Of a DNA stretch of 64,000 bases, positions 1 through 64,000 are shown one piece after another. The translations under genes were made by a program, and so were the position numbers. The notes under the pieces were generated by a model. That model was not told the DNA's origin, searched no databases, and saw only the letters and a list, made by a program, of their open reading frames with translations. Location: positions 434,001 to 498,000 of the forward strand of contig NZ_CVUA01000001.1 of assembly GCF_001282785.1 (NCBI RefSeq), written 5' to 3'. Every line of letters begins with the position of its first letter. The stretch's first letter is position 1. Source of the stretch: Halolamina sediminis (GTDB lineage: Archaea > Halobacteriota > Halobacteria > Halobacteriales > Haloferacaceae).

Positions 1-758
1 ACGCCCAGCCGCAGCCCCGACGGGGTCCGGTCGAGATCATCGACGAAGGAGAGCCGGGAGGGCGCGGTCAGCGATTCGGGGTGTGTCGCTTCGCGGCCGG
101 CGATCGCTTCCAGTACCTGCGCCGCGGTGGCGACCCCGTCGGCGAGCACGCCGACGTGGTCGTTCGACGGCGAGAGCGGCACGACGCCCTCGGTCGGGAC
201 CATCCCGTAGGTGGGCTTGTAGCCGACGACGCCACAGAACGAGGCGGGGATGCGGACGCTGCCGGCGGTGTCGGTGCCCAGCGCAGCGTCGACCTCGCCG
301 CCCGCGACTGCCGCGGCGCTGCCCGCCGAGGAGCCGCCGGGGACGTGCCCCTCGACCGCGGGGTTCTCCGTCCGGCCGCGCGCGCTTAGTTCCCCGGTCG
401 TCCCGAACGCGAACGGATCCATGTCCGTGGTGCCGACGATCGACCCGCCCGCCGCCCGGAGCCGTTCGACCGCGACGGCGTCGATATCGGGCGTCCACTC
501 GAAGCAGTCGGTACCACAGGTCGTCGTCACGCCGCCGACGGCGATGTTCTCCTTCACCGCGAGATCGAACTCGGCGAGCGATCCCGACAGCGGCGCGTCG
601 GCGATGAACGTCTCCGCGAAGGCGTCGTAGGGGTCCGCCCGATCCTGTGGATACGGCGGATCGAACGCGCCGGCGACGCTGTCGGCCGGCAGCGACCGGA
701 CCCGCTCGAGGTAGTCGTCGACCCAAGCCTCGACTCGTGGCGGGTCGGCGTTCTCCAT
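1..758 (-). CDS. amidase signature family hydrolase (3' end outside window)
   Basis: The frame opens at an ATG at 758 and stays open to the left edge, so the C-terminal half is missing. The translation carries the amidase-signature hallmarks: a lysine near residue 69 (LAVKEN), the GGSSAGSAAA loop near 141-150 and DTAGSVRIPA near 163-172. These supply the Lys / cis-Ser / Ser triad of the family, which hydrolyses carboxamides. The glutamine amidotransferase subunit GatA has the same fold, but no gatB or gatC is adjacent, so a stand-alone amidase is more likely. The substrate cannot be read from the sequence. It follows the TetR gene on the same strand after about 100 bases and could share its transcript. 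Confidence 0.9.
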   Translation of the reverse strand, partial: MENADPPRVEAWVDDYLERVRSLPADSVAGAFDPPYPQDRADPYDAFAETFIADAPLSGSLAEFDLAVKENIAVGGVTTTCGTDCFEWTPDIDAVAVERLRAAGGSIVGTTDMDPFAFGTTGELSARGRTENPAVEGHVPGGSSAGSAAAVAGGEVDAALGTDTAGSVRIPASFCGVVGYKPTYGMVPTEGVVPLSPSNDHVGVLADGVATAAQVLEAIAGREATHPESLTAPSRLSFVDDLDRTPSGLRLG

Positions 759-861
759 GTCCGGCCGTTTTCGCCGTACGCATAAGGGCTGTTTGGCCGC
801 TACATTCCTCGCCCCGGGCGGTCCCCGCCCTTGAGGGAGGGGTTCCCGACCGCGACCGACC

Positions 862-1476
862 CTACTCCTCGACGATCAGTGAGTCGATGACGAACTCGTC
901 GATGGCCTGTAGCGCCTGCTCCGGCGCGTCGTCGTGGCCAAGCGAGAGCTTCCGTTCCCGGGCCGCGTGGATCACGTCGGTGATGAGTTGGCCCGTGCGC
1001 TCGGGGTCGGTGTTCCGGAACTCCCCCTGCTCGATCCCCTCGGTCACGACCTGCGTGATGCCGCCCCGGAGGCGTCGGTGGTGTTCGTCGAATATCTTCC
1101 GGTGGCGCTCGTCGTTCTGTGCGTGGGTGAACAGCTCGTGGTACACTTTCATCCGCTCCCAGTGGTCGAACTCCTCGAATCCCGGCCCGAACAGACACTG
1201 CCGGACGCGGAGATCCAACTCCTCGCGGGGCGGGACGTCCCGGTCGACCTCGACGCTACCCTCGTACTGTTCGATGATGTACTCGAGGAAGTTCGCCAGC
1301 AGGTCGTACTTCCCGTCGTAGTGGTAGTGGATGATCTGGCGGGTCTTCTCCATCTCCTCGCCGATGTCCCGCATTCGGAGGTCGGCGTAGCCGTGCTCGC
1401 TGACGGCTCGGAACGTCGCCTCCATGATCTCGGTCCGGGTTTCCTCGGGGACTCGATCCTCCCCCAGCTCGCTCAT
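862..1476 (-). CDS. TetR/AcrR family transcriptional regulator
   Basis: This 204-residue protein has an N-terminal helix-turn-helix (about residues 15-62, ending HYHYDGKYDLL) typical of TetR repressors, followed by an all-helical ligand-binding domain. Its ATG lies directly against a palindrome (1479-1507) that also contains the likely TATA box, which suggests autorepression. The amidase gene downstream is on the same strand and may be co-regulated. The ligand is unknown. The acidic N-terminal leader before the HTH is short, and the length is normal for the family. Confidence 0.92.
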   Translation of the reverse strand: MSELGEDRVPEETRTEIMEATFRAVSEHGYADLRMRDIGEEMEKTRQIIHYHYDGKYDLLANFLEYIIEQYEGSVEVDRDVPPREELDLRVRQCLFGPGFEEFDHWERMKVYHELFTHAQNDERHRKIFDEHHRRLRGGITQVVTEGIEQGEFRNTDPERTGQLITDVIHAARERKLSLGHDDAPEQALQAIDEFVIDSLIVEE

Positions 1477-1478
1477 AT

Positions 1479-1507
1479 GCGCTATACCCCGGTGGGCTAT
1501 ATAGCGC
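1479..1507 (-). promoter_or_regulatory. candidate TetR operator and core promoter
   Basis: Perfect 8-base arms GCGCTATA (1479-1486) and TATAGCGC (1500-1507) are separated by 13 bases with a CCCC/GGG core. The right arm includes a TATATAG box 22-27 bases before the TetR start codon. A repressor bound here would cover both TATA box and transcription start. The operator role is inferred from position and symmetry. Confidence 0.65.
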
Positions 1508-1810
1508 TTTTCTCGTTTGGCGCCCCCACCGAGCGACTGAAGCGTCCCGACCCGGCGACAGTCGTTGACTGAACCGCTGACGGTAATTCACACACCCCCG
1601 GGAGCTTTTTGCGTTTTGGGGCGCTCTGCTCGGCCGTGTTCCCCACTCGTCGCCGCGGTATGCGTGCGCCGTAGCGACGGGTGGAGCCTTCTCGGCGCCG
1701 GCGCGGGGTAGGACACGCGGCGGCGCCGTCCGGTGAACCCCTCGTTCCCGGGCACCGTTCGACCACCGAAACCGGCGGGCTTTAGGCCCGCATCGACAAC
1801 TTCCACCCAG
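1508..1810. other. intergenic region between divergent TetR and metS genes
   Basis: About 300 bases without a gene. Apart from the metS promoter-like palindrome at 1775-1791 and some short T-runs near 1604-1617, I see no RNA gene, repeat or credible reading frame here. Open frames on either strand are arginine/proline-rich and look like shadows. Confidence 0.5.
1775..1791 (+). promoter_or_regulatory. palindromic TATA region of the methionyl-tRNA synthetase gene
   Basis: GCGGGC (1775-1780) and GCCCGC (1786-1791) form a perfect 6-base inverted repeat around TTTAG, centred about 28 bases before the ATG at 1811. The AT-rich centre is the best TATA candidate for this gene. Whether the palindrome binds a regulator is unknown. 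Confidence 0.4.
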
Positions 1811-3889
1811 ATGAGCCACGAGGAGTTCCCGACCGACCGTCCCGCGGTGGTGACGTGTGGACTGCCGTACGCAAACGGCGACCTCCACATCGGTCACCTC
1901 CGGGGGTACACCGCGGCGGACGCGCTGCATCGCTCGATCGAGAAGCTCGGCCAGCAGTCGGCGTACGTCTGCGGCTCGGACATGCACGGCACCCCCATCG
2001 CGGTCAACGCCGCCGAGGAGGGCGTCTCCCCCGAGGAGTTCGCGATGGGCTACCACGAGAAGTACGCCGAGACGTTCCCGAAGTTCAACGTCGAGTTCGA
2101 CAACTACGGCCACACCCACGACGAGACGAACACCGACATCACCCGGGAGTTCGTCGAGGAGCTCGAAGCAGCGGGCTACGTCTACGAGGACCAGATCATG
2201 GTCGCGTGGGACCCCGAACAGGACCAGCCGCTGCCCGACCGCTACGTCGAGGGGACCTGCCCGTACTGCGGTGAGCAGGCCCGCGGCGACGAGTGTGACG
2301 AGGGCTGTGGCCGCCACCTCGAACCCGGCGAGATCGAGAACCCCGTCTCGACGCTGACGGGTAACGCCGCGGAGTACCGCGAGCGCGAGCACAAGTACTT
2401 CGCCGTCTCCGAGCTCGCCGACTACCTCTCCGAGTTCCTCGACCGCCTCGAAGGGACGTCCAACGCCCAGAACCAGCCCCGCGAGTGGATCGAGGAGGGG
2501 CTACAGGACTGGTGTATCACCCGAGACATGGACTGGGGGATCGACTACCCCGGGGAGGACGACCTCGTGCTGTACGTCTGGGTCGACGCCCCGATCGAGT
2601 ACGTCTCCTCCACGAAGCAGTACTCCGAGCGCGTCGGCGCCGACGAGTACGACTGGGAGGAGGTCTGGGGCCGCGACGGCGGCGACGGCGGCGAGATCGT
2701 CCACGTGATCGGCCGCGACATCATCCAGCACCACACGATTTTCTGGCCGGCGATGCTCCACGCGACGGACCACGCCGAACCGCGCGCGGTCTGTGCGACG
2801 GGCTTCGTCACCATCGACGGCAAGGGGCTCTCGACCAGCCGGAACCGCGCGATCTGGGCGGATGAGTACTTAGACGAGGGGTTCCACCCGGGCCTGCTGC
2901 GCTACTACCTCACCACGATGGGCGGGTTCCAGCAGGACCTCGACTTCACCTGGGAGCGCTTCCAGGAGCGCGTCAACGGCGAGCTCGTCGGGACGGTCGG
3001 CAACTTCGTCTACCGCTCGATGCTGTTCGCCGCGCGGAACTTCGACGGCACGCCCGACGCCGACGTGAGCGACGACGTGCGGGCGGAGATCGACGAGGCC
3101 GTCGACGCCTTCGAGCGTGCCGTGAAGAACTACGACGTGCGCAACGCCGGCGACGCCGCGGTCGAACTCGCGCAGTTCGGCAACGAGTACATCCAGCAGC
3201 ACGAGCCGTGGCAACTCGAGGACGGCAGCGACGAGCAGGCACAGGTCATCCGTGACTGTCTGCAGGTCGCGACCGCTGTCGCCGTGCTGCTCGAACCGAT
3301 CTGCCCCGAGAAGGCCGAGACGGTCTGGGCGCAGCTGAACGTCGACGCCGACGTCCACGCCGCCGAGACCGACGCGGTGGACGCCGAGCCGGGCGCGTTC
3401 GACGAGCCCGACGAGCTGTTCGAGAAGATCGAGGACGACCGCGTCGACGAACTCGACGCGGCGCTCGCGGAGAAAATCGAGGCCGCGACCGCGGACGACG
3501 AAGACGAGAACGAGGACGACGAACCCGAGGACACCGAGATGACCGACACCGAGCTCGAACCCCTGATCGACGAGCGTATCGACTTCGACAGCTTCGAAGG
3601 ACTGGACATCCGCGTCGGCCGCATCGAATCGGCCGAGGGAATCGAGGGTGCGGACAAGCTGATGCGGCTGGAGGTCGACATCGGTGTCGAGACCCGCCAG
3701 ATCGTCGCCGGGCTGAAGCAGCTCCACGACGCCGACGAGCTCGAGGGCGAGTCGGTGATCGTGCTCGCGAACTTGGAGCAGGCGGAGCTGTTCGGCGTCG
3801 AGTCCAACGGGATGGTGCTGGCCGCCGGCGAAGAGGCCGACCTGCTGACGACGAAAGAAGGCTCCGAGCCCGGGACGAAGGTCCGGTGA
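1811..3889 (+). CDS. metS: methionyl-tRNA synthetase with C-terminal tRNA-binding domain
   Basis: This 692-residue class I synthetase charges tRNA-Met in the cytoplasm. It shows the HIGH motif (residues 26-29), a zinc knuckle (CPYC...C...C around residue 150), a KMSKS-type loop KGLSTSR near residue 337 and an anticodon-binding helical domain. A very acidic linker (about 545-580) leads to a C-terminal EMAP-II/Trbp111-like OB domain (from about 592, DIRVGRIE), which binds tRNA and can dimerise. I chose the ATG at 1811 because the synthetase fold starts there and the upstream in-frame extension is arginine/proline-rich. A 38-bp tandem repeat starts within its last codons. Confidence 0.97.
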   Translation: MSHEEFPTDRPAVVTCGLPYANGDLHIGHLRGYTAADALHRSIEKLGQQSAYVCGSDMHGTPIAVNAAEEGVSPEEFAMGYHEKYAETFPKFNVEFDNYGHTHDETNTDITREFVEELEAAGYVYEDQIMVAWDPEQDQPLPDRYVEGTCPYCGEQARGDECDEGCGRHLEPGEIENPVSTLTGNAAEYREREHKYFAVSELADYLSEFLDRLEGTSNAQNQPREWIEEGLQDWCITRDMDWGIDYPGEDDLVLYVWVDAPIEYVSSTKQYSERVGADEYDWEEVWGRDGGDGGEIVHVIGRDIIQHHTIFWPAMLHATDHAEPRAVCATGFVTIDGKGLSTSRNRAIWADEYLDEGFHPGLLRYYLTTMGGFQQDLDFTWERFQERVNGELVGTVGNFVYRSMLFAARNFDGTPDADVSDDVRAEIDEAVDAFERAVKNYDVRNAGDAAVELAQFGNEYIQQHEPWQLEDGSDEQAQVIRDCLQVATAVAVLLEPICPEKAETVWAQLNVDADVHAAETDAVDAEPGAFDEPDELFEKIEDDRVDELDAALAEKIEAATADDEDENEDDEPEDTEMTDTELEPLIDERIDFDSFEGLDIRVGRIESAEGIEGADKLMRLEVDIGVETRQIVAGLKQLHDADELEGESVIVLANLEQAELFGVESNGMVLAAGEEADLLTTKEGSEPGTKVR

Positions 3890-3966
3890 CAGTGATGGTC
3901 GACCGTCACGTGCCGAAAGTGCGGTGACAGTGATGGTCGACCGTCCCGTGCCGAAGGTGCGGTAAC
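3884..3966 (+). repeat. 38-bp tandem duplication over the metS stop codon
   Basis: Two 38-bp units (3884-3921 and 3922-3959) differ at only two positions, and the start of a third follows (3960-3966). The first unit includes the metS TGA. Each copy repeats a GAAGGT/GAAAGT-gCGGTGAC segment resembling the end of the metS frame, so the array probably grew by duplication of the gene's 3' end. Confidence 0.85.
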
Positions 3967-4016
3967 GGCGACGAGTAGCGGCCCAATCAACCCGATCTTC
4001 TCTGACACGAAACCGG

Positions 4017-4025
4017 GGTTTATGC
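4017..4025 (+). promoter_or_regulatory. TATA-like box of the P450 gene
   Basis: The AT-rich GGTTTATGC lies about 26-30 bases before the ATG at 4049, the spacing expected for a leaderless haloarchaeal transcript. Assignment is by position and composition only. Confidence 0.5.
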
Positions 4026-4048
4026 CCGATTAGCACGTACGACAAACA

Positions 4049-5392
4049 ATGTCGCGAACCCCGCCCGGTCCCAAGGGCCAGCCCGTGTTCGGGAGCAGTC
4101 ACCAGTACGCCCGCGACCCGTTCCGGTTCGTCACGGGGCTCGAACAGGCATACGGTGGCGTGAGCCGGTTCGACATGGGGCCGCTCGACACGTACGTGGT
4201 CACCGACCCCACGGCGATCGAGCGGATCCTCGTCTCCGAGGCCGAGCGCTTCGGCAAGCCGGCGTTTCAGGACGACGCGCTCGGCGACCTGTTGGGCGAC
4301 GGGCTCCTCCTCAGCGAGGGCGACACGTGGCGCCAGCAGCGCACGCTGGCCCAGCCGGCGTTCGACATGGCCCGGCTCTCGGGGATTGCCGACCGGATCG
4401 TCGACCACACCGAGTCCCGCCTCGCCGACTGGAACGACGGCGACCGCATCGACGTGGAACAGGAGATGACGACGGTCACCATCGACGTGATCCTCGACCT
4501 GATGATGGGCGTCGAGCTCTCTCGGGACCGGCTGGAGCACGTCCGCGAGCAGCTGGAGCCCCTCGGCATGCGGTTCGAGCCCGACCCCGTCCGGTTCGCG
4601 CTCCCGGAGTGGGTGCCGATGCCGGGCGACGCCGAGTTCGACGCCGCCGTCGCCGAACTGGAGGGCGTCATCGACGACATCGTCGCCCAGCGCCGCGGCG
4701 ACGTCGGCACGGACGACGACCCCGACGCGCCGATGGACTTCCTCTCGGTGCTCATGCGGGCCCGAGCCGACGGCGAACAGACCGACGAACAGCTCCGGGA
4801 CGAGATGATGACGATGCTGCTTGCGGGCCACGACACTACCGCGCTGACGCTGACGTACACGTGGTTCCTGCTGTCGGAACACCCGGAGGTCGAGCGCCGC
4901 CTCCACGAGGAGGTCGACGCCGTCGTCGACGACGGCCGCCCGACGATGGCGGAGATGCGGGAGTTGGAGTACACCGAGTGGGTGATCAAGGAGGCGATGC
5001 GGCTCTACCCGCCGGTGTACACCATCTTCCGGGAGCCCCGGGAGCCGGTCGAGGTCGGCGGCTACACGATCCCCGAGGGCGCGGCGATCATGCTCCCCCA
5101 GTGGGCGGTCCACCGCTCCGACGACCACTGGGAGGACCCGGCGTCGTTCGACCCCGAGCGCTGGCGCCCCGAGCGGGCGACGGAGCGCCCGAGGTTCGCG
5201 TACTTCCCGTTCGGCGGCGGGCCGCGCCACTGTATCGGCAAGCATCTCGCGATGCTGGAGGCCCGCTCCATCGTCGCGACGACGGCCAGCCGCTTCCGTT
5301 TGGCGTACGAGGGCGATACCCCGCTCGAACTCCTGCCGACGCTGACGGCCCACCCCCGGAACGGGATGCCGATGCGCGTCGAGCGCCGCTGA
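4049..5392 (+). CDS. cytochrome P450 monooxygenase
   Basis: This 447-residue protein has all P450 landmarks: the I-helix oxygen-activation motif AGHDTTAL near residue 259, the K-helix ExxR (KEAMRLYP, about 313), and the heme loop FGGGPRHCIG with the thiolate cysteine at residue 395. There is no signal peptide or membrane anchor, so it is a soluble bacterial-type P450 that oxidises an unidentified substrate with O2 and two electrons. The small ferredoxin gene 72 bases downstream on the same strand is the likely electron donor. The motif set resembles CYP families in halophilic archaea and bacteria, but substrate class cannot be stated. Confidence 0.95.
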   Translation: MSRTPPGPKGQPVFGSSHQYARDPFRFVTGLEQAYGGVSRFDMGPLDTYVVTDPTAIERILVSEAERFGKPAFQDDALGDLLGDGLLLSEGDTWRQQRTLAQPAFDMARLSGIADRIVDHTESRLADWNDGDRIDVEQEMTTVTIDVILDLMMGVELSRDRLEHVREQLEPLGMRFEPDPVRFALPEWVPMPGDAEFDAAVAELEGVIDDIVAQRRGDVGTDDDPDAPMDFLSVLMRARADGEQTDEQLRDEMMTMLLAGHDTTALTLTYTWFLLSEHPEVERRLHEEVDAVVDDGRPTMAEMRELEYTEWVIKEAMRLYPPVYTIFREPREPVEVGGYTIPEGAAIMLPQWAVHRSDDHWEDPASFDPERWRPERATERPRFAYFPFGGGPRHCIGKHLAMLEARSIVATTASRFRLAYEGDTPLELLPTLTAHPRNGMPMRVERR

Positions 5393-5464
5393 GGTCCGAC
5401 CCCGCCTCGGGAACGCTTCCGGCGACACCAACCACTTAGCACCCACCCGTACAACCCACCGACT

Positions 5465-5707
5465 ATGCGTATCGAGTACGACCGGGACACCTGTATCGGG
5501 ATGTTCCAGTGTGTCGCCGAGTGGGACGCCTTCGAACGCGACGAGGACGCCGGGAAGGCGGTTCTCGTCGACAGCGAGGAAGCCGAGGACGACCTGTTCG
5601 TCCGCGAGGTGCCCGCGGACGCCGAACTGGACGCGAAGTTCGCCGCGCGGGCCTGCCCCGTCGACGCCATCCGCGTCTACGACGACGACGGCGAGCAGAT
5701 CGTCTGA
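5465..5707 (+). CDS. small three-cysteine ferredoxin, probable P450 redox partner
   Basis: This 80-residue acidic protein contains only three cysteines: Cys10, Cys16 (spacing C-X5-C) and Cys64 followed by proline (RACPVDAI). That pattern is typical of [3Fe-4S] ferredoxins serving cytochromes P450. The canonical central cysteine of a [4Fe-4S] site is replaced (CIGMFQC). It sits directly downstream of the P450 gene, and the two probably form one transcript. A ferredoxin reductase gene is not next to it, so reduction would rely on a reductase encoded elsewhere. Confidence 0.88.
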   Translation: MRIEYDRDTCIGMFQCVAEWDAFERDEDAGKAVLVDSEEAEDDLFVREVPADAELDAKFAARACPVDAIRVYDDDGEQIV

Positions 5708-5785
5708 AACCCCGCCGAACGCCCCCGTTTCAGTTCCACCTCGCTCGCCGAACGCTTATCGGCGAGCGCGCCCCAGTATCGCCAA

Positions 5786-8212
5786 ATGGCGGCCACCGAC
5801 GACGTCGGCCGGATCGACCACCCGCTACTGACACCCGACTTCCTCGAACAGCGGCGCTACCAGCTCGAACTGGCCGGCACCGCGAAGGCGGCCGACACGC
5901 TGGTCTGTCTCCCCACCGGGCTCGGGAAGACCACCGTCTCGCTGCTCGTGACCGCCGAACGGCTGCACGAGGTGGGCGGCAAAGCTCTCATGCTGGCGCC
6001 CACGAAGCCGCTGGTCCAGCAGCACGCCGAGTTCTACCGCGAGGCCCTCCAGATCCCCGAGGAAGAGATCGTCGTGTTCACCGGCGACGTGAGCCCCGAG
6101 GACCGCGCCGAACTCTGGCAGTCCGCCCGGATCGTCATCGCGACGCCGCAGGTCGTCGAGAACGACCTCGTCGGCAACCGCATCTCGCTGTCGGACGTGA
6201 CCCACCTCACGTTCGACGAGTGCCACCGCGCGACCGGCGACTACGCCTACGTCTACATCGCCGAGCGCTACCACGCCGACGCCGAGAACCCGCTCGTGAC
6301 GGGGATGTCGGCCTCCCCCGGCGGCGACGAGGAGGAGATCCTGCAGGTCTGTGAGAACCTCGGGCTGACCGAGGTGGAGGTGATGACCGAGGAGGACGCC
6401 GACGTCGACGAGTTCACCCACGACACCGACGTCCAGTGGGAACGCGTCGAGCTCCCCGACGAGATTCTCGAGATCCGCGAACTGCTGAACGAGGTGATCA
6501 CGGAGCGACTGGAGGACTTGAAGGAGCTCGGCGTCACCAACACCACCCAGCCCGACCTCTCCCAGAAGAAGCTCAACGGGATGCGCGCCGAACTGCAGAA
6601 GCTGATCAACAACGACCAGAGCGAGGGGTACCAAGGGATGAGCACCCACGCGGAGGTGATGAAGCTCCGCCGCGCCGTCGAACTGGTCGAGACCCAGTCC
6701 GTCGAGTCGGTCCGCCGCTACTTCGAGCGCCAGCGCGAGGACGCCCGCTCCTCCGGCGCCTCGAAGGCCAGCCAGCGCATGGTGAGCGACCCCCGCGTGC
6801 GCCGCGCGATGCGGAAAGCCGACACGTACGACGGGCTCCACCCCAAGTTCTCGCAGGCCCGGATCCTGCTCGCCCAGACGCTCGGCATCGGCGACGGCGA
6901 GCGCGTCATCGTGTTCACCGAGTCCCGCGACACCGCCGAGGCGCTGACGTCGTTTCTCGGCGAGAGCTTCGAGACCCGGAAGTTCGTCGGGCAGGGTGAC
7001 AAGGAGGGGTCGGACGGGATGACCCAGAAACAGCAGCAGGAGCGGCTCGATCAGTTCCGCAACGGCGAGTTCGAGGTGCTGGTCTCCACCTCCGTCGCCG
7101 AGGAGGGACTCGACGTGCCCGAGGTCGACCTCGTGCTGTTCTACGAGCCGGTCCCGACCGCGATCCGCTCCATCCAGCGCAAGGGTCGAACCGGGCGACA
7201 GGCCGAGGGGAAGGTGGTCGTTCTGCTGGCGGAGGACACTCGGGACGAGGCGTTCTTCTGGATCGCTCGCCGGCGCGAGCAGGAGATGGAGGACGAGCTC
7301 CGGAAGCTGAAAGGCGTCGCCGACGAGGTCGAGGAGGAGCTCGACGACGCCCAGCAGGCGCTTTCGGAGTTCGATGGGGCGTCGGCGAGCAGCGAGGAGG
7401 ACGACGACTCGCGGGAAGAACGACTGGATCCCGGACTCGACGATTTCGCTGCGGGCGACGAAGGGAGTGAATCGACCGACGACGCCGAGGATGACGCCAC
7501 CGAGGGCGTCGTCGCGATCGCCGACTCCGACCCCGAGGAGGAGGAGATCGAGATCGTCGTCGACCAGCGCGAGCTCGACTCGCCGATCGCGAGGGAGCTC
7601 TCTCGCCGGGAGGGCGTTCGAACGCGCCTCGAGACGCTGGAGGTCGGCGACTACGTGCTCTCGGACCGGGTCGCCGTCGAGCGCAAGTCGGTCGCGGACT
7701 TCCTCGACACGCTGACCGGTGGCGACCGGTCGATGTTCGAGCAGGTGGGTGACCTCTCGCGGGCGTACGCCCGGCCAGTGGTGATTCTCGAAGGCGAGGA
7801 CCTCTACGGCGAGCGCAACGTCCACCCCAACGCGATCAGGGGGGCGCTCTCCTCGCTGGCGATCGACTTCGACGCGAGCGTGCTCCGCACCGAGGACGAG
7901 GACGACACCGCCGACCTGCTCGAAGTGGTCGCCGGCCGCGAGCAGGAGGAGAGCGATCGCACGGTGTCGGTCCACGGCGAGAAGTCGGGGAAGACGCTGG
8001 CCGAACAGCAGGAGTACGTCGTCGGCAGCGTCGCCGACATCGGCCCCGTGACCGCGCGCGCGCTGCTCGAGCAGTTCAAAACGGTCGAGGCGGTGATGAC
8101 TGCGAAGAAGGCGGACCTGCTGGAGGTCGACGGGATCGGCGAGGTGACCGCCGACCGACTGCGGGAGGTCGTCGGGAGCGAGTACACCGGCGACGTTGAC
8201 GAGAATCTTTGA
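5786..8212 (+). CDS. hef: Hef helicase-nuclease (FANCM/XPF-like)
   Basis: This 808-residue protein joins an SF2 helicase and an XPF-type nuclease. The P-loop PTGLGKTT is at residues 43-50, the DECH box at 144-147, and motif VI GRTGRQ follows in the second RecA domain. After an acidic linker the nuclease begins near residue 588 (VDQREL) with the ERKS catalytic signature near 631-634. Tandem helix-hairpin-helix motifs occupy the C terminus (DIGPVTARALLEQF, VDGIGEVTADRLREV). Archaeal Hef processes stalled forks and branched DNA. The full complement of motifs indicates an active enzyme. It is separated from the upstream ferredoxin by about 80 bases and has its own start context. Confidence 0.97.
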   Translation: MAATDDVGRIDHPLLTPDFLEQRRYQLELAGTAKAADTLVCLPTGLGKTTVSLLVTAERLHEVGGKALMLAPTKPLVQQHAEFYREALQIPEEEIVVFTGDVSPEDRAELWQSARIVIATPQVVENDLVGNRISLSDVTHLTFDECHRATGDYAYVYIAERYHADAENPLVTGMSASPGGDEEEILQVCENLGLTEVEVMTEEDADVDEFTHDTDVQWERVELPDEILEIRELLNEVITERLEDLKELGVTNTTQPDLSQKKLNGMRAELQKLINNDQSEGYQGMSTHAEVMKLRRAVELVETQSVESVRRYFERQREDARSSGASKASQRMVSDPRVRRAMRKADTYDGLHPKFSQARILLAQTLGIGDGERVIVFTESRDTAEALTSFLGESFETRKFVGQGDKEGSDGMTQKQQQERLDQFRNGEFEVLVSTSVAEEGLDVPEVDLVLFYEPVPTAIRSIQRKGRTGRQAEGKVVVLLAEDTRDEAFFWIARRREQEMEDELRKLKGVADEVEEELDDAQQALSEFDGASASSEEDDDSREERLDPGLDDFAAGDEGSESTDDAEDDATEGVVAIADSDPEEEEIEIVVDQRELDSPIARELSRREGVRTRLETLEVGDYVLSDRVAVERKSVADFLDTLTGGDRSMFEQVGDLSRAYARPVVILEGEDLYGERNVHPNAIRGALSSLAIDFDASVLRTEDEDDTADLLEVVAGREQEESDRTVSVHGEKSGKTLAEQQEYVVGSVADIGPVTARALLEQFKTVEAVMTAKKADLLEVDGIGEVTADRLREVVGSEYTGDVDENL

Positions 8213-8225
8213 TCCTCGTCCGCCA

Positions 8226-8286
8226 ACCAGAACGCGAAGCGTTCTGGTGACGGCTCGTGATCTGCTGGGACCTCCGTGTCCCAGCA
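8226..8286. terminator. two perfect hairpins between convergent genes
   Basis: The gap between hef and the converging p27-like gene contains two strong stems. ACCAGAACGC (8226-8235) pairs with GCGTTCTGGT (8239-8248) around a GAA loop. TGCTGGGAC (8263-8271) pairs with GTCCCAGCA (8278-8286) around a six-base loop. Neither is followed by a long T-run, so a role in termination or 3'-end protection for both converging transcripts is an inference. Confidence 0.5.
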
Positions 8287-8322
8287 TCGGAACCCATGCC
8301 GTCGCCGTGTCACACCGAATAC

Positions 8323-8919
8323 CTACTGTTCCAGCGCCGCCAGCGCCTCCGCCGCCTCCTTCGAGGCTTCGAGCCACTCCTTCGCCGTCCGGGGATCGGT
8401 GGCCTCGTTCGCGTTCCGTGCCGTCGTCGTCACCGCGCGCTGGAGCTCGGCTCGCGGCCCTGCGGCGTCGGTGGCCGTCGGTTGGGCTGCTCGCTGCCCT
8501 TGCGCCGGCTGCGTATCGCCGCTCGGTCCGGCCTGCTGTCCGCCGTCGGCGCCGCTGCCAGTTTCGGGCTGCGGAACCGGCTCGGCGCCGTTCGCCCGTT
8601 CGGCGCTCTGAGGCGGCTCAGTCGTCGGCTGCTGTGACTGTGGCTGCACCGGCTGCTGTGGCTGCTGCTGCGGTTCCGCCGCCTGTTGGGTGTCCGCTGG
8701 CTGCTCCTGTCCGCCGGCGCCGCTGCAGGTCGGACAGAACGTCTCCCCGCCGTCGCGGAACAGCGGGTCGCCGCAGTTCTCGCAGTGCTCGTTGGTCATC
8801 GTCGCCCCCTGTAGCAGGAGTTCGCTCATGCGCTGGGTCTCCTCCCGTTTCTCCTCGTCCTTCTCGAACTTCTCGCGGAGCTTCTCCCGTTCGGCCTCCT
8901 TGTCGAACTCCTCGCTCAT
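8323..8919 (-). CDS. Sjogren/scleroderma autoantigen 1 (p27)-like zinc protein
   Basis: This 198-residue protein has a charged helical N terminus (residues 1-40) followed by a zinc ribbon with Cys46, Cys49, Cys62 and Cys65 (CENCG...FCPTC). A glutamine/proline/alanine-rich low-complexity stretch then leads to a predicted helix at the C terminus. The arrangement matches archaeal proteins related to the p27 autoantigen family. Its molecular role is not established. It converges with hef. Confidence 0.8.
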   Translation of the reverse strand: MSEEFDKEAEREKLREKFEKDEEKREETQRMSELLLQGATMTNEHCENCGDPLFRDGGETFCPTCSGAGGQEQPADTQQAAEPQQQPQQPVQPQSQQPTTEPPQSAERANGAEPVPQPETGSGADGGQQAGPSGDTQPAQGQRAAQPTATDAAGPRAELQRAVTTTARNANEATDPRTAKEWLEASKEAAEALAALEQ

Positions 8920-9009
8920 GGACGAGGGTTGGCGCTCCGTACTGAAAAGGCGTGGTAGTCCGGCGGCGCCGCTACGCGGTCGAAAACACGGGAACTCGAC
9001 GAGCGAGCG

Positions 9010-9384
9010 TTAGAACGGGGCCTGGGGCCCTTCGTCGTCCTCGCCGTCGTCGTCGCCCTCGCCGGGGAAAGAGGGGCTCATACTGTCGCCGCCGGTGCCG
9101 CCGAGGTCGCCGTCGGCGCCGCCGCCCATGCCCGTGTCGGCTTCGACTTTGTCGATCTCGGGGATCTCCTTGACCATCCGGGACTTGATCGCCTGGATCG
9201 TCATCGGGGAGATACCACAGCCCGAACACGCGCCGCCGAGCTGGATGTGCACCACGCCCTCCTCGCGGTCGAGGTGGGTGATCGAGGACGAACCGCCGTG
9301 CATCTGTATCTGCGGGAAGTTTCGCCGCAGGAAGTTGCTGATGCGGTCGCGAAGGTCGTCGCCGGACTGGCTCTCCGTGCTCAT
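9010..9384 (-). CDS. NifU C-terminal-type iron-sulfur scaffold protein
   Basis: The first 80 residues form a NifU/Nfu-type domain with the cluster-binding CxxC at Cys53 and Cys56 (GACSGCGISPMT). The remainder is a glycine- and aspartate-rich tail ending FPGEG...APF. Such proteins assemble or carry [4Fe-4S] clusters for delivery to apoproteins in the cytoplasm. At 124 residues it is the single-domain form without the IscU-like half. Several Fe-S proteins lie nearby (the ferredoxin, ThiC, the XPD-like helicase), but no operon link is visible. Confidence 0.9.
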   Translation of the reverse strand: MSTESQSGDDLRDRISNFLRRNFPQIQMHGGSSSITHLDREEGVVHIQLGGACSGCGISPMTIQAIKSRMVKEIPEIDKVEADTGMGGGADGDLGGTGGDSMSPSFPGEGDDDGEDDEGPQAPF

Positions 9385-9453
9385 ACGTTCACTTCGCGAG
9401 CGGGCGGCTTATGCCTTTGGTTCGGCACAGTCCGAACACGTTCGCTACCCGCC

Positions 9454-9789
9454 TCAGGGCTCGTTCTCGGCCCGTTCGACGCCGAACAGCTCGTGGAGCT
9501 CGGCGACGATCTCGTCGGTGTAGCGATCGAGCGTCTCGGTCAGTGTCTCGCTGTCGGCGTCGACCGCCGTCACGCGACCCGTGGGGTTCTCGGGGAGTTC
9601 GACCTCGAAGCGGCCGTCGACGAAGTGGGGTTCGGACTCGTTGAGCACCTGCTGGTCGATCGCGTGGATCAGGTCCGAGTCGAACTGTCCGTTCATCGTC
9701 TCGAACGCGTTCTTGTAGGCGCGCTGGAGCTCGGCGAAATGCTCGGTGTACTTCTCCTCCTCGAACGTGTCGGGATCGAACTCGGCCAT
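9454..9789 (-). CDS. conserved haloarchaeal protein (DUF5783-like)
   Basis: This 111-residue acidic protein starts MAEFDPDTFEEEKY and contains the conserved-looking segment YKNAFETMN...HAIDQQVLNESEP. It resembles a haloarchaeal family I remember as DUF5783; that name is from memory. I chose the ATG at 9789 because the nine in-frame residues before it are proline/arginine-rich. There are no membrane segments and no cysteines. Function is unknown. Confidence 0.8.
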   Translation of the reverse strand: MAEFDPDTFEEEKYTEHFAELQRAYKNAFETMNGQFDSDLIHAIDQQVLNESEPHFVDGRFEVELPENPTGRVTAVDADSETLTETLDRYTDEIVAELHELFGVERAENEP

Positions 9790-9837
9790 TACCCGCGGTT
9801 GGCGCGGCGGCGGCAAAAGTGGGGCGAATCGGCGGGC

Positions 9838-10485
9838 TCAGAACGCGACCCACTCGTCCGGCTCCCCTCCCGGCTCGTGATACTGGAACGACCGCCCGTC
9901 GTCGTCACGCCTGGTGGTGATCACGGCGTCGAACGGCTGGGTGAGCGTGTTAACCGCCTGCTCGCCGGCGGCGTCGTCGTCGATCACGGCGACGGTCGGC
10001 CATCCCATCCCCCCGGACTCGGCGAGCAGCACGCGCAGGAACTGGTACACCTGTTCGGTGTCGCTGTACATCAGCAGCTCCGACAGCGAGTAGAGGCCGA
10101 CGGCGACGTGCTCGACGCCGTCGTCTTGGAACTGATCGACGAGATCTGTGAACTTCACGCCGACTTCGGTGAGGTTCTTCGGCGAGGAGGCGTAGCGGAC
10201 GAGCTCGCCGCCGCCGTCGTCTTGCCCCTGTACTCGGCTGGCGCAGTCGACGACGCCGAAGCAGTCGGGGTCGCCGTAGGCGGCGAAATCATCGCGGGCG
10301 CCGCGGTTCTGCCGGCTGGTGGAGACGAAGATCGAACAGTCCGCGAGCGAGCCGAGCAGGCGGAGGAGCAGATCGTACTTCCCGGACATCGCGGGGCCGC
10401 GAACGAGCACGCTCTTTCCGGCAGCGAGCTCGCTGATCGGGATGGCGGAGTCCAGGGCTTCGCTCGTGGGCTCCTCCATTTTCAT
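9838..10485 (-). CDS. RecA-superfamily ATPase-like protein with atypical P-loop
   Basis: This 215-residue protein has the layout of haloarchaeal KaiC/RAD55-like proteins: a P-loop-like GPAMSGKYDLL (residues 30-40) and a hydrophobic strand ending in acidic residues (TVAVIDDDA) near residue 165. The residue after the P-loop lysine is tyrosine rather than the serine or threonine that coordinates magnesium, so ATPase activity is uncertain. Start choice is between ATG 10485 and ATG 10479, two codons apart. These proteins are often linked to signalling or HTR-like functions, but this one stands alone here. Confidence 0.75.
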   Translation of the reverse strand: MKMEEPTSEALDSAIPISELAAGKSVLVRGPAMSGKYDLLLRLLGSLADCSIFVSTSRQNRGARDDFAAYGDPDCFGVVDCASRVQGQDDGGGELVRYASSPKNLTEVGVKFTDLVDQFQDDGVEHVAVGLYSLSELLMYSDTEQVYQFLRVLLAESGGMGWPTVAVIDDDAAGEQAVNTLTQPFDAVITTRRDDDGRSFQYHEPGGEPDEWVAF

Positions 10486-10626
10486 ACGCACACCTCGCGG
10501 TGAGAACACAAAACCCTGTTCCCTCCCCCCGTCTGTCCGGTCCGGGACGTTGATGCCCCCCCGCGGCATAGCCCCGTGTATGGCGACCGACCCACACGCT
10601 GCCGACTCGACGCGGAGGTGGCGCTG

Positions 10627-11448
10627 ATGCGCTACCTCGCACGGACCGCCGACGGCGAACCCCTGCTGGGCGACGACGACGGCTTCGTCCCGCTGGCGGC
10701 CGCGACGCCCGAGCACGCGAGCGTCCGCGAGGCGCTCCCGGCCGCGGCCGCGGGGACGCTCCCCGCTCCTGACACCGCGAGCGCCGACAGGATTCCCCGG
10801 GAGAAGCGCTCGCTCGGCGCGTTCGTCGGGAAGCCGGGCAAACTGTTCGGGATCGGCCTCAACTACGTCGAACACGCCGGCGACCTCTCGGAGGACGCGC
10901 CCGAGGAGCCGGCGAGCTTCTTCAAGCCGGCGACGGCCGCGACCGGCCCGGGCGGGCCGATCCGACTCCCGCCCGAGTCGGTCAGCGAGCGAGTGACCGC
11001 GGAGGCGGAGTTGGCGGTCGTGATCGGCCGGACCTGCCGGAACGTCGGCGCCGACGAGGCCGCCGACGTGATCGCCGGCTACGCGCCCGTGATCGACACG
11101 ACCGCCGAGGACGTGCTCCAGCGCAACCCTCGGTTCCTGACGCGGTCGAAGAGCTTCGACACGTTCCTCGTGCTCGGGCCGCATCTCGCGGTCCCCGAGT
11201 CGAGGGCCGAACTCGCGGAGACGACGGTTCGAACGGTCGTCGATGGCGAGACGGTCGCGGAGAACGTCGTCGACAACATGGAGTTTCCGCCGCGGGAGCT
11301 AGTGGCGTTCCACTCCGACGTGATGACGCTCGAACCCGGCGACGTGATCTCGACGGGGACGCCCGGCGCGGGCGTGATCGAGCGGGGCGATCGCGTGCGT
11401 GCCGAAGTCGAGGGGATCGGGAGCGTCGCCGCGGACGTGGTGCGATAG
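10627..11448 (+). CDS. fumarylacetoacetate hydrolase (FAH) family protein
   Basis: This 273-residue protein has the FAH-fold core: FGIGLNYVEHA, the metal-binding acidic residues around EAELAVVIG, and the closing motifs PGDVISTGTPGAG and GDRVRAEVEGIG. Family members hydrolyse or decarboxylate 1,3-dicarbonyl acids using a divalent metal, acting in aromatic degradation or oxaloacetate metabolism. The substrate is not predictable. I used the ATG at 10627; an upstream in-frame GTG region at 10576 would add 17 arginine-rich residues. A second FAH-like gene lies at 17730-18440. Confidence 0.9.
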   Translation: MRYLARTADGEPLLGDDDGFVPLAAATPEHASVREALPAAAAGTLPAPDTASADRIPREKRSLGAFVGKPGKLFGIGLNYVEHAGDLSEDAPEEPASFFKPATAATGPGGPIRLPPESVSERVTAEAELAVVIGRTCRNVGADEAADVIAGYAPVIDTTAEDVLQRNPRFLTRSKSFDTFLVLGPHLAVPESRAELAETTVRTVVDGETVAENVVDNMEFPPRELVAFHSDVMTLEPGDVISTGTPGAGVIERGDRVRAEVEGIGSVAADVVR

Positions 11449-11506
11449 GAGTCGGTTCGCAGTGGCTCCGTTCTGCTGTCGGGCCAGTCCGAACGGCCGC
11501 TCCGAC

Positions 11507-12958
<1,452 letters not shown>

Positions 12959-12982
12959 TTACTCAGTTGTATCACTGACTAA
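12959..12982 (-). promoter_or_regulatory. inverted repeat at the thiC start, candidate operator
   Basis: Arms TTACTCAGT (12959-12967) and ACTGACTAA (12974-12982) match at 8 of 9 positions around a six-base spacer, ending three bases before the thiC ATG. Haloarchaeal thiC is known to be regulated by the HTH protein ThiR rather than by a riboswitch, so this could be its site. That link is inferred. Confidence 0.45.
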
Positions 12983-13148
12983 TGTCTCTTTTGGCTCCGC
13001 GATCCCCGCCGACGGCTCGACGGGATCGGCTGAACGCTGTTCCGGGTGCGGTTCTCGCCGGCCATCGGCACGGGGCTGCCGGCCCCTCGACACGGCCGCG
13101 GTCCACGTTCGCTACATTGATCCGCCCGACCGCGTACCACTACACAGA

Positions 13149-15017
13149 GTGGAGCCCGCTCGCATCCCCGACTCGTTCCCCGCGCCCTCCTTCCGCGGCA
13201 ATCAGGAGCAGGCGCTTTCGGACATCCGCGACGCCTTTGCGGCCGGGAACGACGTGGTGCTCGTGCGCGCGCCGACGGGCAGCGGCAAGTCCCTCCTCGC
13301 CCGGTCGATCATGGGCGCTGCCCGGACCGTCGAGGAGGCCGACCCGGCCCAGCCCACCGGCGCCTACTACACCACGCCGCAGGTCAGCCAGCTCGACGAC
13401 GTGGAGGCCGACGACTTACTCGAGGACTTCCGGGTGATCCGCGGCAAGAACAACTACGACTGCATCCTCCCCGGCGAGCACGACACGCCGGTCGATCAGG
13501 CCCCCTGCGTCCGGAAGAAGGGCTTTGACTGCACGGTCCGGCACCGCTGCCCGTACTTCTCGGACCGTGCGATCGCGAGCAACCAACCGATCGCGGCGAT
13601 GACGCTGGCGTACTTCATGCAGACCGCCGGCAGCGACGTGTTCCGGATGCGCGACGTTTGCGTCGTCGACGAGGCTCACGGGCTCGCGGAGTGGGCCGAG
13701 ATGTACGCTGCCATCGAACTCACACCCCGTCGGGTGCCGGTCTGGGACGACGTGGACGTGCCGGACGTAACCGCCGCGACGGGCGACCCCGTCGAGGGCG
13801 CGGTTCGCTTCTCGGAACAACTGCTCGAACGCTGCGAGGCCGAGAAGGACCAACTGCTCGCGAAGCCCGAGCTCACGCCCGAGGAGGCCGCCCGCCGGGA
13901 CCGACTGCAGGAGCTCATCAGCGAACTTTCTTACTTCGCCGAAGACTACCGCGACGCCCAGTCGCCGACGACGTGGGTGGTCGACCAGCCCGACGGCGCC
14001 GGCGGGTCGATCACGATCAAGCCGCTCGATCCCGCGAAGTACCTCCAGCACACCGTCTGGGACCGCGGCTCGAAGTTCGCGCTGCTGTCGGCGACGATGC
14101 TGAACAAGGAGGCGTTCTGCCGCGGCGTCGGCCTCGACCCCGAGAAAGTCGCACTGGTGGAGGTGGGCCACACGTTCCCCGTCGAGAACCGCCCGCTGTA
14201 CGACGTGACACAGGGGAAGATGACGTACGAGCACCGCGACGAGACGCTGCCGAAGATCGCCGACCTGATCGTCCGGCTGATGGCGAAACACGCAGGGGAG
14301 AAGGGGCTGATCCACTGCCACTCCTACGCGATCCAGGAGCGACTCGCCGACCGACTCGCCGAACTCGGCGTCGCCGGCCGCGTGCGCGTCCACGACCGGG
14401 AGAACCGCGACGCCCAACTCGAAGCGTGGAAGGCCAGCGACGAGCCCGAACTGTTCCTCTCGGTCAAGATGGAGGAGGCGCTCAATCTGGAGGACGACCT
14501 CTGTCGCTGGCAGGTGCTCTGTAAGGCGCCGTACCTCAACACCAACGACTCCAGAGTGGAGCAGCGCCTCGAGGAGGGGCAGTGGGCGTGGTACTACCGC
14601 GCCGCCCTCAGAACGGTGATTCAGGCCTGCGGGCGCGTCGTACGCTCGCCGGAGGACTACGGCACCACCTACCTCGCCGACGACTCGCTGCTGGAGTTGT
14701 TCGACCGTGCGAGCACGGACATCCCCGGCTGGTTCCAGGATCAGGTCGACCGCATCTCCCGGCCGGATCTTCCCGCGGCCGACCCCGCCGCCGCGCTCGC
14801 GGGCGTCGACGCCAGCCCGAGCGTGGGTTCGACCGGGAGTTCGGACCGGAGTGATCGACGGCAGTCCGGCGGTTCGACTGGAACCGCGTCCAGTTCGTCC
14901 TCGCGATCGTCGTCGGCGTCGTCCGGGACCGGGAGCGACTCGCCGGCGAACAAGACCGAGGCCGAGGCCGAGAAGCGTGAGAACCATCCGCTGTCGGACG
15001 TATGGGGGGACGGATGA
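13149..15017 (+). CDS. XPD/Rad3-like Fe-S DNA helicase
   Basis: This 622-residue SF2 helicase has a P-loop APTGSGKS (41-48), a DEAH box (174-177) and four cysteines between them (Cys105, Cys120, Cys128, Cys134) that fit the Fe-S cluster of the XPD/FANCJ/DinG family. Motif VI is represented by the segment around QACGRVVRS. The enzyme likely unwinds DNA 5' to 3' in repair. The final 75 residues are a serine/glycine-rich linker and a short charged end. The start is a GTG at 13149 (MEPARIPDSF). Its stop codon lies inside a tandem duplication. Confidence 0.92.
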   Translation: MEPARIPDSFPAPSFRGNQEQALSDIRDAFAAGNDVVLVRAPTGSGKSLLARSIMGAARTVEEADPAQPTGAYYTTPQVSQLDDVEADDLLEDFRVIRGKNNYDCILPGEHDTPVDQAPCVRKKGFDCTVRHRCPYFSDRAIASNQPIAAMTLAYFMQTAGSDVFRMRDVCVVDEAHGLAEWAEMYAAIELTPRRVPVWDDVDVPDVTAATGDPVEGAVRFSEQLLERCEAEKDQLLAKPELTPEEAARRDRLQELISELSYFAEDYRDAQSPTTWVVDQPDGAGGSITIKPLDPAKYLQHTVWDRGSKFALLSATMLNKEAFCRGVGLDPEKVALVEVGHTFPVENRPLYDVTQGKMTYEHRDETLPKIADLIVRLMAKHAGEKGLIHCHSYAIQERLADRLAELGVAGRVRVHDRENRDAQLEAWKASDEPELFLSVKMEEALNLEDDLCRWQVLCKAPYLNTNDSRVEQRLEEGQWAWYYRAALRTVIQACGRVVRSPEDYGTTYLADDSLLELFDRASTDIPGWFQDQVDRISRPDLPAADPAAALAGVDASPSVGSTGSSDRSDRRQSGGSTGTASSSSSRSSSASSGTGSDSPANKTEAEAEKRENHPLSDVWGDG

Positions 15018-15065
15018 GCAGTCGCACCAGTCGGGACGTATGGGGGGACGGATGAGCAGTCGCAC
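14996..15065 (+). repeat. tandem duplication with 38-bp period over the helicase stop codon
   Basis: The 32-base segment starting GGACGTATGGGGGGACGGAT occurs at 14996-15027 and again, identical, at 15034-15065, giving a 38-base period. The first copy contains the end of the helicase frame (DG-stop), and the second repeats the stop in non-coding DNA. Confidence 0.9.
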
Positions 15066-15086
15066 TAGCCGCGTACGGGGTGACTC

Positions 15087-15902
15087 GTGAGCCGCCTCAC
15101 CGACGCCCTCCGGGCCCGCTTCGGCGAGGGTATCTTCCGGCAGATGGCGATCGCCGCCGTCCTGACCGTGCTGCTCATGGGCGCCGTCGGGATCGCCGAC
15201 CCGTTCTACTCGACGCCGGAGCCACAGACCGTCGACACCGACGCGCCGCCGGAGCAGGTCGCGCTGGACGCGCTGAACGCGACAGGCACCAACGACTATC
15301 GGATGGACTGGATCGTCCCCTGTGATCGCGAGAACGTCACGCGCCGCGCCGGTGGCTGTGTGTACATCCGCTACCTCGTCGAGAACACCGACCGCGAGTA
15401 CGCGACCGACGCCGGCGAGGGGTACTTCGCGACCGGGCCGGACACCTACGCCGACGAGGTCAGTGCGACGTTCACCGAGTTCCCCGAGAACCCCGACCGC
15501 ACCGTCTCCCGCGCGCTGATCCTCTGGCGGGGTGTGGACCGCCTCGACCGCGGTGATCTGGCGGCGACGCTCGCGAGCGACGCCGCTGAGACGACCGTCT
15601 CGGAGTCTAACGGCACGATCCGGCTTCGGACCGACAACGACACCGTGGCGAGCCGGCTGCTCGGCACCTCGGAGAACGCGTCGGCGCCGCCCGAGTCTTT
15701 CGACGGCAACGTCACCGTCGCCGTCGACGCCGAGTCCGGGTGGCTGGAGTCGATCACGGTCCGCACGAACAGCGAGGGGCGCGACTGGCGGCGCTACGAG
15801 TACGATCGCTGGGGCGCGGTCGCGGTCGAACGCCCCGACGGGACGAGCCGGCCGCTCCTCTCGTGGGTGTACGACGCAGTGAACGTGGAGTACCGGCCTT
15901 AG
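15087..15902 (+). CDS. membrane-anchored extracytoplasmic protein, function unknown
   Basis: This 271-residue protein starts at a GTG 69 bases after the helicase. Residues about 19-38 form one hydrophobic segment (MAIAAVLTVLLMGAVGIAD); the rest is acidic and hydrophilic with several Asn-X-Ser/Thr sequons (NVT, NGT, NAS), consistent with an anchored, glycosylated surface protein. Two cysteines (CDRENVTRRAGGC) could form a disulfide. I do not recognise a family. The last codons overlap the stop of the 26-residue ORF on the other strand. Confidence 0.75.
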   Translation: MSRLTDALRARFGEGIFRQMAIAAVLTVLLMGAVGIADPFYSTPEPQTVDTDAPPEQVALDALNATGTNDYRMDWIVPCDRENVTRRAGGCVYIRYLVENTDREYATDAGEGYFATGPDTYADEVSATFTEFPENPDRTVSRALILWRGVDRLDRGDLAATLASDAAETTVSESNGTIRLRTDNDTVASRLLGTSENASAPPESFDGNVTVAVDAESGWLESITVRTNSEGRDWRRYEYDRWGAVAVERPDGTSRPLLSWVYDAVNVEYRP

Positions 15903-15979
15903 AGCGCCAGCGCGTACGCCATCGAGGAGCCGAGCATCAGCACGACCATCGTGATCGCGAGCAGCTGCTTCCAGTCCAT
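15899..15979 (-). CDS. 26-residue single-span membrane peptide
   Basis: A very short frame starts with ATG at 15979 (MDWKQLLAIT) and ends with TAA at 15899-15901. Apart from the first five residues it is almost entirely hydrophobic (VVLMLGSSMAYALAL at the end), a single transmembrane helix. It lies 47 bases downstream of the NMD3 gene on the same strand and could be expressed from that transcript. Its frame overlaps the stop codon of the converging gene by four bases. Evidence is composition, start codon and context only. Confidence 0.55.
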   Translation of the reverse strand: MDWKQLLAITMVVLMLGSSMAYALAL

Positions 15980-16026
15980 ACCGGAGAGGATCGTTCCAGC
16001 GGCTTAAAGTTCCGCGTCGGCGGCAA

Positions 16027-17157
16027 TCAGGCGCTTTCAGTCGACTCGGTGTCGTCCTCGGGCACCATGTGCAGTCCCGAGCGGGACTTCAGCACGGCCA
16101 CCTCGTCGGCGTCGGTGTCGAAGAAGTTCGGTCGCGGGATGCTCACCGTCTCGAACGTCTCGGGGTCGAGCACCTGCACCGCGTGCTCGTCCTCGACGGC
16201 GACGACGGTCGTCTCGACGGCGTCCTCGCGCTCGCCCAGCCGGCGCGCGTCGGGGGCTGCGCCCTCGTCGAAGCGGGCCTCGTAGCGCTCGCCGGAGGCG
16301 AGTCTGGTCCCCTTGAGGTTCCCGCGGACGGAGGTGACGAGCACCGGCCCGTCGCCGTCCTCGGGGTCGATGATCTCGCCCGGCCGGTAGCGGGGCAGGC
16401 GGACCGAGAACGTGACGCGGTACACCTCGTTGCCGTCGGAGTCCTCGGTGACGAGGGTGGCGTACTCCTCGAACTCGCCGCCGAACTCCTCGACGAGCCG
16501 TTTCGAGAGCGCGCGGCCGAGCTTGTTGGTCGAGAGCTTGATGTCGGCGCCGTCTTTCACCTCCTTGGCCTCGGTGACGAACGCCTCGCGGTCGCCGTCG
16601 GCCTCGCGTTCCCGGACCATCTCGTTGGCGATCTCCATGGCGCGCTCCCGTTCGTCGCTGGTGGGGACGCGCTCCTCGGCGCGGACCTGCACCTCGCCGG
16701 CGTAGGAGCCGCCCGAGATGCGGCCACAGCGCTCGCAGGTCCCGCGGGAGACCTTGACGGGGACGACGACCTGCTCCTCGACGGGCGTGTCGCGGACGAT
16801 CCCCGAGAACGTGCAGTGCATGCGGATCGTGTTCTGGTCGACCTGTTCGGGGTCGACGCCCCACTGGACCTGTTCGGCCTTGAGGTGGACCCCGAGGGCT
16901 TCGGCGACCTCGTCGACGGCCACGTCGGTGTAGTCTTTCGCCCCCACGTCGACCCAGCGGTTGCCGCGGTGGACCGCGCCACAGCGCGAGCAGACGAGCA
17001 CTTCGATGCGGTCGGGGGCGTCGACGAGGTCGAACTGCTCGAAGTAGCAGGCGTCACAGAGTGCGGCGTCGCGGTCCCGCGGCTCCCCGGGGAGCGGTTC
17101 GGGGCGCTCGGGCACGTCGTCGCCGCAGCGAGGGCAGAACTCGCCGGACTTACTCAT
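16027..17157 (-). CDS. NMD3-family ribosome-associated protein
   Basis: This 376-residue protein carries two N-terminal zinc-binding CxxC pairs (CPRC, CDAC and CSRC at about 60) and another pair around CERCG, followed by the NMD3 core (FSGIVRDTP, TNKLGRALSKRL) and a C-terminal OB-like region. In eukaryotes NMD3 is the 60S export adaptor; archaeal homologues probably act in late large-subunit maturation, since there is no nucleus. It is transcribed away from the repeat-bearing intergenic region upstream. Confidence 0.92.
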   Translation of the reverse strand: MSKSGEFCPRCGDDVPERPEPLPGEPRDRDAALCDACYFEQFDLVDAPDRIEVLVCSRCGAVHRGNRWVDVGAKDYTDVAVDEVAEALGVHLKAEQVQWGVDPEQVDQNTIRMHCTFSGIVRDTPVEEQVVVPVKVSRGTCERCGRISGGSYAGEVQVRAEERVPTSDERERAMEIANEMVREREADGDREAFVTEAKEVKDGADIKLSTNKLGRALSKRLVEEFGGEFEEYATLVTEDSDGNEVYRVTFSVRLPRYRPGEIIDPEDGDGPVLVTSVRGNLKGTRLASGERYEARFDEGAAPDARRLGEREDAVETTVVAVEDEHAVQVLDPETFETVSIPRPNFFDTDADEVAVLKSRSGLHMVPEDDTESTESA

Positions 17158-17282
17158 TACTGCTGAATCGTCGGTTCGGACTGATAAGGACCGCGCTGTG
17201 TGTTTGGGGATGGTGTGCGTCGATTCTGTGAGGGGTTAAGTCGGCACCGCGAATAGCGACGGCGCACCATGAACAGCGACGG
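17158..17282. other. intergenic segment between NMD3 start and repeat copy A
   Basis: About 125 bases without a gene. It presumably holds the NMD3 promoter. A 14-base near-direct repeat (GAA(T/C)AGCGACGGCG) occurs at 17251 and 17271 with a 20-base period. Confidence 0.4.
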
Positions 17283-17660
17283 CGACAGCAGCTCGATCGT
17301 TGGCACCTTGTGACCGCACCGCCCCGCACAGCCCACAGACCTCCCCAGCCGACTCGGTCGCTCACGTCCGTTCGCTCGTTCGTCCTCCGAGGGAGCAAAG
17401 CTCCCTCGTGCCCTCGCTCGTTTCACTCGCGAGGACCTCGCGCGCTCGTTCGCGCCGTCGCGCTCACGTCGCGCGCCGACCGCCACAGCGGTGCGGTGGC
17501 GGTGGACGCCGCGGGCCGGCAGCGGCCGCCGGCCCGCGGGGGAGGGGTGGGGACTCGGTGCCGCGCCGGACCTCGTGTCCGGCGCACTGCGGTCGCAAGG
17601 TGCCAACGATCGAGTTGCTGTTGCGGTTGCTGTTTCAGTTGCCAACGATCGAGTTGCTGT
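17283..17660 (+). repeat. structured dispersed repeat, copy A
   Basis: The element is bounded by 36-base inverted repeats (17283-17318 and 17588-17623, three mismatches). Inside are perfect hairpins: GGGAGC/GCTCCC (17391-17405), a 10-bp stem GCGGGCCGGC/GCCGGCCCGC (17511-17537) and GCGCCGGAC/GTCCGGCGC (17563-17585). Two conserved boxes flank the 10-bp stem: GCGGTG...GGACGCC (17488-17510) and a G-rich box (17538-17560). The same boxes recur near 33.0 kb and, inverted, near 47.4 kb. A 20-base tail motif repeats directly at 17602-17621 and 17641-17660. The overall look is a non-autonomous mobile element or structured RNA; no transposase is present. Confidence 0.85.
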
Positions 17661-17729
17661 CTCGGTAGCCGAGTACCGAACCCCCGTTCCCCTCAAAACC
17701 ACCAACCGCAACTCACCCACCGATCCCGA

Positions 17730-18440
17730 CTACTCCACCGAGTTCCGCAGCGTCCCGATTCCCTCGTACCAGATCTCCACCTCGCTTCCCGGCTCGATCG
17801 TCCCCGGGTTCCCGGGACTCCCGAACGCCACCACGTCGCCGGGGCGGAACGTGAACCGCTCCGAGAGGAACGAGAGCAGCTCGTACGGCCCCCACAGCAT
17901 CAGCTCCGTGTTCGCTTCCTGCCGGCGCTCGCCGTCGATCTCGGTGTACATGTCGATCCCCCGCGGGTCCACGTCCGTCTCGATCCACGGCCCCAGCGGC
18001 CCGGAGCCGTCGAACGCCTTCCGGGAGGTGAGCCCGGGCTGGTCCAGCGCGTCCACGTCGTTCATGATCGTGAACCCCCGAACCACCCCTTCGGCCTCAT
18101 CTGGCGTCAGATCGTGGCAGCGCTCGCCGATCACGGCCGCGAGTTCGCCCGCGTAGGTCACCTCCTGCGAAAAGGTCGGGTACGGGATCGGTTCTTCGTG
18201 GGCGACGACCGACGCCGGCGGCTTGATGAAGAACGTCGGCTGCTCGGGGCGCTCGTACCCCTTCTGGTCGAGCGTCTCCGCGTAGTTCCGGCCGATGCAG
18301 TAGATAGCGGAGGGGTCACACGGCGGCGCGAGCTCCCCGTCCTCGCCGACCACGAAGCGCTCCCCGTCGCGCTCGACCGCGCCGTCGACGTACTCGCCCG
18401 CCACCACGCCGTCGTCGGTCTCGATCCGTGCGAGTCGCAT
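17730..18440 (-). CDS. fumarylacetoacetate hydrolase family protein (second copy)
   Basis: This 236-residue protein is a shorter FAH-fold enzyme: IYCIGRNYAETLDQKG, a central ELAAVIGERC with metal-binding acidic residues, TIMNDVDA..., and GDVVAFGSPGNPGTIEPG near the C terminus. Members act on acylpyruvates, oxaloacetate or related dicarbonyl acids. It is not a close paralogue of the gene at 10627-11448, differing in motif sequence and length. Start is the ATG at 18440; the in-frame upstream residues run into the divergent htpX promoter. Confidence 0.9.
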   Translation of the reverse strand: MRLARIETDDGVVAGEYVDGAVERDGERFVVGEDGELAPPCDPSAIYCIGRNYAETLDQKGYERPEQPTFFIKPPASVVAHEEPIPYPTFSQEVTYAGELAAVIGERCHDLTPDEAEGVVRGFTIMNDVDALDQPGLTSRKAFDGSGPLGPWIETDVDPRGIDMYTEIDGERRQEANTELMLWGPYELLSFLSERFTFRPGDVVAFGSPGNPGTIEPGSEVEIWYEGIGTLRNSVE

Positions 18441-18498
18441 AGGTGGGACTCCGGCGGCGGGCGTATAGGGGTTCGGCTCGCGGGCCGCCAAGGAGAGG

Positions 18499-18504
18499 TT
18501 TAAG
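18499..18504 (+). promoter_or_regulatory. TATA-like box of htpX
   Basis: TTTAAG within GAGGTTTAAGCGC sits 24-29 bases before the htpX ATG at 18528, the spacing of haloarchaeal core promoters. Confidence 0.55.
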
Positions 18505-18527
18505 CGCCCGAACGTTCATTCACCGGT

Positions 18528-19403
18528 ATGGAGTGGAAAGCGGACTGGGGGCTCCGGGCGCGCATGGCCGGCACCATGCTGCTGCTCGGCCTCCTCTACG
18601 TTGTCTTCATCGCTGCGCTCTCGCTGACGGATCTCGGGATGACCGGCATCGTGGTCGTGATGGGGCTGTTCATGGCCGGCCAGTTCCTCTTCAGTGACAA
18701 GCTCGCGCTGCGGAGCATGGGCGCCCGCGAGGTCGACCGCGAGGAGTATCCCGAGCTCCACGCGACGATCGAGCGCCTCTGCCAGCAGGCCGACCTGCCC
18801 AAGCCGACCGTCGCCGTCGCGGACACGGAGATCCCCAACGCGTTCGCGGCCGGGCGATCGAAGAAGAGTGCGACCGTCTGCGTGACCCGGGGGCTGCTGC
18901 GGACGCTCGACGACGAGGAGCTAGAGGGCGTGCTGGCCCACGAACTCGCCCACGTCAAGAACCGCGACGTGATGGTGATGACCATCGCCTCGTTCCTCTC
19001 GACGCTGGCGTTCATGGTCGTCCGGTTCGGCTTCCTGTTCGGCGGTGGCGGCGACCGCGAGGGCGGCGCGCCCGTCCTCGTCGCGGTCGTCGCCTCCTTC
19101 GCCGTCTGGGTGCTCTCGTTCCTGCTGATCCGGCTGCTCTCGCGCTACCGCGAGTTCGCCGCCGACCGCGGCGGCGCGGCGATCACGGGCAAGCCCTCGG
19201 CGCTGGCGTCGGCGCTGATGACGATCGACGGCAGCATGGACCGCGTGCCCGACGAGGACTTACGGGAGAGCGCGGAGATGAACGCCTTCTTCGTCATCCC
19301 GATCAAGTCCGGGTTCGTCGGCAAGCTGTTCCGCACCCACCCGACCACGGAGAACCGTGTCGAGCGTCTGCGCGAGCTCGAACGCGAGATGGAGACGCAG
19401 TAA
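18528..19403 (+). CDS. htpX: HtpX membrane zinc metalloprotease
   Basis: This 291-residue M48-family protease has two N-terminal membrane spans (about 13-33 and 38-55), the catalytic HELAH at residues 138-142, and two further spans after it (about 150-165 and 178-195). The third zinc ligand region EFAADRGGAAI is also seen. HtpX degrades misfolded membrane proteins with its active site facing the cytoplasm. Length and topology are normal for the family. The gene has its own promoter divergent from the FAH gene. Confidence 0.95.
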   Translation: MEWKADWGLRARMAGTMLLLGLLYVVFIAALSLTDLGMTGIVVVMGLFMAGQFLFSDKLALRSMGAREVDREEYPELHATIERLCQQADLPKPTVAVADTEIPNAFAAGRSKKSATVCVTRGLLRTLDDEELEGVLAHELAHVKNRDVMVMTIASFLSTLAFMVVRFGFLFGGGGDREGGAPVLVAVVASFAVWVLSFLLIRLLSRYREFAADRGGAAITGKPSALASALMTIDGSMDRVPDEDLRESAEMNAFFVIPIKSGFVGKLFRTHPTTENRVERLRELEREMETQ

Positions 19404-19643
19404 CCCAGCTCACCAGCGCCAGCAGCCGCGCCGCGAACAGCTCCCGGCCCACCAGCACGACGCCGTCGTGGATCGCCGCCGCACCGAGAACCAGAAACCA
19501 GACCGCAAGCGGTGTCGCGCCGCCGACGAACGTTTCGACCGCCGACTGCTCGGAGAGCACGCTGGCGTAGGTCAGTACCCCCGACAGCGCCGCGTAGGCC
19601 AGCAGCGTGCCGATCTCACCATCTCCGCGATGCCGGAAGCCAT
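19404..19643 (-). pseudogene. probable frameshifted small membrane protein gene
   Basis: On the minus strand a clearly coding-like stretch reads IGTLLAYAALSGVLTYASVL, then TPLAVWFLVLGAAAIHDGVV and ELFAARLLALV, two or three membrane spans, but its frame has no start codon nearby. A good start (ATG 19643, MASGIAEM) lies in another frame about 25 bases before, with a TATA-like TATATC box (about 19661-19668) correctly placed for it. The frames would join with a one-base change near 19620. No in-frame stop occurs before the htpX coding region. Either a frameshift mutation or a sequencing error would explain this; the family is not recognised. Confidence 0.4.
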
Positions 19644-19723
19644 GCCACGGAGCATGCGGTGGGAGAGATATACGTGACGTCCTCGAAAGACGTATGTCGA
19701 GACGCGCCCACAGCTGACCCGAG

Positions 19724-19948
19724 ATGGGCAGGTACGGATCCATCGACTACCCGTCGTTCGTGAAACGCGGCGTCCTGCTCGGCCTCGTCCTCATGTTCGT
19801 GGGCGAGATCGGCGGCTACGCCGCGGAAAACTACGTGTCGGTCCCCGCGTGGGAAGAGACGCTGTTCCTCATCATTGCCGGGGTCGGGCTGCTGGCGTTC
19901 GTCCTCAGCCCGATCCTGTTCGGAATCGTCCTCCCGCTGACGGAGTAG
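19724..19948 (+). CDS. small two-span membrane protein
   Basis: This 74-residue protein begins MGRYGSIDYPSFVKRG and has two hydrophobic segments (about residues 17-33 and 47-71) around a short acidic loop. The GRYG-IDYP start is a pattern I associate with a conserved haloarchaeal membrane protein family of unknown function. It precedes the flavoprotein gene by about 40 bases on the same strand. Confidence 0.75.
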   Translation: MGRYGSIDYPSFVKRGVLLGLVLMFVGEIGGYAAENYVSVPAWEETLFLIIAGVGLLAFVLSPILFGIVLPLTE

Positions 19949-19987
19949 GGGAGTAGCTCTTTTACCCCGACACCCGTCGCGGGGCGT

Positions 19988-21412
19988 ATGCACGTCGTCA
20001 TCATCGGTGCCTACGGCAGCGCCGGCGTCGCCGTCGCCGACGGGCTCGTCGACCGCGTCGGCGAGGAGATCGACCGTCTCACGCTCGTCGACGACGGCGA
20101 GCCCGGCGGCGGGCTCTGCATCCTCCGGGGTTGTATGCCCTCGAAGGAGGTACTCTCGGCGGCGGCCCACCGCTATCAGGCCCGCACGGACCACCGCCTC
20201 GACGGCCCCGCCCACGAGATGGATCTCGACTCGATCGTCGGCACCAAGGACGAGCACGTCCTCGGCTTCGCCGAACACCGCTGCGGGCACGTCCACGACC
20301 TCGCCGAGCGGCCGGGCGTGGAGTTCGTCCACGCGACTGCCCGCCTCGACGGCGCCGACCGCGTGGAACTGTACGAGGGCGGCCCCGAGACGACCCCGAC
20401 GCAGACGCTCGATGCCGACTACGTCGCGGTCTGTACCGGGAGCACGGTGGACGTCCCCGACCTCCCCGGTATCGACGACGTGGACTACATGGACTCGGCG
20501 GACGTGCTCGACGCGACCGACCTCCCGGACTCCGGGGTGGTGATGGGTTTCGGCTACATCGGGTTGGAGATGGTCCCCTACCTCGCGGAGGCGGGCGTCG
20601 ACCTGACCGTGATCGAGCACGACGCGCGCCCGCTCGAGGACGCGCCGCCCGCCTTCGGCGACGAGATACTGGAGTGCTACCGCGAGGAGTTCGGCGTCGA
20701 CGTCCTGACGAACACGGACGAGAAACGACTCGAACCGACCGATGACGGCGGTGTCCGGCTCACCTGTGAGAACGAGACCGGCGAGCGCGTGGTCGAGGCC
20801 GAGGAGCTGTTCCTGTTCACCGGCCGCCGGCCGAACGTCGACGGACTCGGGCTGGAGAGCGCGGGGATCGACGCCGAGCCCGGGTTCGTCGCGGACACGA
20901 TGCAGGCCGTCGACGCGGAGGCGCTGTTCTTCCCGGGCGACGTGAACGGGAAGGAGCCGCTGCTCCACATCGCGAAGGAGCAGGCGCAGCTGGCCGCCGA
21001 GAACGTGCTCGCCCACGCCCGCGGCGAGGTGCTGGAACCGTTCGAGTTCACGCCCCATCGCGTCATGTTCACGGCCGCGGGCGTCTACCCCTACGCCAGG
21101 GTGGGCCACACCGCCGAGACCGCCCGCGAGGCGCTCGACGATCCGATCGTCACCCGGCGCTTGGCAGCCGACGACGGCGTGTTCAAAACGAAAGACGCGC
21201 CGCGCGGACTCGCCGAACTGGTGGTCGCCCGCGACGGGACGGTCGTCGGCTACCAGGGGCTGCACTACCACGCCGACGTGATGGCCAAGCCGATGCAGGT
21301 GATCGTGGAGATGGGACTCGATGCCCGGGAGATCCCCGACCGGGCGTTCCACCCGACGACGCCGGAGATCCTCGACGGCCTGCTCCGCGACGCGACCGCA
21401 CAGCTCGACTAA
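19988..21412 (+). CDS. FAD-dependent pyridine nucleotide-disulfide oxidoreductase
   Basis: This 474-residue protein resembles dihydrolipoamide dehydrogenase and mercuric reductase. It has an N-terminal dinucleotide fold (VVIIGAYGSAG; the middle glycine of GxGxxG is Ala-Tyr-Gly, a variant), the redox-active disulfide CILRGCMPSK near residue 45, a second nucleotide-binding GFGYIGLEM, and the dimerisation-domain signature FHPTTPEI with the active-site histidine near the end. It is not in a 2-oxoacid dehydrogenase operon, so the disulfide substrate is unknown. It converges with the PfkB gene with a four-base overlap. Confidence 0.9.
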   Translation: MHVVIIGAYGSAGVAVADGLVDRVGEEIDRLTLVDDGEPGGGLCILRGCMPSKEVLSAAAHRYQARTDHRLDGPAHEMDLDSIVGTKDEHVLGFAEHRCGHVHDLAERPGVEFVHATARLDGADRVELYEGGPETTPTQTLDADYVAVCTGSTVDVPDLPGIDDVDYMDSADVLDATDLPDSGVVMGFGYIGLEMVPYLAEAGVDLTVIEHDARPLEDAPPAFGDEILECYREEFGVDVLTNTDEKRLEPTDDGGVRLTCENETGERVVEAEELFLFTGRRPNVDGLGLESAGIDAEPGFVADTMQAVDAEALFFPGDVNGKEPLLHIAKEQAQLAAENVLAHARGEVLEPFEFTPHRVMFTAAGVYPYARVGHTAETAREALDDPIVTRRLAADDGVFKTKDAPRGLAELVVARDGTVVGYQGLHYHADVMAKPMQVIVEMGLDAREIPDRAFHPTTPEILDGLLRDATAQLD

Positions 21413-22449
21413 GCGATCCCGCGCTCGTCGAGCCACCCCCGGAGAACTGTCGCAGACGCGGTGTCGCCGGTCGCGACGTAGTGGCTCGCACACGCGTTCC
21501 CGCAGGCCAGCGCAGTCGACCACCCCCAGTCGGCGCCGAGTCCGACCGCCAGCCCGCCGGCGAAGCGGTCGCCGCCGCCGATCTGTCGCCGGTCCTCGAC
21601 GACGGGGTTGTCGACGCGGACGACCCCCTCCCTCGTCGCGGCAAGCGCCTCCTCCTTTCCGTGTTTCACTACCGCGGCGGCGTCGACCGCTTCGCGGATC
21701 GCGAGCACGCGATCCTCGTCGTCGACCGGCGGCGCCGGCGGGTCGGGGAGCGCGGCGGCGACCGCGTGGAGCTCGGTTCGGTTCACCGAGAGCACGACGT
21801 CGACGCTTCTCCCGAGTGCACGGAGCGCCTCTCGGAGTTCGCGGTGATCGCCGAGATCGCTCCCCAGCACGTCGCCGGGGTCGAACACGAACGGGACGCG
21901 CGGAATCGACTCGTTGCCGAGCTCGTGGAACGCCTCGGCCATCCCCGGCGTCGACACCCAGTTCGTGCAGACGACCGCGTCCGTGCCGAACACCGACGAC
22001 AGCGGCGCGGCTGCTCGGAGGTCGTCGAGCGTCCACGCCGAGAGGTCCGACGACGCCTCCACGAGCAGCAGGTCGCTGTCGTCGAAGTCGAGCACGTTCA
22101 CGATCGCCGGCCGCCCCATCGAGACGGTGTCGAACGGGAGGTCGGCGAAGGCGTCCCGGCCCGGTTCGGGGTCGTCGAGGTGGCCGTAGCAGGTCGCGTC
22201 GGCGCCGACTGCGTGGGCCTGCTGGGCAGCGTTGACCGACTGGCCACCGGGCTGGATCGACTCGGGGTCGAGCCCGAACCCCTTCCGGCCGGCGCTCTCG
22301 ACCTCGCGGACGAACGTCCGCCGTCGCTCGACGGGGTCGAGCGCGCCCGCCGAGAGCCGACAGTAGCGGTCGATGCTCCCGTCGGAGAGCGTGCTCACCG
22401 CGGGGGCGGGATCGTCAGCCAGCCGTCGGGCGAGACGCTGGTAGGGCAT
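21409..22449 (-). CDS. PfkB-family carbohydrate/nucleoside kinase
   Basis: This 346-residue protein shows the PfkB layout: an N-terminal GGQSVNAAQQAHAVGA motif and the C-terminal anion hole and base region GGGDRFAGGLAVGLGA, where the Asp is the likely catalytic base. The canonical DTxGAGD is RRQIGGGD here. Members phosphorylate sugars, nucleosides or related alcohols with ATP. The substrate is not evident. I chose ATG 22449 (MPYQRLARRL); an upstream in-frame ATG would add a cysteine-containing extension into the next promoter. Confidence 0.88.
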   Translation of the reverse strand: MPYQRLARRLADDPAPAVSTLSDGSIDRYCRLSAGALDPVERRRTFVREVESAGRKGFGLDPESIQPGGQSVNAAQQAHAVGADATCYGHLDDPEPGRDAFADLPFDTVSMGRPAIVNVLDFDDSDLLLVEASSDLSAWTLDDLRAAAPLSSVFGTDAVVCTNWVSTPGMAEAFHELGNESIPRVPFVFDPGDVLGSDLGDHRELREALRALGRSVDVVLSVNRTELHAVAAALPDPPAPPVDDEDRVLAIREAVDAAAVVKHGKEEALAATREGVVRVDNPVVEDRRQIGGGDRFAGGLAVGLGADWGWSTALACGNACASHYVATGDTASATVLRGWLDERGIA

Positions 22450-22559
22450 GCGAGCGGTTTCGAGCGGAGGGAAGAAGGGCGCTACGCTCGCCCCCGACGG
22501 CTTCTCACGCTCCGGGAACTGACCGACGGCTTTTGAGTACTGACAACAAACATACACGT

Positions 22560-22721
22560 ATGAAAATCCCCGTCAGCAGACTGGGCGTGCTGGGCGTCCT
22601 CGGCGTCTTCGGCGTCCTGACGAACGAGCCGGCGCTGTACGCCCTGTTCGCGTTGTTCGTACTGTTCGCCAGCGACCGGACGCTGACCGTGCCGCTGGGG
22701 GAAACGGAGAACGGCGGGTAG
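22560..22721 (+). CDS. 53-residue membrane protein with GVLGV repeats
   Basis: The frame from ATG 22560 encodes MKIPVSRLGVLGVLGVFGVL, then a second hydrophobic stretch PALYALFALFVLFASD and a short polar end. The glycine-leucine-valine tandem repeat followed by an aromatic span resembles small bacterial and archaeal membrane proteins often annotated DUF3796-like, a comparison from memory. It is divergent from the PfkB gene and converges on the L10e gene. Confidence 0.65.
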   Translation: MKIPVSRLGVLGVLGVFGVLTNEPALYALFALFVLFASDRTLTVPLGETENGG

Positions 22722-22733
22722 CCGCGAGAAGGG

Positions 22734-23264
22734 TTACCGGACGAGTAGGTCCTCACCGCGCTCGACGACGATGCGGCAGGGCGGCGACATCTTGTTGTAG
22801 GCGCGACGGAACGCCTCCTTCACTTCCTCGGCCTGCTCGACCTCGCAGTAGGCCGTGAAGATGTCCTCGCCCTGGTTGATGCGGGCGGCGGTGCCGACCG
22901 GCTTCCCGAACGCCTGCCGCATCCCGTCGGAGACACGGTCGGCGCCGGCGCCGGTCGCCTGCTTGTTCTCGCGGAGCACCTGGTGGGGGAACTTCCGCAG
23001 CACCATCTTGTAGTTGCCCTCGCCGAGCTCCTTGATCAGGTGGCGGTTGGCCGAGAGCCGCGCGGACTCGAGGGAGCCGTGGCGGATCTGCAGCGTCTCC
23101 TCGGGGCGCAGGGAGATCTTGACGGGGTAGTCGTCGGGATCTGCCTGCAGGTCGCCCATGTTGTGCTGGGCGATCTTCGAGCCGGGAATACCGGTGATGT
23201 ACTCTCGCCGGGTGTACGACGGCTTGTCGATCTCCCGGTACATGGAGGCGGGCTTGTCAGACAT
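22734..23264 (-). CDS. rpl10e: 50S ribosomal protein L10e (uL16)
   Basis: This 176-residue protein is the archaeal uL16/L10e: MYREI...[16 protein letters not shown] at the start, [17 protein letters not shown], the [10 protein letters not shown] loop and a C-terminal [14 protein letters not shown]. It sits at the large-subunit tRNA-binding region near the peptidyl transferase centre. The gene is monocistronic here, with its own TATA-like box upstream. Length is typical. Confidence 0.98.
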
Positions 23265-23295
23265 GGCTACTTGGCTGTTCTGAGGCCCAGCCGGC

Positions 23296-23303
23296 GATTA
23301 AAC
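23296..23303 (-). promoter_or_regulatory. TATA-like box of rpl10e
   Basis: On the minus strand GGGTTTAATC lies about 33-39 bases before the L10e ATG at 23264, the only AT-rich stretch in the gap to nucS. Confidence 0.5.
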
Positions 23304-23322
23304 CCTTCGATGCGTCCCCGAG

Positions 23323-24099
23323 TCAGCGCTCGTCGTCCTCGGTTGCCGACGACGGCTCTCCGGCTGCCGCAGCCGAGCCCCCCGCCGGCGGCTCGACGGC
23401 GACGTGTGCGAGTCCCTTCTCGGCCAGCAGCTCCCGGGCACGGTCGGTCACCGAGGGGGCGACGAGGATCCCGCGAACGTCGACGCCGTCGGGCACCTCT
23501 CGCGCCAGCGCCTCGACGTAGCGGCCGAGTTGGCCCGCGGCGTCCGGGCCGACGCGTCGGCGCTTCAGCTCGACGACCACGGGCCGCCCCTCGTCGTCGT
23601 GACCGAACACGTCGACGGGGCCGGCGGCGGTCTCCCGCTCGGTGGCCGCGGGCTCGAACCCCGGCTCCACGAGTTCGGGGTTTTCGAGGATTCGCTGGCG
23701 GAGGTCCTCCTCGCTGCCGTACACGTCGACGGTCCGGCCGCCGGTGACCGGGAGCGCCGACACCTGCTCGACGCGGTCGAAGCGCACGTCGAGCGTCTCG
23801 TCGGGGTTCTCGCGCTCACTGCGCACGCGCAGGCGGCCGTCCCGGACAGCCGCGCGGTGCTCCGACCCCGGGGGCTGCCAGTTCACCGGCGTCCGCTGCT
23901 CGTCGGTGTGGACCAGCGCCGTCCCGTCGGGCTTGAGGATCAGCAGGCGGTCGCCCGGGCCGAGCGAAGAGCTCGCGCGCCCGTCGTACTCCACGGTACA
24001 GCGCCCGAACACGGTGACCAGCTCCCCGCGGTCGAACGCCGCCGACAGCGCCGCCAGCGCGTCGCGGTGGGCGGGGCGGTGGAGAGTGGTCACGCTCAC
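23323..24099 (-). CDS. nucS: endonuclease NucS
   Basis: This 258-residue nuclease acts on mismatched or branched DNA in archaea. The N-terminal DNA-binding/dimerisation domain (FGRCTVEYDGRASS...) is followed by the RecB-like nuclease domain with GPVDVFGHDDEGRPVVVELK (the catalytic Asp/Glu/Lys of the PD-(D/E)xK type) and QLGRYVEAL. The start is the GTG at 24099 (MSVTTLHRP); the in-frame residues before it are arginine/proline-rich. The C-terminal 30 residues are a low-complexity acidic tail. It lies just upstream of rpl10e. Confidence 0.93.
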   Translation of the reverse strand: MSVTTLHRPAHRDALAALSAAFDRGELVTVFGRCTVEYDGRASSSLGPGDRLLILKPDGTALVHTDEQRTPVNWQPPGSEHRAAVRDGRLRVRSERENPDETLDVRFDRVEQVSALPVTGGRTVDVYGSEEDLRQRILENPELVEPGFEPAATERETAAGPVDVFGHDDEGRPVVVELKRRRVGPDAAGQLGRYVEALAREVPDGVDVRGILVAPSVTDRARELLAEKGLAHVAVEPPAGGSAAAAGEPSSATEDDER

Positions 24100-24212
24100 A
24101 TCGACCGTTGGCTGCGGACGGACAAATGGCCGACGGTCCCGCGGATACGTGTCGTTACAGCGTCCCAACGGAAGCCGTAGCACATACAGTCCCCCCGGGG
24201 AAAAGGAGAGGC

Positions 24213-24806
24213 ATGGTCGACCCCATACTCACCTACGTCGCTGGCATCGCGTTCCTCGTCCTGCTGATCGTGCCGGTGCTGTACCTGCTGTACGCCGAGA
24301 CGGACACCGGCGAGGAGGACCCGTCCCCGAGCGAGAGCGTCGTCCGCGGCGCCGGCCCCGTGGCGGAAGCGGGCGGCGACACCGAAGCCGACAGCGCGGA
24401 GGAAGCGGCGGCTGCCGAGGCCGAGCAGACTGATGAGGACGCTACCGAGGACGGTGCGGACGAGGCAGACGAGGAGGACGCTGCTGCTGAGGCCGAAGAA
24501 GCGGAAGCCGACGAATCGGACGACGAGGAGGCTGCCGAAGAGGACGCTGACGAGGAAGCGGGGGACGACGCTGCTGACGACGACGGGGCAGCGGAAGCGG
24601 ACGAGTCGGACGCGGAGGACTCTGCCGAGGAGAATGCTGAGGAGGCGGACGACGAGGAATCCGCTGTTGACGGCGACGAGGCTGCCGAAGCCGACGAATC
24701 GGACGACGAGGAATCCGCCGAGGAGGAGACCGACGAGGCAGACGAAGAGGAACCTACTGAGGAAGAAGCTGACGAGTCGGACGAGGAGACCGACGACGAG
24801 AACTGA
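24213..24806 (+). CDS. membrane protein with extremely acidic repetitive tail
   Basis: This 197-residue protein has one N-terminal membrane span (about residues 5-28, YVAGIAFLVLLIVPVLYLLY) followed by about 165 residues made nearly only of Glu, Asp, Ala, Ser and Thr. The tail contains recurring blocks such as EADESDDEE and ADEEE in irregular order. It has no recognisable domain. It is probably an anchored, highly charged and unfolded polyanion; function is unknown. The ATG at 24213 follows a GGAGAGGC stretch that could serve as a ribosome-binding site. Confidence 0.7.
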   Translation: MVDPILTYVAGIAFLVLLIVPVLYLLYAETDTGEEDPSPSESVVRGAGPVAEAGGDTEADSAEEAAAAEAEQTDEDATEDGADEADEEDAAAEAEEAEADESDDEEAAEEDADEEAGDDAADDDGAAEADESDAEDSAEENAEEADDEESAVDGDEAAEADESDDEESAEEETDEADEEEPTEEEADESDEETDDEN

Positions 24807-24807
24807 G

Positions 24808-25590
24808 CTACCCGTCGAGGAACGACGCGACGCGTTCCCGGCGTTCTGCACTCTCGAACTGTTCCCACCACAGCGACGCCTCGCGCTCCCGTGCGGTCGC
24901 AGGGTCCGGCGCCGCGACGGCGGCGTTGATCGCCCGTTTCGCCCGTTCTCTCGCCGCTGTTCCAACCTCGCCCATCGACGCCACGAGTTCGGCCACGCGC
25001 TCGTCCAGCGATTCTGCCGGGACGACGTCGGTCAGGAGCCCGGCCTCCCGGGCGCGGTCGGCGTCGATGCGCTCGGCGGTGAACACCAACTCCTTCGCGG
25101 TCGACTCGCCCACAGTGTCGACCAGTCGTCGGGTCGCGCCGCCGGTGGGCAGCAGCCCGACCGCGGCGGTCGGGAGCCCGAACGTCGAGTCCTCGCTCGC
25201 GATCCGGAGGTCGCAGTACAGCGCGAGCACCAACCCGCCGCCGACGCAGAAGCCGTCGATCTTCGCGATCACCGGTGCGTGACAGTCGTGGGGGGCTCGA
25301 AATATCTCGTGAAATCGTGCCTGTCGCTCGCGCTGTGTCGGGTCGTGCTCGGCGGTCGGCCCGGCGTACTCCGCGAGGTCGGCGCCGGCGGAGAACGCGT
25401 CCTCGCCAGCGCCCTCGATCACCACCGCGTCGACCGAGCGGTCGCCCTCGATCTCGGCGAACGCCCGGTCGAGGTCGTGCATGACGGCGGTGTTCAGCGC
25501 GTTGTGGGTCGCCGGCCGGTCGATCGTGAGCGTCGCGAGGCCGTCGTCGACGACGGCATCGAGGTGGCGGTAGGGGCCGTACTCGGGCAT
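24808..25590 (-). CDS. enoyl-CoA hydratase/isomerase family protein
   Basis: This 260-residue crotonase-fold protein has the oxyanion-hole motifs EDAFSAGADLAEY (about residue 62) and IDGFCVGGGLVLALYCDLRIA (about 105-120), followed by FGLPTAAVGLLPTGGATRRL. The acidic residues of enoyl-CoA hydratase (the ExxVGLLPxGG type) are partly kept, which fits hydratase or isomerase activity on acyl-CoAs in fatty-acid oxidation. It converges with the acidic-tail gene, leaving no gap. No other beta-oxidation gene is adjacent. Confidence 0.9.
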   Translation of the reverse strand: MPEYGPYRHLDAVVDDGLATLTIDRPATHNALNTAVMHDLDRAFAEIEGDRSVDAVVIEGAGEDAFSAGADLAEYAGPTAEHDPTQRERQARFHEIFRAPHDCHAPVIAKIDGFCVGGGLVLALYCDLRIASEDSTFGLPTAAVGLLPTGGATRRLVDTVGESTAKELVFTAERIDADRAREAGLLTDVVPAESLDERVAELVASMGEVGTAARERAKRAINAAVAAPDPATAREREASLWWEQFESAERRERVASFLDG

Positions 25591-25630
25591 ACTCGGGGGT
25601 GGTCGTGGCGGCGGCAAAGAGCTACCGGGC

Positions 25631-26035
25631 TCAGTCGTCCTGCTCCGGCCGGGTGTACAGCCACGCCCAGGCCACCAGCACGGCCTGAAACGGCAGTCGA
25701 AGCACTGCTGCGGCCCGTACCGCGTCGTCGAACCGATCGGGCACGAGTTCGGGCGCCACGTCGTCGGTAACGGTGTAGACGTTTGCCGGGAACACGGCGA
25801 TCAGGAGTGCGACGATCCCCCACGCCGAGACGCGGCGACTCCGCTCGAACAGGACGCCGGCACCGAGGACCACCTCCGCGATGCCGGAGAGGTGCACCAG
25901 CGCCCTCGGCCGCGGGAACTGTGGCGGCACCACCCGTTCGAACGCCCGCGGCGCGAGGAAGTGGCTCACGCCCGCGACGACGTAGAGCAGGCCCATTACC
26001 GTCCGCAGCGTTCGCCCGCTGTCTGAGTCGCTCAT
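25631..26035 (-). CDS. DoxX-family membrane protein
   Basis: This 134-residue protein has four predicted membrane spans: LRTVMGLLYVVAGVSHFL, LVHLSGIAEVVLGAGVLF, WGIVALLIAVFPANVY and the C-terminal LPFQAVLVAWAWLY. The GVSHFLAP...P.AFERVVPP start and the span pattern fit DoxX/DoxD-like proteins. They are small integral membrane proteins of largely unknown role, sometimes linked to quinone or thiosulfate chemistry. The enoyl-CoA hydratase lies 40 bases downstream on the same strand. Confidence 0.85.
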   Translation of the reverse strand: MSDSDSGRTLRTVMGLLYVVAGVSHFLAPRAFERVVPPQFPRPRALVHLSGIAEVVLGAGVLFERSRRVSAWGIVALLIAVFPANVYTVTDDVAPELVPDRFDDAVRAAAVLRLPFQAVLVAWAWLYTRPEQDD

Positions 26036-26139
26036 CGTTCCCGACTCGGCCGCCGGCAGCAAGAGCGTTCCCCCACGAGAGCGGTGGGATCGCGGCGCTC
26101 TCTCGTCGCTCGGCCCGCGACGGCGGGGTGTGAACGTCG

Positions 26140-26997
26140 CTACGCCTCCTCCGCGTGAACGGTCAGGGCGTCCGGCGTCGCTCCCAACAGCGTTCCGAGG
26201 TGGTCGGCCCCGTCGAGAACGTGGAGTTCAGCTGAGGGGAGCCGATCGTGGAGCCCCCGGGCGTTCACGAGCGGGACGTTGGCGTCCTCGTCGCCGTGTC
26301 GGACACGAACGTCCGCGCGAACGTCGTCGAGGGCGATTCCCCACGCCGCCGCAGTGTTCTCGAACTCGGTGACGGCGCCCGATCGTGAGTCGGCGAGCGC
26401 GTCGAGGAAGTCCTCTTTCACTACCTCCCCGACACGCTCCGGAACCGATTCGGGGTCGTCGGTGTACTGTGCGAGCACGAACGACGGGTCACGCCGCGCG
26501 GCGAGCCACGCCTGCGCGCGGAACAGGCCGCCGAGCAGCCGCGGCGTCGCCCCCGCCAGCCCGGAGAGTACGCGCTGTGGGGTCGGCGTCTCCGCGGCCA
26601 CGCTCGGCGGGGTGGTTCCGGCGACGAGGTCGACGCTCTCGACGCGGTCGGACCGGGTCGCTGCGAGTGCCAGCGCGTGTGCGCCGCCGCCCGAGAACCC
26701 GATCACGCCCGCCGACTCGACGCCGGCGTCGTCGAGGACGTCGGCGAGATACGTTCCGGCGTCCGCGACGGAGCGATCGGGCCACGGCTCGGAGCGCCCG
26801 TACCCCGGGCGGTCAGGAGCGACGAGGTGGATACCCCGTTTCCGGGCGTCGCCGTCGAACAGTTCGCCGAGCCGGCCCGAGCCGGGCGTTCCGTGGAGGA
26901 AGAGCACCGGGATGCCGTCGGGGTCGCCGTACTCCGAGTACGCGAGCTGTCGATTCTCGGCTGTGCTACACGTCGTGGTGTGGTCGTGGGATATCAC
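26140..26997 (-). CDS. alpha/beta-fold hydrolase
   Basis: This 285-residue protein has the classical hydrolase layout: VLFLHGTPGSGRL (oxyanion region), DRPGYGRSEPWPD, the nucleophile elbow GFSGGGAHAL with Ser near residue 145, a late Asp in HGDEDANVP and the catalytic His in LDGADHLGTL. The full triad suggests an active esterase or related hydrolase. Substrate is not predictable. It begins with a histidine/threonine-rich short leader (MISHDHTTTC). Confidence 0.9.
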   Translation of the reverse strand: MISHDHTTTCSTAENRQLAYSEYGDPDGIPVLFLHGTPGSGRLGELFDGDARKRGIHLVAPDRPGYGRSEPWPDRSVADAGTYLADVLDDAGVESAGVIGFSGGGAHALALAATRSDRVESVDLVAGTTPPSVAAETPTPQRVLSGLAGATPRLLGGLFRAQAWLAARRDPSFVLAQYTDDPESVPERVGEVVKEDFLDALADSRSGAVTEFENTAAAWGIALDDVRADVRVRHGDEDANVPLVNARGLHDRLPSAELHVLDGADHLGTLLGATPDALTVHAEEA

Positions 26998-27058
26998 TGT
27001 TCGGTAGGGGGAGAGTCAGTCGGCGAGCAGTCCGCTGCCGGCGCCGCGTCGGTGGGGA

Positions 27059-27694
27059 TCACGACGCCCGTGCCCCCGCAACGTCGATCGTTCCGCGGCC
27101 GCTGGTGCGGACGGTCTCGCCAAACGGGCCGGGCTCGGACGCTTCGACCGTGAACGAGCAGTGGAACAGGTCCGGAACCGCGTCGACCGGATCGAACACG
27201 ACCGGAAGCGTGATCGTGCCGCCGGAGTCGATCTCGGGCAGTTCGACGACGAGTTCGCGCCGGCCGGCGCGGCTCTCGTAGCGTACCCGGAGCTCGGGCC
27301 AGGGCGGCGGTTGGACCCACATCCGGTACTGGTGGCTGGCCTCGTACTCGCTCGGCGGGCCAACCCGGAACAGCGCCTGATCGGCCTCGTAATCGGTGTA
27401 CGTCTCGGTCGCGGCGATGCCGCCGACGGTCGTGTTCACCTCGAACGCGAGCGGCGGGGGACTCTGCTCGGACGACCGCTCGCCGTCGAACGTCACCGAC
27501 GTGTAGCCGATCCCGTCGTCGTGATCCTCGACGTCGGCGGCGGGGTACTGCCAGACGAGTTCGCGCTCGTCGCCGGTCTCGACGGCGTCGACGCGCCGCG
27601 GCCCGGTTCCGGGGAGTTGGCCGGCACAGCCGGCGAGAACCGTCGCGCTGCCCGTGCCGACAGCAGCGAGCAGGCGTCTGCGTGTGGAGGGCAT
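27059..27694 (-). CDS. Tat-exported lipoprotein, function unknown
   Basis: This 211-residue protein has a twin-arginine signal and lipobox at the N terminus (STRRRLLAAVGTGS...LAGC), so it is probably exported folded and anchored by lipid at the cysteine. The mature part is acidic and beta-rich (FDGERSSEQ..., VRYESRAGRRELVVELPE), with no family I recognise. The start ATG is at 27694. It is divergent from a second Tat lipoprotein gene at 27839. Confidence 0.8.
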   Translation of the reverse strand: MPSTRRRLLAAVGTGSATVLAGCAGQLPGTGPRRVDAVETGDERELVWQYPAADVEDHDDGIGYTSVTFDGERSSEQSPPPLAFEVNTTVGGIAATETYTDYEADQALFRVGPPSEYEASHQYRMWVQPPPWPELRVRYESRAGRRELVVELPEIDSGGTITLPVVFDPVDAVPDLFHCSFTVEASEPGPFGETVRTSGRGTIDVAGARAS

Positions 27695-27838
27695 CGTCGT
27701 TATCGGTTCGGCGCTCGACAAAAAGTTCTCCCGGTATTCGGACCGGCGGGCGTCGACGGCGGCTCTCCCTGTTTCTCTCCGAGAAACACTGGACCCCCGT
27801 TTATTCCTCCCCCCGGCGATGGTTCGATCACCTCGACA

Positions 27839-28330
27839 ATGACGTTCCAGAGCTCTCACGACGGCGGGTCGCCCTCCAGACGAGCGTTTCTCGCGGCGAC
27901 CGGAACGGCGGTCCTGACGGCGACGGCCGGCTGTTCGGCGATGGCGGAGTTCGTCGGGAACCAACTACTCGAACAGGTCAACGTGTTCAACGAGACCGAC
28001 CGGCGCGTCGAAGGCTCGATCGTCGTCACCGATCCCGCCGGCGAGACGGCGCTCGATACAACTTTCGACCTCGCTTCCTCGGAGTCGGAGGACGGCAACT
28101 CGACCGCGACGTACGACGACGTGTGGGGGGAGGCAGGAGCGTACGAGGTAACTCTCGAACTGACAGATACCGAGATAGCGGGGACGTCCAGCGCGAGCCA
28201 GACGGTGGCCATCGACGATCCCGAGGAGCAGATGCTCGCCGCCGCGCTCGGCTCATCGGAGACCGACGAACCGATCGCGTTCCGCGTCGGTACGAGCCTC
28301 TCCGAGTTCGCAGGTGGGAACTCCAGTTAG
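27839..28330 (+). CDS. Tat-exported lipoprotein, function unknown
   Basis: This 163-residue protein carries SRRAFLAATGTAVLTATAGC: a twin-arginine motif and a lipobox cysteine near residue 32. The mature part contains a small beta-domain with the pattern NVFNETDRRVEGSIVV...LDTTFDL, resembling conserved haloarchaeal lipoproteins of unknown role. The ATG at 27839 follows a TTTATTCC AT-rich box 33-40 bases upstream. The longer in-frame upstream extension is antisense to the neighbouring lipoprotein gene and was not used. Confidence 0.82.
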   Translation: MTFQSSHDGGSPSRRAFLAATGTAVLTATAGCSAMAEFVGNQLLEQVNVFNETDRRVEGSIVVTDPAGETALDTTFDLASSESEDGNSTATYDDVWGEAGAYEVTLELTDTEIAGTSSASQTVAIDDPEEQMLAAALGSSETDEPIAFRVGTSLSEFAGGNSS

Positions 28331-28399
28331 TCGGAAAACGTCGGCTTCCGGATCTGAACTCCGTGAGACGTGCTCGCTTCGCTGTGCGGACTCAGAATA

Positions 28400-28473
28400 T
28401 GCCGCCTCCCCGATTTGAACGGGGGACAGCTCGATCTTCAGTCGAGTGCTCTCCCAATCTGAGCTAAGGCGGC
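28400..28473 (-). tRNA. tRNA-Phe (GAA)
   Basis: The minus strand folds as a standard 74-nt tRNA: acceptor GCCGCCT/AGGCGGC with discriminator A, D-arm GCTCAG...GAGC, anticodon stem CTCGA/TCGAG with loop CTGAAGA (anticodon GAA), five-base variable loop and T-arm CCCCG-TTCAAAT-CGGGG. No intron is seen and CCA is not encoded. Confidence 0.97.
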
Positions 28474-28534
28474 GCAGTCTGACGAACGCCCGATCCGGCA
28501 TTAAGGATTTCGAAAAACCGCGAGCCGGCGACGA

Positions 28535-29095
28535 TCAGGCGACGGTGCGCGTCTGCTTGAACACGTACGTCCCGTCGGCGGTCTCGACGTACGTTCTGAT
28601 CACGATCTTCCCGTCGTTCTGCTGGACTTTGTACGCCTCGGAGTAGCTGAGACCGACGCGTTTCTGGTCGCTGTACGACTCGCCCGACGCGAGGTCGCCG
28701 GCGTCTGAGCTCCCGCTCCAGATCATGTCGCCGCCGGTGTAGATCTCCGACCGGATCGTCACGTCTTCGGCGGTGTGGTCCTGCTGATTGGTGATCGTGC
28801 CGTTGACGTCCCGGCACGTCCGGCCGCACTCGGTGATCTCTTCGATCACGAAGGTGAACGGATCCGGCGCCTCCGTGGCGGCTGCGCCGCCGTCACCGCC
28901 GTCGTCGCCGCTGCCGTCGCTGCCGCTCGCTTCGGTGTCCTCGACGACGACCGTGTTCTCGTACGGCGTCGACGGTCCTGCGCTCCCCTCGTCGCCGCCG
29001 GGCGCCGGGCCGAACCCGGTCACCAGCGCGGCGGCGACCCCTCCCAGCGCGATCACGACGACCAGCGCCGCGATCGCGACGTGTTTCCCGTTCAT
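28535..29095 (-). CDS. membrane-anchored secreted protein, function unknown
   Basis: This 186-residue protein has an N-terminal hydrophobic segment (AIAALVVVIALGGVAAALV) followed by a glycine/serine/aspartate-rich linker and a C-terminal domain of about 100 residues with two nearby cysteines (ECGRTCRD) and an NGT sequon. The C-terminal domain pattern (ADGTYVFKQTRTV) looks like a small beta-sandwich. I do not recognise a specific family. It may be a surface or secreted protein; the gene stands alone between tRNA-Phe and the tRNA-Val region. Confidence 0.75.
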   Translation of the reverse strand: MNGKHVAIAALVVVIALGGVAAALVTGFGPAPGGDEGSAGPSTPYENTVVVEDTEASGSDGSGDDGGDGGAAATEAPDPFTFVIEEITECGRTCRDVNGTITNQQDHTAEDVTIRSEIYTGGDMIWSGSSDAGDLASGESYSDQKRVGLSYSEAYKVQQNDGKIVIRTYVETADGTYVFKQTRTVA

Positions 29096-29270
29096 TGGTG
29101 GTTCCTACTCGGCCGAGTTGCCTCACTCGGGGGAGATTCCCCCTACCAATAGGTCTGTTGGGCGGTGACGTTGGCGGATCGAGGGCTGGGCGCCGCCCGA
29201 ACGAGTCGGGGACCGCTTCGCGCACCGAAACGCGTTCACAGACACAAGCCGCTCTTTGACCTTAGATAGC

Positions 29271-29278
29271 TTATAATA
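29271..29278 (+). promoter_or_regulatory. TATA box before the 66-residue membrane protein gene
   Basis: TTATAATA is an unusually strong TATA match in this GC-rich DNA and lies 31-38 bases before ATG 29309, giving a predicted transcription start just before the gene. Confidence 0.55.
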
Positions 29279-29308
29279 CGTACTCGCGCAACTGTGAACG
29301 TACACCGG

Positions 29309-29509
29309 ATGAACCATCTGCGAGTCGTCTACCCCTGTCTCTTGGCCGCCACCAACGCGGGGACCGGCTGGGTTCTCTACCGATCGCTCGCCCCGGCTCT
29401 CGGGATCGCGCTGCTGGTCACGGGTCTCCTCGTGTTTCTCACTGTAGCAGTACGGGTAGCGCAGGTGATCCGACACTCCTGCTCGTCGCTGCAGCTGAAG
29501 CCGTCGTGA
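29309..29509 (+). CDS. small two-span membrane protein candidate
   Basis: The frame from ATG 29309 encodes 66 residues, MNHLRVVYPCLLAATNAGTG followed by two hydrophobic stretches (WVLYRSLAPALGIALLVTGL and LVFLTVAVRVAQVI) and a short polar end. The strong TATA box upstream supports expression. A GTG at 29294 would add five residues but lies closer to the TATA box than expected. It has no family I recognise. Confidence 0.55.
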   Translation: MNHLRVVYPCLLAATNAGTGWVLYRSLAPALGIALLVTGLLVFLTVAVRVAQVIRHSCSSLQLKPS

Positions 29510-29520
29510 GCGATCGGGAC

Positions 29521-29745
29521 GGGCGCGGGCGGGTTTGGAACCACGGCCGCTCCCGTTCGCTCGCTGGTTTAAACCCCCTCGCTGTCACTACTTCGTGCTC
29601 ACTTCGTTCGCACAGAAGGAGTGGGCTCGGGCGGATTTGGAACCACGAGGACTTCGCTCCGCTCGTCCTCTGGGTTCAAATCCTTCGACGCCATTCAGAC
29701 GCCGCAGGCTCGTCGCTTCGCTCCTCGCAGTTGCGGCGTCGGAAG
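29521..29745. repeat. two extra copies of the tRNA-Val 3' end folded in hairpins
   Basis: The 3' part of tRNA-Val (29745-29769 on the plus strand) recurs at 29621-29646, with one inserted base in the T loop, and at 29521-29544, more diverged. Each extra copy is followed by an inverted partner: GGATTTGGAACC pairs with GGGTTCAAATCC (to about 29692), enclosing GAGGAC/GTCCTC, and GGGTTTGGAACC pairs with GGTTTAAACCC (about 29566-29576). The result is two imperfect long hairpins downstream of the tRNA. They may be remnants of repeated integration at the tRNA. Confidence 0.75.
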
Positions 29746-29818
29746 TGGGCTCGGGCGGATTTGAACCACCGGCCTCTTCCTTGTAAGGGAAGCGTCATAA
29801 CCACTAGACCACGAGCCC
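29746..29818 (-). tRNA. tRNA-Val (TAC)
   Basis: The minus strand gives a 73-nt tRNA: acceptor GGGCTCG/CGAGCCC with discriminator A, D-arm GTCT...TGAC, anticodon stem CTTCC/GGAAG with loop CTTACAA (anticodon TAC, valine), and T-arm GGTGG-TTCAAAT-CCGCC. No intron; CCA not encoded. Two partial copies of its 3' end lie downstream. Confidence 0.97.
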
Positions 29819-29902
29819 GCACGCGAACACACCGGAGCCGCGCGAATAACCATTTCGCTCTTCGGCGCAACGCTTAGCACCCCGTAACCCCACGTCGTAC
29901 CC

Positions 29903-30406
29903 GTGCGGAACCGCTCCCTGCTCGCAGTTCTCCTCGTGCTCGCCGCCGTCGTCGGCGTCGGTGCGTACGTCGTCCTCGACGACACCGAGCGAACCACCGT
30001 CACGTTCGTCGACGCCGAGAACGACACCACGCTCGCGACCGTCTCGGTGAACGTCTCGGACACGTGGGACGAGCGCTACACCGGCCTGAGCGACCACGAG
30101 TCCCTCGGCCCCGACGAGGGGATGCTGTTCGTCCATCCCCGTGAAGCGACTCACGGCTACGTGATGCGGGACATGGCGTTCCCCATCGACATGGTGTTCG
30201 TCGCCGAGAACGGGACGATCACGACGATCCACCACGCCGAGCTCCCCCCGGCGGGCGAGGACAGCCCCACCTACGAGGGGTACGGGAAGTACGTCGTCGA
30301 GATTCCCTACGAGTACACCACCGAGCACGGGATCGATGTCGGCGACCGCGTCGTGATCCCCGAGGAGAACCGAACCGCCGTCCCGACCACGGAGGCCGAC
30401 GCGTGA
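29903..30406 (+). CDS. DUF192-family secreted protein
   Basis: This 167-residue protein starts at a GTG and has an N-terminal membrane/signal segment (LLAVLLVLAAVVGVGAYVVL). The mature part matches the DUF192 fold: ERYTGLSDHESLGPDEGMLF, the conserved HGYVMRDMAFPIDMVFV and a C-terminal GIDVGDRVVI. The family is widespread and its function is unproven. Its stop overlaps the start of the next gene (GTGA), so the two are translationally coupled. Confidence 0.92.
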   Translation: MRNRSLLAVLLVLAAVVGVGAYVVLDDTERTTVTFVDAENDTTLATVSVNVSDTWDERYTGLSDHESLGPDEGMLFVHPREATHGYVMRDMAFPIDMVFVAENGTITTIHHAELPPAGEDSPTYEGYGKYVVEIPYEYTTEHGIDVGDRVVIPEENRTAVPTTEADA

Positions 30407-30672
30407 GCGACGCCGTCGACGCGCTGGCCGACCGCGAGGGGTGGACCGCCGAGGAGTTCGCCGCCCGCGTCCACTACCGCGGCGACGGCGACCGCTACAG
30501 CGTCGAGTACTACGCCCCCAGCGACTGCGTACTCTACTGGCGAGTCAAAGGCGACGGCGAGACCGCGGTCCCCGTCGGCCGCGACACGGTTCCCGATCCC
30601 CTTCGCGCGCGGATCCGCGAGGACCTCGACGCCGCCGGCGTCGACCCGAGCGTCGAGAGCCGTTCCCTTTGA
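30403..30672 (+). CDS. conserved small acidic protein
   Basis: This 89-residue protein starts at a GTG overlapping the stop of the DUF192 gene by four bases. It contains AREDLDAAGVDP-like helices and a central beta segment RYSVEYYAPSDCVLYWRVKG. There are no membrane spans and one cysteine. I do not recognise a family. The tight coupling suggests a link to the DUF192 protein. Confidence 0.75.
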   Translation: MSDAVDALADREGWTAEEFAARVHYRGDGDRYSVEYYAPSDCVLYWRVKGDGETAVPVGRDTVPDPLRARIREDLDAAGVDPSVESRSL

Positions 30673-30817
30673 GCCACGGTCTCACGGAGCACACCTCCCG
30701 AAGCTACTTTTTGCTTCCTCCCGCTCGATCGATACCGGCGTTTTCGGCCGGTTCGCCCGGCCGTTCGAGTGTTTCGATTCGTAAGACCTTTTGAGGGCCA
30801 TTGCGTCGCGGTGAACA

Positions 30818-32746
30818 ATGTCACATCCCTCCGACGAGGACGATCCCTTCGAGGATATCCGTCAGAAGACGGATAACCCGATGCGGCGGCTGTTCGAGGA
30901 GTACGGGCTCCCCAACGCCCGGTACTTCGGCATCGGCTTCTCCGGGAGCGTCGCCGCCCGGGTGCTCGATCTCCTCCCCCCGCTGCTGCTGGGGATCGCC
31001 ATCGACGCGATCTTCGGCCCCGAACAGTTCTCCCTCCCGCTGGTCCCACAGAGCGTCATCCCCACCGAGACGATGCCGCAGTTCTGGTTCGCCATCACGC
31101 TGCTGGGCGTCTCCTTCTTCGGCGGGTCGGCGTTCCACTGGGTCCGAAACTACGGCTGGAACTCCTTCGCCCAGACGATCCAGCACAGCGTCCGTACCGA
31201 CACGTACGACAAGATGCAGCGGCTGAACATGGATTTCTTCGCCGAGAAGCAGACCGGCGAGATGATGTCCATCCTCTCGAACGACGTGAACCGCCTCGAA
31301 CGGTTCCTCAACGAGGGGATGAACTCGCTGTTCCGGCTCTCGGTGATGGTGCTGGGCATCGCGGGGATCATGGTCTGGCTGAACCCCCGCCTCGCGCTGG
31401 TGGCGCTGCTGCCGGTGCCGATCATCGCCCTCATCACCTGGAAGTTTATCGACATCATCCAGCCCAAGTACGCCACCGTGCGCAAGACGGTCGGCCACCT
31501 CAACAGCCGACTCGAGAACAACCTCGGCGGCATCAAGGTCATCAAGACGTTCAACACCGAGAGCTTCGAGTCCGAGCGCGTCGACGACGTCTCCCAGGAC
31601 TACTACGACGCCAACTGGGACGCCATCGAGACGCGGATCCTCTTCTTCCCCGCGCTGCGGGTCATCGCCGGCATCGGCTTCATCATCACCTTCGCCGTCG
31701 GCGGCCTCTGGGTGCTCGGCGAGGCGCCGCTGTGGATCACCGGCGGGCAGGAGACGCTCAGCCCCGGCGTGTTCACGACCTTTATCCTCTACACGCAGCG
31801 GTTCATCTGGCCGATGGCGCAGTTCGGCTCCATCATCAACATGTACCAGCGGGCCCGGGCCTCCAGCGCCCGCCTGTTCGGGCTGATGGACACGCCCTCC
31901 CGGATCGTCGAGGATCCCGACGCCGAGGCGCTCGAGGTCACGGACGGTCACGTCGAGTACGACGACGTGAGCTTCGGCTACGACGAGGAGACCATCGTCG
32001 AGGACGTCAACTTCGAGGTTGAGGGCGGCGATACCCTCGCGCTGGTCGGTCCCACCGGCGCCGGGAAGTCGACGGTGCTCAAGCTCCTGCTACGGATGTA
32101 CGACGTCGACGAGGGGTCGATCGAGATCGACCATCAGGACATCCGCGACGTGACGATCCCCTCGCTCCGGAAGAAGCTGGGGTACGTCTCGCAGGACACG
32201 TTCATGTTCTACGGGACGGTGTCGGACAACATCGAGTACGGCACGTTCGGCGCCTCCCACGAGGAGGTCGTCGAGGCCGCAAAGGCCGCCGAGGCCCACG
32301 AGTTCATCATGAACCTCCCCGAGGGGTACGAGACGGAGATCGGCGAGCGCGGCGTGAAGCTCTCGGGCGGGCAGCGCCAGCGGCTCTCCATCGCCCGCGC
32401 GATGCTGAAGGATCCCGAGATCCTGATCCTCGACGAGGCGACCTCGGACGTGGACACGGAGACGGAGATGTTGATCCAGCGCTCCATCGACAAGCTGACC
32501 GAGGACCGCACCACGTTCGCGATCGCCCACCGGCTCTCGACGATCAAGGACGCCGACCAGATCCTCGTGCTGGAGGACGGGCAGATCGCCGAGCGCGGCA
32601 CCCACGAGGAGCTCATCTCGGAGGACGGGCTGTACGCCCACCTCTGGGGCGTGCAGGCCGGCGAGATCGACGAGCTCCCCGAGGAGTTCATCGAGCGCGC
32701 ACAGGAGCGCCACGCGAAGGCCGACGTGGACGTCGACGACGATTAG
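30818..32746 (+). CDS. ABC transporter, fused permease and ATPase (MsbA/multidrug type)
   Basis: This 642-residue half-transporter has an N-terminal six-span permease domain (residues about 45-350) and a C-terminal ATPase. The ATPase shows Walker A GPTGAGKST, signature LSGGQRQRLS, Walker B ILILDEATSDVD and the H-loop AIAHRLSTI. Such proteins homodimerise and export lipids, drugs or peptides. The substrate is not evident. A CTTTTGAG box lies about 27 bases before the ATG. The polar tail after the ATPase is short and acidic. Confidence 0.96.
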   Translation: MSHPSDEDDPFEDIRQKTDNPMRRLFEEYGLPNARYFGIGFSGSVAARVLDLLPPLLLGIAIDAIFGPEQFSLPLVPQSVIPTETMPQFWFAITLLGVSFFGGSAFHWVRNYGWNSFAQTIQHSVRTDTYDKMQRLNMDFFAEKQTGEMMSILSNDVNRLERFLNEGMNSLFRLSVMVLGIAGIMVWLNPRLALVALLPVPIIALITWKFIDIIQPKYATVRKTVGHLNSRLENNLGGIKVIKTFNTESFESERVDDVSQDYYDANWDAIETRILFFPALRVIAGIGFIITFAVGGLWVLGEAPLWITGGQETLSPGVFTTFILYTQRFIWPMAQFGSIINMYQRARASSARLFGLMDTPSRIVEDPDAEALEVTDGHVEYDDVSFGYDEETIVEDVNFEVEGGDTLALVGPTGAGKSTVLKLLLRMYDVDEGSIEIDHQDIRDVTIPSLRKKLGYVSQDTFMFYGTVSDNIEYGTFGASHEEVVEAAKAAEAHEFIMNLPEGYETEIGERGVKLSGGQRQRLSIARAMLKDPEILILDEATSDVDTETEMLIQRSIDKLTEDRTTFAIAHRLSTIKDADQILVLEDGQIAERGTHEELISEDGLYAHLWGVQAGEIDELPEEFIERAQERHAKADVDVDDD

Positions 32747-32848
32747 GGAACTTCCTCGGCGGCGGATTTCTTCTTCGTCTTGGTGGGAGTAGACAGCATC
32801 CCGCCGCTCGTCGTTTCGACTGCGACCACGACCGCGGAGTGAGCAGGG
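32747..32848. other. intergenic segment after the ABC transporter
   Basis: About 100 bases before repeat copy B. It contains TTTCTTCTTCGTCTTGG, a pyrimidine-rich stretch just downstream of the ABC gene stop that could aid termination. No gene or RNA recognised. Confidence 0.4.
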
Positions 32849-33200
32849 CCACTTGCGACCGCACCGCCCCGCACAGCCCACGAACCTCCCCAGCCGACTC
32901 CTTCCCTCGTTTCACTCGGTCAGTCGTCCCTCGCGCTCGGCTCGCGGACGGAGCCGCTCGCGCTTCGCGCCGACAGCGACTGCGGTGCGGTAGCGGTGGA
33001 CGCCTCGCGGCCGTTCACGGGAGCGAAGCTCCCGTTAGCCAATCAGAAATCTCCGATTTCTGATGACGGCAACCGTCGCCGGCCGCGGGGGGAGGGGTGG
33101 GGATTCGGTGCTGTGCCGGGCCTTGTGCCCGGCACCCTGCGGTCACAAGTGGTCTACGAACGAGCTGCTGTTGCTGTCGCAGTCACCAACGGTCGAGCCA
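32849..33200 (+). repeat. structured dispersed repeat, copy B
   Basis: The core is bounded by 15-base inverted repeats (32849-32863 and 33138-33152, one mismatch). It shares with copy A the opening box GACCGCACCGCCCCGCACAG, the GCGGTG...GGACGCC box (32982-33004) and the G-rich box ending ATTCGGTG (33088-33110). The final hairpin GTGCCGGGC/GCCCGGCAC (33113-33135) differs from copy A at two pairs, both compensated. The variable slot holds three hairpins inside a 7-bp outer stem (33006-33087). A tail related to that of copy A follows (GAACGAGCTGCTGTTGCTGT). Confidence 0.82.
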
Positions 33201-33250
33201 GTCCCCTCACCGGTGAAACATACTGCCGTCACCGTCGAACCAATCTCCCC

Positions 33251-33282
33251 GAGAAAAAACGAGCCAAAACCGAAAAACCGGC
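33251..33282 (-). terminator. T-rich terminator of the MTA phosphorylase gene
   Basis: On the minus strand, just after the stop, runs of five, four and six T residues occur, and GAGCC/GGCTC arms (33261-33265, 33280-33284) could form a stem. Poly-T stretches are the usual archaeal termination signal. Confidence 0.65.
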
Positions 33283-34149
33283 TCAGTCGTCCAGATACTC
33301 CCCGACGAACAGGTCCACGCGCTCGCGGGTCTCCTCCGGGATCGCCTCCGTCGGCGTGTTGATCGTCCCTTCGAGCGAACTGTGGCAGTCGCACTCGTGG
33401 CCCTCCGGGAACGTCCGGATCGCCTCCTCGATCGCGGCCTTGATCGCTTCCTCGTTGGCCTCAGCGTTCTCCAGCACCTCCTGCAGCGTGACTTCGTGGT
33501 CCTCCTTCCAGACGTCGTAGTCCGTCACGCCGGCGAGCGTCGCGTAGCACATCTCGGCCTCGCGGGCCAGTTTGGCCTCCGGGATCGCGGTCATCCCGAC
33601 GACGTCCCACCCCTGATCGCGGTAGAACTCCGACTCGGCCTTGGTGGAGTACTGCGGCCCCTCAATGCAGACGTACGTGCCGCCTTCCTCGACGCTGGCG
33701 TCGGTGTCGACGGCCTCGGCCGCGTTCGAGAGATGGTCGACCATCTCGGGGCAGTACGGCTGCGCGAACGGCTGGTGGACCACGATCCCGTCGCCGAAGA
33801 AGGAGAGATCGCGGTGTTTGGTGCGGTCGTAGATCTGGTCCGGGACGACGAGCGTCCGCGGCGGGAGATCCTCGCGCAGGCTGCCGACCGCGTTGGTCGC
33901 GAGCACGTGGGTCACGCCGACCTGCTTCAGCGCGTAGATGTTCGCGCGGTAGGGGAGGTTCGTCGGCGAGTGCTGGTGGTCCGGGCCGTGCCGCGGGAGG
34001 AACGCGACCTCCCGACCAGTCTCCCCGAACTCGCCGATGGTGACCGCCGACGACGGCGAGCCGTACGGCGTCTGGACCGTCACTTCGCGGGTGTTGTGCA
34101 GCGGGAGCGCCTCGTAGATGCCCGATCCGCCGATGAAGCCGATGGTCAT
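33283..34149 (-). CDS. mtnP: S-methyl-5'-thioadenosine phosphorylase
   Basis: This 288-residue PNP/MTAP family II enzyme shows IGFIGGSGIYEA at the N terminus, the phosphate-binding FLPRHGPDHQHSPTNLPYRAN and the substrate region YVCIEGPQYSTKAES...GWDVVGMT. The pattern fits MTA phosphorylase, which cleaves methylthioadenosine in methionine/polyamine salvage; some archaeal members also accept adenosine or hypoxanthine nucleosides. Start ATG is at 34149. Cysteines near the C terminus (CDCHS) could form a stabilising disulfide. Confidence 0.93.
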   Translation of the reverse strand: MTIGFIGGSGIYEALPLHNTREVTVQTPYGSPSSAVTIGEFGETGREVAFLPRHGPDHQHSPTNLPYRANIYALKQVGVTHVLATNAVGSLREDLPPRTLVVPDQIYDRTKHRDLSFFGDGIVVHQPFAQPYCPEMVDHLSNAAEAVDTDASVEEGGTYVCIEGPQYSTKAESEFYRDQGWDVVGMTAIPEAKLAREAEMCYATLAGVTDYDVWKEDHEVTLQEVLENAEANEEAIKAAIEEAIRTFPEGHECDCHSSLEGTINTPTEAIPEETRERVDLFVGEYLDD

Positions 34150-34279
34150 GGTCGCCCGTTCGCCATCCAACGGAATAAACGGGGGCGGTTCGACGCCGAC
34201 CCCCGAAACCGACACCGGCGGATGTACCGTGCTACCCACTGTTGCGCGTCTTCAAGAGCCCCGGCGACCTTCGATACGT

Positions 34280-35722
34280 ATGACCTCCGCCCCCCACGTC
34301 GAACGCTCCTCGCTCACGCGGGGCCCGCTGCTCCGGCCGCTGGTCCGGCTGGCGTGGCCGCTGGTGGCGATCCAGCTCCTCCAGGTTGCCTACAACCTCG
34401 TCGACACGATCTGGCTGGGGCGGCTCTCCGCCGACGCCGTCGGCGCGCTCAGCCTCGCCTTTCCGCTCGTCTTCCTCGTGATCTCGATCGGCGGCGGGTT
34501 CACCGCCGCGGGCGCGATCCTCGTCGCCCAGCACACCGGCGCGGGCGGCGACCGCGCGGCCGGCCGGATCGCGGGCCAGACCCTCGGCTTCGTCGGCATC
34601 GTCTCGGTCGTCGTCGGGGCGATCGGCTTCCTCGCGACGGGGCCGCTGCTCGCGCTGCTACCGGCCGACCCCGTGACTGCCGAGCGGATCGTCCCCCACG
34701 CCGCCGAGTACATGCGGGTGTTCTTTCTCGGCTCGCCCGCCCTGTTCGGCTTCTTCGTGTTCTCGGCGCTGATGCGCGGCACTGGCGACACGCGCACGCC
34801 GCTGGTGGTGATGATCCTCTCCGTCGCCGTTAACGTCGCGCTCGACCCGTTCCTGATCTTCGGTTGGTGGGTGTTCCCGGCGCTGGGCGTCGAGGGCGCC
34901 GCGATCGCGACCGTCACCTCCCGCGGGATCGCGACGGTCGCCGGGCTGTACGTGCTGTTCGGCACCGGCCTCGGCCCCACGATCGAGCCGCGGGACCTGA
35001 TCCCGAAGCCGGGGCCGGTCCGCCAGATCGTCGAGCTTGGCGTCCCGACCGCGCTGGAGCAGTCCGGCACCGCGCTCGCGATGGTCGCCGCCACCGCGAT
35101 GGTCGCGACGTTCCCACCGGCGGTCGTCGCGGCATACGGCCTCGGGAACCGCCTCATCTCGGTCGTCACACTGCCCGCCATGGGGCTCTCACAAGCGATG
35201 GACACCGCGGTCGGCCAGAACCTCGGCGCCGCCGAGCCCGAGCGCGCGACCCGGGCCGTCAAGCTCGGGACGGGGCTGGTCGTCGCCGTGCTCTCAGTGG
35301 TCGCGATACTCGTCGCCGCCGTCCCGGAGCCGATCGTCGCCCTGTTCCTCCCCGCGACGACGGCGGGCGCCGTCGCGACGATCGACTACGCCGCGACGTA
35401 CCTCCGGATCGCCAGCGTCGCGTTCGTGTTCTTCGGCGTGTTTCAGGTCGCGATGGGGACGTTCCGCGGCGCGGGCAACACCACGACCGCGCTGGCGCTC
35501 TCGCTGCTGGCGCTGTGGGTCGTCCGCCTCCCGGCGACGTACCTGCTCGCGTTCCCGCTGGGCTGGGGGCCGACGGGCGTCTGGACGGCCGTCGCGCTCG
35601 GGGACATCGTCGGCGCGATCGCCGCCCTCGCGTGGCTCTCCCGCGGGACGTGGAAGTCGGCGGTCGTCGACTCGACGCCGGTCTCGCCGGGACGGAACGT
35701 CCCCCGACAGAGCGACGACTAG
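34280..35722 (+). CDS. MATE-family efflux transporter
   Basis: This 480-residue protein has about twelve membrane spans arranged as two homologous halves, beginning LVRLAWPLVAIQLLQVAYNL, a typical MATE start, and with NLVDTIWLGRLS and MGLSQAMDTAVGQNLGAA matching the family's conserved loops. MATE proteins export cationic drugs or metabolites in exchange for sodium or protons. Start ATG 34280. The C-terminal tail is short. It is divergent from mtnP. Confidence 0.95.
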   Translation: MTSAPHVERSSLTRGPLLRPLVRLAWPLVAIQLLQVAYNLVDTIWLGRLSADAVGALSLAFPLVFLVISIGGGFTAAGAILVAQHTGAGGDRAAGRIAGQTLGFVGIVSVVVGAIGFLATGPLLALLPADPVTAERIVPHAAEYMRVFFLGSPALFGFFVFSALMRGTGDTRTPLVVMILSVAVNVALDPFLIFGWWVFPALGVEGAAIATVTSRGIATVAGLYVLFGTGLGPTIEPRDLIPKPGPVRQIVELGVPTALEQSGTALAMVAATAMVATFPPAVVAAYGLGNRLISVVTLPAMGLSQAMDTAVGQNLGAAEPERATRAVKLGTGLVVAVLSVVAILVAAVPEPIVALFLPATTAGAVATIDYAATYLRIASVAFVFFGVFQVAMGTFRGAGNTTTALALSLLALWVVRLPATYLLAFPLGWGPTGVWTAVALGDIVGAIAALAWLSRGTWKSAVVDSTPVSPGRNVPRQSDD

Positions 35723-35749
35723 CGCGTCACGGCGAAGCAACGAGGAAGA

Positions 35750-36706
35750 CTACACGAGCGCGCCCGACTGCAACACCGAGATCAGCACCGTCAGCACCGG
35801 CACCGACAGCAGCGTCGTCGCCGCCACCGCCGTCGAGACGAACTCCGGCGCGCTGACGCCGCCGACCTCCACGTCGTCGGCGAACTCGATCAGCAGCACC
35901 AGCGGCGTCACCGCCGCGGGCATCGCCGACTCCAGCACGAACGTCCGGGCGACGGTGGGCTCCTCGAAGCCGACCAGCAGGGCGACGCCGACCGCGACCG
36001 CGGGCGCGACGACCATCTTCCCCACGCTCGCGACGCCGATCTGGAACGGCGCGGCGCCGAAGTCGGTGTTCGCGAGCTGGATGCCGAGGATCAGCAGCAT
36101 CACGGGGATCGAGGCGTCGCCGACCAGTCGCAGCGTCTCCATCGCCGTCGATCCGCCCGCGGGCACGAGCCCCAGCGCCCGCATCAGCAGCCCCGCGGCG
36201 ACCGCGTAGATCAGCGGGATGCGGAACACGCGCCTGAGCGCGCCCAGCCCCGCGCTCCCGCCGCCGCGGGAGGCGACGTACACGCCGACGGTGTACATCA
36301 ACACCGACTGGGCGGCGACGTACAGCACCGCCACCCCCCGGCCGACGCTGCCGAACGCGAAGTCGCTGACGGGGATGCCGTAGTTGCCGGCGTTGGGGAA
36401 CGTCGAGACGAGCACCAGCGCAGACAGCGTCGCGTCGTCGACGCCGAGCAGCCGGCCCGAGAGCTCCACCAGCGCCGCCATCCCCAGCGTGAACGCGGTG
36501 ACCGCCGCGGCGAGGCGGAGCAGCGTCTCGCCGCCCAACCCCGTATCGAGCAGGCTGTGGAGCACCAGTGCCGGCGCGAGCACGTACACCGTCGCCGTGT
36601 TGAGCGGCCCGGGCTCCACGTCCCTCGCCCGGCCGAGGGTGAACCCGACCCCCGCGATCAGGACGATCGGCAGGATGGCCGAGACGAAGATGTCGATCAG
36701 TGCCAC
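35750..36706 (-). CDS. AEC-family (auxin efflux carrier-like) transporter
   Basis: This 318-residue membrane protein has about ten spans, starting IFVSAILPIVLIAGVGFTLG and containing the conserved LVSTFPNAGNYGIPVSDFAFG with its proline/asparagine-rich crossing. The AEC family exports small organic acids such as malate or auxin-like compounds. The substrate is unknown. It converges with the MATE gene after 27 bases. Confidence 0.93.
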   Translation of the reverse strand: MALIDIFVSAILPIVLIAGVGFTLGRARDVEPGPLNTATVYVLAPALVLHSLLDTGLGGETLLRLAAAVTAFTLGMAALVELSGRLLGVDDATLSALVLVSTFPNAGNYGIPVSDFAFGSVGRGVAVLYVAAQSVLMYTVGVYVASRGGGSAGLGALRRVFRIPLIYAVAAGLLMRALGLVPAGGSTAMETLRLVGDASIPVMLLILGIQLANTDFGAAPFQIGVASVGKMVVAPAVAVGVALLVGFEEPTVARTFVLESAMPAAVTPLVLLIEFADDVEVGGVSAPEFVSTAVAATTLLSVPVLTVLISVLQSGALV

Positions 36707-36771
36707 TACGGAAGCCTGATCGGCGCGGAATCAAGAGGGGTTCGGTCCCGGCGATCGGCTGCCGTAGCGAG

Positions 36772-37029
36772 TCACTGCTCGGCGATCTGGATCCCTCGGG
36801 CGACGACGTAGAGCAGGACGATCCCGGTCCCGACCGCGAGGACGAACTGGGCCAGGAGCGTGAACACTGTCCCGAGAACGGAGAAGCTCCCGAACAGTAA
36901 CACGATCGAGAAGGGGAGAAACGCCGTCGCGGCGACCAACAGGACGAGTTTCCCGAGGGGGATCGCCTCCGAGAGAACGCGCTCTCGATCTATCGCGCCG
37001 GTCTCCTCGTCGACGAACGGGTGGGACAC
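36772..37029 (-). CDS. small two-span membrane protein
   Basis: This 85-residue protein has a polar N terminus (MSHPFVDEETGAIDRERVLS) and two hydrophobic stretches, KLVLLVAATAFLPFSIVLLF and LAQFVLAVGTGIVLLYVV. No family is recognised. It lies between corA and the AEC gene on the same strand and could belong to one transcript with corA upstream. Confidence 0.75.
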   Translation of the reverse strand: MSHPFVDEETGAIDRERVLSEAIPLGKLVLLVAATAFLPFSIVLLFGSFSVLGTVFTLLAQFVLAVGTGIVLLYVVARGIQIAEQ

Positions 37030-37079
37030 GAGTCCCGATACTCGGCGGTCCTACATGTCTCCACCGCCACCAGTCGCTG

Positions 37080-38066
37080 TTAGAGCCACCCCTGCCGGCG
37101 GAAGTGGCCGAGCAGCAGCATCGCCACCAGTGCCATCCCGAGCATCGTCGCCGGGTAGCCGTACGTCCAGCCGAGTTCGGGCATCGCGAAGGGCGTCCCC
37201 GCGAAGTTCATCCCGTAGACCCCGACGACGAACGTCAGCGGGATGAAGATCGCCGCGACCACGGTCAGCGTCTTCATCACGTCGTTTGTCGACTGGGAGA
37301 CGGCGTTGAGGTAGATGTCCCGCGAGCCGCCGGTCAGGTCCCGGTACGTCTCGATCAGGTCCACCACCTGCACGAGGTGGTCGGAGACGTCCCGGAAGTA
37401 CTTCTCGTTGCTCTCGGCGACCTGGGGCACGTCGCCGCGGGCGAGCGAGGAGACGGCCTCTCGGGCGGGCCACGCCACCTTCCGGAACGCCAGCAGGTCC
37501 CGGCGCACGCCGTTGAGCTCCTCGAGGATCTCCGGCTCGGGGTCGTGGAGCACCCGCTCCTCGACGGCCTCGATGTCGGTCTCGATCTCGTCGAGCACGT
37601 CGAAGTAGTCGTCGACGATCGCGTCGAGCACGCGGTAGGCGAGGAAGTCCGCGCCGCGGTCGGCGACGCGGCTGCTGTCCCGGGTCCAGGCGGGGGCCGT
37701 CGGCGCCACCAGTTCGAGCTCGGGCGGCGCGATCGTCACCAGCCAGCCGTCGCCGACGAACAGCCCGACCGACTGGGTGTGGATCTCCTTCCCGAACGCC
37801 ACGTTGTCGCGCTGACTCAGCCGGGTCGTCTTCATCAGCACGAACGTGTGGTCGCCGTACTCCTCGGTCTTCGGCCGGGTGTTCTCGTCGAGGGCGTCCT
37901 CGACGGCCAGCGGGTGGATGTCGAAGCGGTCCCTGATCGCGTCCAGATCCGACCGTTCGCCCGCGGAGGCGTGGATCCACGTCTCGCCCGGAGCGTCGAC
38001 GGCCGCGCCCACGTCGTCGTACTCCTCGACGCCGGCGCCCGTGTAGACGACCGCTTGGAGCGTCAC
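37080..38066 (-). CDS. corA: CorA-type magnesium/divalent cation channel
   Basis: This 328-residue protein has a cytoplasmic N-terminal domain rich in acid residues and two C-terminal membrane spans with the signature YGMN at residues 284-287 and the last span before a basic end (FRRQGWL). CorA forms pentameric channels for Mg2+ and Co2+. The start is a GTG at 38066 (MTLQAV) that overlaps the stop of a 56-residue ORF (GTGA), so it appears translationally coupled to it. Confidence 0.95.
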   Translation of the reverse strand: MTLQAVVYTGAGVEEYDDVGAAVDAPGETWIHASAGERSDLDAIRDRFDIHPLAVEDALDENTRPKTEEYGDHTFVLMKTTRLSQRDNVAFGKEIHTQSVGLFVGDGWLVTIAPPELELVAPTAPAWTRDSSRVADRGADFLAYRVLDAIVDDYFDVLDEIETDIEAVEERVLHDPEPEILEELNGVRRDLLAFRKVAWPAREAVSSLARGDVPQVAESNEKYFRDVSDHLVQVVDLIETYRDLTGGSRDIYLNAVSQSTNDVMKTLTVVAAIFIPLTFVVGVYGMNFAGTPFAMPELGWTYGYPATMLGMALVAMLLLGHFRRQGWL

Positions 38067-38233
38067 GGCGCTCCCTCCGCCTGCGGGCCGGCCCCTGTCG
38101 TCACGAGCACGATCCCCACCATCACCGCCGTCAGCGAGAACGCCCGACCGGGGTAGGGAACGTAGAGCCCGACGCCGTAGCTCAGCAGGCCGGCGACGAG
38201 GAGGCCGCCGCCCGCCACTCTCCGTCGATCCAT
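38063..38233 (-). CDS. 56-residue two-span membrane protein upstream of corA
   Basis: From ATG 38233 the minus strand encodes MDRRRVAGGGLLVAGLLSYG, a stretch VGLYVPYPGRAF, a second hydrophobic part SLTAVMVGIVLVTT and a short polar end, stopping at TGA 38063-38065. Its stop overlaps the corA start by four bases. Composition, an ATG and the tight coupling support a real gene. It may assist CorA; this is inferred from position only. Confidence 0.7.
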   Translation of the reverse strand: MDRRRVAGGGLLVAGLLSYGVGLYVPYPGRAFSLTAVMVGIVLVTTGAGPQAEGAP

Positions 38234-38274
38234 GGTTCGCGTTCGGGCGACGGGTAGTTAAAGCCGACCGCGCC

Positions 38275-39042
38275 CTACGCCGACTCCAGGAACGTCCGCA
38301 GCCGGTCGTTGACGACCTTCGACGCCTCGACGCCGACGAGGTGGCCGGCGCCTTCTACCCCGAACAGCTCCGCGTTCGGCAGCTCCTCGGCGAGCTCGCG
38401 CCCCCGAGCCGGCGGGCAGAGCCGGTCGTCGCCGCCGTGGACCACGAGTGTCGGCTCGGTGATCTCGTAGGGCTTCTCGACGGCGAAGGGTTCGAGGGCG
38501 GCGGCCTGTCGCTCCCAAGACTCGCGGTCGGCGTCCTCGGCGGCGCGCCACTCCACGAGCTGGCTGATCGCGTCAGCCTGCTCGTCGACGAACTCCCGAG
38601 AGAGCGCCGACTCCACCGACGTCCGGAGCGCCGCCTCGTCGCTCGGCGGCGCGAACATGGGCTCGGGATCGTAGCTGTCGCCCGAGAGCGCGGTGCCGAA
38701 CAGCGTGAGCGATTGGACGCGGCCGGTCGTGCGGGCGAGTTCGAGTGCGACCATCCCGCCGAGACCGGCGCCGACGACGTGGGCCGACCGCACGCCGTGG
38801 TCCCGCAGCACCGCCACGGCGTCGTCGGCCAGCGTCTCGACGGTGCAGTCCGCTGGCGGATCGTCGGAACGCCCGCAGCCGCGCGTGTCGGCCACGATCA
38901 GTTCGTACGGCCCGGCGAGGGCGGCGTGCTGCCAGCCCCACTGCCACGCGCCGAGGCCGACGTCGCCACAACACAGCACCGCCTCGCCGTTGCCGTCGCT
39001 CTCGTAGTACAGCGAGACGCCGTCGTTGTTCGCGTGAGGCAC
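38275..39042 (-). CDS. alpha/beta-hydrolase-fold protein lacking the nucleophile serine
   Basis: This 255-residue protein (GTG start at 39042, MPHANNDGVSLYYE) has the hydrolase fold: DTRGCGRSDDPP, an elbow AHVVGAGLGGMVAL, a late Asp in VVHGGDDRLCPP and a His in GVEGAGHLVGVE. At the elbow the usual G-x-S-x-G reads G-A-G-L-G, so the nucleophile Ser is Gly. It may be a non-hydrolytic member, for example a binding protein, or a lyase-like enzyme. It diverges from the zinc protein gene. Confidence 0.85.
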   Translation of the reverse strand: MPHANNDGVSLYYESDGNGEAVLCCGDVGLGAWQWGWQHAALAGPYELIVADTRGCGRSDDPPADCTVETLADDAVAVLRDHGVRSAHVVGAGLGGMVALELARTTGRVQSLTLFGTALSGDSYDPEPMFAPPSDEAALRTSVESALSREFVDEQADAISQLVEWRAAEDADRESWERQAAALEPFAVEKPYEITEPTLVVHGGDDRLCPPARGRELAEELPNAELFGVEGAGHLVGVEASKVVNDRLRTFLESA

Positions 39043-39129
39043 GGGCGGCGGTTCGGCCGGGCCGGTGTTGACCGTTCCGGCGGAGAACCGATGAACAGGT
39101 TGAAACACGTCGATACTGACGGTTCGGCC

Positions 39130-39339
39130 ATGCCTACGTGCGAACGCTGTGGCGTACAGCTCGACGCCACGGGTGGGGGGCTCAAGGACGCGCTCGGCCT
39201 CGCGAGCTACGACGGCTACGAGTGCCGACGCTGTGGGACACTGCTCTGTTCGGACTGCTACAACAAGCGGACGACGGAGCTCGCCGGGGCGGCACCCGAC
39301 AGCTGTCCGCAGTGTGACGGGCGACTGGAGAAGCGGTAA
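39130..39339 (+). CDS. small zinc-finger protein with four CxxC motifs
   Basis: This 69-residue protein has eight cysteines in four CxxC pairs: Cys4/Cys7, Cys32/Cys35, Cys40/Cys43 and Cys59/Cys62. The pairs would bind two zinc ions in a ribbon or cross-brace fold. I used the ATG at 39130 (MPTCERCG), since the in-frame extension from 39091 looks non-conserved. No other domain is present. It may act by protein or nucleic-acid binding; function is unknown. Confidence 0.8.
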   Translation: MPTCERCGVQLDATGGGLKDALGLASYDGYECRRCGTLLCSDCYNKRTTELAGAAPDSCPQCDGRLEKR

Positions 39340-39358
39340 CGGTCGCGGTCGGTCGCCC

Positions 39359-39997
39359 TCACTCGATTTTCTCGACTGTCACCACTGTCGCCCACGCGTC
39401 GCCGACGACGTAGCCCGTCTCGTAGGTCTCGTTCTCGTACCGGACGTACTCCACGTCCTGTAGGGACTCGGGGAGCGAGCCCCACTTCCCGTACGGCGCG
39501 TAGTACTCGCCCTCGGTGATCGCGGTCCGGACTTCGTCGCGAACGCGGTCCGGGAGGTCTTCGAGCGCGACGACGGTCGCGTTCCCGCCGGGCGTGTCGA
39601 CGGACGTTCGGATCTGGTAGGAGGCGTACAGCTCCCCGGAATGGGTGGAGATCTCGTACAACTCGCTCTCATATCGGACGTACTCGTGCTCCTGGAACGA
39701 GTCGACGTGCTCGAAGTCGTACCCCGCGGAGTCGTTCACGTACGACGTGTTCGGGACAAAGCTCGCCTCGCCGTCGATCGCGTCCCGGAACGCGTGCTGC
39801 TGTTGGTCGTTCAGCTCCTCGAACGCGACGACGCGCTCGGACCCGTCCGTACTCGTGGCGGGTGTCACTGTCGGCGTCTCAGTCGCCGTCTGCGTCGGGG
39901 TCGCCGACCTGTCTGTTCCGGGCGTGCCGACGCCGCCGAGACAGCCGGCGAGGAGGATCACAGCCGCGAGCGCGACGACGGGGGCCGATTTCCGCAT
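39359..39997 (-). CDS. lipoprotein with internally duplicated domain
   Basis: This 212-residue protein has a lipoprotein signal (VVALAAVILLAGC), a Thr/Pro-rich linker and two related modules of about 60 residues. Module 1 contains ELNDQQQHAFRDAI...HEYVRYESELYEI, and module 2 contains DLPDRVRDEVRTAI...VEYVRYENETYET. The shared YVRYE(S/N)E(L/T)YE motif marks the duplication. It is probably a surface-anchored protein of unknown function; I recognise no named family with confidence. Start ATG is at 39997. Confidence 0.8.
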   Translation of the reverse strand: MRKSAPVVALAAVILLAGCLGGVGTPGTDRSATPTQTATETPTVTPATSTDGSERVVAFEELNDQQQHAFRDAIDGEASFVPNTSYVNDSAGYDFEHVDSFQEHEYVRYESELYEISTHSGELYASYQIRTSVDTPGGNATVVALEDLPDRVRDEVRTAITEGEYYAPYGKWGSLPESLQDVEYVRYENETYETGYVVGDAWATVVTVEKIE

Positions 39998-40058
39998 ACC
40001 CACACTCCCGCGCCGTCGGTTGAAACCTTTGTGCCGGGATCGTCCGAAAAACCGCCGC

Positions 40059-42824
40059 TTACGCCGTCTGCTTCTGGCGCAGCACGTCGGGCGCCTCGTC
40101 CAGCGCCTCGTCGAGCGCCTCCACGTCCGGGCCGCCGCCCTGTGCGAAGTCCGGCGGGCCGCCGCCGCCGCCGCCGACTTTGCGGGCGAGCTCGCCGATG
40201 ACCTCCCCGGCGTCGATGTCGACGCCGTCGGGGACGCCGACGACGATCTGTGCGGAGCCGTCGGCGCCGGAGCCGACGACCGCGACCTTTCCGTCCTCGA
40301 CCAGCGCGTTCGCGGTGGCCTGCAGCTCGTCGGCGTCGGCGTCGATGCGCTGGATCACGGCGGTCGCGCCGTCGACGTCGACCTCCTCGGCGTCCTCGCC
40401 GCCGCCCGCACGGGCTTCCGCGAGCTGCGATTTGAGGTCCTCGATCGTCTTCCCGCGCTCCTTCCACTCGGTGAAGAACCGCTCGGCGGCGTCGGGCACC
40501 TCTTGGGGGTTCACGTCGAACGTGTCGGCCGCGTCGTAGAGCGCGTCCTCGGTCGCCTGTGTCGCGTCGATCGCGGCCGCCCCCGCGGCGAACACGAACC
40601 GCTCGACGCCGTCCTGCACGGGCTCGGTGTTCAGGATCTTGATCGTCCCCACGTCGCCGGTCCGGTCGACGTGGGTGCCGCCACAGGCCTGCACGTCGTC
40701 GCCGACGTGGATCAGGCGGATGTTCTCTCCCGGCGGGATCCCGCCCTGGTAGAGGTCGAAGCCGTGCTCGGCCTCGGCCTCGTGGCGCTCGGGCCACTCC
40801 TGGCGGACGCTGGTGTTGTCGGTCACCATCTCGTTGGCGACGTGCTCGATCTGCTTGACCTCCTCGCGGCTCACGCGGTCGTAGTGGTTCACGTCCAGCC
40901 GTGAACTGTCGACGCCCTTCTGGGCGCCGGCCTGCCGGACGTGGTCGCCGAGCACCCGCCGCGCGGCCGCACCGACGATGTGGGTCGCGGTGTGGTGCTG
41001 CATCAGGCGGTGCCGGCGCTCGGCGTCGATTTTTCCGGTGACGAACTCGCCTTTCCCGGGGCTGTCAGTGGTCCGGTGCAGGATCACGCCGTCGCGGCGC
41101 TGGACGTCGACCACCTCGACGCTGCCGTCCTCGCTGACGAGCGTCCCGTGGTCGGCGGGCTGGCCGCCGCCCTCGGGGTAGAACATCGTCTGGTCGAGTA
41201 CGACGTCGTACCCCTCCTCGCGGTCGAGGACGTCGAGGACGACCGCTTCGAACTCCATGCGGTCCTGATCCTCGTAGTAGAGCTGGTCGGTCGCCGGGAG
41301 GTCCCCGACGCGGTCCTCCTCCTGATCCGCCTCTTCGAGCGCCTCCTCGGCGTCGTGGCGCTCGGCGACCAGCGAGTAGAAGTCGTCGGGCTCGTTCACC
41401 TCGGCGCCGCGCTCGCGGGCGATCTCGGCCACCATCGACGGCTGGATCCCGTGAGAGTCGTACAGCTCGATCAGCTGCTCCGTCGGGATCGGCGTCCCGG
41501 CCGCGGCGTGGTCGTCGGCCAGCTGCTGGACCTTCCGTCGGCCGCGTTCGAGCGTCTCCTCGTACTTGCGCTCCTCGGTGCGGACGATGTCGCGGATCGT
41601 GTCGCGGTTCTCGTACCCCAGCCGCTCGGCCTCTCGGTCGACCAGCTCGTCCAGCGGCACGTCGATCCCCACGTCGTCGACGAGTCGCTTCGTCCGGCGG
41701 AGCACCATCCGGGCGAGGTAGCCCGTGCCGACGTTCGAGGGGACGATCTCGTCGCCGAACATGTAGGCCAGACAGCGCGCGTGGTCGGCGATCGCGTAGA
41801 TCGACTCCAGCGGCTCCATCAGTTCCTCGAGCCGCTCGACGCTCACGTCCAGCCGTTCGGCGATGGTGTCGCGGGCAGCCTCCATGTCCTCGGCCTCGTC
41901 GATGTCCATGTGGCCCGCCAGCTTGGAGGCGCGGTGGACGAGATCGGCCTCCTCCTCGGTCATCTCGATCCCGGCGTTGTCCTTCAGGAACTCGATGGAC
42001 TCGGGGTAGATCGCCTCGTACACCGTGGGCGTCCCCTGACTCATCCACGTCCAGCGCTCGATCCCGTACCCCGTGTCGACGACCCGGCGATCCATCTCGG
42101 CGTACGTGTTGCCGTCCTTCATCTCGTACTCGCCGTCGGGGTCCTGTTCGAGCATCATGAAGACGAGCGTCGCCAGTTCGAGCCCCTTGTAGATCACCTC
42201 GAAGGCGGGGCCGGCGTTGCCGCCGCCGACCCACGGGTCCTCGATGAACGTGATCTCCTCGCGGGGGACGCCCATCGACGAGAAGAACTCCTCGCAGTAC
42301 TCGACACACTGGTCCTTCCAGTACACTTCGCCCTCGTAGGCGTAGTCCGTCCCCTCGTCGGCGTTGAACGCGTGGTGGCCGCCCATCTCGAACGCCATCG
42401 TGTGCCGGCCGGTTTTCCCGACGTTGTCGATGTCCTGCATCCGGATGCAGGGCTGGGAAACCACGAGGGGGTTCGCCGGCGGCGGCGACTCGCCGCTGGT
42501 GACGTGTGGTTGGAAGTCGTAGATCGACGCCTGCGTCAGGAGCACGTCGTCGCGCCAGCGATTGGCGGCGACTGGCGCGGGGTCGACCCGCTGGTGGTCG
42601 TGCTCCTCGAAGAAGGAGAGGAACGCCTCGCGCATCTCCGCCAGCGAGTACGACTCGTCGAACCCGGGATCGTCGATGAACCCGTAGTCCTCACAGGGGG
42701 GCTCCCCGCAGGTGTCGCGCTCGACGCGGCTCCAGAAGTGGGCGCCACACGACGAACAGGTCTGCCGTTCGAACCCGTTCTCGGCGAAGTAGTCGAGACG
42801 GTACTCGCTCTCGAGCTCACTCAT
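40059..42824 (-). CDS. alaS: alanyl-tRNA synthetase
   Basis: This 921-residue enzyme charges tRNA-Ala. It begins with the archaeal-type zinc-binding extension (CSSCGAHFW...C...C), followed by the class II catalytic core, the editing domain with [17 protein letters not shown] and [13 protein letters not shown], and the C-terminal oligomerisation/C-Ala domain ending in glycine-rich [14 protein letters not shown]. The editing motifs indicate hydrolysis of mischarged Ser/Gly-tRNA. Length and order are normal for the archaeal form. Confidence 0.98.
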
Positions 42825-43019
42825 TACCGGATGTGGTCAACCGCCGGGCAAAAGGATTCCGGGGTTCGTGCGGGCGAGTCGTTCGATCACCGACGGACGG
42901 GAGCCCCTGACCCGGCGGCGTACCCCGAACCTTACCGGGGGCATCAGACGCCCCTGTGAGACGCTCCACCGAAACACATATGCGACCATCTCGCAAGAGA
43001 AACAGTAGCTGTCTACACT

Positions 43020-45722
43020 GTGGCACATCGAACCGAGATCCTCGTGGTCGGCGAGAACCCCTGCGGGGCAGCGGGATCGCTGCTCGATCGGGACGGGTTC
43101 GCCGGTCGCGTCGAGGCGCCCGGGGCGGCGCTCGCTGCGTTCGAGGAGTCACATCCGGACTGTCTGATCGCCTGTGGCGACTCGATCCCGGCGTCGCTGG
43201 CGGCTGCGGCCTCCGAGGCCGGCTGCCCGATCGTCGACTGTCAGGGGGAGACGATCACCACGCGGAGCGAGGAAGGGGACGCGGACGACGACTCCGCGAC
43301 CGGTCTCGGCGACCGTGTGACGGCGGCCGTCGGCGGCACGCCCAACCGCGAGCGGATCGCCCGACTCCACGAGGGTTCGGCGGAGCTCGTCGGGTTCGAG
43401 GAGCGGTCGAAGCTCCACCAGCGGATCGTCGAGATCGGGACCGAAGTGCTCGGGTTCGGTATCGCGGTGCTCTATCTCTACGACGGCGACGGGTTCCGGC
43501 TCGCGGCCTCGACCGACCCGGATACTCCGGAGACGGCCGATCCGGGGTTCGGCATCCTCTCGGCGGTGCGCCGGACCGGCGAGCCGGCGATCGTCGACGA
43601 CATCGAGAACCACCCGGTCGCCGAACAACGCGTCGAGGAGTTACGCTCCGGTATCGCGGTCCCTTTCGGCGATATCGGCGTGTTCGGCGGCCTCTCGCCC
43701 GAGGTGGGGAGCTACGACGAGACCGATCTGGAGTTCGCCCAGCTACTGGCTAACCACGGTGCACAGGTCGACGCCCGGATACGCGCCCAGCAGAGCCTCC
43801 GCGACCGCCAGGTTCGGATCACCCGACTCCACGAGGCCGCACCGTCGTTGATCGGGGCCGAGACCGAGTCGGCGCTGTACCAGCGGGTGGTCGACATCGC
43901 GGCGGACGTGCTCGAACTCGACCAGTCGGTGCTCCTGATGGAACAGGACGGTGAACTGCACCCGGTCGGCGGCCGGACCGACAGGCTGGACCGGGTGTCG
44001 ACCGAAGCGGGCATCGTCGGCCGGACGTACAACGAGGAGCGCTCGTTCCTCATCGATAACGCCGAGGTCAACCCCGACGCCGAACCGGCCAACGAGACGG
44101 TCAGGTCCGCGATCAGCGTCCCCGTCGGGAGTTCCGGCGTGTTCCAGGTGATCTCCGACGAGACCGGCACGTTCGACGAGGAGGATCTCGAACTCGTGGA
44201 GCTGCTGGTCGGCTACGCGGAGTCGACGCTCGACCGCATCCGCTCGGAGGAGGCGCTCCGGGAGTCCCGACGGGTGATCGAGCGGCTCCACACGTCGGCG
44301 ATGGAGCTTGGCGCCGTCGAGACGGAGGCGCAGCTGCTCGACATCGCGATCGACGCCGCCGAGGACGTGCTCGATCTGGACATGAGCAAGCTCGACCTCC
44401 GGGAGGGCGACATGCTCGTCCCCGTCGCGGAGTCGGGCGGCATCGCCGCGGACGCGGGCCGGAAGATGCACATCTCCGAGGGGATCGCGGGCAAGACCGC
44501 CCGCACCGGCGACTCGTTCCTGCTCACGGACATCCACAGCGACCCCGACTCCCGGCCCACCAGCCCGGAGTTCGAGTCGGCGATCTCGGTGCCGGTCGGC
44601 GACCTCGGTGTGTTTCAGGCGGTCTCGACCGAGCCCGAGGCGTTCGACGAGGAGGATCTCGAGCTCGCGGAGCTGCTGATGGCCCACGTCGCGGTGGCGC
44701 TGCAGCGCGTCCGCGCGGAGGCCGACCTCCGACGCCAACGTGACAGCTTCGAAGCGCTGTTCGAGAACATCCCCGGTGCCGCCGTCTCCTACGAGATGAT
44801 CGACGGCGAGCCGATCGTTCGCCGGGTCAACGGCGCGTTCGAGCGCACGTTCGGCTACGACGCCGACGAGATCGAGGGCGAGTCCCTCGACGAGTACATC
44901 GTCCCGTCCGAGACCGAGACGGAGGCCGACTCGTACAACGAGCAGCTCGCGAACGGCGAACGGGTCCAGACCGAGGTCGAACGCGACACCGCCGACGGCA
45001 CCAAACACTTCCTGCTGCAGGTCACACCACTCGAGGTCGGCGAAGCGAACGCGCCCGGCTACGCCATCTACTCCGACGTGAGCGAACGGCGGGAGCGCGA
45101 GGCCGAGCTCCGCCGGCAGAACGAGCGCCTCGATCAGTTCGCGAGCGTCGTCTCCCACGACTTGCGCAACCCCCTCAACGTCGCATCGGGCTATCTCGAT
45201 CTCGTCAGGGAGACTGGCGACCTCGGGAAACTCGACAACGCCGAAGACGCGCTCGACCGGATGAATCACCTCGTCACCGATCTGCTGACGCTGGCCCGCG
45301 AGGGACAGGACGTGGGCGAGACCCAGCGGATCGACCTCGACGCCGTCGCACGGCAGGCGTGGAACCACGTCGCGACCGACGGGGCGTCGCTGGCCGTCGA
45401 CGCCGACGGGACGATGGACGCCGACCCCGACCGGCTGATCGAGCTGTTCGAGAACCTCTACCGAAACGCGGTCGAACACGCCGGCGCCGAGCCGACGGTC
45501 ACCGTCGGCACGCTGCCCGACCGCGAGGGCTTTTTCGTCGCCGACGACGGCCCCGGCATCGGCGACGACGTCGACCCGTTCGACACGGGCGTCACCACCA
45601 GCGACGAGGGGACGGGGTTCGGCCTCCCGATCGTCGAGAGCATCGCCGAGGCCCACGGCTGGTCGGTGTCGATCACCGAGAGCGAGGACGGCGGCGCACG
45701 GTTCGAGTTCGAGACCGCGTGA
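43020..45722 (+). CDS. multi-GAF/PAS histidine kinase
   Basis: This 900-residue sensor kinase starts at a GTG and has no membrane span, so it is cytoplasmic. Residues 1-85 look like a degenerate receiver. Three GAF-type domains follow (about 110-245, 260-400 and 415-555, each with a RLHE/RLHT entry helix), then a PAS domain (about 565-690). HisKA carries the phospho-acceptor His713 (VVSHDLRNPLN), and HATPase_c has the N box ENLYRNAVEHA and G boxes DDGPGIG and GTGFGLPIV. No response regulator gene is adjacent. The signal is unknown. Confidence 0.92.
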   Translation: MAHRTEILVVGENPCGAAGSLLDRDGFAGRVEAPGAALAAFEESHPDCLIACGDSIPASLAAAASEAGCPIVDCQGETITTRSEEGDADDDSATGLGDRVTAAVGGTPNRERIARLHEGSAELVGFEERSKLHQRIVEIGTEVLGFGIAVLYLYDGDGFRLAASTDPDTPETADPGFGILSAVRRTGEPAIVDDIENHPVAEQRVEELRSGIAVPFGDIGVFGGLSPEVGSYDETDLEFAQLLANHGAQVDARIRAQQSLRDRQVRITRLHEAAPSLIGAETESALYQRVVDIAADVLELDQSVLLMEQDGELHPVGGRTDRLDRVSTEAGIVGRTYNEERSFLIDNAEVNPDAEPANETVRSAISVPVGSSGVFQVISDETGTFDEEDLELVELLVGYAESTLDRIRSEEALRESRRVIERLHTSAMELGAVETEAQLLDIAIDAAEDVLDLDMSKLDLREGDMLVPVAESGGIAADAGRKMHISEGIAGKTARTGDSFLLTDIHSDPDSRPTSPEFESAISVPVGDLGVFQAVSTEPEAFDEEDLELAELLMAHVAVALQRVRAEADLRRQRDSFEALFENIPGAAVSYEMIDGEPIVRRVNGAFERTFGYDADEIEGESLDEYIVPSETETEADSYNEQLANGERVQTEVERDTADGTKHFLLQVTPLEVGEANAPGYAIYSDVSERREREAELRRQNERLDQFASVVSHDLRNPLNVASGYLDLVRETGDLGKLDNAEDALDRMNHLVTDLLTLAREGQDVGETQRIDLDAVARQAWNHVATDGASLAVDADGTMDADPDRLIELFENLYRNAVEHAGAEPTVTVGTLPDREGFFVADDGPGIGDDVDPFDTGVTTSDEGTGFGLPIVESIAEAHGWSVSITESEDGGARFEFETA

Positions 45723-45762
45723 GTCGTCCCACTCGATCGAAAAACGGGCGTCGAGCCGTCTC

Positions 45763-45921
45763 TCAGGGCGCCGTCACCAGCACGAACACGAGCAGCGCGG
45801 CGACGGCGACCAGCAGTACGTGACCCGCCGCGGCGAGTATGGCGGGAATCCCCGCAGCGACACGCTCGAGCGGCGTTAGCGCTTCGCCGAACACGTCTTC
45901 TTCGAGGGTTGCGATGGACAT
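45763..45921 (-). CDS. 52-residue membrane protein
   Basis: From ATG 45921 the minus strand encodes MSIATLEEDVFGEALTPLER, an amphipathic start, then VAAGIPAILAAAGHVLLVAV and LLVFVLVTAP, one long or two short membrane spans, ending in TGA at 45763-45765. The composition is clearly protein-like and both neighbours are far enough away for it to be independent. No family is recognised. Confidence 0.65.
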   Translation of the reverse strand: MSIATLEEDVFGEALTPLERVAAGIPAILAAAGHVLLVAVAALLVFVLVTAP

Positions 45922-46019
45922 GGTCCTTCTACCTCATCGTTGTACCCCCTCTCAAAAATCGGGCCCGACGATTCCGAGAAACTGGGAACGCCGGTGACCG
46001 TCGGAACGGGCCGGCAGCC

Positions 46020-47048
46020 TCAGCGTTCCGCCATCGCGGCCCGCACCGAGTCGATCGCTCCCTCGATATCGCCGTCGCTCACGTCCCAGTTCGTGGTAAA
46101 CCGCACCGTCGTCTCGCCGAACGCCACCGCGAGCACGCCGTGCTGTTCGATCTCCCCGACGAACGCCTCCGCGTCCAGCCCCGTCCCCGCCACGTCGGCG
46201 ACGACGATGTTGGTGTCGGGCTCGATCGTCTCGATCCCGTCGATCCCGCCCAGCCCCTCGGCGATGCGCTCGGCGCGCCGGTGGTCGTCCGCGAGGTGGC
46301 CGCGGTTCTCCAGTGCGAGCAGCCCGGGCGCGGCGATCATGCCGGCCTGCCGCATCCCGCCGCCGAACAGCTTCCGGGTCCGGCGCGCGCGGTCGATGAA
46401 CTCCTCCTCGCCGACGAGCATCGAGCCGACGGGGGCGCCCAGCCCCTTCGAGAGGCAGAACATCACGCTGTCGGCCGACTCGGCCAGTTCGGCGACGTCA
46501 GTGTCGAGCGACTCGGCGGCGTTGAACAGTCGCGCGCCGTCTAAGTGGACGGGCACGCCGTGGTCGTGGGCGACCTCGGCCGCGGCGTCGATCTCGGCCT
46601 TCGAGATCGCGACACCGCCGCGGTAGTTGTGGGTGTTCTCCAGACAGAACAGCCCCGTGCCGGCCTCGTGGAGCCCCTCCTCGACGAGCCCCTCACGCAC
46701 CTGCTCCGGCGTCGGGACGGCCGACTCGCCGAAGTCGAGCAGCCGCGTCTGGAGGCTGCTCAGCTGGGCGACCGCGCCGAGTTCCCACTTGAGGACGTGG
46801 GCGTGCTCGTCGGCGAGCAGCTCCTGCCCGCGGTCGGTGTGGGTTCGGATCGCGACCTGGTTGCCCATCGTCCCGCTGGGGACGAACAGGCCGGCCTCCT
46901 TCCCGAGGATTTCGGCGGCGCGGCGCTCGAGCTCGTTGACGCTCGGATCGTCGCGGTACACGTCGTCGCCGACGTCGGCGTTCTTGGCGGCCTCCCGCAT
47001 CGCGTCCGAGGGTTTGGTGACGGTGTCGGAGCGTAAGTCTACGACCAT
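46020..47048 (-). CDS. threonine aldolase-like PLP enzyme (beta-eliminating lyase family)
   Basis: This 342-residue fold-type I PLP enzyme starts VDLRSDTVTKPSDAMREAA and has GDDVYRDDPSVNELERRAAE, the PLP lysine in MFCLSKGLGAPVGS and a FGGGMRQAGMIA loop, all typical of low-specificity L-threonine aldolases. It would cleave threonine to glycine and acetaldehyde. Related beta-eliminating lyases cannot be fully excluded. It is monocistronic, and the region upstream contains repeat copy C. Confidence 0.92.
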   Translation of the reverse strand: MVVDLRSDTVTKPSDAMREAAKNADVGDDVYRDDPSVNELERRAAEILGKEAGLFVPSGTMGNQVAIRTHTDRGQELLADEHAHVLKWELGAVAQLSSLQTRLLDFGESAVPTPEQVREGLVEEGLHEAGTGLFCLENTHNYRGGVAISKAEIDAAAEVAHDHGVPVHLDGARLFNAAESLDTDVAELAESADSVMFCLSKGLGAPVGSMLVGEEEFIDRARRTRKLFGGGMRQAGMIAAPGLLALENRGHLADDHRRAERIAEGLGGIDGIETIEPDTNIVVADVAGTGLDAEAFVGEIEQHGVLAVAFGETTVRFTTNWDVSDGDIEGAIDSVRAAMAER

Positions 47049-47186
47049 GCTGATTGGTGGGTGGAGGGGAGGAATAAGGGGTACGGTGCCGTGGGAGTGT
47101 TTCCGGGATTCGGTGGTTGGGTTTGGGTTGTGGGAAGCGTGAAGCTGCTTGCCTCTGTTCGAAATCGAACGGGGAAGAGATACAGC
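47049..47186. other. intergenic segment between the aldolase and repeat copy C
   Basis: About 140 bases, which presumably hold the aldolase promoter. I see no gene or RNA. Short runs of GGGTTTGGGTT occur near 47120-47133. Confidence 0.4.
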
Positions 47187-47616
47187 AACACTGTGAAAGC
47201 CCCTACCCGCTCGGGTCGCGCGGCTCGCTGCGCGTGGTTCGAGAGACGCCGGAGGCGTCTCTCGTCATCACGAAAGGCGCGAAGCGCCTTTCGAACGACT
47301 TCACTCCCTTCGGTCGTTCCAGTGCTTACTTCGCCGTGCTTCCCCGAGCGGGCAGCCCCTTTCAGTCCCACCCAACAGCACTGTTGCGCCGGACACGAGG
47401 TCCGGCGCGGCACCGATTCCCCACCCCTCCCCCGCCGGCGCCACCGTGGCGCCGGCGAGGCGTCCACCGCCACCGCACCGCGACCGCGGTCGGCGCGAAG
47501 CAGGAACGCCCCTTGTGGGCGCGACCGGCGCGAGGGACGAGCGACCGCAGGGAGCGGAGCGACTGAGGAGCGCAACGAGTCCCGGGAGTCGAGCGGTGAG
47601 GGGCTTTCACGGTGTT
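47187..47616 (-). repeat. structured dispersed repeat, copy C, inside a second inverted-repeat element
   Basis: Outer 18-base inverted repeats (47187-47204 and 47599-47616, one mismatch) begin with AACACTGTGAAAGCCCCT. The interior holds perfect 10-bp hairpins GAGAGACGCC/GGCGTCTCTC and CGAAAGGCGC/GCGCCTTTCG (between 47240 and 47300). In inverted orientation it then contains the core of copies A and B: the hairpin GCGCCGGAC/GTCCGGCGC (47386-47408), the G-rich box (47411-47433), a perfect hairpin slot GCCGGCGCCA/TGGCGCCGGC and the GCGGTG...GGACGCC box (47459-47481, identical to copy A). Confidence 0.82.
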
Positions 47617-47681
47617 CTCGACCCGTCAAGAACCACTACGCCAGTCACAAAGAGAAGGGGCGCCCGTTACTACGTCGACTT

Positions 47682-48683
47682 CTACAACTTCGCGTACGGC
47701 CCGCCCTTCGCCTCGGTCAGTCGGTCGACCTGCTCCTCGCTCAGGTCGATCGCCGCGGCGCCGAGGTTCTCCTCCAACTGCTCGACCGTCCGGGCGCCGA
47801 CGATCGGCGCGGTCACGCCGTCGCGGTGCATCAGCCACGCTAGCGCGGTCTGAGCCGGCGACGCGCCCACCTCGTCGGCGACCTCGTCGAGCACGTCGTG
47901 CACGTCGAAGTTCGTCTCCGTGAGGTACGCTTTCTCGAATCGGCTCGACTCGGCGGCGCGGGACTCGCCGGTCAGCCCCTCCTCGCGGTCGTACTTCCCG
48001 GTCAAAAAGCCCTGTCCGAGCGGGCTCCACGGACAGACCGCCAGCCCCTCCTCGCGGGCGAACTGGAGGTAGTCCCCCTCGATCTCGCGGTCGACGAGGT
48101 TGTAGCGTGGCTGGAGCACGGTAAAGGGCTCCCAGCCCTCCGCGCGGGCGATCTCGTTGGCCTTCGCGACCCGCCACGCGTTGGGCGAGAGCGTCGACGC
48201 GCCGAGGTAGTGGACCTTCCCCTCCTCAACGAGGCCGTTCAGCGTCTTCATCGTCTCGCGGGTCGGCGTCTCGCCGTCCCAGCGGTGGAGGTAGAGCACG
48301 TCGACGTACTCCGTCCCGAGCCGGTCGAGGATCTCGTCCACTCGGTGGCGGAGGTTCTTCCGGTTCGTCCCGCGGCTGTTGGGGTCACCCTCCCGGATCT
48401 GCCAGTAGATCTTGGAGGCGACCGTGAACCGCTCACGGTCGCGCTCGGTCAGCCAGTCGCCGATCCACTCTTCGGCCTGCCCGCCGCCGTACACGTCGGC
48501 GGCGTCGATGTAGCGCCCCCCGGCGTCGGCGTAGGCGTCGAGCAGCGTCTTCGCCCGGTCCTCGCCGATCTCGAGGTTGCCCGCCTCGGTCTCGCGGCCG
48601 AACCGCCACGTCCCGAACTGCATCTCGCTGGTCTGGAGCCCGCTCTCGCCGAACGGGACGAAGTCGAGGTCGGTGTCGCTCAT
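47682..48683 (-). CDS. aldo/keto reductase
   Basis: This 333-residue (beta/alpha)8 oxidoreductase has the AKR catalytic tetrad region: YIDAADVYGGGQAEEWIGDW (Asp and Tyr), SKIYWQIR with Lys, and YLHRWDGETP with His. NADPH-binding residues near the C terminus (GARTVEQLEENLGA) fit too. It would reduce aldehydes or ketones; the substrate is unknown. Start ATG 48683; the 14 residues in front of it are hydrophobic and come from the promoter region. Confidence 0.92.
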   Translation of the reverse strand: MSDTDLDFVPFGESGLQTSEMQFGTWRFGRETEAGNLEIGEDRAKTLLDAYADAGGRYIDAADVYGGGQAEEWIGDWLTERDRERFTVASKIYWQIREGDPNSRGTNRKNLRHRVDEILDRLGTEYVDVLYLHRWDGETPTRETMKTLNGLVEEGKVHYLGASTLSPNAWRVAKANEIARAEGWEPFTVLQPRYNLVDREIEGDYLQFAREEGLAVCPWSPLGQGFLTGKYDREEGLTGESRAAESSRFEKAYLTETNFDVHDVLDEVADEVGASPAQTALAWLMHRDGVTAPIVGARTVEQLEENLGAAAIDLSEEQVDRLTEAKGGPYAKL

Positions 48684-48783
48684 GTGTCCGACCGTTGGGG
48701 CGAACGGGGGAAAAGCGTTGACCAATCGGCGGTCCGGGAGGCGCTCGGGCCACCGTTATCCCGGGGCGGCCGCCATACCCCGT

Positions 48784-49782
48784 ATGCCCGACCGCCGCTT
48801 CGCCGTCGACGACGTGCCCGACCCCGACCACCGACTGGCCGACACGGCCGCCAACCGCCACTACGTGTGGGACCCCGACCTCGACCCGGCGATCACCGTC
48901 GAGCCTGGCGAGGTCGTCCAGTTCGACTGCCGGGACGCTTACGACCGACAGCTTCCGCGAGAGCCCACGCCCGAGGACGTGGCCGCCGTCGATGCCGAGG
49001 GCCATCCGCTCGCCGGCCCGGTCGCGGTCGCGGGCGCCGAGCCGGGCGACACGCTCCGGGTCGACCTGCTCGCGTTCGAACACGAGGGATGGGGCGTCAC
49101 CACGGTGCCGCCGGGCGACAGCGGCGGAGGGTTGCTGCCCGAGTCGTTCCCGGAGGCACACGTCCGCGCGTGGGATCTGGACGCTGCGGCGGACGACGGC
49201 ACACCGGTCGCTCGTTTCCGCGACGACGACGCGCCGGCCGTGTCGGTTCCCGTCGCCCCGTTTCCCGGAAACCTCGGCGTCGCCCCGGTCGAGGCCCCGG
49301 CCAGCACGATCCCCCCGCGGAACGTCGGCGGTAACCTGGACGTGAAACACCTCACCGCCGGCTCGACGCTCTACCTCCCTGTCGAGGTCGCCGGCGCGTT
49401 GTTCTCCGTGGGTGACTGCCACGCCGCACAGGGTGACGGCGAGGTCTGCATCACCGGCATCGAGGCACCGATGTCGGTGACCGCGCGGTTCGACCTCGCC
49501 GATCGGTCCGTAACCCAGCCGGAGTTCGAGACTACCGGCCCGTTCACCCCGAGCGGGCGGGACGAGCCGATGTACGCCACCACCGGCATCGCGCCGGACC
49601 TGATGGACGCGACGAAGGAGGCGGTCCGGCGGATGATCGCCCACCTCCACGAGCGCCGCGGCCTCTCCCGGGCGGACGCCTACGTGCTCTGCTCGGCGGC
49701 CGTCGATCTCAAGATCAGTCAGGTGGTCGACGCCCCCAACTGGACGGTGACGGCGTACCTCCCGGAGTCCGTGCTCGACTGA
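48784..49782 (+). CDS. acetamidase/formamidase family protein
   Basis: This 332-residue protein matches the FmdA/AmdA family: ITVEPGEVVQFDCRDAYDRQ at the N terminus, PPRNVGGNLDVKHLTAGSTL with its conserved N and D residues, and GDCHAAQGDGEVCITGIEAP. Members hydrolyse formamide, acetamide or related short amides to ammonia and acid in the cytoplasm. It is divergent from the aldo/keto reductase. The truncated amidase at the left edge of the window belongs to a different fold. Confidence 0.92.
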   Translation: MPDRRFAVDDVPDPDHRLADTAANRHYVWDPDLDPAITVEPGEVVQFDCRDAYDRQLPREPTPEDVAAVDAEGHPLAGPVAVAGAEPGDTLRVDLLAFEHEGWGVTTVPPGDSGGGLLPESFPEAHVRAWDLDAAADDGTPVARFRDDDAPAVSVPVAPFPGNLGVAPVEAPASTIPPRNVGGNLDVKHLTAGSTLYLPVEVAGALFSVGDCHAAQGDGEVCITGIEAPMSVTARFDLADRSVTQPEFETTGPFTPSGRDEPMYATTGIAPDLMDATKEAVRRMIAHLHERRGLSRADAYVLCSAAVDLKISQVVDAPNWTVTAYLPESVLD

Positions 49783-49843
49783 GTGCGGGAGGCCGAACAG
49801 GTTCGGCTATAGTCGTATGCGGGTGCCGACTGTACTCTCCGAC

Positions 49844-50233
49844 ATGAGCACCGTCGAAACCGAACAGGCGACGACGACCACTGTCGAGGTGAAAGCCACC
49901 GGCCACGTCCGCCGGGAGCTCGGCGACCACGAGTTCGAGTTCACGTTCGAGGGCGACACGCTCGGGGCGTTCCTCGATTCCTTCTTCGCGGCGTACGGCT
50001 GCGAGGAGATGCTGCTGGCCGAGACCGAGGCCGAGGAGACCCACAGCGGCTGGGCGGAGTACCCGGGCGAGCCGCCGGGGCGCTGGGAGCGCAACCCCGA
50101 GGGCGAGCGGACCCGGGCGTTCGCCCGCGTGCTCGTGAACGGGAAGTTCAACGAACTGCTCGACGGCTTCGGGACCAAGCTCGCCGACGGCGACCGAGTC
50201 GCACTGGTGTACCCGTTCATGTTCTGCCTCTGA
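49844..50233 (+). CDS. MoaD/ThiS-like beta-grasp protein without terminal diglycine
   Basis: This 129-residue protein has a beta-grasp pattern: TTTVEVKATGHVRRELG at the start, DTLGAFLDSFFAAY in the helix region, VLVNGKFNELL and GDRVALVYPFMFCL at the end. MoaD and ThiS proteins normally end in Gly-Gly, which is thiocarboxylated for sulfur transfer. Here the chain ends FMFCL, so a sulfur-carrier role would need processing, or the protein has another function. ATG 49844 is preferred over 49817 because a CTATAG box lies about 32-38 bases before it. RlmE lies downstream. Confidence 0.75.
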   Translation: MSTVETEQATTTTVEVKATGHVRRELGDHEFEFTFEGDTLGAFLDSFFAAYGCEEMLLAETEAEETHSGWAEYPGEPPGRWERNPEGERTRAFARVLVNGKFNELLDGFGTKLADGDRVALVYPFMFCL

Positions 50234-50368
50234 GCGAAGAGTTCACGCTGATCGAATTGGTCGGCGACACAAGAAACGACCGCCATCCGATGTCCCTTTC
50301 CGGGTCGACGGCGTCGATACCGGTATGAACAAGCGTTCACGCACCGTTTCTCGGCGGGGTGGCCGACG

Positions 50369-51139
50369 ATGACCGGAAAGGACGACTACTACAACCGCGC
50401 CAAGCAGGAGGGGTACCGCGCCCGCTCGGCGTACAAGCTCCAGCAGCTCGACGAGACCGCGAACCTGTTCGACGACGGCGACACGGTCGTCGACCTCGGC
50501 GCCGCCCCCGGCGGGTGGCTGCAGGTCGCCGCCGAGGAGGTCGGCCCGCAAGGGAAAGTCGTCGGCGTCGACCTCCAGCGGATCGACGACCTCGACACCC
50601 ACCAGGTGAGCACGATCCCGGGCGACATGACCGAGGAAGAGACGCGGGACCACCTCCGACGCGAACTCGGGGGCGCTGAGGCCGACGTGGTGATCTCGGA
50701 CATGGCGCCGAACATGACCGGCGAGTACGAACTCGACCACGCGCGCTCGGTCCACCTCGCCCGGACCGCCTTCGAGACCGCGACGGAGTTCCTGAAGCCC
50801 GGCGGCGACTTCGTCGCCAAGGTGTTCCAGGGGAAGGATCTGGACGACCTCGAAGCCGACATCGAGGCGTCGTTCCAGTACGTCCGACGGGTCGACCCCG
50901 ACGCCTCGCGGGACTCCTCCAGCGAGGTGTATCTGGTCGCGAAGGGGTTCACCACTGCGCCAGTCGCGACGGGCGACCGGCTCACGGTCGAAATCACCGA
51001 CACCGGGACGGAGGGCGACGGCATCGCGAAGGTCGACTCGTTCACGGTGTTCGTCGCCGGCGCCGACGAGGGCGAGGAGATCGAGGTCACGGTGACCGAC
51101 GTGAAACCCAACTTCGCGTTCGCCGAGCGCGTCGAGTAG
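50369..51139 (+). CDS. rlmE: 23S rRNA 2'-O-methyltransferase RlmE with TRAM domain
   Basis: This 256-residue protein has the FtsJ/RrmJ methyltransferase domain: AYKLQQLDE with the basic residue, the SAM site VVDLGAAPGGWLQVAAE, the catalytic Asp111 in ISDMAPN and Lys141 in FVAKVFQG. Residues about 190-255 form a TRAM-like OB domain (GDRLTVEITDTGTEGDGIAK) that binds RNA. It methylates a 23S rRNA uridine in the A-loop region. A 15-codon frame (50325-50372) overlaps its ATG in an ATGA arrangement. Confidence 0.95.
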   Translation: MTGKDDYYNRAKQEGYRARSAYKLQQLDETANLFDDGDTVVDLGAAPGGWLQVAAEEVGPQGKVVGVDLQRIDDLDTHQVSTIPGDMTEEETRDHLRRELGGAEADVVISDMAPNMTGEYELDHARSVHLARTAFETATEFLKPGGDFVAKVFQGKDLDDLEADIEASFQYVRRVDPDASRDSSSEVYLVAKGFTTAPVATGDRLTVEITDTGTEGDGIAKVDSFTVFVAGADEGEEIEVTVTDVKPNFAFAERVE

Positions 51140-51254
51140 CGGGCGATCGGTCGGCAGCGAGGCCGAACCGCCGCGACACCGCAGGATGGTCTGACCGCGG
51201 CTCACGACGTGCTCCCCGCGGCGGCTCGCGGGAGCGCCGGAGAGTTCCGGCCGC

Positions 51255-51596
51255 TCAATCGAGCCGCAGCAGCGTCGAGCCCGTCCGCCAGTTGTACAAC
51301 TCGACGAGGGTCCCGACGGCCATCAGCGCCGCGAGCCCGGCAGTGATCAGCGAGTCGTTGCTCACCGCCTGCATCCCGAACAAGAGGGTGAGCACGCCGA
51401 ACTCGACGGGCACATGGGCCGGGTGGGACCGAACTCTCGGGCTGGCGCTCGCGCCGAAGAAGACGGCCGCGAGCGCCAGCGGCGCGTAGAGCACCAGCGG
51501 GTCGTCACCCCCGGTGACGCCGAAGACGAACCCCACACCGGTGAGGAGGGCGAGCACGAGGTGGAACAGCGACCACCACCGACCGGAGGTGTCCAT
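51255..51596 (-). CDS. four-span membrane protein, paralogue 1 of 3
   Basis: This 113-residue protein has four hydrophobic segments and the marker motif FFGASASPRVRSHPAHV followed by LVELYNWRTGSTLLRL at the C terminus. The same FF(G/A)ASA-RVR-H and VELY(N/S) marks occur in the next two genes. No known domain is recognised. Probably a small integral membrane protein; function unknown. Confidence 0.85.
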   Translation of the reverse strand: MDTSGRWWSLFHLVLALLTGVGFVFGVTGGDDPLVLYAPLALAAVFFGASASPRVRSHPAHVPVEFGVLTLLFGMQAVSNDSLITAGLAALMAVGTLVELYNWRTGSTLLRLD

Positions 51597-51635
51597 CGTC
51601 GGCGACGACGGGCGGTCCGGTGAAAACCGTGGCGG

Positions 51636-51974
51636 CTACAGCCGGAGATACGTCGTTCCCGCCCGCCAGTTGTACAGTTCGACCAGTGTCCCGACCGCGC
51701 TGAACACGGCGAGGATGCCGACGAACAGCGTGCCGCTGCCGGCGTAAGCGATCGTACAGACTGCGGCCGCGAACGCCGCGCCGAGGGCGTTGTACGCGTC
51801 GTGGTCCCGGACCCGCGGGACCGCGCTGGCGGCGAAAAACGCCGTCCCCAGTACGACCAGCCCGTACGCCCACCTGGCGGGGCCCCCCGGGCGGACGACG
51901 AACGCGATGCCGACGGACACGATCAGTACCGCCGCGGCGGCGTACAGCGCCGTCTGGACCCGTTGTTCGTCCAT
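51636..51974 (-). CDS. four-span membrane protein, paralogue 2 of 3
   Basis: This 112-residue protein has the same four-span layout and the motifs FFAASAVPRVRDHDAYNALG and LVELYNWRAGTTYLRL, close to paralogue 1. Its start is ATG 51974 (MDEQRVQTAL). It lies between the other two copies with gaps of about 40 bases, so the three form one transcription unit and arose by tandem duplication. Confidence 0.85.
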   Translation of the reverse strand: MDEQRVQTALYAAAAVLIVSVGIAFVVRPGGPARWAYGLVVLGTAFFAASAVPRVRDHDAYNALGAAFAAAVCTIAYAGSGTLFVGILAVFSAVGTLVELYNWRAGTTYLRL

Positions 51975-52020
51975 CACCCGCGACTCGGGCCGCCGGCGAG
52001 AAAAAGCCATCCAGTCGTCG

Positions 52021-52386
52021 TCACTCCGGCCGAGAGTCGACATCACGGCGATAGCTGTACAGTTCCACGACTAGCCCGCCCGCGGCGAGGACCGCAAACA
52101 GGCCGATCGCGTCGACCACTGCCGCGTCGAGGCCGGGCGAGGCGTCGACGACGAGATACCAGAGCGCGAACAGCACGGTGACGTAGCCGGCGTTCAGGAC
52201 GCCGTAGGCGGGGTGGGCACGGACGCGGGCGAACGCGCTGGCCCCGAAAAAGGCCGCACACAGGCCGAGCATCGCGACCGCCGCGGGATCGACCGGGCCG
52301 GCGACGAACACGACCCCGAGCGCGGCTGCCGCGGCGGCGACGGCGGCGACGGTCAACAGCCCGTTCAGGAGTCGCTCCCAGTCCAT
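52021..52386 (-). CDS. four-span membrane protein, paralogue 3 of 3
   Basis: This 121-residue copy is the most diverged: FFGASAFARVRAHPAYGVLN and LVVELYSYRRDVDSRPE replace the NWRTG/NWRAG ends of the other two. The starting ATG is 52386 (MDWERLLNG). It is first in the unit. Divergence and the altered C-terminal end suggest sub-functionalisation or older duplication. Confidence 0.82.
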   Translation of the reverse strand: MDWERLLNGLLTVAAVAAAAAALGVVFVAGPVDPAAVAMLGLCAAFFGASAFARVRAHPAYGVLNAGYVTVLFALWYLVVDASPGLDAAVVDAIGLFAVLAAGGLVVELYSYRRDVDSRPE

Positions 52387-52428
52387 ACCCCCGGCGTCGG
52401 CACGGCCGAACAAAGAGCTACCGACAGT

Positions 52429-53163
52429 CTACGACGCGAACAGTCGCCGCTCGCCCGCGTCACGGCGACGGACCGCGCCGACGACTACGTAAACGAAGGG
52501 CGTGTCGATCAGCGCGATCGCGAGCTTCAGCACGTACTGGCCGACGATCAGCGCGGCGACGCTCGGGACGGGGCCGCTGTTGACCAGCGGCAGGCCCAGT
52601 TCGGTGCCGATCCCGGCGTTCGGGAGCACCCAGAACGCGACGCCGACGAAGATCACCGTGTCGATGAGCTGGCTGCTCGCAGTCGAGCCGATGTTGCGCA
52701 GCCAGAGCTTGTCGCCGTCGGTGAGATCCTTCAGCCGGTGGAAGACGAGCACGTCCCAGTTCTGACTGACGACGTACGCCAGCAGGCTGCCGGCGACGAT
52801 GTTCGTCGAGGCGCCGAGCACCGAGGCGAACGTGCTCGCGAACTCGGGGTCGGCGGCGGGGGCGACGATCGTGCTCCAGACCAGCGCCAGCACGACGAAG
52901 TTCATCAGGAACGCGACGTTGACCAGCTCGCGGGCGGCCTGTTTCCCGTACAGTTCGGCGTAGCAGTCCGACGCGAAGTACGTCACGGCGTACGCGAGCG
53001 CTGCACCCGGCAGCGCGAGCGCGCTGCCCGCGACCGGGATCGAGAACGGGAGCTGGACGGAGAGCAGCTTCGCCGCGGTGAGCTGGGCGACGACGAGCGC
53101 GGTGACGAACAGCGCGACCAGCAGCAGGCGATCGACCGGGAGCGGGCGCCGGTCGGCGCTCAT
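52429..53163 (-). CDS. queuosine precursor transporter (YhhQ/DUF165 family)
   Basis: This 244-residue membrane protein has about six to seven spans, with YFASDCYAELYGKQAARELV, SQNWDVLVFHRLK and NIGSTASSQLIDTVIF, the conserved features of YhhQ transporters. These import queuosine or archaeosine precursors for tRNA modification. It starts at ATG 53163, overlapping the RHH gene's end by four bases, so the pair is translationally coupled. In archaea the substrate would be a 7-deazaguanine precursor; this is inferred from family. Confidence 0.92.
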   Translation of the reverse strand: MSADRRPLPVDRLLLVALFVTALVVAQLTAAKLLSVQLPFSIPVAGSALALPGAALAYAVTYFASDCYAELYGKQAARELVNVAFLMNFVVLALVWSTIVAPAADPEFASTFASVLGASTNIVAGSLLAYVVSQNWDVLVFHRLKDLTDGDKLWLRNIGSTASSQLIDTVIFVGVAFWVLPNAGIGTELGLPLVNSGPVPSVAALIVGQYVLKLAIALIDTPFVYVVVGAVRRRDAGERRLFAS

Positions 53164-53336
53164 TCTTCCTCCTCCAGCCGACCCTGCCGCTGGTCGATCT
53201 CGTCGAGCCTGTCGAGCGTCTTCCGGATCGACGCCCGGATCGCGTCGCTGCGGTTGACGAACTTCCCGCCCTCGCCGACGTGCTCGTCCAGATCCTCGAG
53301 CAGTTCGTCGGGAATCTCGACGGAGACTTTCGTCAT
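53160..53336 (-). CDS. ribbon-helix-helix DNA-binding protein
   Basis: This 58-residue protein has the RHH beta-strand start MTKVSVEIPDELLEDLDEH and helix with NRSDAIRASIRKTL, then a charged tail of glutamates. It is a small dimeric repressor type (CopG-like). The start ATG 53336 gives the compact domain; the longer frame in front is arginine/serine-rich. Its stop overlaps the transporter ATG (ATGA), suggesting that it controls that operon. Confidence 0.88.
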   Translation of the reverse strand: MTKVSVEIPDELLEDLDEHVGEGGKFVNRSDAIRASIRKTLDRLDEIDQRQGRLEEEE

Positions 53337-53465
53337 CGGTCCCCCTCCCGTCCACGCGGTCGATCGACGACACGCCGTGTTGCCGATGTTCGCAGAGTCA
53401 TACCGGGAGAGTATCCGAGGGGACGCAAAAGCGCACCGTTCGTCGGTCACCGCCCCGGGCCCGCC

Positions 53466-56201
53466 CTACCTATCGTCGCTTCTCGTGGCGCCGATCGTGG
53501 GTTTGCGGAGGTTTCGCCGCCCGCCGAGGGTGAGCACGTACAGCAGCCCGAGGCCGATACCGTAGGCGGCCATCAGCGGGATCGTGATCATGATCATCGT
53601 GAGCGCGTCCGCCGGCGTCAGCAGCGCGGCGACGAGCATCATCCCGATCATCACCTCCCGCCAGCGGTTTCGCATCGCGGTGTAGGGGATCCCCGCGGTG
53701 TTCAGTAGCGCCATCAGCACTGGCACGTCCGCGAGGATACCGATCCCGGCGGTGGTGAAGAAGATCAGCCAGAAGAAGTCGGTAATCCGGTAGCTGATCG
53801 TCATGTTCGCAGCGAGTGCATCCTCGACGAGGAAGGAGATCACCCGCGGTGCAACTTCGAGGTAGCCGAACACGAGTCCGCCGAGCAGTCCCGTGCTCAG
53901 CAGCGCGGCCCAGCCGAAGATGACCTCGCGGCGCCCGCGCACGAACCCGCGGTCCCGCAGCGCGGGCCACGCGAAGTAGGCGATCAGCGGCAGCGCCGCG
54001 GCGACGCCCAGCAGCGCCGAGAACTTCACTTCGAACACCAGCGCCTCGACGGGGTGGAGCGCGATCACCTTCGACGCCTCCGCGGCGGTCTGGCCGGGTT
54101 CGAGCACCTCGCCCGGCACGCGGGCGAGGAAGTCGGCGTACACGTCGCGGATGCCGCCCGTGTACAGCCAGAAAAAGGAGCCCGCCATCACGGCCATGAA
54201 CGTCCCGACGATGTAGAACAGCCCCGAGGTGAGCGAGCCGAGGATGAACTGGATGTCCTTGTAGTAGCCGCCGATATCGTCTTCGTCGGTGTCCTCGGCG
54301 AACTCGTCGAGGAACGTGCTGCCGGCGCGCTGGGTGCGGTCGCTCACGCTTCCCGGCTCCGCCTCGTCCTCCTCGGCTTCCTCCTCGGCCGCGGTGGTCG
54401 CTTCGTCGTAGCGGTCGAGGATCAGGCGTGCGCGGGCGTCGTCGTCGGCCGCCAGCGCGCGGTTGGCGTAGAAGTTCGCCTCCTGCTCGCCCAGCGCCGT
54501 GAACGTCGCCGGCGGCGCGCGTTCGAGCTCCGCAGTCGAGAGCTGGCCGACGTTCACCGCGGTCGGGTCGGTGCCCGCGAAGTAACACGCGAGCAGGACG
54601 TAGACCCCGACGAGGACGGCGACGAACGCGAGCACCCCCGCGGCGGCGATGCCCGCGGCAACCACCGTCGAGTAGCCCAATGCCGGGACGGCAAACTCGA
54701 AGCCGCCCTGCGTGAGCAGCGCGTTCACCTCGCCAGGGTAGCCGAGGACGGCATACGCGAGGCCGAACAGCACCACTGCGAGCACGGTGAGGGGCTGCCC
54801 CTGTTGGCGGAGGCGCTGGCCCCAGTCGACCCACGCACGGCCGCGCTGGATCGCGCCGATCGGGCCGACCGGCGTGAACAGCGGGTCGGTCTCGTGGGTC
54901 GGGGGCTCGGGCGCGTCGGGGTCGGGCTCGTGGGCCTCGTCGTGGCGGTCGAGGATGGCCTGTGCCTTCCCGTGGTCACCCTCGTCGATGGCGTGCTGGG
55001 CGGCCTCGAGCGCTTCGGGCTCGCTCATCGACTCGAACGCCTGGATCGGTGCCGCGCGGACGCCGTCCTCGTCGAGGGTCTCGAGGTCGATCCCTGCCGG
55101 ATCGCCCATCTCGCTATCGGGCTCGACCGTCTCTTCGAGTTCGCGGTAGGCGAACAGCAGCAGGCCGATCACGGCGAAGCCGACGCCGATCGCGAGCCCG
55201 ACCAGCACGACGTTCGTGGTCGCGGAGAGCGACGTGAGCCCGTCGACTGCGGGCGCGCGGTAGCTGCTCCCGATCGCTTCGAGCGCGGCGTTGGCGGCGT
55301 CGCGGCCGCCGGTGTTCGCGTAGAGCCACGCGACGGCGACGCCGGCGACCAGCAGCGCCGCGGTCGCGTTCCAGTTGCGCCGGAGCACGCCGCCGACGGA
55401 GAGGCGCTCGCTGCCGCGTTTCATCGTCACCGCGAACTTCGCGAGATAGAGGCTGAAGCCGTACAGCACGAGTAGCGGGGCCGCCCACATGATCTGGGTG
55501 AACGGGTCCGGCGGCGAGAACACGGCGCCGAAGACGAAGATCGCGACGACGGCGTAGCGCCACTTGTCCCGGAACTGCTCGTAGGGGACGATTCCGGTGT
55601 AGGAGAGCCCCGTGATGGCAAGCGGCATCTGGGCCGCCAGCCCGAACGAGAACGTCAGCAGCAGCACGAACTCGGTCCAGAGAACGATCGACCAGTAGGG
55701 GGCAAAGCCCGCCGACACCGCGTTGCCGGCGAGGAAGTTGAACATGATCGGGAAGAAGAGGAGATAGCCGTACGCCATCCCGCCCATGAACAGCAGCCCC
55801 GAGAGCAGGACGATCGGGACGGCCTTCCACAGCGGGATGGGCACCTCCGGCCAGTGGCCCCGCTCCTGCAGGGCGTCCCGGGAGAAGTAGACGAGGACGG
55901 GGGCGGCGACGATGATCCCTGCGACGAGGGAAATCTTCGCCTGCAGCAGGATCACGTCGAAGGGCGTCTGAGCGATGATGTCGAACTGCGACTGGAGCTC
56001 CGCGGGCATGCGCTGGGTCGTGACGCCTTTGAGCCACTCCCAGACGCCCCTCCGGAGCGCCATGAACACGCCCAAGAACCCGATCAGGAAGACGATGAAG
56101 ACTTTCTGGAGATCCTTCTGTGCGGATCGGAGCACCGCACCCGCCGTCTCCCGCCCCTCGGCGATGGCGCGCTGGGTATCGTCGTCGAGCGCGCTGGACA
56201 T
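53466..56201 (-). CDS. TatC-type twin-arginine translocase, double-length (TatCt)
   Basis: This 911-residue protein consists of two TatC domains joined by a long acidic linker with two or more extra spans. The N-terminal TatC half includes MPAELQSQFDIIAQTPFDVI and PFTQIMWAAPLLVLYG. The C-terminal half contains TAAEASKVIALHPVEALVFE and GIPYTAMRNRWREVMIG. A fused TatC of this type is known from haloarchaea as TatCt and exports folded twin-arginine proteins. It is divergent from tatCo; both start regions share a short promoter gap of about 96 bases. Start ATG 56201. Confidence 0.93.
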   Translation of the reverse strand: MSSALDDDTQRAIAEGRETAGAVLRSAQKDLQKVFIVFLIGFLGVFMALRRGVWEWLKGVTTQRMPAELQSQFDIIAQTPFDVILLQAKISLVAGIIVAAPVLVYFSRDALQERGHWPEVPIPLWKAVPIVLLSGLLFMGGMAYGYLLFFPIMFNFLAGNAVSAGFAPYWSIVLWTEFVLLLTFSFGLAAQMPLAITGLSYTGIVPYEQFRDKWRYAVVAIFVFGAVFSPPDPFTQIMWAAPLLVLYGFSLYLAKFAVTMKRGSERLSVGGVLRRNWNATAALLVAGVAVAWLYANTGGRDAANAALEAIGSSYRAPAVDGLTSLSATTNVVLVGLAIGVGFAVIGLLLFAYRELEETVEPDSEMGDPAGIDLETLDEDGVRAAPIQAFESMSEPEALEAAQHAIDEGDHGKAQAILDRHDEAHEPDPDAPEPPTHETDPLFTPVGPIGAIQRGRAWVDWGQRLRQQGQPLTVLAVVLFGLAYAVLGYPGEVNALLTQGGFEFAVPALGYSTVVAAGIAAAGVLAFVAVLVGVYVLLACYFAGTDPTAVNVGQLSTAELERAPPATFTALGEQEANFYANRALAADDDARARLILDRYDEATTAAEEEAEEDEAEPGSVSDRTQRAGSTFLDEFAEDTDEDDIGGYYKDIQFILGSLTSGLFYIVGTFMAVMAGSFFWLYTGGIRDVYADFLARVPGEVLEPGQTAAEASKVIALHPVEALVFEVKFSALLGVAAALPLIAYFAWPALRDRGFVRGRREVIFGWAALLSTGLLGGLVFGYLEVAPRVISFLVEDALAANMTISYRITDFFWLIFFTTAGIGILADVPVLMALLNTAGIPYTAMRNRWREVMIGMMLVAALLTPADALTMIMITIPLMAAYGIGLGLLYVLTLGGRRNLRKPTIGATRSDDR

Positions 56202-56297
56202 AGCGAGAACGAGCCACTTCGGCGTTATCAACCTTTCCACCTCGCGGGCGGGCGATCCGGAAAGGCCTATAAGACCGCGTGAGGGATATCGACCCAT

Positions 56298-57527
56298 ATG
56301 GCCGAGGAACCGGACGACGAGGAGGGACGGGAGCCGTCCGACTCGTCAGCATCCGGTTCCGACGAGGAGCGAACGGACCCCGACGTCGAGCCGGAGGACG
56401 ACTCCGATCACACGGAGTCGGACGAGTCGGAACCGCACGACGGGGACGATGACGCGACGGACGACGCGGCCGACGACGACGTGAGCGAGCCGGACGAAGA
56501 GGACGACGCGCCGGCGTTCACGAACGTCGACGGGCTCGGTCCCGACAACGACACGCGCGAGGACGAGAACGGCGCGGGAGCGGACGACGCCGAAGCAGAC
56601 GACGAGGACGACGACGAGTTCGAGGCCGAACACGTTTTCGAGGATTACGACATCACCGAGACGCCGACGCGGCCCGAGGAGCGCGGCGCGACGATGCCGT
56701 CGGTAGACGACGAGTCCGAGCCGGACGACGGGGACGGGTTCGACACGGACGACGGGCTGCTCGGCGAGGGTCCCGACTCGGACCAGGAGATGCCGCTTGC
56801 GGCCCACATCGAGGAGATGATGAAGCGGCTGTCGGTGGTGTTCATCGTCGGCGGCGCGGTGGCGCTGACGCTTTTGGGACTGGGCCAGCTGTTCGAACAG
56901 GTGCCCACGGCGGTGGACATCATCGACGCGCTCTGGAACAACGCGATCCCCGGCGCGCCGGAGATCGAAGGCCGGCGGCCGCGCGTGTACGGCCCGCTGG
57001 AGCTGGTGCTCACCAAGCTCAAGGTGACCGCGCTGGCGGGGCTGCTCGTGGCGCTGCCGGTGTTCGTCTACGAGACGTACATGTTCATGCGGCCCGGGCT
57101 CTACCCCCGGGAGCGGCGGTACTACATCTCCGCGATCCCGACCAGCCTGATTCTCGGGACGATCGGGATGGCGTTCTCCCACTTCGTCATCATCCCGGCG
57201 ATCATGAGCTACTTCACGGTGTACACCGACGAGAACGTCGCCACCGTCGCCTACGGGCTCGAGAGCACGTTCTCGCTGATCATCGTCCTGATGAGCTACA
57301 TGGCGGTGATCTTCCAGATCCCGCTGTTCATCATGCTCGCGATCATGATGGGGATCGTCACCCGGGAGTGGCTCGAAGACAAGCGCCTCCTGTTCTGGGG
57401 TGGCTTTCTCACCATCGCGTTCCTCGTCAACCCCGACCCGACGGGGATGACGCCGTTCATCATCGCGGCGACGATGATCGTTCTCTACGAGGGGACGCTG
57501 GCGCTGCTGCGCTGGACCGGCAACTAA
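56298..57527 (+). CDS. TatC translocase with acidic N-terminal extension (TatCo)
   Basis: This 409-residue protein has about 165 residues of nearly pure acidic low-complexity sequence followed by one TatC core with six spans: EMPLAAHIEEMMKRLS, PLELVLTKLKVTALAGLL and the conserved region TSLILGTIGMAFSHFVIIPA. The layout matches the haloarchaeal TatCo. TatC binds the twin-arginine signal and forms the export channel with TatA. The last 63 bases, including the stop codon TAA, are repeated 940 bases downstream around a toxin-antitoxin pair. Confidence 0.95.
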   Translation: MAEEPDDEEGREPSDSSASGSDEERTDPDVEPEDDSDHTESDESEPHDGDDDATDDAADDDVSEPDEEDDAPAFTNVDGLGPDNDTREDENGAGADDAEADDEDDDEFEAEHVFEDYDITETPTRPEERGATMPSVDDESEPDDGDGFDTDDGLLGEGPDSDQEMPLAAHIEEMMKRLSVVFIVGGAVALTLLGLGQLFEQVPTAVDIIDALWNNAIPGAPEIEGRRPRVYGPLELVLTKLKVTALAGLLVALPVFVYETYMFMRPGLYPRERRYYISAIPTSLILGTIGMAFSHFVIIPAIMSYFTVYTDENVATVAYGLESTFSLIIVLMSYMAVIFQIPLFIMLAIMMGIVTREWLEDKRLLFWGGFLTIAFLVNPDPTGMTPFIIAATMIVLYEGTLALLRWTGN

Positions 57528-57528
57528 A
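57466..57528 (+). repeat. 63-bp direct repeat, copy 1 (tatCo 3' end)
   Basis: The last 62 bases of the tatCo coding region plus one A match 58406-58468 with one difference (T at 57482, C at 58422). The repeat unit is the natural gene end, with the stop TAA inside it. Confidence 0.95.
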
Positions 57529-57560
57529 TCGGCACGTTCGTGCTAGGACTGGGGGATGGA

Positions 57561-57570
57561 GTTAAGGCAT
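57561..57570 (+). promoter_or_regulatory. TATA-like box of the toxin-antitoxin cassette
   Basis: GTTAAGGCAT lies about 25-34 bases before the ATG at 57595, the only AT-rich element between the tatCo repeat and the cassette. Confidence 0.45.
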
Positions 57571-57594
57571 TGGCTGACAAACCAATAGCCGAGG

Positions 57595-57933
57595 ATGGCC
57601 ACGCCGATCGGCGACGACCTCGACGGCGTTAGTCTGGGGGAGAAGTACCCGGATGGAACCCTCGTCCGGGTGTTCTGCCTACGGACCGACCGCGACGCGT
57701 ACCCGTGTGGATGGGCCTACAAACTCCACTACGGCACAACGGATCCCGACCCACCCAGAACGCTCGGCGACGGGACAATACGGCGCTATGACAACTCCCA
57801 CGAGGACACGAAGGGGCACGAACTGCACGTGGCTCCTGACCCAGAACCCAAGACAATCGAGTTCCCCGGAATGGTCGAACTCTGGAATCGGTTCTGGAAC
57901 GAGATTCCGAAACCGACGGTCGAGGTCAGATAA
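57595..57933 (+). CDS. TumE-type toxin (DUF6516-like)
   Basis: This 112-residue basic-to-neutral protein contains the toxin-family pattern YDNSHEDTKGHELH, with conserved His/Asp residues, and a C-terminal IEFPGMVELWNRFW. That is typical of TumE/DUF6516 toxins paired with an HTH antitoxin. A small promoter box precedes it. The assignment rests on the H-x(n)-H motif and the next gene; the target is not known for certain. Together they form a cassette between the 63-bp repeats. Confidence 0.78.
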   Translation: MATPIGDDLDGVSLGEKYPDGTLVRVFCLRTDRDAYPCGWAYKLHYGTTDPDPPRTLGDGTIRRYDNSHEDTKGHELHVAPDPEPKTIEFPGMVELWNRFWNEIPKPTVEVR

Positions 57934-57954
57934 GCCCAACACGAGGTGATACCT

Positions 57955-58404
57955 ATGAACGACAACACGCCGCCACTGCACCCACTTGAGCGCGAACAGC
58001 TTCGAGCGGAATCGACGCTGGTCGTCACAGTCAAATCGTCCGAGGCGTTCGAGGACGACGTGACCGACAGCATCGAGACGCTCGACCGGGGTGGCTCGGT
58101 CGACGACCCACCCACGCTCTCGTTTACCAGCTACGATGACCTCATGGAGACGTTCACGCCCCGCGTGTTGGACCTCATCGAGAGCGTCCGGCGTGCAGAG
58201 CCCGAGAGTATCAACGAGGCAGCGCGAATCGTCGAGCGGGACGTGAAGAACGTCCACGATGAACTCACTCGACTCGCTCAACTGGGGGTCGTCCGTTTCG
58301 AGGACGAAGGCCAGCGCAAGCGGCCGGTCGTCCCGTTCGACGAACTCGTCATCGACCTCCCGCTCGATCCGGAGTCAGGGGATAGTGCCGCTGCCGCTCC
58401 GTAG
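57955..58404 (+). CDS. HTH antitoxin-type regulator (HVO_A0114-like)
   Basis: This 149-residue protein has an acidic N-terminal part, then a predicted winged-helix region, ARIVERDVKNVHDELTRLAQ with LGVVRFEDEGQRKRPVVPF, typical of the antitoxin-like HTH proteins that follow TumE genes in haloarchaea. ATG 57955 is used; a GTG three codons upstream is an alternative. It is separated by 21 bases from the toxin frame. It probably binds the cassette promoter and neutralises the toxin; this is inferred from gene order. Confidence 0.75.
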   Translation: MNDNTPPLHPLEREQLRAESTLVVTVKSSEAFEDDVTDSIETLDRGGSVDDPPTLSFTSYDDLMETFTPRVLDLIESVRRAEPESINEAARIVERDVKNVHDELTRLAQLGVVRFEDEGQRKRPVVPFDELVIDLPLDPESGDSAAAAP

Positions 58405-58405
58405 A

Positions 58406-58468
58406 CGGCGACGATGATCGTCCTCTACGAGGGGACGCTGGCGCTGCTGCGCTGGACCGGCAACTAAA
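58406..58468 (+). repeat. 63-bp direct repeat, copy 2
   Basis: This copy of the tatCo 3' end begins one base after the stop codon of the antitoxin gene and ends at the same relative position as copy 1. It is not part of an open tatC frame here. Confidence 0.95.
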
Positions 58469-58672
58469 CTGTCAACCATTCAATCGTTCAGTTGGTCTTA
58501 CTGGTCATCCAGTCAATAACTACCGGACAGTGACGGGGAGGCATAGCCTGCTCTGAGTTCCAAATCTGGGAATTTAGGCCCAGAGTTTATCAGTCACCGC
58601 CGCGTGTTTAACAGTAGACAGCCTCGCTAGGCGGGTTTCCACACTCGCACCGGTGGGCGGTCGGACATACTC
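58469..58672. other. AT-richer intergenic segment before the pilins
   Basis: About 200 bases of lower GC than the surroundings. A strong imperfect hairpin (CTCTGAGTTCC with GGGAATT...CCAGAG) lies about 58550-58586, and a TGTTTAACA box near 58606-58614 is the best pilin promoter candidate, about 60 bases before the first pilin ATG. No gene is seen. Confidence 0.45.
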
Positions 58673-59110
58673 ATGAAACAGAAAATCAAAGCGATGCTCG
58701 ACGAGGACCGTGGTGTGAGCCCGGTTATCGGCGTCATCCTGATGGTCGCGATCACGGTCATTCTGGCCGCAGTGATCGGCACGTTCGTACTCGGACTTGG
58801 AGACAGCCTGCAGCAGGCGCCGCAGGCTCAGTTGGATGCGAGTTCAACAAGTTCCGGTAATCTCACGATTTCACACAATGGTGGTGACGCATTGACGGTT
58901 AGCGATGTGAGTGTTTCTCTGAATAGCACAACTGACCTGTCGCTTTCAGACAATAGCACTTTCAGTGGGGATGAATTCGGTGTCGGAGATAGTGCCACCT
59001 TTGAAAGTGGTACGAACGGTGCCCCCACAATGAACGGTGAGGTAGAGGTGACGATCATCCACAAACCCTCGCAATCCATTCTGCTCGACACAACGGTTGA
59101 GGTGGAATAA
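58673..59110 (+). CDS. archaeal type IV pilin, first of two
   Basis: This 145-residue protein has the archaeal pilin N terminus: a short positive leader, the processing region DRGVSPVIG and the hydrophobic helix [19 protein letters not shown]. Leader cleavage by the prepilin peptidase would occur after the glycine, before VSPVIG. The C-terminal domain is serine/threonine-rich and beta-like with NXS/T sequons. It is assembled into surface pili for adhesion or other functions. The stop TAA overlaps the next ATG by one base. Confidence 0.95.
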
Positions 59111-59529
59111 TGGTGGGTATAGCTGAATTACTCAGTGATGACGATCGTGGTGTGAGCCCGGTCATCGGGGTCATCCTGATGGTCGCGATCACGGTCATCT
59201 TGGCCGCCGTCATTGGAACATTCGTCCTCGGCCTCGGTGACAGCCTGAACCAGGCACCGCAGGCTCAGCTGGATGCGGAAGTTGGCAACAGTAATAACGT
59301 CTCAATCTCACACAACGGTGGGGACGCTATCCGTGCGGGTGACCTCACGGTGAATGTAGAGGGTAATGGGGCTGAGAACTTCGAGTCCATAACCAGCTAC
59401 GCCGCCGATGATGAGTTCTCCGTTGCCGATACCGCCTCGGCAAACCACTCGACCGATGCTAATGAAGGTGACCGAGTAGTCATCGTCCACGAGCCGTCCG
59501 ACAGCATTCTCCTCGATACGGAATTGTAG
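59110..59529 (+). CDS. archaeal type IV pilin, second of two
   Basis: This 139-residue protein shares the first 45 residues ([20 protein letters not shown]) with the first pilin nearly unchanged and then diverges. Like its partner it has Asn-X-Ser/Thr sites and a conserved SDSILLDT end. It starts at ATG 59110, overlapping the preceding stop by one base, so both are translated together. The conserved helix with variable tail is the usual pattern of tandem pilin paralogues. Confidence 0.94.
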
Positions 59530-59933
59530 GCTGTCGACGGTCTGAATTCGTTCTTTCTTGTAACGCAGGCCTCACCAGTGGCCACTAAGTGTCTCACCGT
59601 CGTCGACACGTTGATTGCACGACTAATGGGCCGTTTTCACCAGTTCGCGGTTTACTGAAGCCGGCTAAGCAGCCGATTGAGGAAGGCTTCCGGGAATTCA
59701 GCGGTGCTTTCCATCGCGATGGTCACCTGCTCGTGTGCGTGTCACTGTTTCGCTCTCGCCAGAAGTGGACCGTCACAAATCTAGGTGATCATCGTTCTTG
59801 TGCCACCTCAGACCCACGACTTCATCGGCTTACTGGACACGCTGGATGTTATAGACTCCGCGTGATTGCCACAACACTTTCAGCTTCGTCTTCCGCCGTG
59901 GAAGTGCCTCGCCGAGAACCGTTAGTTAGCGAG

Positions 59934-60248
59934 CTAGACGACGACAGATGCTTTGACCCGCTGCCGCATCTCGTTGAGGAACTGTGTCACCTCGTCGGGC
60001 TTGTATCCGATCTTTCGTTCGGTGTCGACGGCTTCGTGATCGCTCTCTGCTTGACCATCCGTTCGAGGTGCTTCACGCCAGTATCCCGCGAGACTACGGT
60101 ACGTCGGTGATTCATCCGGCGTCCGTGTCCGATTCACGCTGACGCAACGTGACGCACGCGTGCTTGGACGTTCATTCTGTTGGGCCACGCTGACTCCCGC
60201 TGGCTCATACCCGCCGATCCGTCGGCCAAAAGCTGATTTTACACGCAA
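59934..60248 (-). CDS. short frame of uncertain reality in the low-GC region
   Basis: This 104-residue frame has a protein-like C-terminal half (SLAGYWREAP...HEAVDTERKIGYK...QFLNEMRQRVKASVVV), but the N-terminal half is low in typical halophilic composition and includes odd residues such as RRIGGYEPAGV. It could be a truncated regulator or a fragment of a degraded gene. No family recognised. Confidence 0.25.
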   Translation of the reverse strand: MRVKSAFGRRIGGYEPAGVSVAQQNERPSTRASRCVSVNRTRTPDESPTYRSLAGYWREAPRTDGQAESDHEAVDTERKIGYKPDEVTQFLNEMRQRVKASVVV

Positions 60249-60302
60249 ACAAGATATTTCGCTTCAGTATGTCGGCGCCACCGCTACCCACCGTGGCGTC
60301 AC

Positions 60303-60323
60303 CCAAAAAAGCGCCCGAAAAAA
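60303..60323 (-). terminator. poly-T terminator of lonB
   Basis: On the minus strand downstream of the lonB stop, two runs of six T residues (60305-60310 and 60318-60323) follow each other, a typical archaeal intrinsic termination signal. Confidence 0.7.
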
Positions 60324-60330
60324 GGACCGC

Positions 60331-62460
60331 TTACTGCGGCGTCGGCTCCGACCCGCCCGCGGGCTTCGTCACGTCCGAACTCTCCAGCGCGGAGCCGGTG
60401 ATGCTCTTGAGCCGGCTCACCAGCGAGTCCTTCCCGCCTTCGCCCTCCAGCGCGACTTCGAGCACCTCGGAGATGTGCGAGACCGGAATGATCTCGATCA
60501 TCTCCTTGTACTCGTCCTCGATCATCACGTCCTGCTCGTTGGCCTTCGGGATGATCACGCGGTCACAGCCGGCCTTCGCGGCGGCCTCGATCTTGTGGGT
60601 CACGCCGCCGACGGGGAGCACGTCGCCCCGCACCGACAGCGAGCCCGTCATCGCGAGGCTCTGGTCGACGCCGATGTTCTCCAGTGCGGAGATCACCGCC
60701 GTCGCGACCGTGATCGACGCCGAGTCGCCGTCGACGCCCTGCTGGCCGGTCTGGATGAACTGGATGTGGATGTCCTTGTCGGCGATCCCCTCGTCGGTGT
60801 ACTTCTTGATGATCGCCGAGACGTTCTGCACCGACTCCTCGGCCATCTCCTGCAGCTGGCCGGTGGCGATCACCTGTCCGCCCATCCCCTGAGAGGGGGT
60901 GATCTCCGCCATCACGGGCAGCATGATCCCGGAGTCCTGGCCCATCACCGCGAGCCCGTTGACGCGGCCGACCTGGTACCCCTCCGAGACCTGCAGCTCG
61001 TAGTCCTTCCGGCGCTCGATGTAGTCGTCGGCGAGCTGCTGCTCGATCGAGCGGCTGCGGCCCTTGGCTTCGAGCACGTGCTCGCGGGTCGTCGACGCCG
61101 CGCCCTCGCCGCGGGCGATGTCGCCCGCGACGCGGACCAGCCCACCCAGCGAACGGAGTTCGAGCGTGAGGTGGTCCTTCCGGCCGGCGCGGCGCCGGGC
61201 CTCGAGGATGACCTCCTCGACGGCGTCGTCCGTGAAGTGCGGGAGCCGGCCGTCGTTCTCGACCTCTTGGGCCACGAAGCGCGCGTACTTCCGGCGCATC
61301 TCCGGACTGTCGCGGATGGTGTCGTCCATGTACACCTCGTACCCGTAGCCGCGGATGCGGTTCCGGAGCGCGGGGTGCATGTTCTCCATCGCGTCCATGT
61401 TCCCCGCCGCGACCATCACGAAGTCCGTCGGGACGGGCTCGGTCTGGACCATCGCGCCCGAGGAGCGCTCGGACTGGCCCGTGATCCCGAACGCGCCCTC
61501 TTGGACCGCGGTCATGAGGTGCTGCTGGGAGCGCACGTCGAGCGTGTTGATCTCGTCGATGAACAGCACGCCCTTGTTCGCCTTGTGGATGGCGCCGGCC
61601 TCGACGCGGTCGTGGCTCGGCGTCTCCATCCCGCCGGACTGGAACGGGTCGTGGCGCACGTCGCCCAGCAGCGCCCCCGCGTGGGCGCCCGTGGCGTCCT
61701 CGAACGGCGCGGTCTTCGTGTCGGCGTTGTCCACCAGCAGGTTCGGGATCATCGCGTCGCTGCCCCGTGAGATGTACTGGAACCCGATGTAGATCAGCAC
61801 CGCCGCGATCACGGCGATGATGGGGTTCCCCATCGCGAGGATGGCGTAGCCGGCGACCACGGCGATCACGATCCACATCAGGAGCCTCCGTAGCTGATCG
61901 CGCTTCTGGGCCTCCTCCTTGTGGGCGTCGATGATCTGTTCGCCCTTGCCCGCGGGCACGGTCCGGACTTTCGGCTCGTTGCCGTCGTCCGGATTGTGGT
62001 ACACCAGCACGTCTTCGAGCTCCTCCTTCGGCAGGAGCTCGGCCATCGCCTTCGCGAGCATCGACTTCCCCGTCCCGGGGGAGCCGATCATCATCACGTG
62101 GCGGCGCTGCTTTGCCGCCTTCATCACGACGTCCCGGGCGTGCTCCTGTCCGATCACCTGATCGACCAGCCGATCCGGCACTTCGATCTCGCTGGTCGAA
62201 TCGATGCGGAGCCCGCCGAGCAGGTCGTCCTTCCCGATCTCCTCGTCGTCGGCGATCTCGGCGTCGAACTCGACCTCACTCCCGAGGTCGTCGATCTCGG
62301 GAGGCTCGTCCTCGTCCTCCCCGCGGCGCTGCTGCTCCGCAGGGGGGTCGGGCTGTTCGTCGGGGTCGCCCTCGCGGGCGCCCGACCCGTTGAGCGGGAA
62401 GGGATCGTCACCCTGCTCCCCCTCGTCGGGCACGTCGGTATCGTCCGTTTCGTTGCTCAT
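60331..62460 (-). CDS. lonB: membrane-bound LonB protease
   Basis: This 709-residue AAA+ protease has a long acidic N-terminal part, the P-loop GSPGTGKS (126-133) and two membrane spans near residues 200-240 (LLMWIVIAVVAGYAILAMGN and PIIAVIAAVLIYIGFQYI). The protease domain carries the Ser/Lys dyad: Ser580 in DGDSASIT and Lys623 in GGVTHKIEAAA. It degrades membrane and soluble proteins and is essential in related haloarchaea. All catalytic residues are present. A TATA-like AGTATATC sits about 38-45 bases before the ATG. Confidence 0.97.
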   Translation of the reverse strand: MSNETDDTDVPDEGEQGDDPFPLNGSGAREGDPDEQPDPPAEQQRRGEDEDEPPEIDDLGSEVEFDAEIADDEEIGKDDLLGGLRIDSTSEIEVPDRLVDQVIGQEHARDVVMKAAKQRRHVMMIGSPGTGKSMLAKAMAELLPKEELEDVLVYHNPDDGNEPKVRTVPAGKGEQIIDAHKEEAQKRDQLRRLLMWIVIAVVAGYAILAMGNPIIAVIAAVLIYIGFQYISRGSDAMIPNLLVDNADTKTAPFEDATGAHAGALLGDVRHDPFQSGGMETPSHDRVEAGAIHKANKGVLFIDEINTLDVRSQQHLMTAVQEGAFGITGQSERSSGAMVQTEPVPTDFVMVAAGNMDAMENMHPALRNRIRGYGYEVYMDDTIRDSPEMRRKYARFVAQEVENDGRLPHFTDDAVEEVILEARRRAGRKDHLTLELRSLGGLVRVAGDIARGEGAASTTREHVLEAKGRSRSIEQQLADDYIERRKDYELQVSEGYQVGRVNGLAVMGQDSGIMLPVMAEITPSQGMGGQVIATGQLQEMAEESVQNVSAIIKKYTDEGIADKDIHIQFIQTGQQGVDGDSASITVATAVISALENIGVDQSLAMTGSLSVRGDVLPVGGVTHKIEAAAKAGCDRVIIPKANEQDVMIEDEYKEMIEIIPVSHISEVLEVALEGEGGKDSLVSRLKSITGSALESSDVTKPAGGSEPTPQ

Positions 62461-62598
62461 AGAACGCTGTCGCTACTTCGAGAGTGGCTCGTGAGCTTGA
62501 TATACTTTCCCCCATCAGCGGAATTCGCTCCTCCGTCGTAATCCGGCGTTATACTGGCGTTAGGCGCCGTTTCTCTGAACGGCTGCCGGCTCGATAGC

Positions 62599-62608
62599 TT
62601 ATAAATGA
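62599..62608 (+). promoter_or_regulatory. additional TATA-like box upstream of nadM
   Basis: CTTATAAATG is a strong TATA match about 55-65 bases before the nadM start. It may be an alternative promoter producing a longer leader, or drive another transcript. Confidence 0.35.
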
Positions 62609-62630
62609 ACCCCCGGTCGCGACTCGCCGT

Positions 62631-62638
62631 TTTTATAC
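62631..62638 (+). promoter_or_regulatory. TATA box of nadM
   Basis: TTTTATAC lies 25-32 bases before ATG 62663, the expected spacing for the nadM/TRIC transcript. Confidence 0.6.
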
Positions 62639-62662
62639 CCCCCGAGAGCGAACGCCGTGAGC

Positions 62663-63178
62663 ATGCGGGGGTTCTACATCGGACGGTTTCAGCCGTACCA
62701 CGACGGCCACCACCGAATGGTGGGGGAGATCGCCGAGGAGGTCGACGAGCTCGTGGTCGGGATCGGCTCCGCCGGCGACTCCCACACCACGCGGAACCCC
62801 TTCACCGCCGGCGAGCGCGTGATGATGGTGACGAAGGCGCTGGAGTCGCTCGACATCCCCACCTACGTCGTCCCGATCGAGGACCTCGACCGCAACGCGG
62901 TCTGGGTCGGCCACGTTCAGTCGATGACGCCGAAGTTCGACGTGGCGTACTCGAACAACCCCCTCGTCGTCCGGCTGTTCAAGGAGTCCGGCGTCGAGGT
63001 GCGCCAGTCGCCGATGTTCCAGCGCGACGTACTCGAAGGGACGGAGATCCGCGAGCGACTGGTCACCGGCGGGGACTGGGAGTCGCTCGTCCCCGAGGCG
63101 GTCGCCACGACGATCCACGAGATCGACGGCGTCGACCGCATCCGCCACATCTCCGAGACCGACACCAACGGGGACTGA
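62663..63178 (+). CDS. nadM: archaeal nicotinamide-nucleotide adenylyltransferase
   Basis: This 171-residue enzyme forms NAD from NMN and ATP. It starts at ATG 62663 with MRGFYIGRFQPYHDGHHRMV, the HxGH-type nucleotidyltransferase motif. It also has GIGSAGDSHTTRNPFTAGER and a C-terminal ISETDTNGD after the DGVDRIRHI segment. GTG 62657 would add two residues. The stop overlaps the TRIC start (ATGA), so the genes are coupled. Confidence 0.95.
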   Translation: MRGFYIGRFQPYHDGHHRMVGEIAEEVDELVVGIGSAGDSHTTRNPFTAGERVMMVTKALESLDIPTYVVPIEDLDRNAVWVGHVQSMTPKFDVAYSNNPLVVRLFKESGVEVRQSPMFQRDVLEGTEIRERLVTGGDWESLVPEAVATTIHEIDGVDRIRHISETDTNGD

Positions 63179-63795
63179 TGGTCGACGCAGGCCCCGCGTT
63201 CGAGGCGATGAACGCGATCGGGCTCGTGGCGTTCGCCGTCGTCGGCGCGCTGAAGGGTAGCGACGCCGACCTCGACCTGTTCGGCGTGGCGGTGCTCGGC
63301 TTCCTCACCGCGCTCGGCGGCGGGACGATCCGGGACTTGCTCGTCGGCCGCATCCCCACGTCGCTGCAGTCGAACACGGAGGTGCTGTTCGCCGCCAGTG
63401 GGATCGCCCTCGCCGTCGTGCTCGCGATGCGGGTCCGCGGCGACCTGATGGCGAGCCCCGCCGTCCTCCTCCCGGACGCGCTCGGGCTCGCGGCGTTTTC
63501 GGCCACCGGTGCCGCCGTGGGGATCGAGGCCGGCCTCTCTCCCTTCGGCGTCGTCGTCACCGCGACGCTGACTGGCGTCGGTGGCGGGAGCCTCTCGGAC
63601 CTGCTGCTTGCCCGCGTGCCGGCGGTGCTCCGCGAGGACTTCTACGCGACGCCCGCGGTCGTCGGCGGCGCCGTCGCCCCGCCGGCGGTCGCGCTCGGGA
63701 TCGGGCTCGGCACGACGACGCTGCTCGCCGCGGGCGTCGTGCTCGCGCTCCGCCTCGGCGCGTTGCGGTACGGCTGGCGGCTACCGACGGTGTGA
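63178..63795 (+). CDS. TRIC-type (UPF0126) membrane channel protein
   Basis: This 205-residue membrane protein has seven spans with the UPF0126/TRIC marks GGGTIRDLLVGRIP in the first half and GGGSLSDLLLARVP in the second, an internal repeat. TRIC proteins are trimeric cation channels; archaeal functions are less certain. Start ATG 63178 overlaps the nadM stop. This coupling links it to NAD synthesis by position only. Confidence 0.92.
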   Translation: MVDAGPAFEAMNAIGLVAFAVVGALKGSDADLDLFGVAVLGFLTALGGGTIRDLLVGRIPTSLQSNTEVLFAASGIALAVVLAMRVRGDLMASPAVLLPDALGLAAFSATGAAVGIEAGLSPFGVVVTATLTGVGGGSLSDLLLARVPAVLREDFYATPAVVGGAVAPPAVALGIGLGTTTLLAAGVVLALRLGALRYGWRLPTV

Positions 63796-63839
63796 GCCCG
63801 CCCGCATCCACTTTAGGCTCCGGCGCCGTCAGTCCCGGT

Positions 63840-64000
63840 ATGGATCTCGAGAAGTTCGACCACGAGTCCCACATGGCCGAAGCGATCGACTGCGCCCGCG
63901 AGGCCGCCGCCCGCGGCGACGAGCCGTACGGCTCGGTGCTCGTGAAGGACGACGAGGTGGTGATGCGGGCCGGCAACCGCGTCGTCACCGAGAACGATCT
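63840..64000 (+). CDS. cytidine/deoxycytidylate deaminase-like protein, truncated by the window
   Basis: Only the first 53 residues are in the window, starting MDLEKFDHESHMAEAIDCAR and running through GDEPYGSVLVKDDEVVMRAG to RVVTENDL. The order PxGSVLV...GxNRVVTEND fits the nucleoside/tRNA deaminase family (CDA superfamily) before the zinc-binding HAE motif, which lies beyond the edge. It would hydrolyse an amino group from a nucleobase. A CTTTAGG box lies about 25-30 bases before the ATG. Confidence 0.82.
   Translation, partial: MDLEKFDHESHMAEAIDCAREAAARGDEPYGSVLVKDDEVVMRAGNRVVTEND

Follow-up and report, generated by a model that had tools for sequence, protein, structure and literature searches.

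The tRNA-Val(tac) locus

The window analyzed here, a stretch of 64,000 nucleotides from the genome of Halolamina sediminis, contains a tRNA-Val(tac) gene on its minus strand, which is followed downstream by two repeat units (Table 1). When read in the sense of the tRNA, both units are composed of the same parts in the same order: a spacer hairpin (D), an inverted copy of the T arm (R''), a second hairpin of 23-28 nt (V), and a direct repeat (R') of the tRNA stretch between the T loop and the 3' end, i.e. the discriminator. Unit 2 retains this order and is more diverged than unit 1. Neither the direct nor the inverted match was ever reached in shuffled downstream DNA (0/100 each), and therefore the copies and their arms are not a product of chance.

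A preliminary description of this DNA had regarded the repeated copies as tRNA-Val 3' ends, which is borne out here. It had also pointed out that the inverted partners are unusual and that neither an integrase nor cargo lies between the copies; we agree on both points, as the units of ~80-140 nt contain no such gene. Two of its details, however, need to be amended. The inverted partners were said to follow the copies, which is true on the plus strand, but they are located upstream of the copies in the sense of the tRNA. The inserted T-loop base that was ascribed to one copy is real, but the same extra C is carried by both R'1 and R'2.

The 245 nt downstream of the tRNA fold with a z value of -4.9, better than any shuffle. 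Taken singly, the first hairpin gives z = -4.1 and the second, a weak one, z = -1.5. Only the two tRNAs in the window reached the gathering score of an Rfam family, and none of the units did.

Table 1. Positions of the tRNA-associated features in the window, listed in the sense of the tRNA.
Feature	Position	Strand	Description	Basis
tRNA-Val(tac)	29746..29818	-	Anchor of the array; its 3' end (T loop to discriminator) is the repeated sequence	ARAGORN; Rfam RF00005, 70.4 bits
D1	29684..29745	-	Spacer of unit 1 with hairpin GACGCCGCA...TGCGGCGTC; genus family Db; same D in G148 and G073	
R''1	29673..29683	-	Inverted T-arm copy GGATTTGAACC	
V1	29645..29672	-	Hairpin CAGAGGACGAGCGGAGCGAAGTCCTCGT; near relative at tRNA-Asp of the same genome and at tRNA-Val of G148	
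R'1	29622..29644	-	GGTTCCAAATCCGCCCGAGCCCA, direct copy of the tRNA 3' end with one additional C in the T loop	
D2	29577..29621	-	Spacer of unit 2 with GTGCGAACGAAGTGAGCAC hairpin; genus family Da	
R''2	29566..29576	-	Inverted T-arm copy GGGTTTAAACC	
V2	29543..29565	-	Hairpin AGCGAGCGAACGGGAGCGGCCGT, weak fold; same type at tRNA-Leu(taa) of the same genome	
R'2	29521..29542	-	GGTTCCAAACCCGCCCGCGCCC, distal, diverged copy of the tRNA 3' end with the same additional C	
Remains behind tRNA-Phe(gaa) (28400-28473, -)	28310..28399	-	Decayed single unit: V-like hairpin CCGCACAGCGAAGCGAGCACGTCTCACGG and GAGTTCAGATCCGG	

Other tRNA genes of the genome

The DNA downstream of 42 tRNA genes was compared with the 3' end of each respective tRNA, and a score of at least 18, which was not attained in any shuffle, was taken as a full-length copy. 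Such a copy is present behind 15 of the 42 tRNAs, so that the pattern does recur behind other tRNA genes, as the preliminary description proposed to check; the other 27 have no full copy. For each of the 15, its own downstream region matches better than any other, or nearly so, and 13 of them also have a significant inverted T arm (p ≤ 0.02 versus shuffles). Units stand, for example, behind Thr(cgt), which has two, and behind Ser(gga), Glu(ctc), Asp, Trp, His, and three Leu tRNAs. Some other tRNAs are followed only by traces, e.g. the tRNA-Phe in the window (Table 1); an intact tRNA-Phe 3' copy is found ~112-129 nt downstream in five congeners, at the place where the copy of H. sediminis has decayed.

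Away from tRNAs, a single V-type hairpin was found in this genome (L014), and its flanks are a different, locally matching inverted pair, GCGGGAAC/GTTCCCGC. All other strong matches to full-length V hairpins lie behind tRNAs, and the weak matches were discarded as a common GA-rich hairpin motif or an apparent coding coincidence. Another repeated long inverted repeat, GGCTGAAAGGGGCAGTTCGCTCG...CGAGCGAACTGGGGCTTTC, surrounds GA-rich hairpins at two loci (L319 and L321; G000:C1:1997711 and 2666399). At a further locus (L086; G000:C1:2368500-2374400), a second, diverged tRNA-Met unit is located 4.7 kb downstream of tRNA-Met, and the DNA between the two tRNA-Met units contains a TnpB-like gene (PF07282, PF01385) and a PAS-type sensor gene.

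Distribution in haloarchaea and beyond

Of 145 haloarchaeal genomes, 70 contain a strict palindrome, GGATTYGAACC N15-45 GGTTCRAATCC, and they represent 33 of 58 genera; the same pattern reversed, used as the control, occurs in 0 of the 145. On inspection, 29 of 30 loci were seen to follow a tRNA encoded on the same strand at a distance of 18-276 nt, in some cases through mis-called introns. The haloarchaeal arrays hold one to five copies of the last ~22 bases of many tRNA genes, and the hairpin strand follows the sense of the tRNA in the units inspected. The strict perfect palindrome is absent from the three Halolamina genomes searched.

A scan of the genomes of all prokaryote species yielded at least 119 stretches, among those listed mostly from named Halobacteria. 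Among the matches listed, 92 of 120 palindromes follow an ARAGORN-predicted tRNA at a distance of at most 300 nt; several of the remaining listed ones follow contig ends or tRNAs that ARAGORN missed. The same layout of tRNA end, inverted arm and hairpin is seen in a Woesearchaeote (L150, 6210-6460) and in a Rhodospirillaceae metagenome-assembled genome (L201, 150-340), implying that it is not strictly confined to haloarchaea.

The additional T-loop base of the tRNA-Val copies recurs in the genus (GGTTCCAAATCC, GGTTCACAATCC, GGTTCAGAATCC and GGTTAAAAATCC; L041, L048, L261, L262, L266, L340 and L342), where 7 of 28 R' copies have it, with the acceptor part mostly exact. It is rare elsewhere, in a set that was chosen for perfect arms. 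In some R' copies (L096, L097 and L090), a second hairpin type (GGAAGAGC..GCTCTTCCGAGCCCTCGTTC..GAACGAGGACG) is located within the acceptor part.

In the open literature searched, we found no earlier description of such tRNA-end/hairpin arrays. Provisionally, therefore, this seems to be an undescribed repeat system, situated behind many tRNA genes throughout one class of archaea.

Gain, loss and exchange of units

The orthologous tRNA-Val locus has 0, 1, 1, 1, 1 and 2 units in six congeners, the empty site being L263, and 2 units in H. sediminis. Two D families occur at these loci, and their order is reversed between G073 and H. sediminis. The V between R'' and R' varies, in contrast to the D, R'' and R' around it, which are retained. 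At tRNA-Asp, two congeners lack a unit (L356 and L358), four genomes including H. sediminis have one unit with differing V types, and one genome has a foreign element directly at the tRNA.

An exact empty site is found at tRNA-Thr, where the empty allele (L341) and the occupied allele (L340) match on both sides. The insertion, which represents one site only, is ~107 nt long and consists of D-R''-V and a 24-nt second tRNA end. The preliminary description had held that copies retained by relatives at a conserved distance and with strict sequence conservation would be functional parts of the tRNA locus. The congeners depart from this picture, since some have no unit at the same tRNA and both the number and the sequence of the units vary.

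Identical V hairpins of 27, 39 and 36 nt are shared behind Asp/Val, Leu/Val and Pro/Ser tRNAs, respectively, in the same or sister genomes. The R'' base opposite position 57 of the tRNA covaries with it: T is found 144 times versus 18 for C where the tRNA has A, and C 38 times versus 3 for T where it has G, an outcome that is not forced by the search pattern. The arrays also have a polarity. Among those with two or more copies, the first copy is closer to the tRNA sequence than the last in 29 cases, the opposite holds in 7, and 15 are ties (the sign test of 29 versus 7, our own calculation in which relatedness is ignored, gives ~3e-4).

Proposed mechanism

Small non-autonomous hairpin elements that insert beside the tRNA are the reading favored by the combination of the 107-nt gain, the fresh tRNA end, the array polarity and the V transfer. 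We tentatively regard the units as tRNA-anchored arrays of such mobile DNA hairpins, an interpretation that in our judgment stands about an even chance of being right. Each gain would add D-R''-V and a new tRNA 3' end of 22-24 nt, such that the tRNA stays intact and the old end is displaced downstream as R'. Later units would enter beside the tRNA, so that distal copies would be older and more decayed. Units may be lost by recombination between the direct R' copies, and the V hairpin moves between the arrays of different tRNAs. R'' presumably tracks the adjoining R' through synthesis that is primed at the folded V and copies R' into the other arm. The locally matching inverted flanks of L014, a single case, fit this fold-back prediction. 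Incidentally, the R' copies would be usable as secondary attB by tRNA-targeting integrases.

The occurrence of the units, their specificity for tRNAs, the exact empty site, gain and loss, V exchange, the polarity and one element situated at R' are observations; we infer that gain takes place by active insertion rather than duplication, that an enzyme carries it out, and that R'' originates by fold-back. Five tyrosine recombinases are encoded in the H. sediminis genome, none of them at the tRNA-Val locus, and Y1 transposases are found at two loci, one with a stop and the other a fragment. Neither an autonomous parent nor a mobilizing enzyme was identified among the recombinases and transposases of this genome and the elements compared. 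Two candidate parents were discarded: L238 has an integrase upstream of an ordinary core and then a unit, and no tRNA copy could be tied to the R' of L210, neither of which proves a parent.

The main rival is tandem duplication with template switching only, without any transposition-like step. While passing the tRNA end, replication would stall at a hairpin, jump back to the T loop and leave R''-V at the junction, after which recombination and gene conversion would expand, contract and homogenize the arrays. Some findings count against mobile hairpins and also speak for duplication: D is sometimes duplicated together with R' (at tRNA-Asp of H. sediminis and in L105/L116), and the empty Asp locus L356 has a D-like trailer without a unit, which fits a tandem duplication with V at the junction. 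That only a single V-type hairpin was found off tRNAs in this genome also counts against mobile hairpins. In addition, the direct R' repeats allow precise loss, quasi-palindrome correction accounts for the covariation of R'' and R', and the polarity may equally stem from gene conversion favoring the near copy. However, identical V hairpins stand behind different tRNAs in different species with their arms fitted to the local tRNA, so that V would still have to be transferred between loci. Furthermore, the junction always starts at the same T-loop base, and the D of the unit is missing from the empty Thr allele. We judge duplication alone to be rather unlikely.

Relation to integrated elements

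Repeated tRNA ends had been taken in the preliminary description as integration sites, and part of this view stands. In G149 (L302), the array behind tRNA-Leu(tag) contains an integrated element whose PF00589 integrase has 366 aa; the element is located after R' of unit 1 and before D of unit 2, and both of its ends have a common 18-nt core, TCCGGTCCCGCGCACTAC. Judging from the sequence, the likeliest history is that the element integrated into an R' copy of the array, not into the tRNA, so that R' would have served as its attachment site; alternatively, a unit may have been added at the tRNA after the element. A comparable arrangement, in which the far end has decayed, is seen in Haloarcula argentinensis (L303). 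The elements of L123 and L238 border directly on a tRNA 3' end, with the unit after them.

The R''-V hairpin is absent from the ends of these three integrase-bearing elements (L302, L123 and L238), implying that elements of this kind do not give rise to the units as their remains. Since the units also have no integrase and form modular arrays with exchangeable hairpins, the plain attL/attR scar is the part of the earlier view that we reject.

A related proposal sees in the units minimal att sites, or what deletions have left of tRNA-integrating elements. Tyrosine integrases with a crossover in the T loop would move them in trans, and R''-V would be their arm sites. The copies do run from the T loop to the tRNA end, a unit separates tRNA-Leu from an integrase gene in L231, L205 and L159 (a second core was looked for in L159 and none was found), and an inverted repeat of a tRNA 3' part adjoins the integrase gene in bifidobacterial prophages. 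We nevertheless judge the proposal improbable: besides the element ends without R''-V, the L302 element lies within the array, between units, most arrays have no accompanying integrase, and the bifidobacterial repeat differs from V in its short loop and in having the anticodon stem as its center of symmetry.

Also improbable in our view is a tRNA-anchored cassette system, in which a recombinase would act on the folded R''-V-R' and insert or exchange units as in integron arrays, and the arrays would be spare attachment sites drawing viruses and plasmids off the tRNA. In integron attC sites, inverted boxes flank a variable hairpin that carries an extrahelical base, and the newest cassette lies next to the anchor. 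The inverted R''/R' boxes on either side of V, with an extra base in some R' copies, and the array behind a fixed anchor with its presumably newest member beside it are reminiscent of this. The units differ in that there is no IntI-type integrase at the anchor and no coding cargo, and the R box is a tRNA T loop.

DNA or RNA

Since the hairpin strand is in the sense of the tRNA in the inspected units, R'' is complementary to the T arm and the fold is strong, the units could be a functional RNA of the tRNA transcript, i.e. terminators, 3'-processing signals or T-arm antisense. A sense RNA selected to pair, however, would tolerate G-U over A-C mismatches, and no such excess is observed: the G-T to A-C ratios are 84:77 in the R stem, 6:22 in V and 11:13 in D, in a test that assumes neutral symmetry and counts related sequences many times. 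The R stem does covary, yet without a G-U preference. Moreover, units are missing at the same tRNA in sister species, 27 of the 42 tRNAs of H. sediminis have no full copy, and V is rapidly replaced. An RNA function is thus rejected on the mismatch test, and we hold it to be very unlikely. The hairpin tips have a GA-rich pattern, C-GA-GC-GNA-GC-GA-G, and tips of this type are especially stable in single-stranded DNA.

Comparison with known systems

As with the attL/attR duplications of integrative elements, of the T-loop as well as the SNJ2 type, the target class is the same, the tRNA 3' end is restored with the old end shifted downstream, and R' can serve as attB; the units differ by their inverted T-arm copy, the hairpin V and the multi-unit arrays without integrase or cargo. 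REP and REPIN are short hairpins mobilized in trans, as we propose for the units; REP sequences, however, are dispersed in intergenic DNA, unlike the units, which stand behind tRNAs and have arms that match them. The 3' ends of tRNAs are the target of some casposons, and a direct repeat of ~22-24 nt duplicated per insertion by a fixed anchor is reminiscent of CRISPR and casposons. The inserts here are related hairpins instead of unique sequences, and Cas1 insertion was discarded because Cas1 (PF01867) is absent from the H. sediminis genome, with positive controls. The haloarchaeal PATE and SMR, i.e. small mobile repeats, are likewise short, non-coding, palindromic and found in the same class of organisms, and they are, as proposed for the units, mobile without a transposase of their own (PMC3119063). 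In contrast to these, the units are tRNA-anchored, include a copy of the host tRNA end and have arms that vary with the tRNA; no link of the units to IS605 or to the inverted termini of SMR was found.

The arrays are a natural record of successive events at tRNA genes. The units would account for confusing tRNA fragments in haloarchaeal annotation, and they complicate the calling of integrated viruses from tRNA repeats. They also raise the questions of which enzyme moves a hairpin of 25-50 bases between tRNA arrays, and whether the spare ends shield the tRNA from integrating elements.

Related arrangements at tRNA genes

A simpler second class consists of 10-14-nt copies that start from or near the T-stem TCC, at Ala(cgc), Arg(cct), Arg(gcg) and Pro(tgg). 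These resemble the ordinary scars with short cores that have been reported for SNJ2-type integrases (PMC8371274); the SNJ2-type cores have 13-14 nt.

In Bifidobacterium prophages (L142, L143, L252-L256, L258 and L259), a tRNA 3' part, CCAGAGGTCCATGGTTCAAATCCATG, is repeated in near-perfect inverted form beside a tyrosine integrase gene of ~280 aa, which makes an unusually symmetric att site. Although this repeat matches the search pattern, we treat it as an analogy only, because its stem is the tRNA 3' part from the anticodon stem to the T arm, probably of tRNA-Met, around a short loop by the integrase gene.

In L196 and L220, tRNA-Leu 3' halves begin at the anticodon loop, with foreign sequence before them and units after them. 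They likely represent element ends, with the anticodon loop as the crossover site.
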